From: Betaproteobacteria bacterium
GTDB lineage: Bacteria; Pseudomonadota; Gammaproteobacteria; Burkholderiales; SG8-41
DNA: 45,050 bases
Direction of reading: 5' to 3'
NCBI GenBank assembly: GCA_947476215.1
Contig: CANJQI010000018.1
Span: forward strand, 1 to 45,050
Positions 1 to 45,050 of this stretch are shown here, in pieces (positions within the stretch are counted from its first letter, which is position 1; each line of letters opens with the position of its first letter). The position numbers were made by a program, and so were the translations under genes. The notes beneath the pieces were generated by a model that saw only the letters and a program-made list of their open reading frames with translations, was not told where the DNA came from and did not search any database.

Positions 1-2
1 CG

Positions 3-800
3 CGTCATGAAACCCCGTGCGGCGACGGTCACATGGTGTGGCGGCGCTGGGGTTCCGGGCCGCCGGTGGTACTGATACACGGTGGTTCGGGGGCCTGGTC
101 GCACTGGATACGCAATATAGAAGCGCTCGCCACGCGCCATACGGTATGGGCGATCGACGTACCCGGCTGCGGCGAATCGGCGCTGCCTGATCCTTTGACG
201 GTCGAAGCGCTCGCCGACAACGTCGAGCGTGGACTGCTACAGTTGATGGCTGGCCACGAGTCCGTCGATCTTGTCGCGTTCTCGTTCGGATCGCCTATCG
301 CGACCATGCTCGCTGCCCGTCTGAAGCGCCGCATAGGCAATCTGATATTGCTTGGCGCGCGTTTTGTGCATTACTCACCCAAGCCCAGGCTCAAGATGAT
401 GAAGTGGAAAACGATAGACGATCCAGGGCAGCGTCTCGAGGCGCATCGTCACAATCTTGAGCAGCTGATGATAGATGATCCTGCGAAAATAGATGCAGTC
501 GCGGTCCATATTCAGGCGACCAATACCGCGCGCACGCGCATAGCGGCGCGCAGATGGACACCCGGGCCCAGCGAAAAACTGCATGAATACTTTCCGCGCG
601 TGGGGGCGCGCCGGGTGATAGTCGCATTTGGCCGGCGCGATATGGGGGGCACGAAGATCATCGAGAACGAAGGCAAGGATCTGCGCTCCGACCAACCCGG
701 TGTCAAGTTGCATGTTTTCGAGAATGCGGGCCATTGGGTTCAGTATGAAGCGGCTGACGCCGTCAACGAATTCCTGTTGGCTGAACTGGCGGCGGGTTAG
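3..800 (+). CDS. alpha/beta-fold hydrolase, 5' end cut by window
   Basis: Alpha/beta hydrolase of the MhpC/lactonase-like type; substrate not predictable. The reading frame is open from base 3 and the residues before the ATG at 33 (ETPCGDG, then MVWRRWG) look like normal family sequence, so the true start probably lies outside the window. Counting from ATG 33, the oxyanion motif HGGSG is at 16-20, the nucleophile elbow AFSFG places the serine at 84, the likely acid is Asp203 (GRRD) and the histidine is 234 (AGHW). The triad is complete, unlike the hydrolase pair near 26 kb. It precedes a CoA-transferase and a crotonase on the same strand, which suggests a shared catabolic role, though the 102-base gap leaves the operon uncertain. 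Confidence 0.85.
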   Translation, partial: RHETPCGDGHMVWRRWGSGPPVVLIHGGSGAWSHWIRNIEALATRHTVWAIDVPGCGESALPDPLTVEALADNVERGLLQLMAGHESVDLVAFSFGSPIATMLAARLKRRIGNLILLGARFVHYSPKPRLKMMKWKTIDDPGQRLEAHRHNLEQLMIDDPAKIDAVAVHIQATNTARTRIAARRWTPGPSEKLHEYFPRVGARRVIVAFGRRDMGGTKIIENEGKDLRSDQPGVKLHVFENAGHWVQYEAADAVNEFLLAELAAG

Positions 801-902
801 TCGCGACAGCCAGTGATTATCAAAGAGCCTGCCCCGCCCGCGCATTCGTGTGCATAATATGACGGCGAAGCTAAATACGCCGATCCACAAGGAGGATTAC
901 TC

Positions 903-2087
903 ATGGAACCAGGCCGTCTGCCGTTGACCGGTGTCAAAGTCATTGAATTGTGTCTGGCCCGGGCAGGTCCCACGTGCGTGCGCCATCTCTCCGACTGGGG
1001 CGCTGACGTTATCAAGATCGAGGCGGTCAACGAGGGTGGCGAGGACATTACCGGCAGACGCGATGGTTTCGATTATCAAAATCTGCATCGTAACAAGCGC
1101 TGTATCGAGATCAACCTCAAGTCGCCTGAAGGGCACGCCATTTTCATGCGCCTCGTCAAGACGGCGGATGTGATCGTTGAAAACATGCGCTCCACCGTCA
1201 AACACCGACTCAAGGTGGCGTGGGAAGACGTCCACAAAGTCAACCCGCGTCTGGTTTATGGCAGCATCAGCGGTTTCGGGCAGACCGGCCCCTATGCCAA
1301 TCGTCCCGGCGTGGATCAGATCGCGCAGGGCATGTCAGGCCTGATGTCGGTGACCGGCGCGCCAGGACAGGGCCCCATGCGCGTGGGCATACCGATCGGC
1401 GATACTGCGTCCGGCACCCATCTTGCGATGGGCATAGCGATGGCGCTGTTCGATCGCGAGCGCACCGGCGAGGGGCGCTGGGTGCATACCAGTCTGCTGG
1501 AGTCCCTGATATACATGATGGACTTTCAGTCGGCACGCTGGCTCGTCGACAAGAAGGTTCCCGGCCAGGCAGGCAACGAACATCCGCAGGGCGTGCCGAC
1601 GGGTGTCTATGCGAGCAGCGACGGCTATATCAACATTTCCGCAACCTCAACCCGGCTGTGGCATGGACTGTGCGATGCACTGGGCAAGCCCGAGTGGAAA
1701 ACGAAGGCCGAATGGAGCACTCAGGCCGGCCGGCGTGGCGACCGCAGGGGTGTTAACGGCGCCATTGCCGAGATTGCGAAAACAAAAACAACCGCGCATT
1801 GGGTCAAGGCGTTCGGAGACGCCGGTGTGCCCTGTGGTCCGATTTATACGGTGGACCAGGTATTCGACGATCCGCAGGTTAAGCACATAGGCATTGCGGC
1901 GCCGGTGCATCATCCGCGTCTGGGAAAAATGGATCTGGTGGCATCGCCACTGAATTTTTCAGGCACAACCAGGGCATTGCGCTGCGCCACACCGGACCCG
2001 GAACAATTCACGGACGACATCTTGACGACCGTCGGTTATACCAAAGAAGAAGTCGCGCAGCTTCGTACCCGGAAAATTGTGAGGTAA
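903..2087 (+). CDS. class III CoA-transferase (CaiB/BaiF family)
   Basis: Moves CoA between an acyl-CoA and a free organic acid through an aspartyl-CoA thioester; cytoplasmic and usually a dimer. The length of 394 residues is normal. The family start LTGVKVIEL, the GADVIKIE segment (33-40), the GFGQTGPY segment (124-131) and the catalytic aspartate in IGDTASG (Asp167, aligned with Asp169 of formyl-CoA transferase) are present. A strong AAGGAGG Shine-Dalgarno lies just before ATG 903. A crotonase follows 96 bases downstream, so the pair probably activates and then processes an acyl-CoA. The donor and acceptor acids cannot be told from sequence. Confidence 0.93.
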   Translation: MEPGRLPLTGVKVIELCLARAGPTCVRHLSDWGADVIKIEAVNEGGEDITGRRDGFDYQNLHRNKRCIEINLKSPEGHAIFMRLVKTADVIVENMRSTVKHRLKVAWEDVHKVNPRLVYGSISGFGQTGPYANRPGVDQIAQGMSGLMSVTGAPGQGPMRVGIPIGDTASGTHLAMGIAMALFDRERTGEGRWVHTSLLESLIYMMDFQSARWLVDKKVPGQAGNEHPQGVPTGVYASSDGYINISATSTRLWHGLCDALGKPEWKTKAEWSTQAGRRGDRRGVNGAIAEIAKTKTTAHWVKAFGDAGVPCGPIYTVDQVFDDPQVKHIGIAAPVHHPRLGKMDLVASPLNFSGTTRALRCATPDPEQFTDDILTTVGYTKEEVAQLRTRKIVR

Positions 2088-2183
2088 GCCGCGCTGTTCA
2101 AGCGCCAGGATCGCCCCTCAGGCCAACCGACACAGCGCGTTCAGGTCTGAAAAACTTTATCAAGCAAAAGGAGTATAGACGCG

Positions 2184-2987
2184 ATGGTTACTGAAACGAC
2201 AAGTTCCGACAAGATCATACCCGTCAATGACGGTGCGATTGGATGGGTGATATTCAGCAATCCGCAGCGGCGTAATGCGGTAACGTTAGAGATGTCTGTT
2301 GCAGCGGGCAATGCGATCGAGGATTTCGGCCGGGATGATGCGATCCGCGTCGTGATACTGCGCGGCGACGGCGACAAGACTTTTATCTCCGGCGGCGATA
2401 TCTCGAAATTCGAACGCGATCGCTCCACGGCCGAGAGCCGCGCCAACACCGAAAAACTTCGCGGGCACGCACGCAGCGCCCTCGCGACCCTGGAAAAACC
2501 CACGATAGCGATGATACGCGGCTACTGCCTGGGTGGCGGGCTCGGCTGGGCATTGAACTGCGACCTGCGGATCTGCAGCGAGGAATCGAAATTCGGCATT
2601 CCCGCCGCCAAGCTCAGCATAGGTTATGGCGCGGACGGCATCCGGCAATTGATCGATCTGGTCGGGCCGTCGGCCGCGAAGGAAGTGCTGTACACGGGAC
2701 GCCAGTACACCGCGCAGGAAGCGTTGCGTATGGGGCTGGTCAACCAGGTAGTGCCGGCCGCCGAGCTGGAAAGCTTTACGCGCACCTATGCCGAGGTCAT
2801 CGCCAACAATGCGCCGCTGGCGATACTGAATGCCAAGACCGCCGTCAATGAGCTTCTGAAGGACCCCGCCGAGCGCGACATGGCGCTGGTCAACCGGCGC
2901 GCCAACACCGCGAACGCAAGTCAGGACAATGTCGAAGGCCGTCGTGCGTTCATGGAGAAGCGCAAGCCCGTCTTCACCGGAAAATAG
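2184..2987 (+). CDS. enoyl-CoA hydratase/isomerase (crotonase) family protein
   Basis: Crotonase-fold enzyme acting on a CoA thioester, 267 residues (normal length). The oxyanion-hole segments are visible: FISGGDIS at 67-74 and CLGGG at 115-119. Both glutamates that add water in true hydratases are absent: the Glu144 position is Gly121 and the Glu164 position is Ala141 (FGIPA). By family knowledge this argues against simple hydratase activity; an isomerase, hydrolase, decarboxylase or ring-opening role is possible. An AAAAGGAG ribosome site precedes ATG 2184. It lies behind the CoA-transferase and ends 8 bases from a convergent Bug gene. Confidence 0.9.
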   Translation: MVTETTSSDKIIPVNDGAIGWVIFSNPQRRNAVTLEMSVAAGNAIEDFGRDDAIRVVILRGDGDKTFISGGDISKFERDRSTAESRANTEKLRGHARSALATLEKPTIAMIRGYCLGGGLGWALNCDLRICSEESKFGIPAAKLSIGYGADGIRQLIDLVGPSAAKEVLYTGRQYTAQEALRMGLVNQVVPAAELESFTRTYAEVIANNAPLAILNAKTAVNELLKDPAERDMALVNRRANTANASQDNVEGRRAFMEKRKPVFTGK

Positions 2988-2995
2988 TTGTAGGG

Positions 2996-3979
2996 TTACA
3001 GGCCGACACCTTTGATTATCTTTCCGAATTCTTCCAGTTCGCGCTTGATCTTGGCCGCGAATTCCGCAGGCGAACTGCCGACGGGTTCGGATCCGGTGGC
3101 GGCGAGTTGCTCCAGCGTGTCGGGTTGTTTGAGCATTTTTACTACCTCGGTATACAGCTTGTTGATGATGGCGCGCGGTGTGTTGGCGGGCGCCAGCATG
3201 CCCTGCCATGGCGCCGCATCCACGCCGGGCACACCCGCTTCATCAAACGTCGGGACGTTCGGAAGATAAGGCAGGCGTTTCTTGCCCGACGCGGCGATCA
3301 CTTTGATCTTGCCGGACTTGATGTGCGGCATCAGTGTCGGCGGTGTCGCAAACGTGAACTGTACTTCCCCCGAAAGCAGGGCCACCAGCGCAGGTCCCCC
3401 GCCCTTGTAGCTGACCGAAACGATATTGCCGGCGGTGCCGGTGCGCCGCATGAACATTTCCATGGACAGGTGGCCGGCACTGCCCGGTTGTGAGTTTCCG
3501 GCGGTCATGCCACCGGGTTTGGACTTGGCGAGCGCTATCAGTTCCTCAACCGTGTTTGCCGGAACCGATGCATTGACCGCCAGCACGAGCGCAGTGGTTG
3601 CAATCTGGCTGATGGGTGCAAAATCTTTCCATGTGTCGTACGGCATCTTGGGCTGCAGGAACGGCGATGTGGTATGCGACGCGAAGGCAAACAGCAGGTT
3701 GTAGCCGTCGGGTGCGGCGCGCGCGACCATTTCCGAACCCGCCACGCCGCCTGCGCCGGCACGATTGTCGACCACCACCGATTGCCCCAGGCCTTGCTGC
3801 AATTCTCTGGCCACGATGCGCGCAGTGAGATCGGTACTGCCGCCAGGCGAAGACGGCACCAGCAGCCGGATCGGCCGGTTGGGGTAACCGCGCGGGTCCG
3901 CCGTTTGCGCTTGCGATTCAAGTGCCAAGCCGGGCAGCGTGGCGATGAGAAACGCCAGGACATGATTACGGAATCTCAT
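2996..3979 (-). CDS. Bug/TctC-type periplasmic solute receptor
   Basis: Extracytoplasmic binding protein of the tripartite tricarboxylate transporter family. Such receptors bind small carboxylates or related solutes; this ligand is unknown. The ATG at 3979 is chosen because it gives a signal peptide (MRFRNHVLAFLIATLPGL then LESQAQ), whereas the longer frame adds 41 non-family residues. Family marks: PIRLLVPSSPGGSTD, NRAGAGG, PDGYNLL, the YKGGGPA segment and the SSPAEFAA C-terminal motif. Length 327 residues. It lies 64 bases behind the SDR gene on the same strand, so the two are probably co-transcribed. No TctA/TctB gene is near. Confidence 0.95.
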   Translation of the reverse strand: MRFRNHVLAFLIATLPGLALESQAQTADPRGYPNRPIRLLVPSSPGGSTDLTARIVARELQQGLGQSVVVDNRAGAGGVAGSEMVARAAPDGYNLLFAFASHTTSPFLQPKMPYDTWKDFAPISQIATTALVLAVNASVPANTVEELIALAKSKPGGMTAGNSQPGSAGHLSMEMFMRRTGTAGNIVSVSYKGGGPALVALLSGEVQFTFATPPTLMPHIKSGKIKVIAASGKKRLPYLPNVPTFDEAGVPGVDAAPWQGMLAPANTPRAIINKLYTEVVKMLKQPDTLEQLAATGSEPVGSSPAEFAAKIKRELEEFGKIIKGVGL

Positions 3980-4043
3980 ATCGGTTACCCTGATAATGTC
4001 GCAGTTGTGAGACTTTGCGCGTGTGTTCAGAACTTCAACATGA

Positions 4044-4820
4044 CTACACGTGCATGCCGCCGGCACACAATATGCGATCTCCGGTGATGTAAGACGATTC
4101 ATCCGAAGCCAGAAACAGGCATACGTTGGCCACTTCCTGATTGGTGCCCTTGCGTCCCATCGGCGAGAGTTTGCCGCGCTCCGGACTGTCCATCGCGGGT
4201 TTACCGGTTTTGACCATATCTTTGTACCATTCGGGGTGCGCCCTGACGTTCTCGATGTTGGCGAGCCCGAGCAGATTGGCGCGTACGCCGTGCGGCGCGA
4301 GGCCTTGCGCCAGGGATTTGATAAGACCGTGCAATGCCATTTTTGATGACACCACCGCGGCGCCGTATCCGGACGATACCGTGACCATGGAACTGCCGCC
4401 GAGGGCGATGATGCTGCCGGTTTTGCGTTCTATCATGCCCGGCACGAGTTCCTTGGCGAGGAAAAAAGTCGAGTGCACGTTGACGTTGAAAACCTGCATC
4501 CATTGCTCGGTGTCGTACTCCCATGCATTGGCCAGGGGTCGTATCGCGGCCACGCTCACGAGTACATCGACTTTGCCGAATTTTTCGAGGCCGGCCTTGG
4601 TCAGCCGCTTGACTTCATCTTCCTTGCTGACGTCGCCCAGCATCGCCAGCACTTTCACGCCATAACCTTCGCACTCCTTGGCAACTTTGTTCAGTTCTTC
4701 GCCTTGCGACTGGGCGATCAGGATCAGGTCGGCACCCTCGCGGGCAAAGGTCAGGGCGATGGCCCTGCCGCTGTTACGGCCAGCGCCGGAAATGAATGCC
4801 GTTTTGCCTTTGAGTCGCAT
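4044..4820 (-). CDS. short-chain dehydrogenase/reductase-like protein with altered active site
   Basis: Rossmann-fold SDR, 258 residues. ATG 4820 is chosen because AGGAGG sits 7 bases before it. The cofactor motif is changed: SGAGRNSG at 11-18 has Asn where the second glycycine-rich Gly of TGxxxGxG is expected, and the NNAG motif is replaced by SVAA (89-92). The catalytic Ser143 and Lys160 align well, but the tyrosine of YxxxK is Val156; the nearest tyrosine is Tyr152, eight residues before the lysine. The C-terminal YITGDRILCAGG is typical of classical SDRs. Either it is a divergent oxidoreductase or a non-redox SDR. It is upstream of, and likely co-transcribed with, a Bug gene, and diverges from the molybdenum hydroxylase operon. 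Confidence 0.88.
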   Translation of the reverse strand: MRLKGKTAFISGAGRNSGRAIALTFAREGADLILIAQSQGEELNKVAKECEGYGVKVLAMLGDVSKEDEVKRLTKAGLEKFGKVDVLVSVAAIRPLANAWEYDTEQWMQVFNVNVHSTFFLAKELVPGMIERKTGSIIALGGSSMVTVSSGYGAAVVSSKMALHGLIKSLAQGLAPHGVRANLLGLANIENVRAHPEWYKDMVKTGKPAMDSPERGKLSPMGRKGTNQEVANVCLFLASDESSYITGDRILCAGGMHV

Positions 4821-5014
4821 GTAAGAACCTCCTGAAGTCATGTATAAAGTTTCGTCCCGTTGCGCGCACGGGCGAGTGAACCGCGAATGATGCAACAAGG
4901 CGTTGATAACAGCAAGCGCGTATTGACGGATGCATCCACCTTAGGTCATCATCGCCGGCTTCGGAACCCTGCATATAGCGGTGCTTCCGCCGGGCATCGC
5001 CTGACGTGACAGCC

Positions 5015-5023
5015 TGATAGAAT
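5015..5023 (+). promoter_or_regulatory. candidate extended -10 promoter of the molybdenum hydroxylase operon
   Basis: TGATAGAAT fits the extended -10 form TGn-TATAAT, with 45 bases to the first ATG of the operon. No good -35 box stands 16-18 bases upstream, as is common for extended -10 promoters. It lies in the 248-base divergent gap (4821-5068) between the SDR and the FeS subunit gene, where promoters for both directions are expected. Seen by eye only. Confidence 0.35.
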
Positions 5024-5068
5024 CAGCGCGGTAATTCTGCAAATAACGACAGATCAGAGGGCCTGACC

Positions 5069-5566
5069 ATGCCTGTAGTTTCCATGACCGTGAACGGCAA
5101 TTCCGTCAGCGGCGAGGTTGAAGGGCGCACACTGCTGGTGCAGTTCCTGCGCGAGCATCTGCGTTTGACCGGCACGCACGTAGGTTGCGACACCAGTCAG
5201 TGCGGTTGTTGCACGGTGCATATTGACGGCAAGGGCATGAAGTCCTGCAGCGTGCTTGCACTGGCATGCAACGGTTCAAGCATTACGACCATAGAAGGCG
5301 TGGCGGTCGACGGCAAGCTCCATCCCATGCAGCAGGCATTTCACGAGCATCACGGCCTGCAGTGCGGCTTTTGCACGCCGGGCATGATCATGTCGGCGCT
5401 GGATATGGTCAGGCGCAAGGGCAATGACCTTGATGAGCACACCGTGCGCGAGCAGCTCGAAGGCAATCTCTGCCGCTGCACTGGATACCACAATATCGTC
5501 AAGGCCATACAGGCCGGGGCGGCGGCGATGAAGGGTGACGCAACGCCGGCTACGCAACACGACTAA
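5069..5566 (+). CDS. (2Fe-2S) subunit of a xanthine dehydrogenase-family molybdenum hydroxylase
   Basis: Small electron-transfer subunit (CoxS/YagT-like), 165 residues. The N-terminal plant-type ferredoxin domain carries Cys40, Cys45, Cys48 and Cys60 ([10 protein letters not shown]). The C-terminal four-helix domain has Cys99 and Cys102 (CGFCTPGM) and Cys135 and Cys137 (NLCRCTGY) for the second cluster, so all eight ligands are present. There is no signal peptide, so it is cytoplasmic. It is the first gene of an S-M-L operon and hands electrons from the Moco subunit to FAD. GAGGG precedes ATG 5069. Confidence 0.96.
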
Positions 5567-5581
5567 AGGACGGAATTCCGC

Positions 5582-6376
5582 ATGTATGACTTCGAATATC
5601 ACCGCCCTGCCAATGTCGAGGATGCGCTCAAGTTAATCGGCGAGCGCGGGGAAGCTAAATTGCTCGCGGGTGGCATGAGTCTGCTGCCCAGCCTGAAGAT
5701 GCGGCTCGCGCGCTATTCGGATCTCGTCGATCTGGGCGGCATAGCGGAATTGAACGGCATCCGGCGCGATGGAAACGCACTGGTCATAGGCGCGATGACG
5801 CCGCACGCGGTGGTTGCTGCATCGCCCGAGGTCAACAGCACCATTCCGGCACTGGCGTCGCTGGCGAATGGCATAGGCGACCCGCTGGTGCGCAATCGCG
5901 GCACTATCGGCGGCTCGATCGCAAATTCGGATCCGGCGGCCGACTATCCCGCGGGTGTCGTGGGATTGGGCGCGACCATCATCACCAATCAACGCGAAAT
6001 CGAGGCAGACGAGTTCTTTCTGGGTTTGTTCGATACGGCGCTCGCGCCGCGCGAAATCATTACCGCGGTGCGTTTTCCGATTCCGCGTAAAGCCGTTTAT
6101 CTCAAGTTGCGCCAGCAGGCATCGCGCTTCGCGGTGGTGGGTGTGTTTGTGGCGCGAATGGGAAATGGCGCCAGAGTCGCGGTCACCGGTGCCGGACCCT
6201 CGGTATTTCGAGTCAAGGATGCCGAAGCAGCTCTCGCCAGGAAATTCGATGCGTCAGTGGTCAAAGGCCTGCAGATCAAGCAGGACAATCTGAGCTCGGA
6301 TATTCATGCGAGCGCCGAATATCGCGCCCATTGCACGTCTGTGATGATAGGGCGGGCGGTAACAGCGGTCAGCTAA
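5582..6376 (+). CDS. FAD-binding subunit of the molybdenum hydroxylase
   Basis: Medium subunit (CoxM/YagS-like), 264 residues, slightly shorter than most of the family. The two FAD-binding motifs are visible: AGGMSLLP at 29-36 and TIGGSIAN at 108-115, followed by DPAADYPA. It starts 15 bases after the FeS subunit stop, with AAGGACGG upstream. Within the complex it takes electrons from the two FeS clusters and passes them to an acceptor. The C-terminal CODH-flavoprotein domain (about 170-260) is present. Confidence 0.95.
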   Translation: MYDFEYHRPANVEDALKLIGERGEAKLLAGGMSLLPSLKMRLARYSDLVDLGGIAELNGIRRDGNALVIGAMTPHAVVAASPEVNSTIPALASLANGIGDPLVRNRGTIGGSIANSDPAADYPAGVVGLGATIITNQREIEADEFFLGLFDTALAPREIITAVRFPIPRKAVYLKLRQQASRFAVVGVFVARMGNGARVAVTGAGPSVFRVKDAEAALARKFDASVVKGLQIKQDNLSSDIHASAEYRAHCTSVMIGRAVTAVS

Positions 6377-6501
6377 ACGGTGCCACAACATCCGCGCGTT
6401 CCTGGCTCTCCGTGCGAGCAAGGCCAGGCTTGCATCCCAACCTACCGGGGGCGAGAGCGCATTGCCCTATGGGGCGTGGTCAATAACTCAAGGTCTCATC
6501 A

Positions 6502-8877
6502 ATGAGCGATAGCGCAATCAGTACCCGTATCGGTGAACCCGTGCGGCGCAAGGAAGATCTGCATTTTCTGACCGGCAAGGGTGTCTTCAGTGATGACGTC
6601 AGCCTGCCGCGCCAAGCGTATGCGGTGATTGCGCGCTCGCCGCACGCGCATGCGCGCATCCGCGGCATCAAAACCGCCGCGACGCTTGCGGTGCCGGGCG
6701 TGGTTATGGTGTTGAGTGGTGATGACCTGCGCGCCGACGGCCTGAAACCGATCGCCCATATGCCGACGTCGACGCATCATGCGGAAACCGCGTTGGTTAA
6801 TTCCGACGGATCGGAAATTTTCACGGCACCGCGTTACGCGCTTGCGATCGACAAGGTGCGCAATGTCGGTGAAGCCGTTGCGATGATCATCGCCGATTCG
6901 GTGGCGGCCGCGAAGGATGGCGCCGAAGCGCTGGAGGTGGACTACGAAATTTTGCCATCCGTCACGGCGACGGTGGCGGCCGCCGAACCGGACGCGCCGC
7001 GTGTGTGGGATGAAGCCAGGTCGAACGTGTGCATGGATGCGCAGGTGGGTGACCCGGAGGCCACTGAAACCGCATTCGCGAGCGCCGCACATGTGGTCAA
7101 GCTCGAAACGTGGGCGCAACGCGTTACCGGTGTAACCATGGAACCGCGCGCCGCAGTTTGCGAATTTGATGCCGCGACACAACGCTACACGTTATATACC
7201 GCCAGCGGCGGCGCAGTGCGCCTCAAGGAAGACGTGGCGCACGTGCTCGGCATCGCGTCGAAAGCGGTGCGCGTCGTGATGGAGGATATGGGCGGCAACT
7301 TCGGCACGCGCGGCGAGGTTTATCCCGAGTTCATACTGGTGGCGTGGGCGGCCCGTCGTGCCGGGCGGCCCGTCAAATGGACGTGCGAGCGCAGTGAAGC
7401 CTTCGTCAGCGACTACCAGGGGCGCGACCTCGCCGTGACGGCGGAACTCGCGCTCGATGCGCAGGGCAATTTTCTGGCGATGCGCGGCTCGAACATCGGC
7501 AATGCCGGTTCGCACACGGTCAGCTTCGCGCCGCTCAAGAAGGGCCTGGGCATCATGTCCAGCATCTATCGCGTCCCCGCCGCGCATTTCCGCGCCCGTT
7601 CCGTGGTCAGCAACACCATGTCGACACGGCCCTATCGCAGCGCCGGCCGGCCCGAGGTCATTTACGTGATGGAACGGCTGATCGATCTTGCCGCGCGCAA
7701 GGGAAATTTCGATCGCGCGGAAATCCGGCGGCGAAATCTGCTCAGCGAAGCCGAATTGCCTTATACGAATCAGTTTCACATGACCTACGACAACGGCGCG
7801 TACCACAAAGTCATGGAAGAGGCGCTGACGCTGGCGAACTGGCAGGGTTTTGAAAGGCGCAGGATCGATGCGCGCAAACGCGGAAAACGCCGCGGCATAG
7901 GTGTCGCCAATTACGTGGATACTTCCACCGGAGCGCCGCGCGAACGTGCCGAAATCATCGTTCATCCCGAGGGCAAGATTGATGTCGTGATCGGCGTCAC
8001 GGAGAACGGGCAGGGGCACGAAACCAGCTTCGCGCAGCTCATCACCGAGTGGCTGGGTGTGCCGGCGGACGATGTGCGTCTGATCGACGGCGACACCGAT
8101 ATCGTCAAGGTCGGAGGTGGTGCGCACGGCGGGCGCGGCATGCGCATGGCCAGCTTGGTCATCTGGAACGCGTCCAAACAGATTATTGAGAAGGGTACGC
8201 GTATCGCGGCACGCATGCTCGAGTGCGACCCCAGCAGTATACGATTCGACAGCGCGCGCTTCATCGTGGAGGGCACGCAACGTACGGTGGGCTTGTTTGA
8301 GGTTGCCGCGGCGGCCGGGCAGTTGAAAGATTTGCCGGATGATCTGCATGGTTCGCTGAGCGCGTGCTCCGAGGAAATACATCACGTGGCGAGTTTTCCC
8401 TATGGCACGCATGTGTGCGAAGTCGAGGTCGATCCTGAACTGGGCATCGTTGACATCGTCGGCTATACCGCGGTCGATGATGTCGGCCGCGCCATCAACC
8501 CGCTGCTCATACACGGGCAGGTGCATGGCGGTATTGCGCAGGGCGCCGGGCAGGCGTTGCTCGAGCAATGCCATTACGAATCCGAGACCGGGCAGTTATT
8601 GTCCGGATCGCTGATGGATTATGCGCTGCCACGCGCCGACAATTTTCCGTTTTTCAAGACCGGGATCAGCGAGGTGCCGTCCACCACGCACCCGCTCGGC
8701 ATCCGTCCCGCGGGCGAGAGCGGCACGACACCGGCACTGGGCGTGGTCGTCAATGCGGTCGTCGATGCAGTCGCGGAGTTTGGTGTCAGACACATCGAGA
8801 TGCCGATGACGCCGGAGCGCGTGTGGCGCGCCATCAACGGCAAGCAGCCGCCGTCATCGGTCTCCACCAGTCGTTAG
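6502..8877 (+). CDS. molybdopterin-binding catalytic subunit of the molybdenum hydroxylase
   Basis: Large subunit (xanthine oxidase/aldehyde oxidoreductase family), 791 residues. It hydroxylates an aldehyde or N-heteroaromatic carbon with water as oxygen source. Moco-site motifs are in order: GGNFGTRG, the active-site loop PYRSAGRPE (377-385), GQGHETSF, and the catalytic glutamate in GESGTTP (Glu739). The loop has serine (380) where real CO dehydrogenase has the Cu/Se-binding cysteine of AYRCSFR, so this is not a CO dehydrogenase. No Moco sulfurase or chaperone gene is in the window. A 125-base gap follows the FAD subunit, the widest in the operon; a Bug gene follows 10 bases after the stop, hinting that the receptor's ligand or a relative is the substrate. 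Confidence 0.95.
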   Translation: MSDSAISTRIGEPVRRKEDLHFLTGKGVFSDDVSLPRQAYAVIARSPHAHARIRGIKTAATLAVPGVVMVLSGDDLRADGLKPIAHMPTSTHHAETALVNSDGSEIFTAPRYALAIDKVRNVGEAVAMIIADSVAAAKDGAEALEVDYEILPSVTATVAAAEPDAPRVWDEARSNVCMDAQVGDPEATETAFASAAHVVKLETWAQRVTGVTMEPRAAVCEFDAATQRYTLYTASGGAVRLKEDVAHVLGIASKAVRVVMEDMGGNFGTRGEVYPEFILVAWAARRAGRPVKWTCERSEAFVSDYQGRDLAVTAELALDAQGNFLAMRGSNIGNAGSHTVSFAPLKKGLGIMSSIYRVPAAHFRARSVVSNTMSTRPYRSAGRPEVIYVMERLIDLAARKGNFDRAEIRRRNLLSEAELPYTNQFHMTYDNGAYHKVMEEALTLANWQGFERRRIDARKRGKRRGIGVANYVDTSTGAPRERAEIIVHPEGKIDVVIGVTENGQGHETSFAQLITEWLGVPADDVRLIDGDTDIVKVGGGAHGGRGMRMASLVIWNASKQIIEKGTRIAARMLECDPSSIRFDSARFIVEGTQRTVGLFEVAAAAGQLKDLPDDLHGSLSACSEEIHHVASFPYGTHVCEVEVDPELGIVDIVGYTAVDDVGRAINPLLIHGQVHGGIAQGAGQALLEQCHYESETGQLLSGSLMDYALPRADNFPFFKTGISEVPSTTHPLGIRPAGESGTTPALGVVVNAVVDAVAEFGVRHIEMPMTPERVWRAINGKQPPSSVSTSR

Positions 8878-8887
8878 GGGTGGTTCG

Positions 8888-9862
8888 ATGAAGACCAGAT
8901 TTGTCGCGTTGTCGATGTTGGTTGCGGTGTCGGCGCCGTTTTGTAACCATTTGTTTTCGCAGGGATACCCATCAAAACCTGTGCGACTGGTATTGCCTTC
9001 GCCTCCGGGCGGCGGCACCGACATTACGGCGCGCATCGTGGCGCGTGCGCTCGCGGATGGTCTGGGGGGGCAGGTGGTGGTGGACAATCGAGGTGGCGCC
9101 AGCGGCCGTATCGGCGTTGAACTGGTGGCAAAGTCGCCACCCGATGGCTATGTACTGCTGCTCGGCGGTGTGACGCCGCTCGCGACCATACCGGCGGCAG
9201 TTTCCAATCTCGGGTACGACCCGGTGCGCGACTTTGTGCCTATCAGCATGGTCGCCATCTCGGATTATCTGCTGGTGGCGCATCCGTCCTTGCAGGCAAC
9301 GACGGTCAAGGAACTGATCGCGTTGGCGAGAAGCAGACCCGGGCAGATTAACTTCGCGTCGGTAGGCAATCTTTCCGGCGCGCATGTCGCGGGCGAACTG
9401 CTTAAACAACTCGCGAAGATTGATGTCGTGCATGTGCCCTACAACGGCGGTGCGCCGGCGGTGCGTGCGGTGCTCACCGGTGAAACCTCGTTTTATTTCA
9501 GCAGCGGACCGACGTCCATGCCGTACGTGCAGGCCGGCCGGCTCAGGGCCATTGCCGGCGCGGGCGCAAAGCGTTCCCGGGCTTATCCCAACTTGCCTAC
9601 GATAGCGGAGACCTTGCCCGGGTTTGAAGCAACGCAATGGTACGGGGTGCTCGCGCCTGCGGGGACGCCCGGCGATATCATATCCAGATTGCACGCGGTC
9701 ATCGTCAAGGAAATGAATACACCCGGCGTGGTGCAACAGATTACGGCCACGGGCGCGGATCCCATCGTCAGTAGTTCTTCACAGGAATTTTCCGCATTCA
9801 TGAAAGCCGAGATTGCCAAATGGTCCAAGGTCGCAAAGGCGCGAGGCATTTCCCTGGAGTAA
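8888..9862 (+). CDS. Bug/TctC-type periplasmic solute receptor
   Basis: Binding protein of 324 residues with a signal peptide (MKTRFVALSMLVAVSAP..., cut near FSQG). Family marks: VRLVLPSPPGGGTD, NRGGASG, PDGYVLL, VPYNGGAPAVRA and a C-terminal EFSAFMKAEIAKW. An AGGGGTGG ribosome site precedes ATG 8888. It starts 10 bases after the Moco subunit stop, so it is almost surely co-transcribed with the hydroxylase. This makes it the receptor in the window with the clearest metabolic partner; the ligand could be the hydroxylase substrate (inference). Confidence 0.95.
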   Translation: MKTRFVALSMLVAVSAPFCNHLFSQGYPSKPVRLVLPSPPGGGTDITARIVARALADGLGGQVVVDNRGGASGRIGVELVAKSPPDGYVLLLGGVTPLATIPAAVSNLGYDPVRDFVPISMVAISDYLLVAHPSLQATTVKELIALARSRPGQINFASVGNLSGAHVAGELLKQLAKIDVVHVPYNGGAPAVRAVLTGETSFYFSSGPTSMPYVQAGRLRAIAGAGAKRSRAYPNLPTIAETLPGFEATQWYGVLAPAGTPGDIISRLHAVIVKEMNTPGVVQQITATGADPIVSSSSQEFSAFMKAEIAKWSKVAKARGISLE

Positions 9863-9916
9863 TGAGTGCGGACGATGTATGAGTAACCCTGGAAACGGCA
9901 GTGGACCGTTTGCAAC

Positions 9917-10249
9917 ATGACTAAGAATCGAGACAGGCGCGGAGCATGTGCCGCAATGGTCTGGACACTGGCACTCATGTTCACGCCGATACATGTCATT
10001 GCCCAGACTTTCCCATCCAAGCCCATACGCCTGATAGTTCCGGTAACGCCCGGCGGCGGAACGGACGTGGCCGCGCGCATGCACGACCTGATCGTCAAGG
10101 GGCTCGCCGTGCCCGCCACTGCGCAGCAAATTGCGGCCTCAGGCGCGGACGCCATCAGCAGTTCGCCGGCGGAATTCGCGGCGCTTATCAAGGCCGAGAT
10201 TACGAAGTGGAGCGCGGTGGTGAAGGCGTCTGGTATCGCGGTGGATTAG
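9917..10249 (+). pseudogene. internally deleted Bug receptor gene, frame intact (110 aa)
   Basis: The first 54 residues look like a normal Bug N-terminus: signal peptide ending VIAQ, then PIRLIVPVTPGGGTD and VAARM. The next residues, HDLIVKGLAVPATAQQI, belong to the C-terminal third of the family, and the end (SSPAEFAALIKAEITKW, then ASGIAVD) is also normal. About 200 central residues are missing without loss of frame, so the product would be a small exported protein lacking the ligand cleft. The junction is near base 10080 (GCGCGCATGCACGAC). The ribosome site is weak. It sits between the hydroxylase-linked Bug gene and the amidohydrolase. Probably a deletion remnant; a functional small protein is not excluded. 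Confidence 0.85.
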
Positions 10250-10354
10250 TATCCACCTTCATGTCCGGGACGTGATCAAGTCGCGGCGAATTTACAGCGG
10301 GAAGATAGTCAGCAACGGCAGTATCCGAAGTTACTTTTTGAATAGGAGATTGCA

Positions 10355-11356
10355 ATGTCTTGTGAGATTTGTGGAATAGATGTACACGCGCACGGGGTTC
10401 CGCCGCAGTTCATGGAAACGGTACGTAAGTCATCCCTGGGCGGCGTCAAAGTCGAGGGCGGCAATGGAAAGTACACGGTGACATTCCCCGGCGCCGAGCC
10501 GCTGCGCCCCGTGACCGGTGTGATGGTCGACTTCACGGAACGCTTGAACTGGATGGATGGCCAGGGCTTGCAACACCAGTTGATTGCGCCGTGGTTGGAC
10601 GTGCATGGTCAGGAATTGCCTGCCGCCCAGGGCCAGGAGTGGGTTAGTGAACTCAACAACGCGATGGCGGAGCAAGTGTCGAACTCGGGCGGACGTCTGC
10701 GTGCCTACGCCACGCTGCATCTTGCGGATCCCGCGGCGGCGGCGCGCGAACTTGCACGCGCCAACAGCAAACTCGGCATGACGGGCAGCATGCTGCCGAC
10801 GTTTTTTCCACAGGGCGATCTGGCCGACGCGAAGTACGACGCGGTGTGGGAAGCAGCTCAATCGCTGGACATGCCCATTGTGCTGCATCCGACCACGGAC
10901 AGCCCGTCGGGCTGCATGTTCGACGCCATACCCAGGCTCAAAGGCATATACGGGCGGACGCTGGACACCACGGTGGTCGCCGCGCAGTTGATCATGGGTG
11001 GCGTGTTCGATCGTTTCCCCAAGCTGCGCATGGTGCTGGTGCATGGCGGCGGCTATCTGCCTTATCAGGTCGGACGGCTGGATCGCGAATACACCGGACC
11101 TACCGGCCTGTCCGCATCCGAATACGTGAAACGCTTCTACTTCGACACATGCCTGATGTCGCCGCAGGCACTGCGCATGCTGTTCGATCTCGTCGGTAAC
11201 GGGCGGGTGATGCTGGGTTCGGATTACGCAGCGACTTCGGTGGAACGTAAGTCGCCGAAGCTGACCGCGGCGCTCGACGCGACTGGCATAGATGCGGAAG
11301 GGCGCAAAAAGGTGGTGCGCGGCAACGCCGAATCCATTTTCAAGATCGGGAAGTAG
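10355..11356 (+). CDS. amidohydrolase family 2 protein (ACMSD-like)
   Basis: Metal-dependent TIM-barrel enzyme of the family of aminocarboxymuconate-semialdehyde decarboxylase and related non-oxidative decarboxylases and hydrolases, 333 residues. Metal and active-site residues in order: His11 and His13 (DVHAH), His178 (VLHPT), His230 (LVHGGG) and Asp290 (GSDYA). TAGGAGA precedes ATG 10355. It is the last plus-strand gene of the hydroxylase region and ends at the terminator at 11379. A decarboxylase or hydrolase after a ring hydroxylase fits aromatic or heterocycle breakdown, but the substrate is unknown. Confidence 0.92.
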   Translation: MSCEICGIDVHAHGVPPQFMETVRKSSLGGVKVEGGNGKYTVTFPGAEPLRPVTGVMVDFTERLNWMDGQGLQHQLIAPWLDVHGQELPAAQGQEWVSELNNAMAEQVSNSGGRLRAYATLHLADPAAAARELARANSKLGMTGSMLPTFFPQGDLADAKYDAVWEAAQSLDMPIVLHPTTDSPSGCMFDAIPRLKGIYGRTLDTTVVAAQLIMGGVFDRFPKLRMVLVHGGGYLPYQVGRLDREYTGPTGLSASEYVKRFYFDTCLMSPQALRMLFDLVGNGRVMLGSDYAATSVERKSPKLTAALDATGIDAEGRKKVVRGNAESIFKIGK

Positions 11357-11378
11357 CCGCGCGCGGGGCGCACAGGCA

Positions 11379-11409
11379 GGCAGCCGGTGCCGCCGGTTGC
11401 CTACTTTTT
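11379..11409. terminator. bidirectional intrinsic terminator
   Basis: Nine-base stem (11379-11387 with 11393-11401; one G-T pair), 5-base loop, then TAC and five T residues on the plus strand. It lies 22 bases after the amidohydrolase stop and overlaps the stop of the minus-strand EthD-like gene, so it can end both convergent transcripts, although the minus side lacks a clear T tract. Confidence 0.75.
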
Positions 11410-12030
11410 AGCGCGCAGCACGATCTGCCGCCAGTACGGGGTGTAGGTGTTGATCAGATCCAGATAGCGGATGGAATTCTTGAACGGCGCCGGACTGACT
11501 ACGACGTGGTCGGCGTTGGTCTTGAATTCCGCGATGGCAAAGTATTCGCCCGGCGTTTCCACGCCGCGAAAAAACCGCAGCTGCGACAGTCCTGGATTTC
11601 CATCGAAATTGGCGCGTAGTCCGGCGAGCATCTGCTTTTCCGCCGGCTTCGGCGCATTGCGGAAGCGCAGCACCATCAGGCGTATCACCGGGCCTGCGTC
11701 GCCCATGTTGGCCTGGCCTGGATAAATCTGGTCGCCGGTGAAGCGATAGCGGCCGAGCACCTTGGTGCGCAGACGATGCGTCCAGTTGGATACGCCTTGA
11801 CCGGTGGCCTTGCTGTAATCGGGATTGCGCTGCGCAGCCTTGAGGCTGGTGAGGTCGTATAACGCAATGTAGCGCGGGAAGCCCGACTGGCAAACGTAAC
11901 GTCCTCCGGTCTCGAATTCCTTGAGCGCCATGCGCTCCGGTACGTGCTCGGTATCGTACCAATCCTGAAACTCCTCTTCGAATCCGGCGGGCGGTTCCAT
12001 CATTGCCACCAGCAGGCCTTTTGGGTTCAT
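11401..12030 (-). CDS. EthD-like dimeric alpha/beta-barrel protein
   Basis: A 209-residue cytoplasmic protein with two ferredoxin-like halves. The first has the WYDTEHVPERM signature (about 24-34) shared by EthD-type and muconolactone-isomerase-like barrels; the second half (about 115-180) repeats the fold (VIRLMVLRF ... YFAIAEFK). Family members assist ring breakdown or bind small aromatic products; no catalytic residue can be assigned. GGAGA precedes ATG 12030. It is the last gene of the minus-strand operon Bug - PrpD - Bug - EthD, 84 bases behind the second Bug gene. Confidence 0.8.
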   Translation of the reverse strand: MNPKGLLVAMMEPPAGFEEEFQDWYDTEHVPERMALKEFETGGRYVCQSGFPRYIALYDLTSLKAAQRNPDYSKATGQGVSNWTHRLRTKVLGRYRFTGDQIYPGQANMGDAGPVIRLMVLRFRNAPKPAEKQMLAGLRANFDGNPGLSQLRFFRGVETPGEYFAIAEFKTNADHVVVSPAPFKNSIRYLDLINTYTPYWRQIVLRAKK

Positions 12031-12114
12031 TGTTTTTTCTCCGTATTTTGGGGATGTGAATAATCGGGAGACCGGATATTACACGCGGGGTTATCCGTTT
12101 TCAATTTCAATCGG

Positions 12115-13104
12115 CTAGTTGAGTTTGATACCCGAGGTTTTCAGGAATTTCTCCCACTTGTCGATTTCTTTTAAATACAAGGTTTTGAACTGCGCCTGGC
12201 TATTGGGAGGTGCGGCTTCAGCGCCATCGGCCGCCAGCTTGTCCTTGATTTCCTGCGTGTTCGCTATCTGGCTCAGATCGCGATTGAACGCTGCAAGTAT
12301 CGCGGGCGGCACGCCGACGGGCGTGTATAGCGCATACATGTTGTCGAGTTCGTAGCCGGGGACGCCGGATTCGGCGATCGTAGGCAGGTTGGGAAAGAGC
12401 TGCATGCGGTTACGGCTCGACACGGCGAGCGCCTTCAGCTTGCCGCTGCGCGTATGCGGCGCGGCGGCAATGCCGTTGGAAAACAGCATCTGTATCTGTC
12501 CACCTACCGCATCGACCAGCGCCGGTCCTATGCCTTTGTAGGGTATGTGCACCATTTTTACGCCTACCATTGCATTTAGGAGTTCGATGCCCAGGTGGAT
12601 GACGGACCCGGTGCCCGACGATCCGTAGTTGAGCGCGCCGGGTTTGCTCTTGGCGTAGGCTATCAGTTCCTGCACGGAATTGACCGGGATCGTGGCATTT
12701 ACCACCACCAGATAAGGCTGCGATGTCAACTGCACGACCGCATCAAAGGTTGTGCGTATGTCGTAGGAAACGGCGTGCTGCGCGCCTATCATGATGAAGG
12801 AATTGCCGGAGATGATGACCGTGTAGCCGTCGGGCGTGGCCTGCGCGAGGGTGTTCATCGACACGATACCCGCGCCACCGGAGCGATTGTCCACTACTAC
12901 ATTGGCATTCCATCGCTCGGACAGCTTGTGAACCAGCATGCGCGCCACCAGGTCCGTGCCGCCGCCCGGCGCCGCGCCGACCAGCACGCGCACGGGCTTG
13001 TTCGGGAAATTTCCCGGCAGCCGGGCGTTTTGCTGGGCGTACGCAGCCGTGAACACGCACGCCATGAGGGTTGCGCCTGTCAACGTTTTGGTGATCGCAT
13101 GCAT
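12115..13104 (-). CDS. Bug/TctC-type periplasmic solute receptor
   Basis: Receptor of 329 residues with signal peptide (MHAITKTLTGATLMACVF, cut after AAYAQ). Marks: VRVLVGAAPGGGTD, NRSGGAG, PDGYTVI, IPYKGIGPALVDA. The C-terminus is unusual for the set (ends FLKTSGIKLN; SQAQFKTL replaces the common TPEQFAA). The PrpD stop lies only 2 bases before its start, so the two genes are translationally coupled in one operon. Confidence 0.95.
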   Translation of the reverse strand: MHAITKTLTGATLMACVFTAAYAQQNARLPGNFPNKPVRVLVGAAPGGGTDLVARMLVHKLSERWNANVVVDNRSGGAGIVSMNTLAQATPDGYTVIISGNSFIMIGAQHAVSYDIRTTFDAVVQLTSQPYLVVVNATIPVNSVQELIAYAKSKPGALNYGSSGTGSVIHLGIELLNAMVGVKMVHIPYKGIGPALVDAVGGQIQMLFSNGIAAAPHTRSGKLKALAVSSRNRMQLFPNLPTIAESGVPGYELDNMYALYTPVGVPPAILAAFNRDLSQIANTQEIKDKLAADGAEAAPPNSQAQFKTLYLKEIDKWEKFLKTSGIKLN

Positions 13105-13106
13105 GA

Positions 13107-14471
13107 TTATTTCCTGACCATCAGTTCAACCAGCTTCGATACGTCATCCAGTTGCTCAAGATTCAGTACCATACGGAGTATTTTATCGGTTGTTTCCTGA
13201 TCCGCCGCGACGCCCGCAAGCCCGCGAAACTTTCCTTCAAACTCCTCGCGGCTGAGCGGGTTTTCTGCGAGTCCCTTGCAGTATTCGACTTTCTGTTCGT
13301 AGACTTTGCCGCTCTTGAGTTTCACGGTTATCAGCGAGCCGCGCTTCCACGCTTCCTTTTCCATGTCCGGATTTACTTCCATACGGACCTTGGCCGCCAG
13401 ATTCAGTATCCGTGGATTGCGCACGTTGGCATCTGTGTAGTCGGTAAATCCGTTGGTTCCGGTAATCAGGGTCAACGCCAGGCTGAAAGGCGCGCTGAAC
13501 TGCGCGCTCGTGATATCCGTGACCTTGGCATCGACATGGTAGCGCGAATTGCTGTTGGTCCCCATCACGATTTCGGCAATGTTGTCTTCCCGCACATCGT
13601 CATGCGCCGCCATGATCATGCGCAAGCCGTCCAACCCGGAATGCATGGCGCCGCACGAACAGTAGAATTTGAAGCCCTGCCCCATGACGACCTTGAAGTC
13701 CTTGCCGAGATCATCGGTGATTTCGTTCAAGCGGTAGCTGTCCGAGAATGCATGGCAGAAACCATGTTTGCCTTCGAGGATGGTGGGCGGTCCGGTGATG
13801 CCTTTTTTTGCGATCAGTGCGGAGCGCAATCCTCCGTGTGCCGCCATACCCGCATGCATGCGCTTGATGCTGCCGCCGTTCTGATCGTACTCCTTGGTGC
13901 CCGACGAATGGCTGCCGGCGATGGACAGCGCATTGACCATGAGGTCCGGGTCAAAGCCGAGAATTTTCCCGCCGGCCGCGGCGGCGCCGAACGGCCCCGA
14001 TATCGACGTGTGGGCATGGAAACCGCGGTCCGAGCACGACGGTGTAATCGCGCGGTTGATGCGTCCCATGACTTCATACCCCGCGACCACCGCGGCCAGT
14101 ACGTCCTTGCCCGACGCATGCTCGCGTTCGCCCATCGCGAGCGAGGATGGAACCACGATGCACCCCGGATGCGATTCTCCAGGCAGATAGTGATCGTCAA
14201 TTTCGAAACCATGTCCGAAACTGCTGTTGGCGAAGACGGCGTTTTCGACCTTGGTTTTGTGGCCGTAATAGGCGACCGTGCTTTCCTCCTTGCAATCGCC
14301 CCAGTCGCGCACATAGTCATATATGATTTTGCTCCATGGCAGCGTTGCGCATGCGATCATGATGCCGACCTGATCGAGCACCAGGTCTTTTGCCCGTGCA
14401 ACCACGTTTTTGGGCAGGTTGTCGAATTTCAGTTCACTGACGAATCTTGCGAGGTCGCGACTTTCGTTCAT
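13107..14471 (-). CDS. MmgE/PrpD family protein
   Basis: Cytoplasmic protein of 454 residues in the family of 2-methylcitrate dehydratase and cis-aconitate decarboxylase. Visible marks: the N-terminal helical domain (ARFVSELKFDNLP, AKDLVLDQVG), HGFEIDDH (about 87-94), the SGTKEYDQNGG segment and the KFYCSCGAMHSGLDG region. GGAGAAC precedes ATG 14471. It is sandwiched between two Bug genes in one operon (65 bases from the upstream one, 2 from the downstream one), which points to a polycarboxylic acid taken up from outside. Whether it dehydrates or decarboxylates cannot be told. Confidence 0.93.
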   Translation of the reverse strand: MNESRDLARFVSELKFDNLPKNVVARAKDLVLDQVGIMIACATLPWSKIIYDYVRDWGDCKEESTVAYYGHKTKVENAVFANSSFGHGFEIDDHYLPGESHPGCIVVPSSLAMGEREHASGKDVLAAVVAGYEVMGRINRAITPSCSDRGFHAHTSISGPFGAAAAGGKILGFDPDLMVNALSIAGSHSSGTKEYDQNGGSIKRMHAGMAAHGGLRSALIAKKGITGPPTILEGKHGFCHAFSDSYRLNEITDDLGKDFKVVMGQGFKFYCSCGAMHSGLDGLRMIMAAHDDVREDNIAEIVMGTNSNSRYHVDAKVTDITSAQFSAPFSLALTLITGTNGFTDYTDANVRNPRILNLAAKVRMEVNPDMEKEAWKRGSLITVKLKSGKVYEQKVEYCKGLAENPLSREEFEGKFRGLAGVAADQETTDKILRMVLNLEQLDDVSKLVELMVRK

Positions 14472-14536
14472 GTGTTCTCCATGAGTTGTTGTGGATAATG
14501 CCGGCGCTGATTCTTGCAGGCCGCTCTGTGCAAAGA

Positions 14537-15496
14537 CTACTCGCCGCGTATTCCCTTATCGCGGATTACCTTGCCCCAGATGCGCAGATCATTGCTGACA
14601 GTCGCTGCCAGCTGCTCGGGTGTGCTGCCGACAACTTCCACGCCGGTCTGAAACAGTTTGTCCCTTGCATTGGGTGTATTGATGTAGCGCACGATCTCCT
14701 GGTTGAGCTTGCTGATGACGGTCGCCGGCGTTCCCATCGGCGCGAACAGGCCGTAAGTTGATGCCGCGACATAACCGGGGACGACGGATGTCACGGTAGG
14801 CAGGCCGGGGGCAAGCGCGGTGGGCCGGGCGCTGGCGACGGCCAACGCCCGCAGGCGGCCGGACTCGATATGCTGCGTGGCGGAACCGGCATTTGAGAAC
14901 ATCAGCGGGACTTCGCCGGAGACCAGCGCGTTGAGCGCAGGGCCGTTACCAGAGTAGGGGATGCGCACGATATCCACGCCTGCCATTGCCTTGAACAATT
15001 CGCCCGCGAGGTGCGTCGGTGCGCCCGACGTGCTGGAGCCATAGTTGAGTTTCCCGGGATGCGTTTTTGCCAATGTAATCAAGTCCTTGACGGATCTTGC
15101 GGGGAGCGAGGCGTGCACCAGTATCAAGGTTGGCGAAGTCGTCAGCAGTGAGATCGGCGCAAAATCCTTCGGCACATCATAGGTCGGTTTGTCCATGAGC
15201 AGCGGCGCGAGCCAGAAACTCGTGCCGTTGATCAGCAACGTATAGCCATCGGGTGCCGCCTGTGCAACGCTGACGCCGATCAGCGCCGTCGAGCGATTAT
15301 CCACGATCATCTGTTGTCCTATGGTCGGTGACAGCCCATTAGCGATCAGGCGCGAGACGAAATCCGTTCCGCCGCCTGCTGAAGCGGTGACGATGCGTAT
15401 CGGTTTGGCTGGATAGGTCTGCGCGAATGTGACATTTACGCAGGCAAACAAACATCCAGCCGCAAACATTGCAGAAACCAGAATAACTGACAACAT
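14537..15496 (-). CDS. Bug/TctC-type receptor, short-loop type
   Basis: Receptor of 319 residues with signal peptide (MLSVILVSAMFAAGC..., cut after TFAQ). It belongs to the short-loop group in this window: IRIVTASAGGGTDF replaces the usual VPxxPGGxxD, and the loop after NR is NRSTALIG rather than NRxGAGGxxG. Further marks: PDGYTLL, IPYSGNGPALNA, TPEQLAATVS. AAGGAGAAG precedes ATG 15496. It appears to be the first gene of the four-gene operon with PrpD. Confidence 0.95.
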   Translation of the reverse strand: MLSVILVSAMFAAGCLFACVNVTFAQTYPAKPIRIVTASAGGGTDFVSRLIANGLSPTIGQQMIVDNRSTALIGVSVAQAAPDGYTLLINGTSFWLAPLLMDKPTYDVPKDFAPISLLTTSPTLILVHASLPARSVKDLITLAKTHPGKLNYGSSTSGAPTHLAGELFKAMAGVDIVRIPYSGNGPALNALVSGEVPLMFSNAGSATQHIESGRLRALAVASARPTALAPGLPTVTSVVPGYVAASTYGLFAPMGTPATVISKLNQEIVRYINTPNARDKLFQTGVEVVGSTPEQLAATVSNDLRIWGKVIRDKGIRGE

Positions 15497-15713
15497 TACT
15501 TCTCCTTGTGATTGCGAGGGACTCCATTCGCGCCATGGTCAGGCACGAGCGCTGTACGGTCACGCCGGGTTTGCCATTTGAAGATTTAGCCATACGCAGC
15601 GCGAACGGGAATATCTCGCGTTGAACGAGGTTATGTCAACAACCTTGCACCAAAACAGACTATTGGAACGATACGCGATACGGGAATCCCGGTTGAACAT
15701 TCAAAACGCCCGA

Positions 15714-16328
15714 TTATTCCGTTCCGTTGCGATTCTGCTTTGAGGTCTCCGCCAGACTCATTGTGCTGTCAAGCATGTATTCAAGGAGTGACGCGCCGCG
15801 GGTTGCCACAGGTTCGCCAAAGCTGACGTATCCGCGACCGCGCAGCGCCATTTCTTCAAGTCGCAGTACCGTTTTCCGGCCCTGCTCGTCCGTCACGTAG
15901 GTGCCGTTTGCACTCGGGTCTACGAGGATAAGCTTTTCGCGCCGGCGCTCAATTCGCGCATGTGCGCGGGAAGCCTTGCGGCTGGAAACCACCACGGAAC
16001 TCGCGCGGTCGCGACCGAACGTTACGTGCCTGGACTGCACGTCAAATTCTATGGCTTTGCCGCCGTAGGTCAATCTAGCCAGTTCTTGTCCGCCCGGTTC
16101 GTTCATAACGCCTGTAAGCATGGTGGTGATGTTTTCATCGTCCTGCCAGATTCCTTCATAAATGGTCTCAACGTGACTCATGCCGCGCAGCGACAGGCTG
16201 TTGAGTTTGCGCATGTGCAGCGTGTGCGGCTTGCCAAGAGTTCTGGCATCCTTGGGAATAGAGCATTCCGCCCGGCGAAGAAGATACATTGCCTCTACCG
16301 TCTTGCCCAAATAGGTTATTGAAGCCAT
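15714..16328 (-). CDS. FHA-domain protein with a cyclase-like N-terminal tail
   Basis: A 204-residue cytoplasmic protein. The C-terminal FHA domain (phosphothreonine-binding) has the signature residues GR at 105, SRAHARIE (about 120-127) and DPSANGT (137-143). The stretch before it, LSLRGMSHVETIYEGIWQ, resembles the end of class III adenylate/guanylate cyclase domains, which in some proteobacteria are fused to FHA domains; no metal-binding Asp or cyclase core is present. ATG 16328 is used, although no good ribosome site is seen and a longer TTG-started frame to 16406 exists. It may be a truncated cyclase-FHA gene or a stand-alone adaptor. No Ser/Thr kinase is in the window. Confidence 0.75.
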   Translation of the reverse strand: MASITYLGKTVEAMYLLRRAECSIPKDARTLGKPHTLHMRKLNSLSLRGMSHVETIYEGIWQDDENITTMLTGVMNEPGGQELARLTYGGKAIEFDVQSRHVTFGRDRASSVVVSSRKASRAHARIERRREKLILVDPSANGTYVTDEQGRKTVLRLEEMALRGRGYVSFGEPVATRGASLLEYMLDSTMSLAETSKQNRNGTE

Positions 16329-16738
16329 GGCGTGCAAATCAGTTGATGCGCAGCAGCAGCAATGCCTGCACCATCGACGGATGGCAGGATCGCGTAGGCC
16401 ATGCAATAGTTGTAAGTTCCATGCGTCATAACGCAGCGCAGCGTGATCGCGGTTGATCTACGGCTGGTAAAGGCGATTGGCGGTCAACCTTGAGCAAGAT
16501 GGACGGAGGAAAATACAGCCTTCCCTCTGTGGACCGTTTGAAGAATAGACTATTTCGTGGCGTGACTGTTTCGTCGTGCGCCGCTCGAATATTGTCTTAT
16601 CTATTTGATATATATGGGTTTGTTGTCGCAGTTCGATGCACGCATTTGGAGCTTCAGTATTCCTTGTCTCGATGCTGCGACCTTATGCGTGCGTCTTGCC
16701 TACGCAGCCAAATTCAGGCAGCTAACGACCGGCGTGCG
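16329..16738. other. 410-base intergenic stretch, no gene recognised
   Basis: No coding frame here resembles a known family on either strand. Base use changes to AT-rich around 16590-16625 (run of TTTGATATATATGGG), unlike the flanking GC-rich genes. It lies upstream of the FHA gene and downstream of a Bug gene on the same strand, so it may hold the FHA promoter, and possibly the vanished 5' part of a cyclase gene. Confidence 0.5.
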
Positions 16739-17713
16739 TTACTCCGCGCGCACCCCGAGTTCCTGGACCACCTTGCGCCAACGTGGCACCTCATCGGCAA
16801 TCAGCTTGCGTAAAGGTTCGGGTGGACTGCCGACAGGCTCGCCGCCATCCTCGACCAGAATCTTGGTGATAATGGGAGACCTGCTGACCCGCGCAAGTTC
16901 TTCACTCAACTTGTTGATGATGGGCGCAGGGGTGCCGGCCGGCGCGGCCCATCCTTGCCAGGTGGAAACGTCGAAGCCGCGCAGACCGGATTCCGCTATG
17001 GTCGGCAATTCCGGAAGTACCGATGATCGTTCGGTGCTGCTTACTCCGAGTACGCGCAATCTGCCCGACTTTACGTGCGGCAACGTGGCCACGACATTGC
17101 CGAAAAACAGGTGTATTTGTCCGGACAGGGTATCGAGCATGGCCTGGGCTGTGCCCTTGTAGGAAACGATCGTAACCTTGATGCGTGCCGCATCCGCAAA
17201 GTACGCCGTCGCAAGATGCGTGGAGCCTCCGGTGGTAACGCCCATGTTCAGCGCGCCGGGCTTTGCCCTGGCAAGCGCAATCAGGTTCTGGATTGATCTC
17301 AATGGCAATGACGGATGCGCGAGCACCAGGTATGGTGCGCGCGACATCAGCGAAATCGGCGCGAAATCCGCGACCGCATCGTAGGTCAGGTTCTGGTGCA
17401 GCGCGGGCGCTATCGTGAAAGTGGGGGACACTGCAAGCAAGGTATAACCGTCGGGCGCGGACTTGGCGGTATACGCGTAAGCAATGGTGCCGCCGCCTCC
17501 GGTACGGTTCTCGACCACGAACTGGCGCTTCATGTTTTCACTCATTTTCTGCGCGAACATGCGTGTCTGGGCATCCGCGCCTCCGCCTGCCGCAAATGCC
17601 ACGATGACGCGCACCGGCTTGTTGGGATAGTCGGCAGTTCCCTGTCCGAATGACAAACCGCAGGCCAGCGATGCCGCCGCAGCAACAAAGATTCGTATTT
17701 TATGGATTCTCAT
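16739..17713 (-). CDS. Bug/TctC-type periplasmic solute receptor
   Basis: Receptor of 324 residues with signal peptide (MRIHKIRIFVAAAASLACG, cut near LSFGQG). Marks: VRVIVAFAAGGGAD, NRTGGGG, PDGYTLL, VSYKGTAQAMLDT. The C-terminus differs from its relatives: SPPEPLRKLIADEVPRW in place of TPEQFAAFIKAEIAKW. It stands alone, with the exported thioredoxin-like gene divergent upstream and a gene-poor stretch downstream. Confidence 0.95.
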   Translation of the reverse strand: MRIHKIRIFVAAAASLACGLSFGQGTADYPNKPVRVIVAFAAGGGADAQTRMFAQKMSENMKRQFVVENRTGGGGTIAYAYTAKSAPDGYTLLAVSPTFTIAPALHQNLTYDAVADFAPISLMSRAPYLVLAHPSLPLRSIQNLIALARAKPGALNMGVTTGGSTHLATAYFADAARIKVTIVSYKGTAQAMLDTLSGQIHLFFGNVVATLPHVKSGRLRVLGVSSTERSSVLPELPTIAESGLRGFDVSTWQGWAAPAGTPAPIINKLSEELARVSRSPIITKILVEDGGEPVGSPPEPLRKLIADEVPRWRKVVQELGVRAE

Positions 17714-17837
17714 TGAGATCCCGGACGGTTCTTACACTGGCACGTCTTGTTCATTGATATATTATGGCATCTCCTGCGTCGCAGAAGATGGTGGGCAGGG
17801 AAGGCGATTCGTCGCCGTATTCCAGGAGTTCGATACC

Positions 17838-18371
17838 ATGCAAAAAAATCAATTTTACTCTGCCATGCTGGCCGCACTGGCATTGATTCTGTCCAGCGTC
17901 GCGCACGCCAGAGCCCCCGAAGGGTGGCCTTTTAGCGAATACAACGACGCGGCCCAGATGTCCAGACAGATGAACAAGCCGATGTTCGTTTATTTCGGAT
18001 TCGCCACCTGCCCGTATTGCCTGTACGCAAACGAACATACGTTTTCGTCGGTAGCATTGCGCAAGCTGTATACAGACCATTACGTGCTCGCCTATTTCGA
18101 TATACGCGGCAATCCGGCCGACTCGATTACGTTGCCGGGCGGTGAAGTCATGACACGCGCGGAGGCAATCAAGCGGCTCAAAGGCAGTCCGGTGCCGGCG
18201 TGGATGTTCGTCGCAGCGGACGGCCGCGAAATCCTGATGCGCCGCGGTTCGCGCACCAAGGTAGATGCGTTCATGCAATTCGACCTTTATGTCACAAGCG
18301 GGGAATACAGAAAGGTCTCATTTGAGGAATTTCTGTGGCGGCGTGGCTTGCGCGAGGAAAAAGTGGAATAA
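17838..18371 (+). CDS. exported thioredoxin-fold protein (CPYC)
   Basis: A 177-residue protein with signal peptide (MQKNQFYSAMLAALALILSS, cut after AHA), so periplasmic. The active site CPYC is at 58-61 within FATCPYCLYANE, and the cis-proline region SPVPAWMF follows. This fits the SoxW/DsbD-gamma-like group of thiol-disulfide proteins. ATG 17838 is chosen over an upstream start because CAGGAG lies before it and it gives the signal peptide. No cytochrome maturation or sox gene is near, so its client is unknown. Confidence 0.88.
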   Translation: MQKNQFYSAMLAALALILSSVAHARAPEGWPFSEYNDAAQMSRQMNKPMFVYFGFATCPYCLYANEHTFSSVALRKLYTDHYVLAYFDIRGNPADSITLPGGEVMTRAEAIKRLKGSPVPAWMFVAADGREILMRRGSRTKVDAFMQFDLYVTSGEYRKVSFEEFLWRRGLREEKVE

Positions 18372-18386
18372 CTGCATCAGACGTAG

Positions 18387-19112
18387 TTACGTCGGGCCTG
18401 AGCCCGGCAAGTCATACCCCTTTGCTTTCAATACGCTTGCGGCGTGCGGCGTGCCCAGGAAGTCGAGCAGCGCCTGCGCTTTCTGCGCCTGTCGCGCGCC
18501 GGCAAATAGGCTGCCGGTGATCAGGCTGCGCACCTGATATTCTCCCGGCAAAGGCCCGACGAGCTGGATACCGGGCACCGCCCGCAGTTCCGGTATCTGC
18601 TGGATCGCCATTTCAGCATCGCCACTGGCCACCAGTTCGCCGATCAGACCGCCCGGCTGTATCCGTGCTTTCCCTCGCACCTGTTCGCCAATGCCCAGGC
18701 GCTCGATGAGATCCGCAAAATATATTCCACTTGCCCCGGCACTTGTATAGGCTATCGACTTGGCGTTCAGCAGCGCACGCTTGAAGGTTGCGGCGGTGCC
18801 AATATCAGGTTTGGGCGCACCCTGGAGCACCGCGACGCCGATGGTGGATACGGCAAGTCCGCGCCGGCTGCTGGCGACGGTCTTGCGCAGCGCTTCGAGT
18901 TGGTCCATGGTGCTGGCGTTGACGATCAGCAGGTCGGCAACCTCGCCACGGTTGATGCGCTCCATGGTCAATTGCGCGGTATCAAATTCGACTGAGAGTT
19001 TGCAGTGGTGCGCGCGTTCGAATTGCGGCAGCAGTTCCCCCAGCGATGCCTGCATGCTGTTGGATGAGAATACTTTTACTGTAGCGCCCGAAGGTTGCAT
19101 GTGGTCGGACAT
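18387..19112 (-). CDS. ModA-like substrate-binding domain protein without signal peptide
   Basis: A 241-residue type II periplasmic-binding fold protein related to molybdate/extracellular solute receptors (VKVFSSNSMQASLGEL near the start, TSAGASGIYFADL in the middle, IQQIPELRAVPGIQLVGPLP later, ALLDFLGTP near the end). The N-terminus MSDHMQPSGATVKVF goes straight into the first strand, and an in-frame stop 13 codons upstream rules out a longer signal-bearing form. It is therefore predicted cytoplasmic. No ModB/ModC permease or ATPase is near. Its stop lies 16 bases from the convergent thioredoxin-like gene. Confidence 0.82.
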   Translation of the reverse strand: MSDHMQPSGATVKVFSSNSMQASLGELLPQFERAHHCKLSVEFDTAQLTMERINRGEVADLLIVNASTMDQLEALRKTVASSRRGLAVSTIGVAVLQGAPKPDIGTAATFKRALLNAKSIAYTSAGASGIYFADLIERLGIGEQVRGKARIQPGGLIGELVASGDAEMAIQQIPELRAVPGIQLVGPLPGEYQVRSLITGSLFAGARQAQKAQALLDFLGTPHAASVLKAKGYDLPGSGPT

Positions 19113-19191
19113 GGATGGCGCGGAGATGTTTTTGGATTGTGGGGTATTCTAGCTGGATTGATACTTGAGAGTCGAACTGGAACTTGATGTG

Positions 19192-19461
19192 ATGTCCACG
19201 AAAATAACTTGTGCTTCGTGCAGGGCATGCTGCTGCCGGCTAGAGGTGATGTTGATGGCGGAGGACGATGTGCCTGCCGAAATGAGCATGGTGGACCGCT
19301 GGGGCGGATGGATTATGAGGCGCCTCGATGACGGTTGGTGCGCGGCGCTCGACAGGCGCACCATGCTGTGCACGATTTACGCACGCAGACCGAGTGTGTG
19401 TCGCGACTATCAGCTGGGCGGTAGTGACTGCATGCAGGAGCGTGCAACGGCCGGGTTGTGA
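19192..19461 (+). CDS. YkgJ-type cysteine-cluster protein
   Basis: An 89-residue protein with nine cysteines in the YkgJ (zinc/iron-chelating) arrangement: CASCRACCC at 7-15, then Cys50, Cys60 (RTMLCTIYARRP), Cys70 (VCRDY) and Cys80. Family members are thought to bind a metal; the function is unknown. ATG 19192 is preferred to a TTG further up, since it starts right at the conserved part; the ribosome site is weak. It converges with the SNF2 gene across a palindromic repeat. Confidence 0.85.
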   Translation: MSTKITCASCRACCCRLEVMLMAEDDVPAEMSMVDRWGGWIMRRLDDGWCAALDRRTMLCTIYARRPSVCRDYQLGGSDCMQERATAGL

Positions 19462-19486
19462 TGGGCACTCATAAATCTAACTTGCA

Positions 19487-19551
19487 GTAGGGCGGAAAAG
19501 CGTAGCGCCTTCCGCCATGTATTGTTGAACACCCAAGCGGCGGAAGGCGCT
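19487..19551. repeat. REP-like palindromic intergenic repeat
   Basis: A 13-base perfect inverted repeat (19504-19516 AGCGCCTTCCGCC with 19539-19551) encloses a 22-base loop, and the left part also pairs within itself (GGCGGAA 19491-19497 with TTCCGCC 19510-19516). The form GTAGGGCGGAAAAGCGTAGC is like the intergenic palindromes scattered in many proteobacterial genomes. It lies between the convergent YkgJ-type and SNF2 genes and may also act as a transcript end. Confidence 0.6.
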
Positions 19552-19573
19552 GCGAGCGTGGGCAGTGGCACCC

Positions 19574-22500
19574 TTACTCGCCGCGCATCAGCGATATCAG
19601 TTCCGCCGTCGAGGGGATGACCGCGCTCTCGCCGTTCTCCGCGAGCACGCCGTCGGCCAGCGCACGCTTGTCGTGGTGGAGTTCGACGATGCGCTCTTCC
19701 AGTGTTCCTTTGCTGACCAGACGATAGACGGTTACCGGTCGTTGCTGGCCGATACGGTGGGCGCGCCCCATGGCCTGATCCTCGGCGGCGGGGTTCCACC
19801 ACGGGTCGGTGATGACGACGTAGTCAGCGGCGGTCAGATTGAGACCGAAGCCGCCTGCCTTCAGACTGATCAGAAATAGATCTCCGGTGCCGCCTTGAAA
19901 CGCGGCGACGCGCCGCGAACGTTCGGCGGCGGGGGTTGCGCCATCGAGGTACTGATAGGAAATTCCGGCCTCGTCGAGCGGTGCACGCAGCAGCGTGAGG
20001 AAATCGACGAACTGGCTGAACACCAAAGCTTTGTGGCCATTGGCTGCCAACTCGACGGCGAGATCCGTGAAGGCGCGCACTTTCGCGCCGACGATGCCGA
20101 GGTTGGGACTGGTCAGCCGCGGGTCGCATGCGGCGCGCCGCAATTTTGTCAACTGAGCGAGTATGTGCAGGTGTGCCTGGCCGCCCTGATCGCTTTCGGC
20201 AGCGTTTTCCGCGGCGGCGACCGCGACGCGGCGCAGCGCTTCGTAGTGCGCCGCCTCATTCGCCTCCGGCGTGATGGTGAGTATCAGTTCGGTGCGCGGC
20301 GGCAGGTCGGGCAGAACCTGCGTTTTTGTCCGGCGCAGCACGAATGGCGCGATCAGGCGTCTCAGCATACGCTGCGCGTCGCGGTCGCGATTGCGTTCGA
20401 TGGGAGTGGCGAAACGGTCATTGAAGCGCGACAACGTGCCGAGTAATCCCGGATTGCAGAAGCGCATGATGGACCACAACTCGGCGAGGCGGTTTTCGAT
20501 GGGCGTGCCGGACAAGGCCATGCGGAAGTCCGCCGGCAGATCATAAAGCGCCAGTGTGCGTTTGGCGGCGGCATTCTTGATCGCCTGGGCTTCGTCAACC
20601 ACCAGCGTGTGCCATGTTCGGCTGGCGAACGATTCCAGCGCCTGCTGCAGCAGCGTGTAAGAGACGATGACGACATCGCCGGGACCGGCGGATTCGACCA
20701 GCGCTGCACGGTCGCTTTCGCCGTAGATCAGGACATTGAGCGTAGGCGCGTAACGTAGCGTTTCGGCCAACCAGTTGCCGCACACCGAGGTGGGTGCCAC
20801 CACCAGCGCCGGGCCCGCGGCTGCGCGCGCAAGCAGCACGCCCAGTGTCTGTATCGTCTTGCCGAGTCCCATGTCGTCGGCCAGGCAAGCACCGAAACCG
20901 GCATGCGCGAGGCGCATGGCCCAGATGTAACCGTCTTCCTGATACGGGCGCAACTCGGTTTGCAGGCCCGCGGGCAGCGCCGGCGTGATTTCCTGCGCGG
21001 CGCGCAGCCGCTCCACCTTGTCGACGAATCCGGCGTCGGTGTTTGTCGCTACGCCCTCCAGCACATCGTTCAGCCACGCAGCAGCAAGCTGTGGCACGCG
21101 CACGCCGCCCTCCGCGTGCTCGGAAACGGCGCTGAGTTCCGCAAGTTTCTCGCGCAACTCGCGTGTGAGCGCTGCATAGACACCCTTGCCCATGGGCACG
21201 AAGCGGGTGCCGGCGGCGGACAGCAGCGCCTCGAGTTCTATGACCAGCCCTTCATCAAGCTGGGCACGGCCCTGTAGTTTGAACCAGTCGCGCTCGGTGC
21301 GTACGGTGAGCGCAAGCCGCGCGGCATCCACGGTGATAACGCGAACCGCCTGACCGCGCGGCCACTCGACGGCATATACGGCGGGTAACTGCGGCAACGA
21401 TTCAACCAGTGCCAGCGCGTCTTCCGGATCGTCCACCACCCATTCGCACACGACATCACCGCGTGCCGGAGGAGACAGGCATTCGATCGCCGCCAACACC
21501 GTATCCAGATGCGCGCGTTCGGCGTCAAGGTCGCGCAATGCCCCTACGGTTTCGCCTTTCACCGCCGCCATGACGCGCGCCCGGCCGCCGCCCGGCATCA
21601 GACGCGGGCCGTCGGGTCCCAGCGGCGCAACCACGAGCCGCAGGGTGAGGCTGGAGCCCGACGGCGCGAGTTCGGCGTGCAGCCGCGACTCGGCGGTGAT
21701 TTCGCGTGCCGCCTGCGCGTGGTCTGACTGGATCTGAAAATGTCCCGCCAGCGACTGCAGTGCCTGCTGCAGCTCGGTCTGCGCGCTGGCCGGCACTGAA
21801 AATTTTCCCGATACCAGTTGCGCGGCGCGGCGCTGTGCCGGCGTCAGCCGTATCACGCGTATGCGCTGCGGCGAATCGCGTATTACCGTAATGTGCCGCA
21901 ATGCCTCAGCCTCGCGTTTGTCTCGCCCGTCATTGAAGTAACGGTAAGGAACGGGCTCGTGTTCCGGTTCCACGCGCACCACGGGTGTAACCCGCAGCAC
22001 GTAACGTTCACCCTCGCGTGCGACCTCCAGTTCGGGCGTGCCTTCGATCACGTCCACCGTGGTGTCCGGAGCGTCCGCCAACACCACGGCGGGGTGTCCG
22101 ATCAGTGCCAGGATGGCGGCGGCGCGGTCGAGAAATGTGCTGCGCGGGCTGTAAGGGTCGACTCGTATCGCACGCACGACTTTGGCGTCCCACGGTTCGA
22201 GTTTTTCGTTCGCGGCCAGCCGCGCCAGCGATAGCGCCTTGGGTTTGCTCCAGCCGCGTGGACCACGCTTTTGCTCCATGGGTACGACGGCCTCAAGACC
22301 GCCTTGTTTGTTCAGTTCCACCGACCAGATCATGCGCGTCGCCAATGCGTCGCCGCTCATTGCAACTTCGCTGCCGAGCGACTGCAGCGATACCAGAACC
22401 GTGCGCCATGCCTCGTTTCCACCGCTAACAAAGAAGTGCGGTGGGGCATCCTGGCCTGCAAATACCGCTTCCGCCGCGGCCAGCTGTTTGTCCAGCCACT

Positions 22501-23746
22501 TGAATCCGCATGCCGTCAATCGCGTGTGCAGCAGGGCTATCTTGGCGGCGCGGTTATCCTTTTTGGAAGTGCCCGTGGTTTCGGCGCCCAGCCACGCACG
22601 CAGCATGCAGCGCCATAAGTCGTCCGGAGACGCAACATTATGATTGGGCGATGAAATCAGATCCAGCGCGGTGGGGATTAAAGAGCTGTCCCCAAGGCGT
22701 ACGGATATCGCGTGTACCCATATGCCCCACGTTTCGAACGCGGACGGATTGCGCGATCCGGCCTCACCGGCACAAAATTTCTTCGCAAGCTCCAGATGCT
22801 TGGGCGTCTGTTGCGCGAGCAAGCTCAATGGATAAAACCAGCTTACGGATACGGGCAGCAGGCGCTTGCGCGCGCCCAACTCCAACTGGAGTTTCTTGAG
22901 TGCCGCCACGAATGCCGCCTGCGCCTCGGCCCAGCGTCCCTGCTGGACCAAACGAACGGCACGCAACGCATCCGCAGCGCCATCGTGGTCGCCGGAGATC
23001 ACGGCGATGGCGCGCGCGCCTTCGCCGCGGTGCAGCAGCGCTTCGGCCAGTTGCAAGCGCAGATGCGGCGGCATGGCGCGTGCATCGGTGTCCAGTTTTC
23101 CCAACGCCCAGTCGTAGATCGGCAGCGCATCAAGCCGCCAGTTCTTGCACACATCCGCGGCCGCGTAGTAGCAGAGATTCCAGCGCCATGACGGCGTTAT
23201 GCGCTCGAACAGCGCGGCATCGAACGCGCTCATGCATGAGGTGGATAGGACATGCCCCCAGTCGTGCACGAGCGCAACGCGGCGCTGTATCGCATCGAGT
23301 TTTCTGGGGTCGGCTTCAGTCAGGAATTCGAGGCGCACCAGCGCTACCGTGGCGCCGATGTCCCAGATCGGCCATCCGTACGCATCGCGCGTGGGCGTAT
23401 ACGAACTGAAACGCTGGAGTGCGCTGCGCAGATGCCCGACCGGCGTGTCCTCTATCATCTGCCGGTACAGGGTTGAACGGGCATCGTCGACCAGTTGCCA
23501 ATAGCCTTGCCGGTGTTGTGCTTCAATCAACAGGCCGCTGCGATTAAGGTCCTGGATCGCGATCTTCACAAACTCCTGCGTGATGCCCCGGCCGGAGGGC
23601 AGCTTCACCGCAAGGTAGCGCATCAAGTCGTATATCGCAGTCCTGGTTTGCCATGTCCACAGCAGCGCTATCGCGCGAGCTGCCGCACGCATATCGTCGG
23701 ACAGGCGCTGCAGGGCATCGGTTGTATCGGGGCTGGGTGATCGCAT
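19574..23746 (-). CDS. SNF2/SWI2-family DEAD-box-like helicase, 1390 aa
   Basis: Large cytoplasmic Swi2/Snf2 ATPase of the bacterial HepA-like type, expected to translocate on duplex DNA or remodel protein-nucleic acid complexes. Residues 1 to about 900 are a long helical, TPR-like and SNF2-associated region without obvious catalytic motifs. The ATPase follows: Walker A DDMGLGKT near 955, the DEAQ Walker B box near 1049, and SGTPIENRL. The C-terminal helicase half has VFSQFVDFL, LKAGGFGLNLT and RAHRIGQQRPV near 1329. All main motifs are intact. It stands alone, with no nuclease or methylase neighbour that would make it a defence gene. Confidence 0.95.
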   Translation of the reverse strand: MRSPSPDTTDALQRLSDDMRAAARAIALLWTWQTRTAIYDLMRYLAVKLPSGRGITQEFVKIAIQDLNRSGLLIEAQHRQGYWQLVDDARSTLYRQMIEDTPVGHLRSALQRFSSYTPTRDAYGWPIWDIGATVALVRLEFLTEADPRKLDAIQRRVALVHDWGHVLSTSCMSAFDAALFERITPSWRWNLCYYAAADVCKNWRLDALPIYDWALGKLDTDARAMPPHLRLQLAEALLHRGEGARAIAVISGDHDGAADALRAVRLVQQGRWAEAQAAFVAALKKLQLELGARKRLLPVSVSWFYPLSLLAQQTPKHLELAKKFCAGEAGSRNPSAFETWGIWVHAISVRLGDSSLIPTALDLISSPNHNVASPDDLWRCMLRAWLGAETTGTSKKDNRAAKIALLHTRLTACGFKWLDKQLAAAEAVFAGQDAPPHFFVSGGNEAWRTVLVSLQSLGSEVAMSGDALATRMIWSVELNKQGGLEAVVPMEQKRGPRGWSKPKALSLARLAANEKLEPWDAKVVRAIRVDPYSPRSTFLDRAAAILALIGHPAVVLADAPDTTVDVIEGTPELEVAREGERYVLRVTPVVRVEPEHEPVPYRYFNDGRDKREAEALRHITVIRDSPQRIRVIRLTPAQRRAAQLVSGKFSVPASAQTELQQALQSLAGHFQIQSDHAQAAREITAESRLHAELAPSGSSLTLRLVVAPLGPDGPRLMPGGGRARVMAAVKGETVGALRDLDAERAHLDTVLAAIECLSPPARGDVVCEWVVDDPEDALALVESLPQLPAVYAVEWPRGQAVRVITVDAARLALTVRTERDWFKLQGRAQLDEGLVIELEALLSAAGTRFVPMGKGVYAALTRELREKLAELSAVSEHAEGGVRVPQLAAAWLNDVLEGVATNTDAGFVDKVERLRAAQEITPALPAGLQTELRPYQEDGYIWAMRLAHAGFGACLADDMGLGKTIQTLGVLLARAAAGPALVVAPTSVCGNWLAETLRYAPTLNVLIYGESDRAALVESAGPGDVVIVSYTLLQQALESFASRTWHTLVVDEAQAIKNAAAKRTLALYDLPADFRMALSGTPIENRLAELWSIMRFCNPGLLGTLSRFNDRFATPIERNRDRDAQRMLRRLIAPFVLRRTKTQVLPDLPPRTELILTITPEANEAAHYEALRRVAVAAAENAAESDQGGQAHLHILAQLTKLRRAACDPRLTSPNLGIVGAKVRAFTDLAVELAANGHKALVFSQFVDFLTLLRAPLDEAGISYQYLDGATPAAERSRRVAAFQGGTGDLFLISLKAGGFGLNLTAADYVVITDPWWNPAAEDQAMGRAHRIGQQRPVTVYRLVSKGTLEERIVELHHDKRALADGVLAENGESAVIPSTAELISLMRGE

Positions 23747-23803
23747 CGGGTATTACGAGGGGCGGTGGGGCGCGCAGGGTAGCGCGCAAATTACGCGAAA
23801 CAA

Positions 23804-24373
23804 CTATGTCCGTTTGCCGGGCTCCATCAACGCTCTGGCGGTGGCCGGATCTATGGTTCCGCTATGAAACGGATATTCTCCTGTGATGCGGTCTTCGTAG
23901 TACCGCTTGAGCGTGTTGCGCACGGTGGCAAATGCGATTTGCTGCCATGGGATCTCGTGTTCGGCGAACAGTTTGACCTCCAGGGATTCCGTGCCGGATT
24001 TGAAATCGAGGTCCAGCAGGCGTGCCCGGAACAGGATATAGACCTGATTGACATGGGGTACGTTGTACAGCGCATACAGCGATCCGATTTCAACGCGCGC
24101 ATGGGCTTCCTCCAGCGTCTCGCGGATCGCGCCCTGGCTGGTGGTTTCGCCGTTTTCCATGTAGCCGGCAGGTACTGTCCACAATCCATAGCGTGGTTCG
24201 ATAGCCCGTTTGCACAGGAGTATCTTGTCCTCCCATTCGGGGACGCAACCGACGATCATTTTCGGATTCTGGTAGTGGATGGCAGTGCATGAGCCGCACA
24301 CGTGGCGGGGCAGCGTATCGCCTTCGGGGATGCGCCACTCCACCGGAGAACCGCACTGACTGCAGAATTTCAT
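23804..24373 (-). CDS. Nudix hydrolase with N-terminal zinc ribbon
   Basis: A 189-residue cytoplasmic nucleotide-diphosphate hydrolase. The zinc ribbon uses Cys4, Cys7, Cys26 and Cys29 (CSQC, CGSC). The Nudix box runs from Gly70: G-x5-E76-x7-RE(84-85)TLEE(86-89), with His91 in the place of the usual glycine. WTVPAGYMENGE is typical of ADP-ribose/NADH-pyrophosphatase-like members. ATG 24373 is chosen over an upstream start because the zinc ribbon starts there. It lies 57 bases upstream of the SNF2 gene's own start codon on the opposite end and does not look like part of a pathway cluster. Confidence 0.93.
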   Translation of the reverse strand: MKFCSQCGSPVEWRIPEGDTLPRHVCGSCTAIHYQNPKMIVGCVPEWEDKILLCKRAIEPRYGLWTVPAGYMENGETTSQGAIRETLEEAHARVEIGSLYALYNVPHVNQVYILFRARLLDLDFKSGTESLEVKLFAEHEIPWQQIAFATVRNTLKRYYEDRITGEYPFHSGTIDPATARALMEPGKRT

Positions 24374-24504
24374 GAGGGAAGCCTGAATTGGAGCAAGTAC
24401 TATACGGCAATAGGCGCGCATTGGGTATCCACCGGAGCAGCGGGGGGTCTGCTCGAAAACAGCAGGCTATCGCGCCGATAGTCATGAGCGAACTGGTTTC
24501 CGCG

Positions 24505-24513
24505 TGATATGAT
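24505..24513 (+). promoter_or_regulatory. candidate extended -10 promoter
   Basis: TGATATGAT matches TGn-TATAAT with one mismatch in the hexamer and lies 44 bases before ATG 24558 of the anchored Ala/Pro-tailed protein. No clear -35 box. Seen by eye only. Confidence 0.4.
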
Positions 24514-24557
24514 TTGAACCGCTGGCTGATTAACATTCAATTTGACGGGAGGCAGGT

Positions 24558-25142
24558 ATGAGTGGCAACGTGAAAACAATAGTGATCGCCCTCGTGGCGC
24601 TGGTCGTCGGCGCGGTCGGTGGCGCGGGCTACGGCATGATGCAGGCCGATGAATTGACGCAGAAGCTGGTTGCGATGACGCAGGAAAAGGATCAGGCAGT
24701 GCAGGCAACGGATCACCTGCGCAAGATGAACGATGAGGCGGTCAGAACCTATGGCACCAACCTGGGCAAAATGGTTGCCGGTGTGCCGGCGGGTGATGAT
24801 CCCGCCAAACTCACCGACAGCGCCCGTGCGATTCTGGCGGCTCGCGACGGATTTCGCGGTTCTCTGGATGGCGCCCGCGCCGCGATGAATTCAGAGTTTG
24901 ATGAATTGGCGGCGGAACTCGGGAATTCGGCACCGAATCCGGAAAAGATCAAGCAACTGCTGGATGGACTCAAACAGAACTGGCCGGCCAAGGAAAAAGG
25001 TCTGGATGATGCGTCACGCAAGCTGCTGGTGGATCTGGGCGTGCTGAAAGGGTCGCCCGCGCCCAAGCCCGCTGCCGCGCCGGCACCTGCCGCCGCTCCC
25101 GCCGCAGCGCCACCTGCCACCGCGCCTGCCGAGAAAAAATAG
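24558..25142 (+). CDS. membrane-anchored protein with helical domain and Ala/Pro tail
   Basis: A 194-residue protein I do not recognise. Residues 8-28 form one transmembrane helix or uncleaved signal (IVIALVALVVGAVGGAGYG). Residues 30-155 are charged and largely helical with coiled-coil character (LTQKLVAMTQEKDQAVQ). The tail from about 163 is made of Ala and Pro (PAPKPAAAPAPAA) and ends in AEKK, like periplasmic linker tails. GGGAGG precedes ATG 24558. The Ala/Pro tail could span periplasm or peptidoglycan (inference). It ends before a hairpin and the convergent hydrolase gene. Confidence 0.75.
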   Translation: MSGNVKTIVIALVALVVGAVGGAGYGMMQADELTQKLVAMTQEKDQAVQATDHLRKMNDEAVRTYGTNLGKMVAGVPAGDDPAKLTDSARAILAARDGFRGSLDGARAAMNSEFDELAAELGNSAPNPEKIKQLLDGLKQNWPAKEKGLDDASRKLLVDLGVLKGSPAPKPAAAPAPAAAPAAAPPATAPAEKK

Positions 25143-25158
25143 CTTAGTAGCTACGAAG

Positions 25159-25186
25159 TCGGCGCGCGCTCGCGGTGGCGCGCCGA
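25159..25186. terminator. GC-rich hairpin between convergent genes
   Basis: Nine-base perfect stem TCGGCGCGC (25159-25167) with GCGCGCCGA (25178-25186) and a 10-base loop, placed 16 bases after the stop of the anchored protein and 34 bases past the stop of the minus-strand hydrolase. No T tract follows, so it may be a transcript-end structure rather than a classical intrinsic terminator. Confidence 0.45.
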
Positions 25187-25220
25187 TTGCATAGTCGTCA
25201 GACAATAAAGCGCGGATGCG

Positions 25221-26027
25221 TCAATTCGCGCTGCGCAGGAAGTTGAGCGTTTCCAGCGCACACCGATCCGCATCGCTGGCCGCGACATGATAGGAATCGC
25301 CGGGCAACACCAGCAGCCGGGAATTCGGAATCATTTGCTGCCATGCGCGCGTGGCCGCCGCCGAACCTAACGCGCTGCCTTCGGTGCTGATCACCAGTGT
25401 GGGGCACTGTATGCGCGGCAGGTCGCCTGAAATATCCATCTCGTTGAAAGATGCGATAAATCCGACCAGCGTCGATATGGCCGTTTGCGACATTTGCCGG
25501 ATCCACCATTCGACGCCCGCAGGTGGAAATCTACTGCCGAGCCGGCCTCCTATCGTCCTGCGTGCCCAGGACTCTACGCCTTTATTCGAGATTTCTTCAC
25601 CCCGCGCCGCATACCCCGGACCCATGGCCCGGCGTGGGCCGGGCACTCCGGCCAGCGTCAGCGTCAGCACGCGTTCGGGGCAGCGTGCCGCCATACGTCG
25701 GGCATAACTTCCGCCGAGTTTGGCGCCCACGACGTGACAGCGTTCGACGCCGAGCTTGTCCATCAATGCGAGATAGTCGTCAACAATCATGTCGGTCGAC
25801 CAGCGCAAATCGCGTGGCATGGGCGTGGACTTGCCGAAGCCGCGCATGTCGGGACGCACAAGACGAAAATGCCGCGCCAGCTGGGGCGCCCATCCGAACC
25901 ACACGCCGCCGTTTTCAGCGTTGCCGTGCAGCAGCAATATCGTCTCCGCGGTACGCCACGGATCGGTGTAGTCGTCGATCCGATAGTACATTTCCAGATC
26001 GGGCGCCAGGCGAACGGTCGGCATCAA
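25221..26027 (-). CDS. alpha/beta-fold hydrolase paralogue with Lys at the nucleophile elbow (copy A)
   Basis: A 268-residue alpha/beta-hydrolase fold protein. The oxyanion region LLLHGNAE (31-38) and the MRGFGKS segment are normal. The elbow, usually GxSxG, reads GAKLG with Lys103 at the nucleophile position; the AAA codon was checked on the DNA. The acid position is Ser218 within STEGS, with Glu216 two residues before it, and His247 (DSYHV) is kept. The classical Ser-Asp-His triad is thus lost but the fold is intact. Its start overlaps the stop of copy B by 4 bases (tandem, coupled). It is the last gene of a minus-strand operon of three Bug genes and two hydrolases. Function unknown. Confidence 0.85.
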   Translation of the reverse strand: MMPTVRLAPDLEMYYRIDDYTDPWRTAETILLLHGNAENGGVWFGWAPQLARHFRLVRPDMRGFGKSTPMPRDLRWSTDMIVDDYLALMDKLGVERCHVVGAKLGGSYARRMAARCPERVLTLTLAGVPGPRRAMGPGYAARGEEISNKGVESWARRTIGGRLGSRFPPAGVEWWIRQMSQTAISTLVGFIASFNEMDISGDLPRIQCPTLVISTEGSALGSAAATRAWQQMIPNSRLLVLPGDSYHVAASDADRCALETLNFLRSAN

Positions 26028-26851
26028 CTCACCTGGTGCAGCTGCGCAGCGGCCTGTATGAAAGCTAGCGTTTCAAGTGCGCAGCGATCGGCATCGGTTG
26101 CCGCCGCGTGAAAGGAGTCGCCCGGCAACACGAGCAGGCGGGATCGCTGGATCTGCTGTTGCCATGCGCGCGTTTCGGTGACCGAAGCAAGAGAGCTTCC
26201 TTCGGTGGTAATGACGAGGGTGGGACACTGGATTTTCGGCACGTCGGGTCTGGTGTCGGATACCGCCATGGTGGCGATGAAGTCGATCTCACTGGAGAGT
26301 GGGGTGCGCCCCATGAGTTTGGCCCACCATTCCACGCCTTCAGGTGGAAATGCGCTGCCCAGGCGTCCGGCCATGGTGCGGCGCGCCCAGCTTTCGATAC
26401 CCTGTGTTTCAAACTCGTGGGTCCATGCCGGCCCGCGTTCCGTCATGCCATCCCGATACGCAGGCGGAGCTCCGATCAGCGTCAAGGTCAGAATATTTTC
26501 CGGGTGGCGAGCTGCAAAGCAACGCGCAATCACCCCGGAGATTTTTGCACCGACCAGATGAAAACTCTCAATACCGAGTTGCCGCATAAGCGTGAGGTAA
26601 TCGTTGAGAATGATATCCACCGTCCAGTCGTAACCTCTGGGCATGGCGGTCGAGCGGCCAAAGCCGCGCATGTCGGGGCGCACAACGCGCAGATAGCGGG
26701 CAAGATGCGGGACCCATCCGAACCAGGCTGCACTGCTTTCTGCATTGCCGTGCAACAGCAATATTGCTTCGGACTCCCGCCATGGATCCGTGAAGTCGTC
26801 CAGTTCATAATGCATTTCAAGATCCGGCGAAATACGGTGGGTCGGCATCAA
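26024..26851 (-). CDS. alpha/beta-fold hydrolase paralogue with Lys at the nucleophile elbow (copy B)
   Basis: A 275-residue paralogue of copy A, sharing the start (MMPT, then PDLEM), DDxTDPWR, LLLHGNAE, VRPDMRGFG and DADRCALET. The elbow is GAKIS with Lys103 in place of serine (AAA codon). The acid position is Ser219 in TTEGS, with Glu217 near, and His248 (DSFHA) is kept. Two diverged copies keeping the same unusual residues suggests selection rather than random decay. It follows the Bug gene ending at 26927 by 75 bases. No other in-frame serine fits the elbow. Confidence 0.85.
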   Translation of the reverse strand: MMPTHRISPDLEMHYELDDFTDPWRESEAILLLHGNAESSAAWFGWVPHLARYLRVVRPDMRGFGRSTAMPRGYDWTVDIILNDYLTLMRQLGIESFHLVGAKISGVIARCFAARHPENILTLTLIGAPPAYRDGMTERGPAWTHEFETQGIESWARRTMAGRLGSAFPPEGVEWWAKLMGRTPLSSEIDFIATMAVSDTRPDVPKIQCPTLVITTEGSSLASVTETRAWQQQIQRSRLLVLPGDSFHAAATDADRCALETLAFIQAAAQLHQVS

Positions 26852-26926
26852 TAGCAGTCCATGAGAGAAAAATGTGGTTGGCGAATTCGCGCCGGGGCCA
26901 CGGGATCCACGCCGTGGCGCTGTCAG

Positions 26927-27898
26927 TTATTCGGGTTTTATCCCTGCATCGCGTATGACTTTTCCAAGGCGCGTCATTTCCGATTTGACCACAACGCCGA
27001 ACCGCTCTGGTGTGCTCGCCACGACTTCAGAGCCCGAATTAAATACGCGATCTTTTATTTCGGGGCTGTTGAATGCGCGCACGGCGGCCTGGTTCAATTG
27101 GTTGATTATCGTTGGTAGTGTTTTTGCAGGCACGAACATCCCGACGATATTTACCGATTCGTAGCCCGGCAAACCCGCGGCGGATAGTGTGGCCATGCCC
27201 GGAAACAAGTCCGAGGGATGCGCGCTGGTAATCGCGAGGGCACGCAATCGTCCGGATTTTACGTGCGGCATCACCGCTGATCCGACGCCGAACATGAGTT
27301 GCACCTGCCCGGCGATCAGGTCGTTGAATGCCGGCCCGGAACCCTTGTAGTTGATGCGTGTCAGGTTGACGCCTGCCATGGACATGAACAGTTCAGCGGC
27401 AAGATGGGGGGTGGAGCCCGAGCCGCCGGTCCCGTAATTCAGTTCTCCAGGCCTCATTTTTGCCAATGTAATCAAATCCTTGACGGAATTTGCCGCAACC
27501 GACGGATGAACTACCAGGACATTGGGAGAGGTGATCGCCAGTGTGACCGGCGAAAAATCCCGTGTTGGGTCCCAATTCAACCGTTCGTAGAAAAATGGGG
27601 CAAGCCAGAACGTAGGGCCCGCCACCAGCACCGTATAGCCGTCGGACGGCGCGCGCGCGACAATTTCGCCCAGTATGATGCCGCTGCCGCGATTATCCAC
27701 AACCAGCTGCTGAGCCAGAAATCGGGTGAGTCCTTGCGCGGCAAGTCGTGCAACAAAATCGGCGCCGCCGCCCGCTGCACTCGTGACCAGGCGTATGGGC
27801 TTGTTCGGATAATTTTGTGCCAGGGCGACATGCACGTCGTGCATGAGCGCGGAACAGAGCACAAATAGCGCAAGAAATCCTGATTTGCTCATATGCAT
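26927..27898 (-). CDS. Bug/TctC-type receptor, short-loop type
   Basis: Receptor of 323 residues with signal peptide (MHMSKSGFLALFVLCSALM..., cut after VALAQ). Short-loop marks: IRLVTSAAGGGADF, NRGSGIILGE, SDGYTVL; also INYKGSGPAFND and TPERFGVVVKSEM. A second ATG at 27892 (MSKSGF) is also possible; neither has a strong ribosome site. Third gene of the Bug-Bug-Bug-hydrolase-hydrolase operon, 50 bases behind the previous Bug gene. Confidence 0.94.
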   Translation of the reverse strand: MHMSKSGFLALFVLCSALMHDVHVALAQNYPNKPIRLVTSAAGGGADFVARLAAQGLTRFLAQQLVVDNRGSGIILGEIVARAPSDGYTVLVAGPTFWLAPFFYERLNWDPTRDFSPVTLAITSPNVLVVHPSVAANSVKDLITLAKMRPGELNYGTGGSGSTPHLAAELFMSMAGVNLTRINYKGSGPAFNDLIAGQVQLMFGVGSAVMPHVKSGRLRALAITSAHPSDLFPGMATLSAAGLPGYESVNIVGMFVPAKTLPTIINQLNQAAVRAFNSPEIKDRVFNSGSEVVASTPERFGVVVKSEMTRLGKVIRDAGIKPE

Positions 27899-27948
27899 GT
27901 CGATTTCGGTGCTCGTCCTGGTTGCCTGCAGGTATTCATATAAGGGCT

Positions 27949-28941
27949 CTAATCGACCTTGATGCCCGCACTCTTGATGAGTTTGGCCATCCGGGTCATT
28001 TCCGATTTTATGGTTGCCGCGAATTCCGCCGGGGAACTTGCGACAACTTCAACGCCTACATTGAGGTAATGTTCTTTCGCCTTTGGTGTTTTGAGAAACT
28101 GTACGACTTCCTGGTTGAGGCGGCTGATAACGGCTTCAGGCGTCCTGGCCGGCGCAAAGATGCCGTAGGTCGATACCGACTCATATCCTGGCAAGCCGGA
28201 TTCCGCCACGGTCGGCAGGTCAGGATTGAGTGCGAATGGTTTTGCCCCGGTCACTGCAAGGGCCAGCAATCGACGCGACTTGATATGCGCCGCAGCAGAG
28301 CCCGAACTGCTGAACATGAAATGCACGCGGCCGCCGAGTACATCATTGAGCCCCTGTGCAGTGCCTTTGTACGGTACGCCCACCATGTTGACCCCGGCCA
28401 TGTACTTAAAGAGTTCGGTGGCGCGGTGTGACGACGAGCCCGCCGCGTTGACGGCATAGTTGAGCTCGCCCGGTTTGGCCTTGGCCAGCGCGATCAATTC
28501 CGTGACAGATTTTGCCGGAAGATTCGGATGAACCACCAGAATGTTGGGTGAATTTACCGCTGCCGTTACTGGTGAAAAATCACGCACTGGATCCCATGGT
28601 GTTTTTTCAAGCAGCGGCATTATCCAGTGGACGTCACTGATGAAAAGCAGGGTATAACCATCGGGCGGCGCTTTGGACACGATCTGCCCTTGAATAACGC
28701 CGGTGGGCCTGTTTTCAACGACGAGCGGCTGACCTAGACTGCCGGCTATTCCTTGCGTGATAACACGCGTCAGAAAATCAGCGCCACCGCCAGCTTCGGA
28801 AGTAACGATGCGCAGGGGCTTGCTGGGGAAGTTCTGCGCAGATACTACGCCCACGCAGACGACTATCAGGCCACCTGACAACATTGCTGCAATTGGTTTC
28901 GGCAATCTCATGGCCGTGCCTCTGAAACTAACGTAATTCAT
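27949..28941 (-). CDS. Bug/TctC-type receptor, short-loop type
   Basis: Receptor of 330 residues. The signal peptide is MRLPKPIAAMLSGGLIVVC..., cut after VSAQ; ATG 28911 begins it directly and has AGAGG 7 bases upstream, while ATG 28941 adds ten residues and has AAGGA. Either is possible. Marks: LRIVTSEAGGGADF, NRPTGVIQGQ, PDGYTLL, VPYKGTAQGLND, SPAEFAATIKSEM. It follows the first Bug gene of the operon by 41 bases. Confidence 0.94.
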   Translation of the reverse strand: MNYVSFRGTAMRLPKPIAAMLSGGLIVVCVGVVSAQNFPSKPLRIVTSEAGGGADFLTRVITQGIAGSLGQPLVVENRPTGVIQGQIVSKAPPDGYTLLFISDVHWIMPLLEKTPWDPVRDFSPVTAAVNSPNILVVHPNLPAKSVTELIALAKAKPGELNYAVNAAGSSSHRATELFKYMAGVNMVGVPYKGTAQGLNDVLGGRVHFMFSSSGSAAAHIKSRRLLALAVTGAKPFALNPDLPTVAESGLPGYESVSTYGIFAPARTPEAVISRLNQEVVQFLKTPKAKEHYLNVGVEVVASSPAEFAATIKSEMTRMAKLIKSAGIKVD

Positions 28942-28982
28942 ATTCTGGATTCCTTTGCCGCGGGCGACTTCGGATGGTTGCG

Positions 28983-29966
28983 CTATTCGGCCTTCGCCCC
29001 GGTCAGCTTGATCAACTCGAAATTCCGTGCGATTTCGAGCTTGATATATCCCGCAAATTGTTCCGGGGTGTTGGTTTGCGGTTCTATCCCCTGACTATTG
29101 AACGATTTCTTTGCCTCCGGGGTGCTGATGCCCTTGCGGATTACGGCATTCAGCCGCGCGACGATGTCTTTTGACAGTCCTGCCGGTGCGATTACGCCAT
29201 ACCAGGAGGAGCGGTCATATCCGCTCAGCCCCGACTCATCGATGGTCGGCATCTGCGGTATCAGCGACGAGCGCTTCGCGCCGGTAATCGCGATGGCCTG
29301 GAGTTTGCCTGCATCCAGCAAAGGTGCTGCTGACGCGAGGCTGGGGAAATTCATCTCGATCTGGCCGCTGGCGTTTGCGACGGAACTCTCCGCTGCGCCC
29401 TTGTATGGAACATGGACGATCTTCACCTTGGCCATTAAATTGAAGAGTTCTCCCATAAGGTGCGCCGAACTGCCAATGCCGGGAGATCCGAAGTTGAGTT
29501 TGCCTGGCTTTGCCCGCGCCAGCGCAATCAGGTCTTTGACGTTGCGCGCCGGCACCGATGGATGCACGGTAAGAAGGGTCGTGCCGGTGGCAACCATGGA
29601 TACCGGTGCAAAATCATTTCCCAGGTCGTAGGGAAGTTTTGGCCGCAATGCCGGCTGCACCGTGTCTCCGGCCGCCATCATCAGCAGCGTGTGGCCGTCC
29701 GGCGGTGACTTGGCAACCGCCTCGGTCGCCACTGATCCGCCCGCGCCGACCCGGTTCTCGACAATTACAGGTTGCCCCAGATTCTCCGCCAGGATAGTCG
29801 CAGTCAGCCGCGCAGCGACATCGCTGGCGCTGCCCACGGTCAATCCCACAAGCATGCGTATCGGTTTAGTCGGGTAGTTTTGGGCGGACGAGTCCAAGGC
29901 TGTCAGGGTCGCGCACGCGGTGACTATCGCAAAGTACCCCATTGCCATACGTTCTGGTTTCCGCAT
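28983..29966 (-). CDS. Bug/TctC-type periplasmic solute receptor
   Basis: Receptor of 327 residues with signal peptide (MRKPERMAMGYFAIVTAC..., cut after SSAQ). It has the canonical loop NRVGAGGSVA, but the first ligand loop is altered: MLVGLTVGSASD in place of VPxxPGGxxD, so the double glycine is lost. Other marks: PDGHTLL, VPYKGAAESSVA, TPEQFAGYIKLEI. First gene of the minus-strand five-gene operon, divergent from the Bug gene at 30180 across a 213-base gap that must hold both promoters. Confidence 0.94.
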   Translation of the reverse strand: MRKPERMAMGYFAIVTACATLTALDSSAQNYPTKPIRMLVGLTVGSASDVAARLTATILAENLGQPVIVENRVGAGGSVATEAVAKSPPDGHTLLMMAAGDTVQPALRPKLPYDLGNDFAPVSMVATGTTLLTVHPSVPARNVKDLIALARAKPGKLNFGSPGIGSSAHLMGELFNLMAKVKIVHVPYKGAAESSVANASGQIEMNFPSLASAAPLLDAGKLQAIAITGAKRSSLIPQMPTIDESGLSGYDRSSWYGVIAPAGLSKDIVARLNAVIRKGISTPEAKKSFNSQGIEPQTNTPEQFAGYIKLEIARNFELIKLTGAKAE

Positions 29967-30179
29967 AACTGACTTTCTTGCTGTTCGGATTGGGTGAAGT
30001 ATGGAGCAACCATCAAAAATTGGGAAATCCTAGCGTATCCATTGTGGCGGGACTTTTGATTGCGTGGCAGGATCGCGGATGTGCCGGGTGCACAAATCGC
30101 TGTGCCGGCAGAGCGTGGAAGATTGCATACACGAGTATCATCCTGTTATGCAGGGATCGTTTGTTCTCAACAGGATTGC

Positions 30180-31184
30180 ATGGAAACGAATATGAGGATG
30201 CCGCCACTTGTCGCCGGACTGTTGTCGATTGGGTTGCTGCTGTCCAGCCCCGGATCGGCGTGTGCTCAGGCCACCTCGACCGGCGCCGGCCAGATTCAGC
30301 CTGGCAGGCCAATACGTGTTGTCACGGGCGATCCCGGTGGCGGCAGTGACCTGGCTGCGCGCCTGATCGCACAAGGCCTGACCATCAGTCTCGGGCAGCA
30401 AGTGATAGTAGAGAATCGCGGTGGCAGCGTGATTATCCCGGCCCGGATTGTGGCGCAGGCCCCGGCCGATGGACATACCCTGCTGCTCTACAGCGACAGC
30501 ATCTGGATACTGCCGCTCATGCAGGACCATGTACCCTTTGATCCGGTGCAGAGTTTTTCACCCGTTACGCTGCCGGGTAGATCACCGACAGTGCTGGTTG
30601 TGCATCCGTCATTGCCCGCAAGATCGGTCGCGGAGTTGATAGCGTTGGTCAGATCCCGGCCCGGAGAACTTAACTATTCGTCGGGGGCGGCGGGTGGCGT
30701 CAATCACCTTTCCCCGGAATTATTCAAGGCTATGGCTGGCGTCAATATCACGCGAATTGCGTATAAAGGCGCGGCGGCAGCGCTTAACGATCTCATCGCC
30801 GGACAGGTGCAGTTAATGTTTCCTGCGGTGGCGTCAGGGATGCCACACGTAAAGTCCGGCAGATTGATGGCGCTGGCAGTGACCTCCGCGCAGCCAACCG
30901 CGCTGGCCCCTGGTTTGCCGACCGTGGCAGCCTCAGGTCTGCCGGGTTATGAGTCGACGTTGATATTGGGTGTGCTTGCGCCGGCGAAAACACCTGTTAC
31001 CGTGGTCAGCCGTTTAAATCAGGAGATCGTGCAGGTCTTGTACAGGGAGGAAGTGAAGGAGCGTTTTTTCAATGCCGGGATCGAAGTCGTCGCCAGCACG
31101 CCCGAGCAATTGGCGGCATCGGTGAAGTCCGGCATGGCCAAGTGGGGTAAATTGATCCGGGATGCCGGCATTCGTGGAGATTAG
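30180..31184 (+). CDS. Bug/TctC-type receptor, short-loop type
   Basis: Receptor of 334 residues from ATG 30180; a longer open frame to 30060 adds non-family sequence. ACAGGA lies before the start, and ATG 30192 (MRMPPLV) is an alternative. Signal peptide ends near ACAQ. Marks: IRVVTGDPGGGSDL, NRGGSVIIPA, ADGHTLL, IAYKGAAAALND, TPEQLAASVKSGM. Closest in style to the minus-strand short-loop genes at 27-29 kb, so probably a local duplicate now in opposite orientation. The next Bug gene follows 37 bases later. Confidence 0.93.
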   Translation: METNMRMPPLVAGLLSIGLLLSSPGSACAQATSTGAGQIQPGRPIRVVTGDPGGGSDLAARLIAQGLTISLGQQVIVENRGGSVIIPARIVAQAPADGHTLLLYSDSIWILPLMQDHVPFDPVQSFSPVTLPGRSPTVLVVHPSLPARSVAELIALVRSRPGELNYSSGAAGGVNHLSPELFKAMAGVNITRIAYKGAAAALNDLIAGQVQLMFPAVASGMPHVKSGRLMALAVTSAQPTALAPGLPTVAASGLPGYESTLILGVLAPAKTPVTVVSRLNQEIVQVLYREEVKERFFNAGIEVVASTPEQLAASVKSGMAKWGKLIRDAGIRGD

Positions 31185-31221
31185 TTGCGTAACAAGACAA
31201 CGTGAAGTGAGGGATTTCGAG

Positions 31222-32184
31222 TTGAAGAGCAGATTGAGATTTTTCGCGGGGTGTGTATCGACAGGCCTGATAATTCTGGGGGCGGCTAGCGCCTGCGCGC
31301 AGGAGTTTCCAAACCGGCCTGTGCGCATCGTCACTTCGCCGCCTGGTGGCAGTAACGATTTCGCGGCGCGTCTCATCGCATCGGGGATGGCGGGCGGACT
31401 GGGCCAGCCGGTGGTTATCGACAATCGGCCGACTGCGCTCACACCTCCAGTCGTGGCTAAATCCGCGCCGGATGGCTACACGTTGCTGGTCACTGGAGGC
31501 AGCTTCATGTTCGGACATCTGCTGCAGACCCTGACCTACGATCCGATCAAGGATTTCTCTCCCGTCTCAGTTGTAAATCTGCAACCCAACGTCGTGGTGG
31601 TCCACCCCTCATTGCGGGTAAAGTCGGTCAAGGATCTTATCGCTTTGGCGAAAGCCAGGCCGGGGGAACTGAACTACGCGTCGGGCGCCATTGCCTCCAT
31701 GAATCATCTCTCAGCGGAGCTGTTTAAGTCCATGGCCGGCGTGAACATCGTTCATATCCCCTTCAAAGGTACCGGACCCGCGCTCAACGCCATGCTGGGT
31801 GGGGAAGTATTGCTGATGATCGTTAACCCGGCGTCCATCATGCAGCATCTCAAATCGGGAAGGTTGCTCGCGCTTGCCGTGACGAGTGCTCGTCCGTCTG
31901 CGCTGGTCCCCGGCCTGCCCACGGTTGCGGCTGCGGGCGTTCCCGGCTATGAAGCGGTACTGCTGACGGCCGTATTCGCGCCTGTGGGAACGCCCACCGC
32001 GGTCATTGGCCGTCTGAATCAGGAAATGGTGCGAGCCATTAACCGTTCGGAGATAAAGGCGCAGTTTCTAAGCGCGGGAACGGAGCCTGTTGGAAGTTCG
32101 CCGGGAGAACTTGCCACGGCGATGAACGCCGAAATGTCCAAGTACGGCAAAATTATCAAAGACGCAGGCATCCGCGTCGAATAG
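31222..32184 (+). CDS. Bug/TctC-type receptor, short-loop type (TTG start likely)
   Basis: Receptor of 320 residues. TTG 31222 is chosen: GAGGG lies 9 bases upstream and it gives a clean signal peptide (MKSRLRFFAGCVSTGLIILG..., cut after ACAQ). An upstream ATG at 31162 would overlap the previous gene by 23 bases and add odd sequence. Marks: VRIVTSPPGGSND, NRPTALTPPV, PDGYTLL, IPFKGTGPALNA, SPGELATAMNAEM. In tandem with the gene ending at 31184. Confidence 0.92.
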   Translation: MKSRLRFFAGCVSTGLIILGAASACAQEFPNRPVRIVTSPPGGSNDFAARLIASGMAGGLGQPVVIDNRPTALTPPVVAKSAPDGYTLLVTGGSFMFGHLLQTLTYDPIKDFSPVSVVNLQPNVVVVHPSLRVKSVKDLIALAKARPGELNYASGAIASMNHLSAELFKSMAGVNIVHIPFKGTGPALNAMLGGEVLLMIVNPASIMQHLKSGRLLALAVTSARPSALVPGLPTVAAAGVPGYEAVLLTAVFAPVGTPTAVIGRLNQEMVRAINRSEIKAQFLSAGTEPVGSSPGELATAMNAEMSKYGKIIKDAGIRVE

Positions 32185-32290
32185 AGACGGATATGGGATT
32201 TTTCCCGGCTATGATTTCGCACCTAAGGAACCTCTAAAGTACCGTAGCGAGCGGTGTGAGTGCGAGGCGCACGGCGCGCAGGGGCCGAGA

Positions 32291-32860
32291 CATATCGAGC
32301 CCGATGTGTCATACCACGGCGTTGTCTATACCGAAGCGCTGGGGCCCGCCGCTTACATAGGCCGTGCGCGCGTGGTGCCGCTGCGGAACATGGGGCCGGC
32401 GATCAGTCCGTTCAATGCATTTCTTATCCTGCAGGGAATCGAAACTGTCGCCCTGCGCATGGACCGCATCTGCGACAATGCGCTCAAGGTCGCGCAATTC
32501 CTCGGCAAACACCCGAAGGTGAATTGGGTCAACTACGCGTGCCTGCCCGATCATAAGGACCACGCTGTGGTGGCGCGTTACATGGGCGGGCGTGCTTCGG
32601 GCATACTGACTTTCGGTATCAAGGGTGGGCGCGAGGGTGGCGCGAGATTTCAGGATGCGTTGCAGTTGGTGGTGCGCCTGGTCAACATCGGTGATTGCAA
32701 ATCGCTGGCATGTCATCCGGCGTCTACGACGCACCGGCAACTGTCGCCGGAGGAACTCGCCAGGTCTGGTGTCAGCGAGGAAATGGTGCGATTGTCCATT
32801 GGCATCGAGCATATCGACGATATCATTGCGGATCTCGACCAGTCGCTGGCGCACGTCTAG
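32291..32860 (+). pseudogene. metY: metY 3' fragment (O-acetylhomoserine sulfhydrylase C-terminal part)
   Basis: About 190 residues that match the last 40-45 percent of O-acetyl-L-homoserine aminocarboxypropyltransferase: SYHGVVYTEALGPAAY, PLRNMGPAISPFNAFL, GGRASGILTFGIKGG, SLACHPASTTHRQLS and SIGIEHIDDIIADL. The N-terminal part with the PLP-binding lysine is absent; full enzymes have about 430 residues. Family-like sequence begins near base 32291 (HIEPD) and what lies before (32225-32290) is not coding for the missing part. The remaining frame is clean, so the truncation may be recent. It lies directly behind a Bug gene. Confidence 0.88.
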
Positions 32861-32923
32861 TTTTCGGGCGCTGCAGGGCAGCATATGAAGCTGGTTCGAT
32901 GTTTGGGTTGCCGGGAGAAAAGC

Positions 32924-33262
32924 ATGCGGCAGCTGAATTCTGTAACGCGTGGACTCTGTGCCTGTGTTCTTGGGCTCGCTTGCGGAAAGGTATTCCCGCA
33001 AGCCACCTCGCCAGGTACAGGGCAGGATTACCCGACCAGAATCATACGACTGCTGGCGATAGAGGCCGCCGGTGGAACGGACTTCGTGGCGCGCCAGATT
33101 GCGCAAGGTATTTCCGATGCGCTGGGGCATCAGGTGGTCGTCGACAATCGCGCCAATCTGGTGGCGCAATTGCTTGCGCAGGCGTTACCAGACGGTTACA
33201 CGCTGGCGCTACTCGGCCCTCCAGTGTGGATTTCGCCGCTGCTGCAACCGCGTTTCCATTAG
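32924..33262 (+). pseudogene. Bug receptor gene, 3'-truncated, short-loop type
   Basis: 112 residues: a signal peptide (MRQLNSVTRGLCACVLGLAC, then GKVFPQ), LLAIEAAGGTDF, NRANLVAQLL, PDGYTLALLG and SPLLQPRFH, then a stop where relatives continue with YDPxxDF. About two thirds of the receptor is missing. ATG 32924 has GGGAGA upstream and starts the signal peptide; ATG 32885 is possible too. The missing C-terminal part is not found nearby. An exported remnant of about 85 residues could still be made, but could not form the cleft. Confidence 0.88.
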
Positions 33263-33305
33263 AAATTCAGGCTAATGGAAAATCTCGGATAAGAGAGCGG
33301 ATGTC

Positions 33306-33597
33306 ATGACGACTGAATCCCTATTGCTGGCAATACTTGCGGTGCTGACCCCTTACGTTTGTACTGGCTGGACTGTCCACGATCATCCTGATCAAGACCA
33401 TGCGCACCACGCAGGCGGAGCAACAGGCGATGCGCCGTGTTATCGCGAACATGGATTGGACGACGGTGTTTTCTAACATGCAGGCTCATGCCAAGGAATC
33501 GGTGCGCATACTCGATATTCTCGACAAGCGCCTGCAGAAGCTGGAAGCGCTGGAGAAGATACAACTGACTCAAAGCAATATCAGTTTCCGCAAGTAA
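33306..33597 (+). pseudogene. small membrane protein gene with a single-base frame break
   Basis: The first part, MTTESLLLAILAVLT (from ATG 33306, with AAGAGAG upstream), is in one frame; the rest, LTFVLAGLSTIILIK followed by a charged helical stretch (MRTTQAEQQAMRRVIANMD...) ending at 33597, is in the +1 frame, which is closed by TGA at 33346 further up. Leaving out one C of the CCCC at 33349-33352 joins both into one protein of about 96 residues with one transmembrane helix and a coiled-coil-like tail. I do not know the family. Sequencing error, mutation or programmed frameshift are all possible. The FIST gene follows. Confidence 0.65.
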
Positions 33598-33669
33598 CGG
33601 TCAGGGCGCCTGGTCGCGCGAGTTCGCGACCTGCGCCCGTATCGCCCGATCTCGGCGATAATACGCGGC

Positions 33670-34779
33670 ATGAGCAATACTTTTCGATTTGGTCACGCAG
33701 CTGGCAAGGACTGGCAGGAAGCGGCGAATCTGTGTCTGCCGCAGCTCGGTGGTCCACCCGCCGACTTGGGTTTTTTGTATGTCACGGATCTGCTCGCCGA
33801 TAATCTTGCGGATATCCTCGATTTCTTCCGTCAGCGCACCGGCGTTCAGCATTGGGTGGGCACCGTAGGCATAGGCATATGCGCTTCCGCCCGGGAGTAC
33901 CTCGACGAGCCGGCCATTGCGGTGATGCTGGGCGAATTTGCGCCCGATACGTACCAGGTGTTTTCGGGCATCAAGTCCGTCAACGATCTGAGCATCGCGC
34001 GCCTTAAGTGCGGGGAACGCGCTGCAAATTTCGCCATCGTGCACGCCGATCCGAGAAACAGCGAGGTTCCCGGTATTATTTCCGGTATCGCGGAGAAGGT
34101 GGACAGCGGATTTCTTGTTGGAGGCCTTACAAGTTCGCGTCGTCAAAACCCGCAGATCGCGAACAAGGTGGTTCAGGGTGGACTTTCGGGCGTTTTGTTT
34201 TCAGATGATGTTACGGTCGCGACTCGGTTGACGCAGGGTTGCTCACCGATAGGTGCCAAACATGTAGTAACGCAGGCACAGCGCAATGTCATAGTCACAC
34301 TCGATGGACGGCCCGCGCTGGATGTACTGAAGGAAGACATCGGCGAGAAGCTTGCACGCGACCTGAACGGACTTGGAAGTCTGATTTTCGCGGGGCTGCC
34401 CATTGCAGGCAGCGATACCGGCGACTATCTGGTGCGTAATCTGGTGGGCCTGGACGTGGCGCGTGGACTGGTGGCCATTGGAGACATGGTGGAGACCGGG
34501 GCGCAGCTCATTTTCTGCCGCCGCGACACGGCGAGCGCGGCGGAAGACATGGGGCGCATGTTAAAGAGCATCAAGCAGGGCCTGTACACTCGGCCGCGCG
34601 GCGGCGTCTACTACTCGTGCATCGGGCGCGGCGCGAATCTCTTCGGGCCCGATTCGGAGGAATTGAAAATGATCGCGGCGGAATTCGGTGATTTTCCGTT
34701 GGTGGGTTTTTTCTGCAATGGCGAAATATCGCATAATCGGCTCTACGGCTACACGGGCGTTTTGACTCTTTTCGCATGA
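33670..34779 (+). CDS. FIST domain sensory protein
   Basis: A 369-residue cytoplasmic protein with FIST_N (about 25-220) and FIST_C (about 225-350) domains, a family predicted to sense small ligands such as amino acids in signal transduction. Visible marks: GTVGIGICASAREYLDEPA, GGLTSSRR (about 157-164), the GCSPIG segment, GDYLVRNLVGLD and GFFCNGEISHNRLYGYTG at the end, which is strongly conserved in the family. No kinase or cyclase domain is attached. Its stop overlaps the start of the DUF599 gene by 4 bases (ATGA), so the two are coupled. Confidence 0.92.
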   Translation: MSNTFRFGHAAGKDWQEAANLCLPQLGGPPADLGFLYVTDLLADNLADILDFFRQRTGVQHWVGTVGIGICASAREYLDEPAIAVMLGEFAPDTYQVFSGIKSVNDLSIARLKCGERAANFAIVHADPRNSEVPGIISGIAEKVDSGFLVGGLTSSRRQNPQIANKVVQGGLSGVLFSDDVTVATRLTQGCSPIGAKHVVTQAQRNVIVTLDGRPALDVLKEDIGEKLARDLNGLGSLIFAGLPIAGSDTGDYLVRNLVGLDVARGLVAIGDMVETGAQLIFCRRDTASAAEDMGRMLKSIKQGLYTRPRGGVYYSCIGRGANLFGPDSEELKMIAAEFGDFPLVGFFCNGEISHNRLYGYTGVLTLFA

Positions 34780-35483
34780 ATACACTGGACAGTTTTGCAA
34801 GTGCCGTGGCCCTGCCATGGCTCGATATGGCGGCGTTGATGTGGTTTGCATTTTGCTGGCTCGGCTACATCCGCTATACCAACTATACCGATACCCAGCA
34901 CCCCACCTTGCGCAGCGAGATGGGCAAGTTCACCAGGCAGTGGATGGTGCGCATGGTGGAACGCGATAACCGCATGATGGATGTCAACATTATTCGCAAT
35001 CTGAGTCGCGCCGCGCAGTTCTTTGCGTCCACCACGCTGCTGGTGCTGGGTGCGTTGGTGGCAATGATGGGTTACGCGGAAAAGGCGGCCGGTGTGCTTG
35101 CCGAGCTGCCGTTTGCACAGCAGGTGCCGGAGCGCGTTTGGGAAATGAAGATACTGCTGTTGATTTTCATTTTTCTCTACGCGTTTTTCAAGCTGATTTT
35201 GGCGATCCGTCAATTTGGTGTCTGCACGGTATTAGTCGGAGCGACCAAGGTGGTGCCGGATGATGCCGAACTTTACGCGCCGCACATCGATCGCATCGCG
35301 ACCATCGTGTCCTTTGCGAACCGCAATTTCAACACCGGATTGCGCGGCTACTATTTTGGCGTGGCTGCGCTTTCATGGTTTTTGCATCCGGTTTTGATGG
35401 TCGTAGTCACTATCGGCGTCGTGTATATTTTGTATCAGCGCGATTTCCGTTCCAAGACACTGCAGTTGCTGGCGGAAGAGTAG
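34776..35483 (+). CDS. DUF599 family membrane protein
   Basis: A 235-residue inner-membrane protein of the DUF599 family. About four transmembrane helices: near 15-31 (PWLDMAALMWFAFCWLGY), 80-98 (FFASTTLLVLGALVAMMGY), 124-143 (ILLLIFIFLYAFFKLILA) and 198-220 (VAALSWFLHPVLMVVVTIG). The conserved RQWMVRMVERDNRMMDVN loop (53-70) and the FRSKTL tail match the family. Function unknown. Start codon within the FIST stop (ATGA) implies translational coupling and perhaps a functional link. Confidence 0.92.
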   Translation: MNTLDSFASAVALPWLDMAALMWFAFCWLGYIRYTNYTDTQHPTLRSEMGKFTRQWMVRMVERDNRMMDVNIIRNLSRAAQFFASTTLLVLGALVAMMGYAEKAAGVLAELPFAQQVPERVWEMKILLLIFIFLYAFFKLILAIRQFGVCTVLVGATKVVPDDAELYAPHIDRIATIVSFANRNFNTGLRGYYFGVAALSWFLHPVLMVVVTIGVVYILYQRDFRSKTLQLLAEE

Positions 35484-35512
35484 CCGACACCAGGTTGGTA
35501 GGGGCTGTTGCG

Positions 35513-36886
35513 TCAAACCGCGGACAGGCTGCGTGCAATGTCCCGGGCGCGGTGTTGCGTGTCCATGGCCAGCAGTTCGTCCCGAATTGCACACGCCCTG
35601 TCGTGTGACATCGCGATCGTCGCATTGCCCATGAACTTGGAAACGATGTTCTCTTCGTTGAGGGGCTTGTCGGCGCCGCCCAGCGTGTTTTCGTCGCGAA
35701 AATTCAGTACCGTGCCGTTTTTCAGCGTAACGATCAGTTCACCCGACCAATGGTGCGGATATCCGGTGTTGGGGTCAACGCGATAACTTACCCTGTCGGC
35801 CAGTGCGAGCAGCTCAGAATTATTGAAAGACTCGATTTCTTCAAGCCCGAATCTGCGTCTCGCGATTCCGCAGGCTATGCCGTATTGAAGACTGAACTGA
35901 GCGGCATATGAGTCGACCGGCCGCTTTCTGGCGGCAACAGGTTCGCAGACGATATTGACGGCATGAGGCGGAACCAGCGCCTCGACCGAGGCGATGTCGT
36001 CCGGCTTCAAATCATGTTTCCTGGCGCTCTCGATCGCAGCCTCTATAAATACGATGCTGAGCTGGCCGGCCGGATACGGCTTGATTGCAACGTGCATGGT
36101 TTCCCAGCGGCTACCCAGTTCGGCGGTTGCGCGGGCCAGGCTTTCTGGCGTGACACCGGTTTTAAGGTGGGTCGCGTACAGCCCGTACTTTCCTTCGTAG
36201 GTGGTGCGTGGCCCGGTGATGCCGCTGCGCGCGAGCGCCGCGGCCGTGATGCCCGCGACGCCGGCCCAGCCGGGATGCAGGCGCTTGGAACCCGACGAAT
36301 TGGTACTGTACTCGCGCGTGCCGGACGCCATGCTGTAGACAATGCCTTGCGCCATGGTGAGTTGCTCACGGGAAAGGCCATACAGCTTGCCCGCGATCAG
36401 CGCGCAGCCGAAGGCGGCCAGCACGCCGGTCGGGTGAAACCCGATCTGATTGAGTTCGCCCTGCGCCACATTGCCCAGCCGTGTCGCCAGTTCAACGCCA
36501 AGCACATAAGCTTCGAGAACGTCGCGGCCCGACTTGCCGGCGTGCGCCGCGACAGCCAGCGCGGTCGGAAAACAACTGGCGGTGATATGGATTACGCCCT
36601 GCAGGTGCGTATCGTCGAAATCAAGGCCATGTATCATAGCTCCGTTTGCGAATACGGCATCGCGCAATGGCAGCTTGATGGGCATTCCGAATACGTCGCT
36701 GTCACCGCTGCCGAAGCTCGCGAGCGCGGTAACCGTTTTGTGGGCGAATTCGTAGGTGCTGGCAGCCAATGCGATGCCCGCGCTGTCGAGGATCAGGTGG
36801 CGCGCCTGGCGCCGCACGTGTTCCGGAATCGCGTCATACGAGAATGTTTCGGTGAATTCGGAGTATTGCTCTGATATTGTGGTCAT
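35513..36886 (-). CDS. MmgE/PrpD family protein
   Basis: 457 residues from ATG 36886, preferred over an upstream start because AGAGAAGA precedes it and MTTISEQYSEFTETF begins the family domain. Marks: RQARHLILDSAGIALA, MIHGLDFDDTH (about 78-88), FHPTGVLAAFG, SGTREYSTNSSGSKRLHPG and the AIKPYPAGQLSI segment. Clearly a different subgroup from the PrpD gene at 13-14 kb (about the same length, few shared motifs). It diverges from the Bug gene at 37086 across a 199-base gap. Confidence 0.93.
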   Translation of the reverse strand: MTTISEQYSEFTETFSYDAIPEHVRRQARHLILDSAGIALAASTYEFAHKTVTALASFGSGDSDVFGMPIKLPLRDAVFANGAMIHGLDFDDTHLQGVIHITASCFPTALAVAAHAGKSGRDVLEAYVLGVELATRLGNVAQGELNQIGFHPTGVLAAFGCALIAGKLYGLSREQLTMAQGIVYSMASGTREYSTNSSGSKRLHPGWAGVAGITAAALARSGITGPRTTYEGKYGLYATHLKTGVTPESLARATAELGSRWETMHVAIKPYPAGQLSIVFIEAAIESARKHDLKPDDIASVEALVPPHAVNIVCEPVAARKRPVDSYAAQFSLQYGIACGIARRRFGLEEIESFNNSELLALADRVSYRVDPNTGYPHHWSGELIVTLKNGTVLNFRDENTLGGADKPLNEENIVSKFMGNATIAMSHDRACAIRDELLAMDTQHRARDIARSLSAV

Positions 36887-37085
36887 CTTGATTCTTCTCT
36901 CATGGCGGCCTATCGATAGTAGGTGGTTCATTCCGCTGGTACGTTTCGAACCATGCGCCACAGTATCGGATGCTCATTGCGCGTGTGTCAATCGGCATGG
37001 CGATCTCATTTCTGTTTTTCGATTGATGATGTTAGGAGCGGCGTATATGATGCAGGGCTGTAGCGAATAGGCGAGGAGCGGCAAC

Positions 37086-38054
37086 ATGCATTACCGTATT
37101 TCGAAATGTCTGGGTGCAGGCTTGATGGCGATGACCGTGGGGGTGACGGCCCAGACTTACCCTGTCAAGTCTTTGCGTTGGATCGTGCCTTATCCGCCGG
37201 CAGGCGGCGCCGATATCGTGGTTCGTCTCGTTGCGCAGCGCCTTTCGGAAAGCTTGGGCCAGCAGATCGTCATCGAGAATCGTGCCGGTGCGGGGGGTAA
37301 TGTAGGCACGGAGGTTGTTGCACGGGCCGCGCCCGATGGCTACTCGCTGCTGATGGCCAATGTCGCGCCGATGGCGATCAATGTCACGCTGTATAACAAG
37401 CTGCCGTACGATCCGGTAAAGGATTTCGCGCCCATCACCTTGCTCGCCTCATTTCCCAACGTGCTGGTTGTGCATCCTTCGTTGCCGGTGAAAAACGTCG
37501 CCGACTTGGTCAAACTGGCCAAAGCGCGTCCCGGACAGCTGACATATGCATCGGCCGGAAGCGGCAGTACCACGCATCTTTCCGCCGAGCTGTTCAAGAC
37601 CATGGGCGGGCTGAACATGATCCAGATACCCTACAAAGGTGGTTCTCAGGCGCTGACCGATCTGCTGGGCGGGCAGATTTCGATGTATTTCAGCTCACTG
37701 CCCGGCGCCATGCCTCATATCAAGAACTCCCGCTTGCGCCCGCTGTCGGTAACCAGCGCACGTCGGTCGACAGCGGCGCCTGAACTATCGACGATGGCGG
37801 AAAGCGGTTTTGCCGGCTACGACGCCGATACCTGGATAGGGGCGGTGACGCCCGCCGGCACGCCACAGGCGGTAATTGTGCGCCTGCACGACGAAATCAT
37901 CCGGATACTGAACGTGGCAGATATTCGCGAGCGCCTGCTCATGCAGGGCGCCGAACCGCTAACCAATACCCCAGAGCAGTTCGCTGCCTATATCAAATCC
38001 GAAATCGTCAAGTGGGCCAAGGTTGTAAAAGCCTCCGGTGCTCGGGCCGAGTAG
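37086..38054 (+). CDS. Bug/TctC-type periplasmic solute receptor
   Basis: Receptor of 322 residues with signal peptide (MHYRISKCLGAGLMAMTVG, cut after VTAQ). The most canonical member here: LRWIVPYPPAGGAD, NRAGAGGNVG, PDGYSLL, IPYKGGSQALTD, TPEQFAAYIKSEIVKW. GAGGAG precedes ATG 37086. The FAD dehydrogenase gene follows after 61 bases, so receptor and enzyme probably share a transcript and a substrate. Confidence 0.95.
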   Translation: MHYRISKCLGAGLMAMTVGVTAQTYPVKSLRWIVPYPPAGGADIVVRLVAQRLSESLGQQIVIENRAGAGGNVGTEVVARAAPDGYSLLMANVAPMAINVTLYNKLPYDPVKDFAPITLLASFPNVLVVHPSLPVKNVADLVKLAKARPGQLTYASAGSGSTTHLSAELFKTMGGLNMIQIPYKGGSQALTDLLGGQISMYFSSLPGAMPHIKNSRLRPLSVTSARRSTAAPELSTMAESGFAGYDADTWIGAVTPAGTPQAVIVRLHDEIIRILNVADIRERLLMQGAEPLTNTPEQFAAYIKSEIVKWAKVVKASGARAE

Positions 38055-38115
38055 CTAACTGAAATAGACCAACGCATTTCAAGTATTGATGGTTCAAATT
38101 TATTGAGGAGTAAGC

Positions 38116-39558
38116 ATGTGGGATTATGAAGTGGATGTGGTCATAGTCGGTCTCGGCTGCGCCGGTAGCGCAGCCGCGTTGACGGCGTTCGATGCCGGCG
38201 CCAAGGTTCTCGTGCTGGAGAAGAATGCGGAAGGTGGTGGCAATACCCGCTATTCGGGAGGCAGCATGCGGCTGTACACCGACGTGATCAAGTCCGCCGA
38301 TTACATCGAGCACCTGTGCGAGGGCACCACCGAGCGCGACGTGATCGAGACCTTTATCGAGGAGGCCAGTAAGAATCCGGACTGGATGAAGGGGTTGGGT
38401 GCTGAAATCGCTTCCCGCCATCTTCCCAAGAAATATCCCACCAGCGCCACGGTGGCCTATCCGAACACGCCCGGCTCCGAAGGCATGGGTCCCCGGGTAC
38501 AGGTCAAAGGGATGACATCATCGGCCGGGGTCGAGATGTGGGGCGTGCTGGCGCGCCAGGTCGCGCAGAAACAGATTCCGGTCTTGTACTCGACGCCCGT
38601 CCGACAATTGCTGCGTGATAAAGACGAAGGCGTGACAGGCGTCGTAGCCGCCACCACGGAAAAGGAGATCAGGATAAAGGCGAGGCGCGCGGTGATCTTG
38701 ACGTGCGGCGGCTTCGAGTACGATCCCCTCATGCACCTGAATTACTTCGGGCACAGGTACTTTGCTCTCGGCAACCCGGGAAACACCGGTGACGGAATAC
38801 GGCTCGCGGCAGAGCTCGGGGCCGACCTGTGGCATATGAGCGCGTGCGCCGCGACGTTGAGTTTCAAGTTTCCGGAGTTTGAGTTCGGCATCCGGCAGTT
38901 CATTCCCAGTCCGGGATTCATATTCGTCGACCAGCTTGGCAAGCGATACATGGACGAGACCGGCACCGACACCCATTTGATGTGGGCTCCTACGTCATAC
39001 ATCGATACCAAGACGCTGCAAAAGACCAGAATGCCGTCCTACGTCATCGTGGACGAGGACACCCGTACCCGCGGCCCGCTGGCCGAGACGGGCCGCGGAA
39101 AAGTGAGCGATGTCTACCAGTGGAGCCCTGACAACACCGCGGAGATTCGCAAGGGCTGGATCAAGGCGGCCAACACCGTGGCGGAACTGGCGACCCAGCT
39201 TGGGATGCAGCCGGATGCACTGTCGACGACGGTGGCGCAATACAATCTGCAGTGCGTGGGCGGGTACGACCCCGAATTCGGCCGCGCTCCGGATACCCTG
39301 GTTCCTTTGGGAAGGCCGCCTTACTATGCGGTTGAAGTCTGGCCGTGCTTGTACAACACGCAGGGCGGCCCCAAGCGAAACGCCAGGGCACAGATACTGG
39401 ATGTACGCGGTCAGCCGATCAAACGTCTATACAGCGCCGGAGAACTGGGCTCGCTCTGGCATCGCAACTATCCGGGCGCGGGTAACCTGAGCGAGGCGCT
39501 GGCGTTCGGGCGCATCGCGGCCAGGAATGCGGTGGCCGAGGCGCCTGTCAGAGGTTGA
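38116..39558 (+). CDS. FAD-dependent dehydrogenase of the fumarate reductase/ketosteroid dehydrogenase family
   Basis: A 480-residue flavoprotein. The Rossmann motif VIVGLGCAGS (9-18) is followed by VLVLEKN and GGNTRYSGGSMR, the FAD_binding_2 pattern. The C-terminal FAD contact LYSAGELGSLWHRNYPGAGN is typical of the fumarate reductase/tricarballylate dehydrogenase/3-oxosteroid dehydrogenase group. No signal peptide or heme motif, so it is cytoplasmic and probably oxidises a carboxylate or reduces an enoate. GAGGAG precedes ATG 38116. Linked to a Bug gene upstream. Confidence 0.93.
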   Translation: MWDYEVDVVIVGLGCAGSAAALTAFDAGAKVLVLEKNAEGGGNTRYSGGSMRLYTDVIKSADYIEHLCEGTTERDVIETFIEEASKNPDWMKGLGAEIASRHLPKKYPTSATVAYPNTPGSEGMGPRVQVKGMTSSAGVEMWGVLARQVAQKQIPVLYSTPVRQLLRDKDEGVTGVVAATTEKEIRIKARRAVILTCGGFEYDPLMHLNYFGHRYFALGNPGNTGDGIRLAAELGADLWHMSACAATLSFKFPEFEFGIRQFIPSPGFIFVDQLGKRYMDETGTDTHLMWAPTSYIDTKTLQKTRMPSYVIVDEDTRTRGPLAETGRGKVSDVYQWSPDNTAEIRKGWIKAANTVAELATQLGMQPDALSTTVAQYNLQCVGGYDPEFGRAPDTLVPLGRPPYYAVEVWPCLYNTQGGPKRNARAQILDVRGQPIKRLYSAGELGSLWHRNYPGAGNLSEALAFGRIAARNAVAEAPVRG

Positions 39559-39586
39559 TTTCGGTTTGAGGGGGTAACGGGGACGC

Positions 39587-39672
39587 GAGGTTCCATGTTC
39601 TTGTTGGCGCACCAAGAAGGTCCCTGCAATCTCCTGGGAAACAAATTTTCGGGGAACCTCACGGGCGCCCGT
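39587..39672. repeat. inverted repeat and palindrome between convergent genes
   Basis: GAGGTTCC (39587-39594) is inverted as GGAACCTC (39653-39660), and the perfect 12-base palindrome ACGGGCGCCCGT follows at 39661-39672. The 8 bases GGAACCTC also occur at 32227-32234 before the metY fragment. Meaning unknown; the shared 8 bases may be chance. Confidence 0.4.
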
Positions 39673-39720
39673 ACCGAATAACTAACCCCATGTTTTAATT
39701 GTGTAAAAAATAATTTTTTC

Positions 39721-39790
39721 CATCACTCATCACTCATCACTCATCACTCATCACTCCTCACTCCTCACTCCTCACTCCTCACTCCTCACT
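39721..39790. repeat. heptanucleotide tandem repeat, 10 units
   Basis: Five perfect copies of CATCACT followed by five perfect copies of CCTCACT, 70 bases in all, without interruption. It starts after an AT-rich run (AAAAAATAATTTTTT) and ends 5 bases from the stop codon of the minus-strand gamma-glutamyltransferase, in the convergent gap with the FAD dehydrogenase. Purity of the units suggests slippage-prone, recently grown sequence. It is not coding. Confidence 0.95.
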
Positions 39791-39795
39791 CGTCC

Positions 39796-41385
39796 CTAAT
39801 ACCCCACCGCCTGGCCATCAGTACGCCGTTCCGACGCTGCCAGATATCCGTCGTCCATCTTGTAGATCAATTGAGCGCGGCCAAAGTCGGTATTCCAACG
39901 CCCTGCCTGCACCAGATGGTGACCGCGACGCTTGAGGTCGGCGATCACGTCTGAACTGATGCCCTCCTCAATGCCGACGGTTAAACCTTGATCTATGCGC
40001 CAGCGCGGCGCGTCGGCGGCGGCTTGTGGGTTTTGGTGGTGGTCGGCGAAACGTACCATCATCTGCGAGTGTCCCTGCGCCTGCATCGACCCGCCCATCA
40101 CGCCGTAGCTCATGACGGGTTTTCCGTCTTTGGTGACGAACGCCGGTATGATGGTTTGAAACGGGCGCTTGTTCGGTGCGACGACGTTGGCATGTCCTGG
40201 GCGCAAACTGAAGCCATAGCCGCGGTTCTGCAGGCTGATGCCGGTGCCATCGACGACCACACCGGATCCGAAGCCCGCGAAGTTGGACTGGATGTAGGAC
40301 ACCATCATGCCGGAAGCGTCGGCCGCGGTCAGATAGACGGTGCCGCCGCTGGGCGGCGTGCCGAATTTCGGATCACGCGCCTTCTTCATGTCTATTTGCC
40401 GGGAGCGCTCCTGCAAATATGCCGGATCCAGCATCTGTGACGGTTGAACACGCATGGTGGAAGGATCGGACACATATTCGTAGATGTCGGCGAACGACAG
40501 CTTCATGGCTTCGATCTGGGCATGCAGGCTGTCGGCGGAATCCAGCGGCAGATTCGCCATATCCAGATTTGCTAGTATGCCGAGCGATATCAGCGCGCCT
40601 ATGCCCTGGCCGTTGGGCGGAATTTCGTGCAGCGTGTAACCGCGATAGTCCTGGCTCAACGGCTCCACCCAGTCCAGCGTGTGTTCGGCAAGGTCGCGCA
40701 TCGTCATCGCGCCGCCATGCTGCTGCGCGTGGGCAGCGATTTTTTCGGCGAGTTCACCGCGATAAAAAGCTTCGCCCCTGGATTCGGCGATGAGCCGCAG
40801 TGTACGAGCTTGATCGGGAAACGCAAATTTCTCGCCGGCTTGCGGGGCGCGGCCGGCCGGCATAAATGCTTGCGCAAATCCCGGCTGGGACTTGAGTTCG
40901 GAAGTCTGATTGTTCCAAAGCCGCGCAATCGTCGGGCTGACCATATAGCCGTCGGACGCATACTTGATGGCGGGCTCGAACAGATCCGCGAACGGCAGTT
41001 TGCCGAACTTGCCCGATAACTCGACCCACGCCGAGACGCACCCCGGCACGGTTACCGCGTTCCAGCCGCGCATGGGCATGGTTTGCATGCCCTTGAAATA
41101 ATCCGGTGTCCATGCGGCGGGGGCGCGGCCCGACGCATTGAGGCCGTGCAGCTTGCTGCCATCCCACAGAATGGCAAACGCATCCGAGCCTATGCCGTTA
41201 CTGGTCGGTTCGAGCACAGTCAATGCAATCGCGGTGGCAAGCGCGGCATCCACCGCATTTCCGCCCTTGAGCATCATGCGCAGGCCGGCTTGTGCAGCGA
41301 GCGGTTGCGACGTCGACACGACGTTGCTCGCAAGTACGGGCATGCGTTGCGATGTGTACGGAAATTGCCAGTCGAATGGTGTCAT
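39796..41385 (-). CDS. gamma-glutamyltransferase family protein (copy 1)
   Basis: Ntn-hydrolase of 529 residues from ATG 41385; a TTG eight codons upstream is less likely. Marks: the GGNAVDAALATAIAL segment, GIGSDAF, PGCVSAW, PNGQGIGAL and near the end MGGSMQAQGH. The self-cleavage and nucleophile threonine is Thr349 in SGGTVYLTAAD. No signal peptide, so unlike GGT of E. coli it should be cytoplasmic; such members often act on other amides (for example cephalosporin-acylase-like or oxamate-type substrates). Diverges from copy 2 across 184 bases. Confidence 0.93.
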   Translation of the reverse strand: MTPFDWQFPYTSQRMPVLASNVVSTSQPLAAQAGLRMMLKGGNAVDAALATAIALTVLEPTSNGIGSDAFAILWDGSKLHGLNASGRAPAAWTPDYFKGMQTMPMRGWNAVTVPGCVSAWVELSGKFGKLPFADLFEPAIKYASDGYMVSPTIARLWNNQTSELKSQPGFAQAFMPAGRAPQAGEKFAFPDQARTLRLIAESRGEAFYRGELAEKIAAHAQQHGGAMTMRDLAEHTLDWVEPLSQDYRGYTLHEIPPNGQGIGALISLGILANLDMANLPLDSADSLHAQIEAMKLSFADIYEYVSDPSTMRVQPSQMLDPAYLQERSRQIDMKKARDPKFGTPPSGGTVYLTAADASGMMVSYIQSNFAGFGSGVVVDGTGISLQNRGYGFSLRPGHANVVAPNKRPFQTIIPAFVTKDGKPVMSYGVMGGSMQAQGHSQMMVRFADHHQNPQAAADAPRWRIDQGLTVGIEEGISSDVIADLKRRGHHLVQAGRWNTDFGRAQLIYKMDDGYLAASERRTDGQAVGY

Positions 41386-41569
41386 GAGATCTGCTTTTCT
41401 GAAATGCAATCAACGTCGCCGGTGGAAAGGGCGCGCTTTGTCCCCGCCCGTCCGTATCGATGGTCGATTGAGACGGTTGGGCCCGAAGATCGTTGTTGCC
41501 CGGCGATAGTAATTGGAGTTACGCTCAAGTGCTCAACGTTGAAATAATACCACCATAGCAGGAGCAGGT

Positions 41570-43321
41570 ATGAATCCGGACAGTCCCGTATTTCATCAGG
41601 CGGCTATAAACTTCCGTCCCACCATTATGGGGACCCGGCACGTCATGGTGGCTGGGCAATACACCGCTGCACATGTAGGTTTTGAAATTCTCGAGGCGGG
41701 CGGCAATGCGGTCGATGCCGGTGTCGCCGCGGGTATTGCCGTGGGCGTGTTGCAAAGCTACGCCGTCAATTTCGGGGGCGTTGCGCCAATACTTTGCTAC
41801 ATGGCCAAGACGCGTGAGGTTTTTTCCATCGACGGCTTGGGCGTGTGGCCTAACGCGATGACGCCGGATTACTTTCAGCGGCACCACGGCGGCAAGATGC
41901 CGTCCGGCGTATTGCGCAGCATAGTGCCCGCCGCGCCGGACGCGTGGATAACCGCGTTGGCTCGCTTCGGGACCATGAGCTTCGGCGAAGTCGCGGCTGC
42001 GGCGATACGTCTGGCACGCGAGGGTTTCCCCATGTACCCGATCATGTCCGAGTTCATCAAGGAAAAACGCGACGCATATCTGCGCTGGCCATCGAGCGGG
42101 AAAGTTTATCTGCCCGGCGGGCGCGCGCCGGAAGTCGGTGAGATATTCGTGCAGAAGGAACTCGCGAATACCCTGCAGCATCTGGCAGATGTCGAAAAGG
42201 CTCACCGGCGCAAGGGACGCAAGGCCGCACTGCGTGCCGCGCGTGACGCCTTCTATAAGGGCGACATCGCTGCGGCGATAGTCAAATTCCACGCGCAGAA
42301 CGGCGGCCTGATGCGCATGGAGGACTTTACCGGCTACAGCGTGAAGCTGGAGCCTACCGTCACCACGAAGTTCAACGGCATAGAACTGCACGTCGGGGGA
42401 CCCTGGTGTCAGGGCCCGGTGCTGCCGATGGCGCTCAATCTGCTCAAGGGCTGCGACTTGAAGGCGCTGGGCCACAATACGCCCGAGTACATACACGTCG
42501 TAACCGAGGCGCTCAAGCTCGTGTTCGCCGACCGTCATCAGTATTTCGGTGATCCCAATTTCGTGAAAGTGCCGATCAAAGGGTTGATGTCCGAGCGCTA
42601 TGCCGTGCATCGTCGGGGACTGATCGATACCGCGCGCGCGCACGACGGCATGCCGCCTGTCGGAAATCCCGCATCGCTGATAGACTTTCCCGCGCAATGG
42701 ATGCCGCCGCCGCAGTTGGACACCGATCCCGGCCCGGGCGACACCACCTCATTGTGCTGTGTCGATCGCCATGGCAACGCATTTTCGGCTACACCGTCGG
42801 ACAGTTCGAATTCACAGCCGCTGATACCCGGCATAGGGATACTGTGTTCGGGGCGGGGGTCGCAGGCGTGGGTGGATCCCGGCCATCCGTCATCGGTGGC
42901 ACCGGGCAAACGTCCGCGACTGACGCCCATGCCGGCGATTGCGTTGAAGTACGGCAGGGCGTACATGCCGTTCGGCACGCCCGGCGGCGACGTGCAGCCG
43001 CAAACCATGTTGCAGGTATTTCTTAACGTCAACGTGTTCGGCATGGACGTGCAGCGCGCGATCGAGGCGCCGCGCTTTGCGGCTTACAGTTTTCCAGGGT
43101 CGGGCCAGCCGCATGAATATTTTCCGGGTCGACTCTACCTGGAGGCGCGTATTCCGAAAGCGACGGCGCAGGCATTGTCACGTCTTGGGCACAAGATCTA
43201 CTGGTGGGACGAATGGAGCTGGCTGGCAGGTGCGCCGTGCGCGATCGTGGTCGATCACAAGACCGGCGTACGCCACGGCGGGGCGGACCTGCGTCGTCCC
43301 GCGTACGCGGTCGGGTGGTAG
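41570..43321 (+). CDS. gamma-glutamyltransferase family protein (copy 2)
   Basis: Ntn-hydrolase of 583 residues. Marks: AGGNAVDAGVAAGIAVG, VNFGGVAPILCY, PAAPDAWITAL and GTPGGDVQPQTMLQV. The likely cleavage site is before Thr392 in GDTTSLCCVD, like the TTH site of E. coli GGT. The usual GxGGGxF segment near the N-terminus is NFGGVAP. It is clearly diverged from copy 1 and has no signal peptide. AGGAG precedes ATG 41570. Its stop TAG shares the G with the GTG start of the amidase gene. Confidence 0.93.
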   Translation: MNPDSPVFHQAAINFRPTIMGTRHVMVAGQYTAAHVGFEILEAGGNAVDAGVAAGIAVGVLQSYAVNFGGVAPILCYMAKTREVFSIDGLGVWPNAMTPDYFQRHHGGKMPSGVLRSIVPAAPDAWITALARFGTMSFGEVAAAAIRLAREGFPMYPIMSEFIKEKRDAYLRWPSSGKVYLPGGRAPEVGEIFVQKELANTLQHLADVEKAHRRKGRKAALRAARDAFYKGDIAAAIVKFHAQNGGLMRMEDFTGYSVKLEPTVTTKFNGIELHVGGPWCQGPVLPMALNLLKGCDLKALGHNTPEYIHVVTEALKLVFADRHQYFGDPNFVKVPIKGLMSERYAVHRRGLIDTARAHDGMPPVGNPASLIDFPAQWMPPPQLDTDPGPGDTTSLCCVDRHGNAFSATPSDSSNSQPLIPGIGILCSGRGSQAWVDPGHPSSVAPGKRPRLTPMPAIALKYGRAYMPFGTPGGDVQPQTMLQVFLNVNVFGMDVQRAIEAPRFAAYSFPGSGQPHEYFPGRLYLEARIPKATAQALSRLGHKIYWWDEWSWLAGAPCAIVVDHKTGVRHGGADLRRPAYAVGW

Positions 43322-44031
43322 TGCGGCGCGTGTCGCGCATAGCCCTGGCATTGGCATGGTGGCTGGCGTCGACCATGTCGCCGGCCTGCGCGGCGCTGAT
43401 TGCCATAGACGTAGGCCACTATCTGGAGAAACCGGGCGCCATCAGCGCACGCGGACGTCCTGAGTTCGAATTCAATCTTGATCTGGCGCGTGAGATCGAT
43501 ACCGAGATCAAGTCTTACGGGCATAAAACGCGGCTGATCGGCGACGACGGCCGCATCAAGGAGTTGTGGCGCAGACCACGCGCGGCGCGCGGCGCGGATG
43601 TGTTGATATCCGTGCATCACGATTCGGTACAGGAAAGGTATTTGTCATCCTGGCGTTATGAGGATGCGGATCATCGCTATAGCGACATGTTCTCGGGTTT
43701 TTCGATATTCGTATCGCGCGAGAATGCGGGTTGGCGCAAGGGCTTGCAGTGTGCGTCGGCGGTGGGGGCGGCATTGATTAAAGCAGGTTTCCGGCCATCC
43801 CTGTATCATGCCGACCCGGTGTATGGCGAAAACCGGCCATTTGCCGATAAAGCACATGGCGTGCATTTTTACGATCATCTGGCGGTGTTGAGGCGTGCGG
43901 ATATGCCGGCATTATTGTTTGAGGCGGGTGTGATAGTGCATCGCGAACAGGAGATCACGTTGAGAGACAGCAGCGAGCAGAAAAAAATGGCGGCGAGCGT
44001 GGCACTAGGTATCGCGGCATGTTTAGGGTAG
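43321..44031 (+). CDS. N-acetylmuramoyl-L-alanine amidase (Amidase_3)
   Basis: Zinc amidase of 236 residues that cleaves the peptide from muramic acid in peptidoglycan. GTG 43321 overlaps the previous stop by one base (TAGTG); GTG 43330 is an alternative. The signal peptide (VRRVSRIALALAWWLAST, cut near CAA) sends it to the periplasm. Zinc and catalytic residues: His33 (IDVGH), Glu48 (RPEFEFN), His99 (LISVHH) and the C-terminal glutamate of LLFEAG. No AMIN or SPOR domain, so septal targeting is not built in. Coupling to a GGT-family gene is unexpected but may be only genome compaction. Confidence 0.92.
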   Translation: MRRVSRIALALAWWLASTMSPACAALIAIDVGHYLEKPGAISARGRPEFEFNLDLAREIDTEIKSYGHKTRLIGDDGRIKELWRRPRAARGADVLISVHHDSVQERYLSSWRYEDADHRYSDMFSGFSIFVSRENAGWRKGLQCASAVGAALIKAGFRPSLYHADPVYGENRPFADKAHGVHFYDHLAVLRRADMPALLFEAGVIVHREQEITLRDSSEQKKMAASVALGIAACLG

Positions 44032-44040
44032 CTCGTTAAC

Positions 44041-45050
44041 GTGACCCATCCGCGATCTGAATTGACTGATCCCAGACGTTATGGCGGGACAGTCCCGCAC
44101 CACAGGTATTACGGACTGCCCGCAGGCGATCTCCACCTCGCACTCACTGATGCATTGGCATCTGGTTTCGACGCCGACATCTCGGCTGCCCTCAAGGCCG
44201 CGCCGTCGCGTATGGCATACGCTGGCTTGTGGGAAACCGTATGTGACGTTGCGCATCATACCGCGGGCGTTTCCGAGTCCGCGGTAGTGGCGCGTATCTT
44301 TGCCTTGCCTCTGATCATCGTCACCGGCAGTCGACGTCCGGCCAGCTTGCCGGGCGTGGTTCCGGATATCGCGGAAGTCCGATCGGTGCTGGAGCAAAAC
44401 GGGGCGCTGGGTCGAACCCGGAATTTCGGGATCGGCAACGCGCTGATTTCATACGACACGCTTGCACAGGTCAAATCCAGCGAAATTTTTGTGTGGACGG
44501 ACGCCGCCGGTGGCGGTCAGCGCGAATTGGCGCCTTGTCCCATCGAAGTCCCGGAACCCGGCGAACACGTGCATTTGCGGTTTCTGGTGGGTGCGTGCAT
44601 CACACCGGCCGCGGATTCGTCATTCATCGAGGCCGCTTCCAATATCGGTGCGTGGGGCATGCCGTTGACGCGTGCGCTTGCGGCGCAGTTCGCCCAGTCG
44701 GGTGTTGATGTATTACCGATGGCGCGCCCACCGCAGGACTTGCTGCGTGCTGGTCACACTGGACGCGCGGCGCAACTGGAGGCGGCATTCAATCTTTTTG
44801 TGAGCAATGGCTTGCGACGATTCCGGCGCGTGAGCGGCGATCCGGTAACCGTAGTCAGCGCACATGACGATGGTGACATACGCGTGAGTTTCAGTTCACC
44901 GTTCGACGATACGATGGTGGAGGGATTTCGCTGGCCGCTTGATCTTGTCGACGATCTGGATGCCGTCACGGCGGAAATTGCAGGATTGCTGGCCGGATGT
45001 CGCCTGACGGATGTTCGTTATGTCCCGGGCGTGCGACCGGCGTTGAACGC
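44041..45050 (+). CDS. unrecognised protein, 3' end cut by window
   Basis: Frame open from GTG 44041 to the window end (336 codons seen), 9 bases after the amidase stop. The start MTHPRSELTDPRRYGG is not a signal peptide and there is no transmembrane helix, so it is likely cytoplasmic. Segments such as FALPLIIVTGSRRPASLPGVVPD (shown here only in part: LPLIIVTGSRRP), IGNALISYDTL and MPLTRALAAQFAQ look structured and well conserved in codon use. I know no matching family. Codon usage with GC-rich third positions supports a real gene. Confidence 0.75.
   Translation, partial: MTHPRSELTDPRRYGGTVPHHRYYGLPAGDLHLALTDALASGFDADISAALKAAPSRMAYAGLWETVCDVAHHTAGVSESAVVARIFALPLIIVTGSRRPASLPGVVPDIAEVRSVLEQNGALGRTRNFGIGNALISYDTLAQVKSSEIFVWTDAAGGGQRELAPCPIEVPEPGEHVHLRFLVGACITPAADSSFIEAASNIGAWGMPLTRALAAQFAQSGVDVLPMARPPQDLLRAGHTGRAAQLEAAFNLFVSNGLRRFRRVSGDPVTVVSAHDDGDIRVSFSSPFDDTMVEGFRWPLDLVDDLDAVTAEIAGLLAGCRLTDVRYVPGVRPALN

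Follow-up and report, generated by a model that had tools for sequence, protein, structure and literature searches.

A lysine at the nucleophile elbow of an alpha/beta-hydrolase-fold family, accompanied by a conserved glutamate

Known elbows of the fold and the two window genes

The known elbow residues of the alpha/beta-hydrolase fold are Ser, Asp and Cys; non-covalent members have Ala or Gly there. The 3-oxoadipate enol-lactonase PcaD works through a Ser triad. In the epoxide hydrolase StEH1, Glu35 lies in the loop equivalent to position 38 of the family described below, and the hydrolytic water sits between this Glu and His300. Tomato MKS1, to my knowledge, has no Lys at its elbow. A figure legend of PMC5929373 names Glu35 of StEH1 as an auxiliary catalytic residue and includes the hydrolytic water, and an excerpt of that paper describes an Asp that forms an ester intermediate, which water then hydrolyses. 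An excerpt of PMC10548524 describes MKS1 as lacking the canonical triad, keeping its His as a base and decarboxylating beta-keto acids; it also covers the cofactor-free dioxygenases HOD and QDO, where the elbow residue is not an essential nucleophile and a His handles the protons. Among the open-licence papers listed, no title or abstract opening describes a Lys elbow in this fold, and a word search of PMC7034887, which treats 40 families of the fold, did not find the words "lysine" or "Lys".

The window (the whole stretch of DNA that was analysed, 45,050 nucleotides of a betaproteobacterial genome, hereafter the home genome) encodes two such proteins in tandem on the minus strand. The original prediction placed them at 25221–26027 and 26024–26851. 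Both open reading frames are present, but the starts required correction: each gene start is preceded by TTGATG and family members start at that Met, so that the likely frames are 25221–26024 for copy 1 (267 residues from the ATG) and 26024–26848 for copy 2 (274 residues from the ATG). The stop of copy 2 and the start of copy 1 overlap as TGATG, with one base common to both codons, which points to translational coupling. Three genes for Bug (TctC, PF03401) solute receptors lie immediately upstream in the same orientation, at 26927–27898, 27949–28941 and 28983–29966, the last of these likely being the first gene of the operon. As they share the strand and are separated by short gaps (41, 50 and about 75 bp), a single operon of three Bug genes and two hydrolase copies is plausible.

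Residue numbers below follow the earlier frame of copy 1, in which the elbow Lys is residue 103; it is residue 102 from the likely ATG. The predicted Lys was confirmed in the DNA as AAA in both copies, at 25719–25721 in copy 1 and 26543–26545 in copy 2 (these and all following codons on the minus strand). Glu38, which covaries with Lys103, is GAA at 25914–25916 and 26738–26740. The His that had been described as retained is CAT in copy 1 (His247, 25287–25289) and CAC at the matching position of copy 2 (26108–26110), and the canonical catalytic acid site of copy 1 is Ser218 (AGC, 25374–25376).

Both copies belong to the alpha/beta-hydrolase fold superfamily, with PF00561 matches of 93.2 and 83.3 bits against a cut-off of 25.8. 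AlphaFold2 models (mean pLDDT 94.3 for copy 1 and 95.2 for copy 2) place the Lys at the strand-turn-helix apex, between strand 97–102 and a helix from 104 in copy 1, and, counted from the ATG, strand 96–101 and a helix from 103 in copy 2. The closest fold match is PcaD of Burkholderia xenovorans (PDB 2xua; VIA Z 34.0, rmsd 1.9, 257 aligned residues, 23% identity), which shares the fold from end to end with few gaps in coverage. PcaD models are also the best NCBIfam matches of both copies, at scores far below the equivalog cut-off (76.2 and 58.9 bits for TIGR02427, against 255.85). Unlike PcaD, the two copies have Lys at the elbow and no canonical acid, so that of the serine-hydrolase features, neither the Ser of GxSxG nor the acid is found, and only the His after strand 8 is present. 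Among 50 matches listed from a viral structure library, all were generic hydrolases or unnamed.

Other members of the fold share parts of this pattern. Fluoroacetate dehalogenase (PDB 1y37/3b12) also has a non-Ser elbow residue, the Asp of 1y37 aligning with Lys103, and a polar Gln at position 38. However, the Asp of dehalogenases and epoxide hydrolases forms an ester intermediate, which a Lys cannot, and Asp is found at the elbow of neither window copy. MKS1, as far as the excerpt describes it, resembles the copies in fold, in the missing canonical triad and in the retained His, but is a plant enzyme. HOD and QDO differ: according to the same excerpt (PMC10548524), their elbow residue is still Ser or Ala, and their His still has its acid partner.

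Conservation and origin of the elbow lysine

Homologues were gathered with a contig pattern scan, which gave at least 80 loci biased toward Lys because one of its three patterns contained the Lys motif, and with a genome search, of which some of the matches listed were taken. Sequences shorter than 200 residues (190 for the 177-member count) and duplicates contained in others were left out before counting. Membership was set at 250 bits or more against a family profile (A1) built from Lys rows only, and among the 177 members so defined, position 103 is Lys in 171, Gln in 6, and Ser or Asp in none. Homologues with Ser, as in simple decay, would have counted against the original prediction; within the family there are none, which speaks in its favour. 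Since the two copies are 60% identical to each other and Lys is this widespread, the Lys elbow is not a chance feature, and the trait is much wider than the two window genes, with 12 full-length copies in the home genome.

Within 166 Lys rows, whose mean pairwise identity is 53% (lowest 34% in 3000 sampled pairs), 13 columns are invariant, including Glu38, Lys103 and His247. The Lys103 codon is AAG in 100 rows and AAA in 66, and median dN/dS is 0.12 over 412 pairs of 80–98% identity. An invariant Lys at this divergence, written with two codons and under this constraint, argues for a selected trait rather than decay, as had been proposed from the two copies. His247 is present in all 171 Lys rows. 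Loss of the acid also extends beyond the window: at position 218, 143 of the 166 rows have Ser, and the six most frequent residues, which together account for 165 rows, include neither Asp nor Glu. The canonical acid after strand 7 is thus absent, though a substitute acid may be located elsewhere. Serine hydrolysis, judged impossible in the original prediction, is excluded by these sequences.

The nearest relatives by score, at 120–250 bits against the family profile, are alpha/beta-hydrolases from the same genomes with Ser or Thr at the elbow (29 rows; motifs GESFGG, GNSAGG and GETIGG), in which position 38 is R, K, G, S or A and never Glu. In a tree with positions 38, 101–104 and 247 masked, the 47 Lys and Gln rows form a clade apart from 28 Ser/Thr relatives (bootstrap/SH-aLRT 99/97), and the Gln rows within it form a single clade (100/100). 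The Lys elbow therefore arose once in the family tree. Two long-branch rows flagged in a first tree are absent from the masked one, and L304 and five further loci are in the 177-member count and absent from the trees. The home genome has amplified Ser-type sisters as well. Six plasmid records matched at no more than 31.4% identity, and in the single one inspected (L214) the genes are of the Ser type.

The Glu that accompanies Lys103 in the alignment is new here and was no part of the original prediction. Position 38 is Glu in all 168 Lys rows that cover it, and Gln in all six Gln rows, the only subclade without Lys. Of 33 columns conserved to at least 97% in the Lys rows, just two, 38 and 103, differ in every one of these six. 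This joint change suggests that Lys103 and Glu38 are probably one unit beside His247; their proposed contact is based on homology and on covariation with only two joint events (the gain, then the change to Gln). The Gln subclade is altered elsewhere too, since columns 35 and 209, conserved in the Lys rows, are changed in four of its six members. Its median dN/dS is 0.15 (14 usable of 15 pairs), a sign of purifying selection, and its members therefore do something without the Lys.

Genomic context

The linkage to three Bug genes had been taken as a ligand-processing unit of a new type. This is not supported across the family. A Bug gene is near 35 of 48 Lys loci (0.73), against 0.47 for random points and 0.73 for Bug genes used as anchors; Lys loci thus have a Bug gene nearby no more often than Bug genes themselves do, and the linkage was rejected as a family-defining trait. 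Bug genes are dense in the home genome (53 in the 400 kb sampled, with 49% of random points within 3 kb of one), and none is found within 3 kb at any of four Rokubacteria and three Alphaproteobacteria/Acetobacteraceae loci, which makes the link weak. The background was drawn solely from 20 stretches of the home genome, 400 kb in all. In that genome, a Bug gene lies within 3 kb of all nine Lys genes (eight loci), so that locally they are mildly enriched over the 49% of random points. A direct profile search found a Bug gene within 3 kb at 54 of 60 loci under other titles, genomes for which this background is not their own, and at both untitled loci; a crude gene caller gave 30 of 49 loci. All five Ser-type loci have one nearby as well. 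Overall, the Lys elbow, the loss of the acid, the retained His and selection stand from the original prediction, while the new Bug-linked unit is not supported.

Other neighbours include SDR, MmgE/PrpD, enolase-superfamily, DapA-type, TauD, luciferase-type and amidohydrolase genes. They differ by locus, and MmgE/PrpD has the same frequency near Lys genes as at random home-genome points (0.29 in both cases; 0.47 near Bug genes), so that the context names no substrate. Meth_synt_2 near 8 of 48 Lys loci (no such reading frame in the 20 background stretches) and SDR near 9 of 48 (against 0.05) look enriched but were set aside as substrate clues, as the background is from one genome and related loci repeat.

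Possible roles of the lysine-glutamate pair

Since the exchange of Ser for Lys is kept under selection, the family probably does some job other than ester cutting. My best guess is a putative, non-hydrolytic carbonyl-acid lyase or decarboxylase. The reading I prefer, tentatively and at somewhat less than even chances, is that Lys103, Glu38 and His247 replace Ser-Asp-His as the active-site set of a putative non-hydrolytic enzyme acting on carbonyl acids. Lys103, at the elbow apex, would contact Glu38, in the loop after strand 3 in the oxyanion-hole region, within the pocket, and the pair would bind and polarise the carbonyl or carboxylate of the substrate. His247 would act as the acid/base that moves a proton. 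With the acyl-enzyme nucleophile gone, the chemistry would be non-hydrolytic; candidate reactions are decarboxylation, retro-aldol or retro-Claisen cleavage, and enolisation of carbonyl acids. Precedents are MKS1, which decarboxylates beta-keto acids without the canonical triad (PMC10548524), and the auxiliary Glu35 of StEH1 (PMC5929373). Family members are used in various catabolic clusters, where their substrates probably differ. The data behind this lyase or decarboxylase reading also fit a pure ligand-binding role.

A Schiff-base mechanism is possible but unlikely. Here a deprotonated Lys103 would condense with a keto or aldehyde substrate to give an imine while Glu38 and His247 shuttle protons, by analogy with class I aldolases and acetoacetate decarboxylase, and the family would, with the same low probability, be an independently evolved, putative class I lyase or aldolase on a hydrolase scaffold, its paralogues serving different carbonyl acids. 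That the Lys is invariant, occupies the fold's most reactive site and has a Glu and a His nearby is consistent with this, as is the adjoining gene of the Schiff-base DapA family at locus L110, which shows keto-acid metabolism there. However, a neighbouring Glu raises the pKa of the Lys and favours its protonated form, and the Gln-Gln subclade, which lacks the amine, keeps the shape of the pair and remains under selection. The coupling of Glu38 to Lys103 may speak for a protonated Lys no less than for a nucleophilic one.

Hydrolysis without a covalent nucleophile is a doubtful alternative, for which I know of no precedent. His247 and Glu38 would activate a water for direct attack on an ester, lactone or amide, and Lys103 would stabilise the oxyanion. 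The His kept in every Lys row, a lactonase as the closest fold match, and the auxiliary Glu35 that shares a legend with the hydrolytic water in StEH1 (PMC5929373) fit this scheme, but the His is without its acid partner and the Lys would fill the place of the attacked carbonyl.

A non-catalytic sensor or carrier, in which the charge of Lys103 holds a metabolite carboxylate and the pocket is conserved solely to bind it, is improbable. The plant hormone receptors D14 and KAI2, receptors built on this fold, are among the fold matches; nucleophile and acid were lost together, and the Gln-Gln subclade is under selection. Against this, His247 is invariant in the Lys rows though unneeded for binding, the many paralogues in catabolic clusters resemble enzymes, and a Lys ligand would not require an invariant Glu beside it. 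Decay into pseudoenzymes being lost, which one truncated home-genome copy with a stop (G000:C87) might suggest, is highly improbable given Lys in 171 of 177 members, the use of both AAG and AAA, a dN/dS of about 0.12 and 12 full-length copies in the home genome; invariance, codons and dN/dS led me to reject decay and artefact alike.

A Lys of single origin, coupled to a Glu and under selection, adds to the elbow chemistries of this very large fold. It also carries a warning for annotation, as Lys-elbow proteins exceed the Pfam hydrolase cut-off and would be annotated accordingly; the home genome alone would contribute 12 cases. The Lys-elbow family is a natural experiment in how the fold leaves hydrolysis, with the Gln-Gln subclade as its built-in control.

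Two hydrolase-fold genes with lysine at the elbow

The window (contig 18 in a draft genome of 5.75 Mb) contains two alpha/beta-hydrolase (PF00561) genes, copy 1 (25221-26024) and copy 2 (26024-26848), both on the minus strand and overlapping at TGATG. The two genes of the original prediction stand, but for each an ATG one codon inside its TTG is the likelier start. The lysine it read at the nucleophile elbow is present in both copies, as Gly-Ala-Lys, the lysine being encoded by AAA at 25719-25721 and 26543-26545, and AlphaFold2 models (mean pLDDT 94.3 and 95.2) place it at the apex of the strand-turn-helix. Three Bug (TctC-type solute receptor) genes lie directly upstream of both, on the same strand. 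Elsewhere in the window, 32306-32857 encodes the C-terminal part of a PLP enzyme of Cys/Met metabolism (profile positions 227-380 of 381), probably a gene remnant, and is followed by a short Bug-like ORF (32885-33262).

The proteins belong to the alpha/beta-hydrolase fold, the nearest solved fold being the 3-oxoadipate enol-lactonase 2xua (257 residues aligned at rmsd 1.9, Z 34.0). Searches of solved structures gave no close relative; by profile the top match is 4q3l (E 8.7e-24), and by single sequence 3om8 (E 1.4e-18). They fall outside the serine hydrolases (Lys at the elbow, and Ser in 0/177 family members), PcaD (76.2 bits, where the cut-off is 255.85) and the Asp-nucleophile enzymes. No paper on a lysine elbow in this fold was found in the open-licence literature, and a word search of PMC7034887, which covers 40 families with this fold, returned neither lysine nor Lys.

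A selected family with a probable Glu38-Lys103 pair

Among the first 70 homologues, from 15 genomes of the genus, the elbow is Lys in 53, Ser in 16 and Gln in one. With wider sampling, the expectation that homologues keep the lysine was borne out: of 177 sequences scoring at least 250 bits against the family profile, 171 have Lys, six Gln and none Ser. In an earlier set, no sequence scored between 250 and 290 bits, and the next group down (180-250 bits, n=15) carries Ser in 12 and Thr in three. L304, a deep-branching member added later, from genome G1125 in the phylum of a Rokubacteria member, scores 268.7 bits and has the full Glu-Lys-His set. At this locus (L304:1437-3101) a second alpha/beta-hydrolase frame overlaps; its elbow, VMAEFSSS, has Glu in place of the nucleophile. 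Twelve full-length Lys copies are present in the home genome, along with a truncated one that has an internal TGA (G000:C87:259-480).

In an unrooted tree built after masking positions 38, 101-104 and 247, the branch separating the Lys and Gln family (47 rows) from 28 Ser/Thr relatives has support 99/97, and the Gln rows form one clade (100/100). The simplest reading of these sequences is one change to Lys, then one from Lys to Gln.

The Lys family is under selection, with a median dN/dS of 0.12 (412 pairs at 80-98% identity). Across 166 Lys rows, which have 53% mean pairwise identity and a minimum of 34% in a sample of 3000 pairs, no variation is seen in 13 columns (W24, H34, G35, E38, P48, D60, G63, H98, K103, R162, G164, W175 and H247, in copy 1 numbering), the lysine codon being AAG in 100 and AAA in 66. 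Position 218, the canonical acid site after strand 7, is Ser in 143/166, and the canonical acid is gone.

In the model, the HGxxE loop that follows the third strand contains Glu38. Every one of the 168 Lys rows covering that position has this Glu (three fragments do not extend over it), while 29 Ser/Thr relatives (120-250 bits) have R, K, G, S or A there, never Glu. The Gln subclade (L033 and L270-L274) is intact and under purifying selection (median dN/dS 0.15, 14/15 pairs usable), and has Gln38 in 6/6. Among the 33 columns with a conservation of 97% or more in Lys rows, 38 and 103 alone differ in all six Gln rows; 35 and 209 differ in 4/6, and His247 is retained in 5/6, L033 being the member without it. 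This covariation, resting on two joint events, argues that Lys103 and Glu38 probably act as a pair. The Glu38 loop is presumably equivalent to the Glu35 loop of the epoxide hydrolase StEH1. Glu35 of StEH1 has been termed an auxiliary catalytic residue (PMC5929373).

Distribution and gene neighbourhood

In searches whose E-value limits vary, matches were found in 64/74 genomes of the home family, 19/300 drawn from the order (seven of the 19 belonging to the home family), 1/398 from the phylum (the match being the home genome), 1/289 from the class to which an alphaproteobacterial member belongs (that member's own genome) and 10/95 from the phylum of a Rokubacteria member. Of 80 named-genome loci among the matches listed, 79 have record titles stating MAG or uncultured, while L141 is the record of a betaproteobacterial isolate. 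Two of these titles name Bordetella parapertussis and Chitinophaga pinensis, in all likelihood MAGs that were mislabelled. No member was seen in a named cultured species within the collections searched.

The proposed Bug-linked ligand-processing unit was not upheld: a Bug gene lies within 3 kb of 35/48 Lys-gene loci (0.73), the same proportion as for Bug genes themselves (0.73), against 0.47 for random points. Bug ORFs number 53 in 400 kb of sampled home genome (20 stretches, L249-L268), extrapolating to roughly 760 genome-wide, and 49% of random home-genome points have one within 3 kb. The corresponding counts are 5/5 for Ser-type loci, 0/4 for Rokubacteria loci and 0/3 for Alpha/Acetobacteraceae loci. 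L124, a Rokubacteria locus, has an ABC transporter with an SBP_bac_5 receptor in divergent orientation to the Lys gene. Further neighbours are MmgE/PrpD, SDR, enolase-superfamily, DapA-type, TauD, luciferase-like, Meth_synt_2, TPP-enzyme and amidohydrolase genes, which suggests general catabolism and does not indicate a single pathway. Lys members repeatedly have as neighbours single-domain genes resembling cobalamin-independent methionine synthase (PF01717; L126, L134, L144, L161, L166, L168 and others); these form a cluster found in 11 loci, another count gives 8/48 loci, and none occurs in the 20 background stretches.

Candidate functions

The family, its tree and conservation, and the covariation of E38 with K103 all come from computation. 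There is no serine at the elbow, and a serine acyl-enzyme is therefore impossible. A true Schiff base on the lysine is rather unlikely, hydrolysis through directly activated water is unlikely, and a role as a binding protein would be improbable. Decay is scarcely credible.

The reading I tentatively prefer is a non-hydrolytic enzyme acting on carbonyl acids, with Lys as an electrostatic partner. The retained His and the Lys-Glu pair would provide proton transfer, plus polarisation of a carbonyl or carboxylate. This arrangement may be likened to the MKS1 decarboxylase and HOD dioxygenase, members of the fold that have moved away from hydrolysis (PMC10548524).
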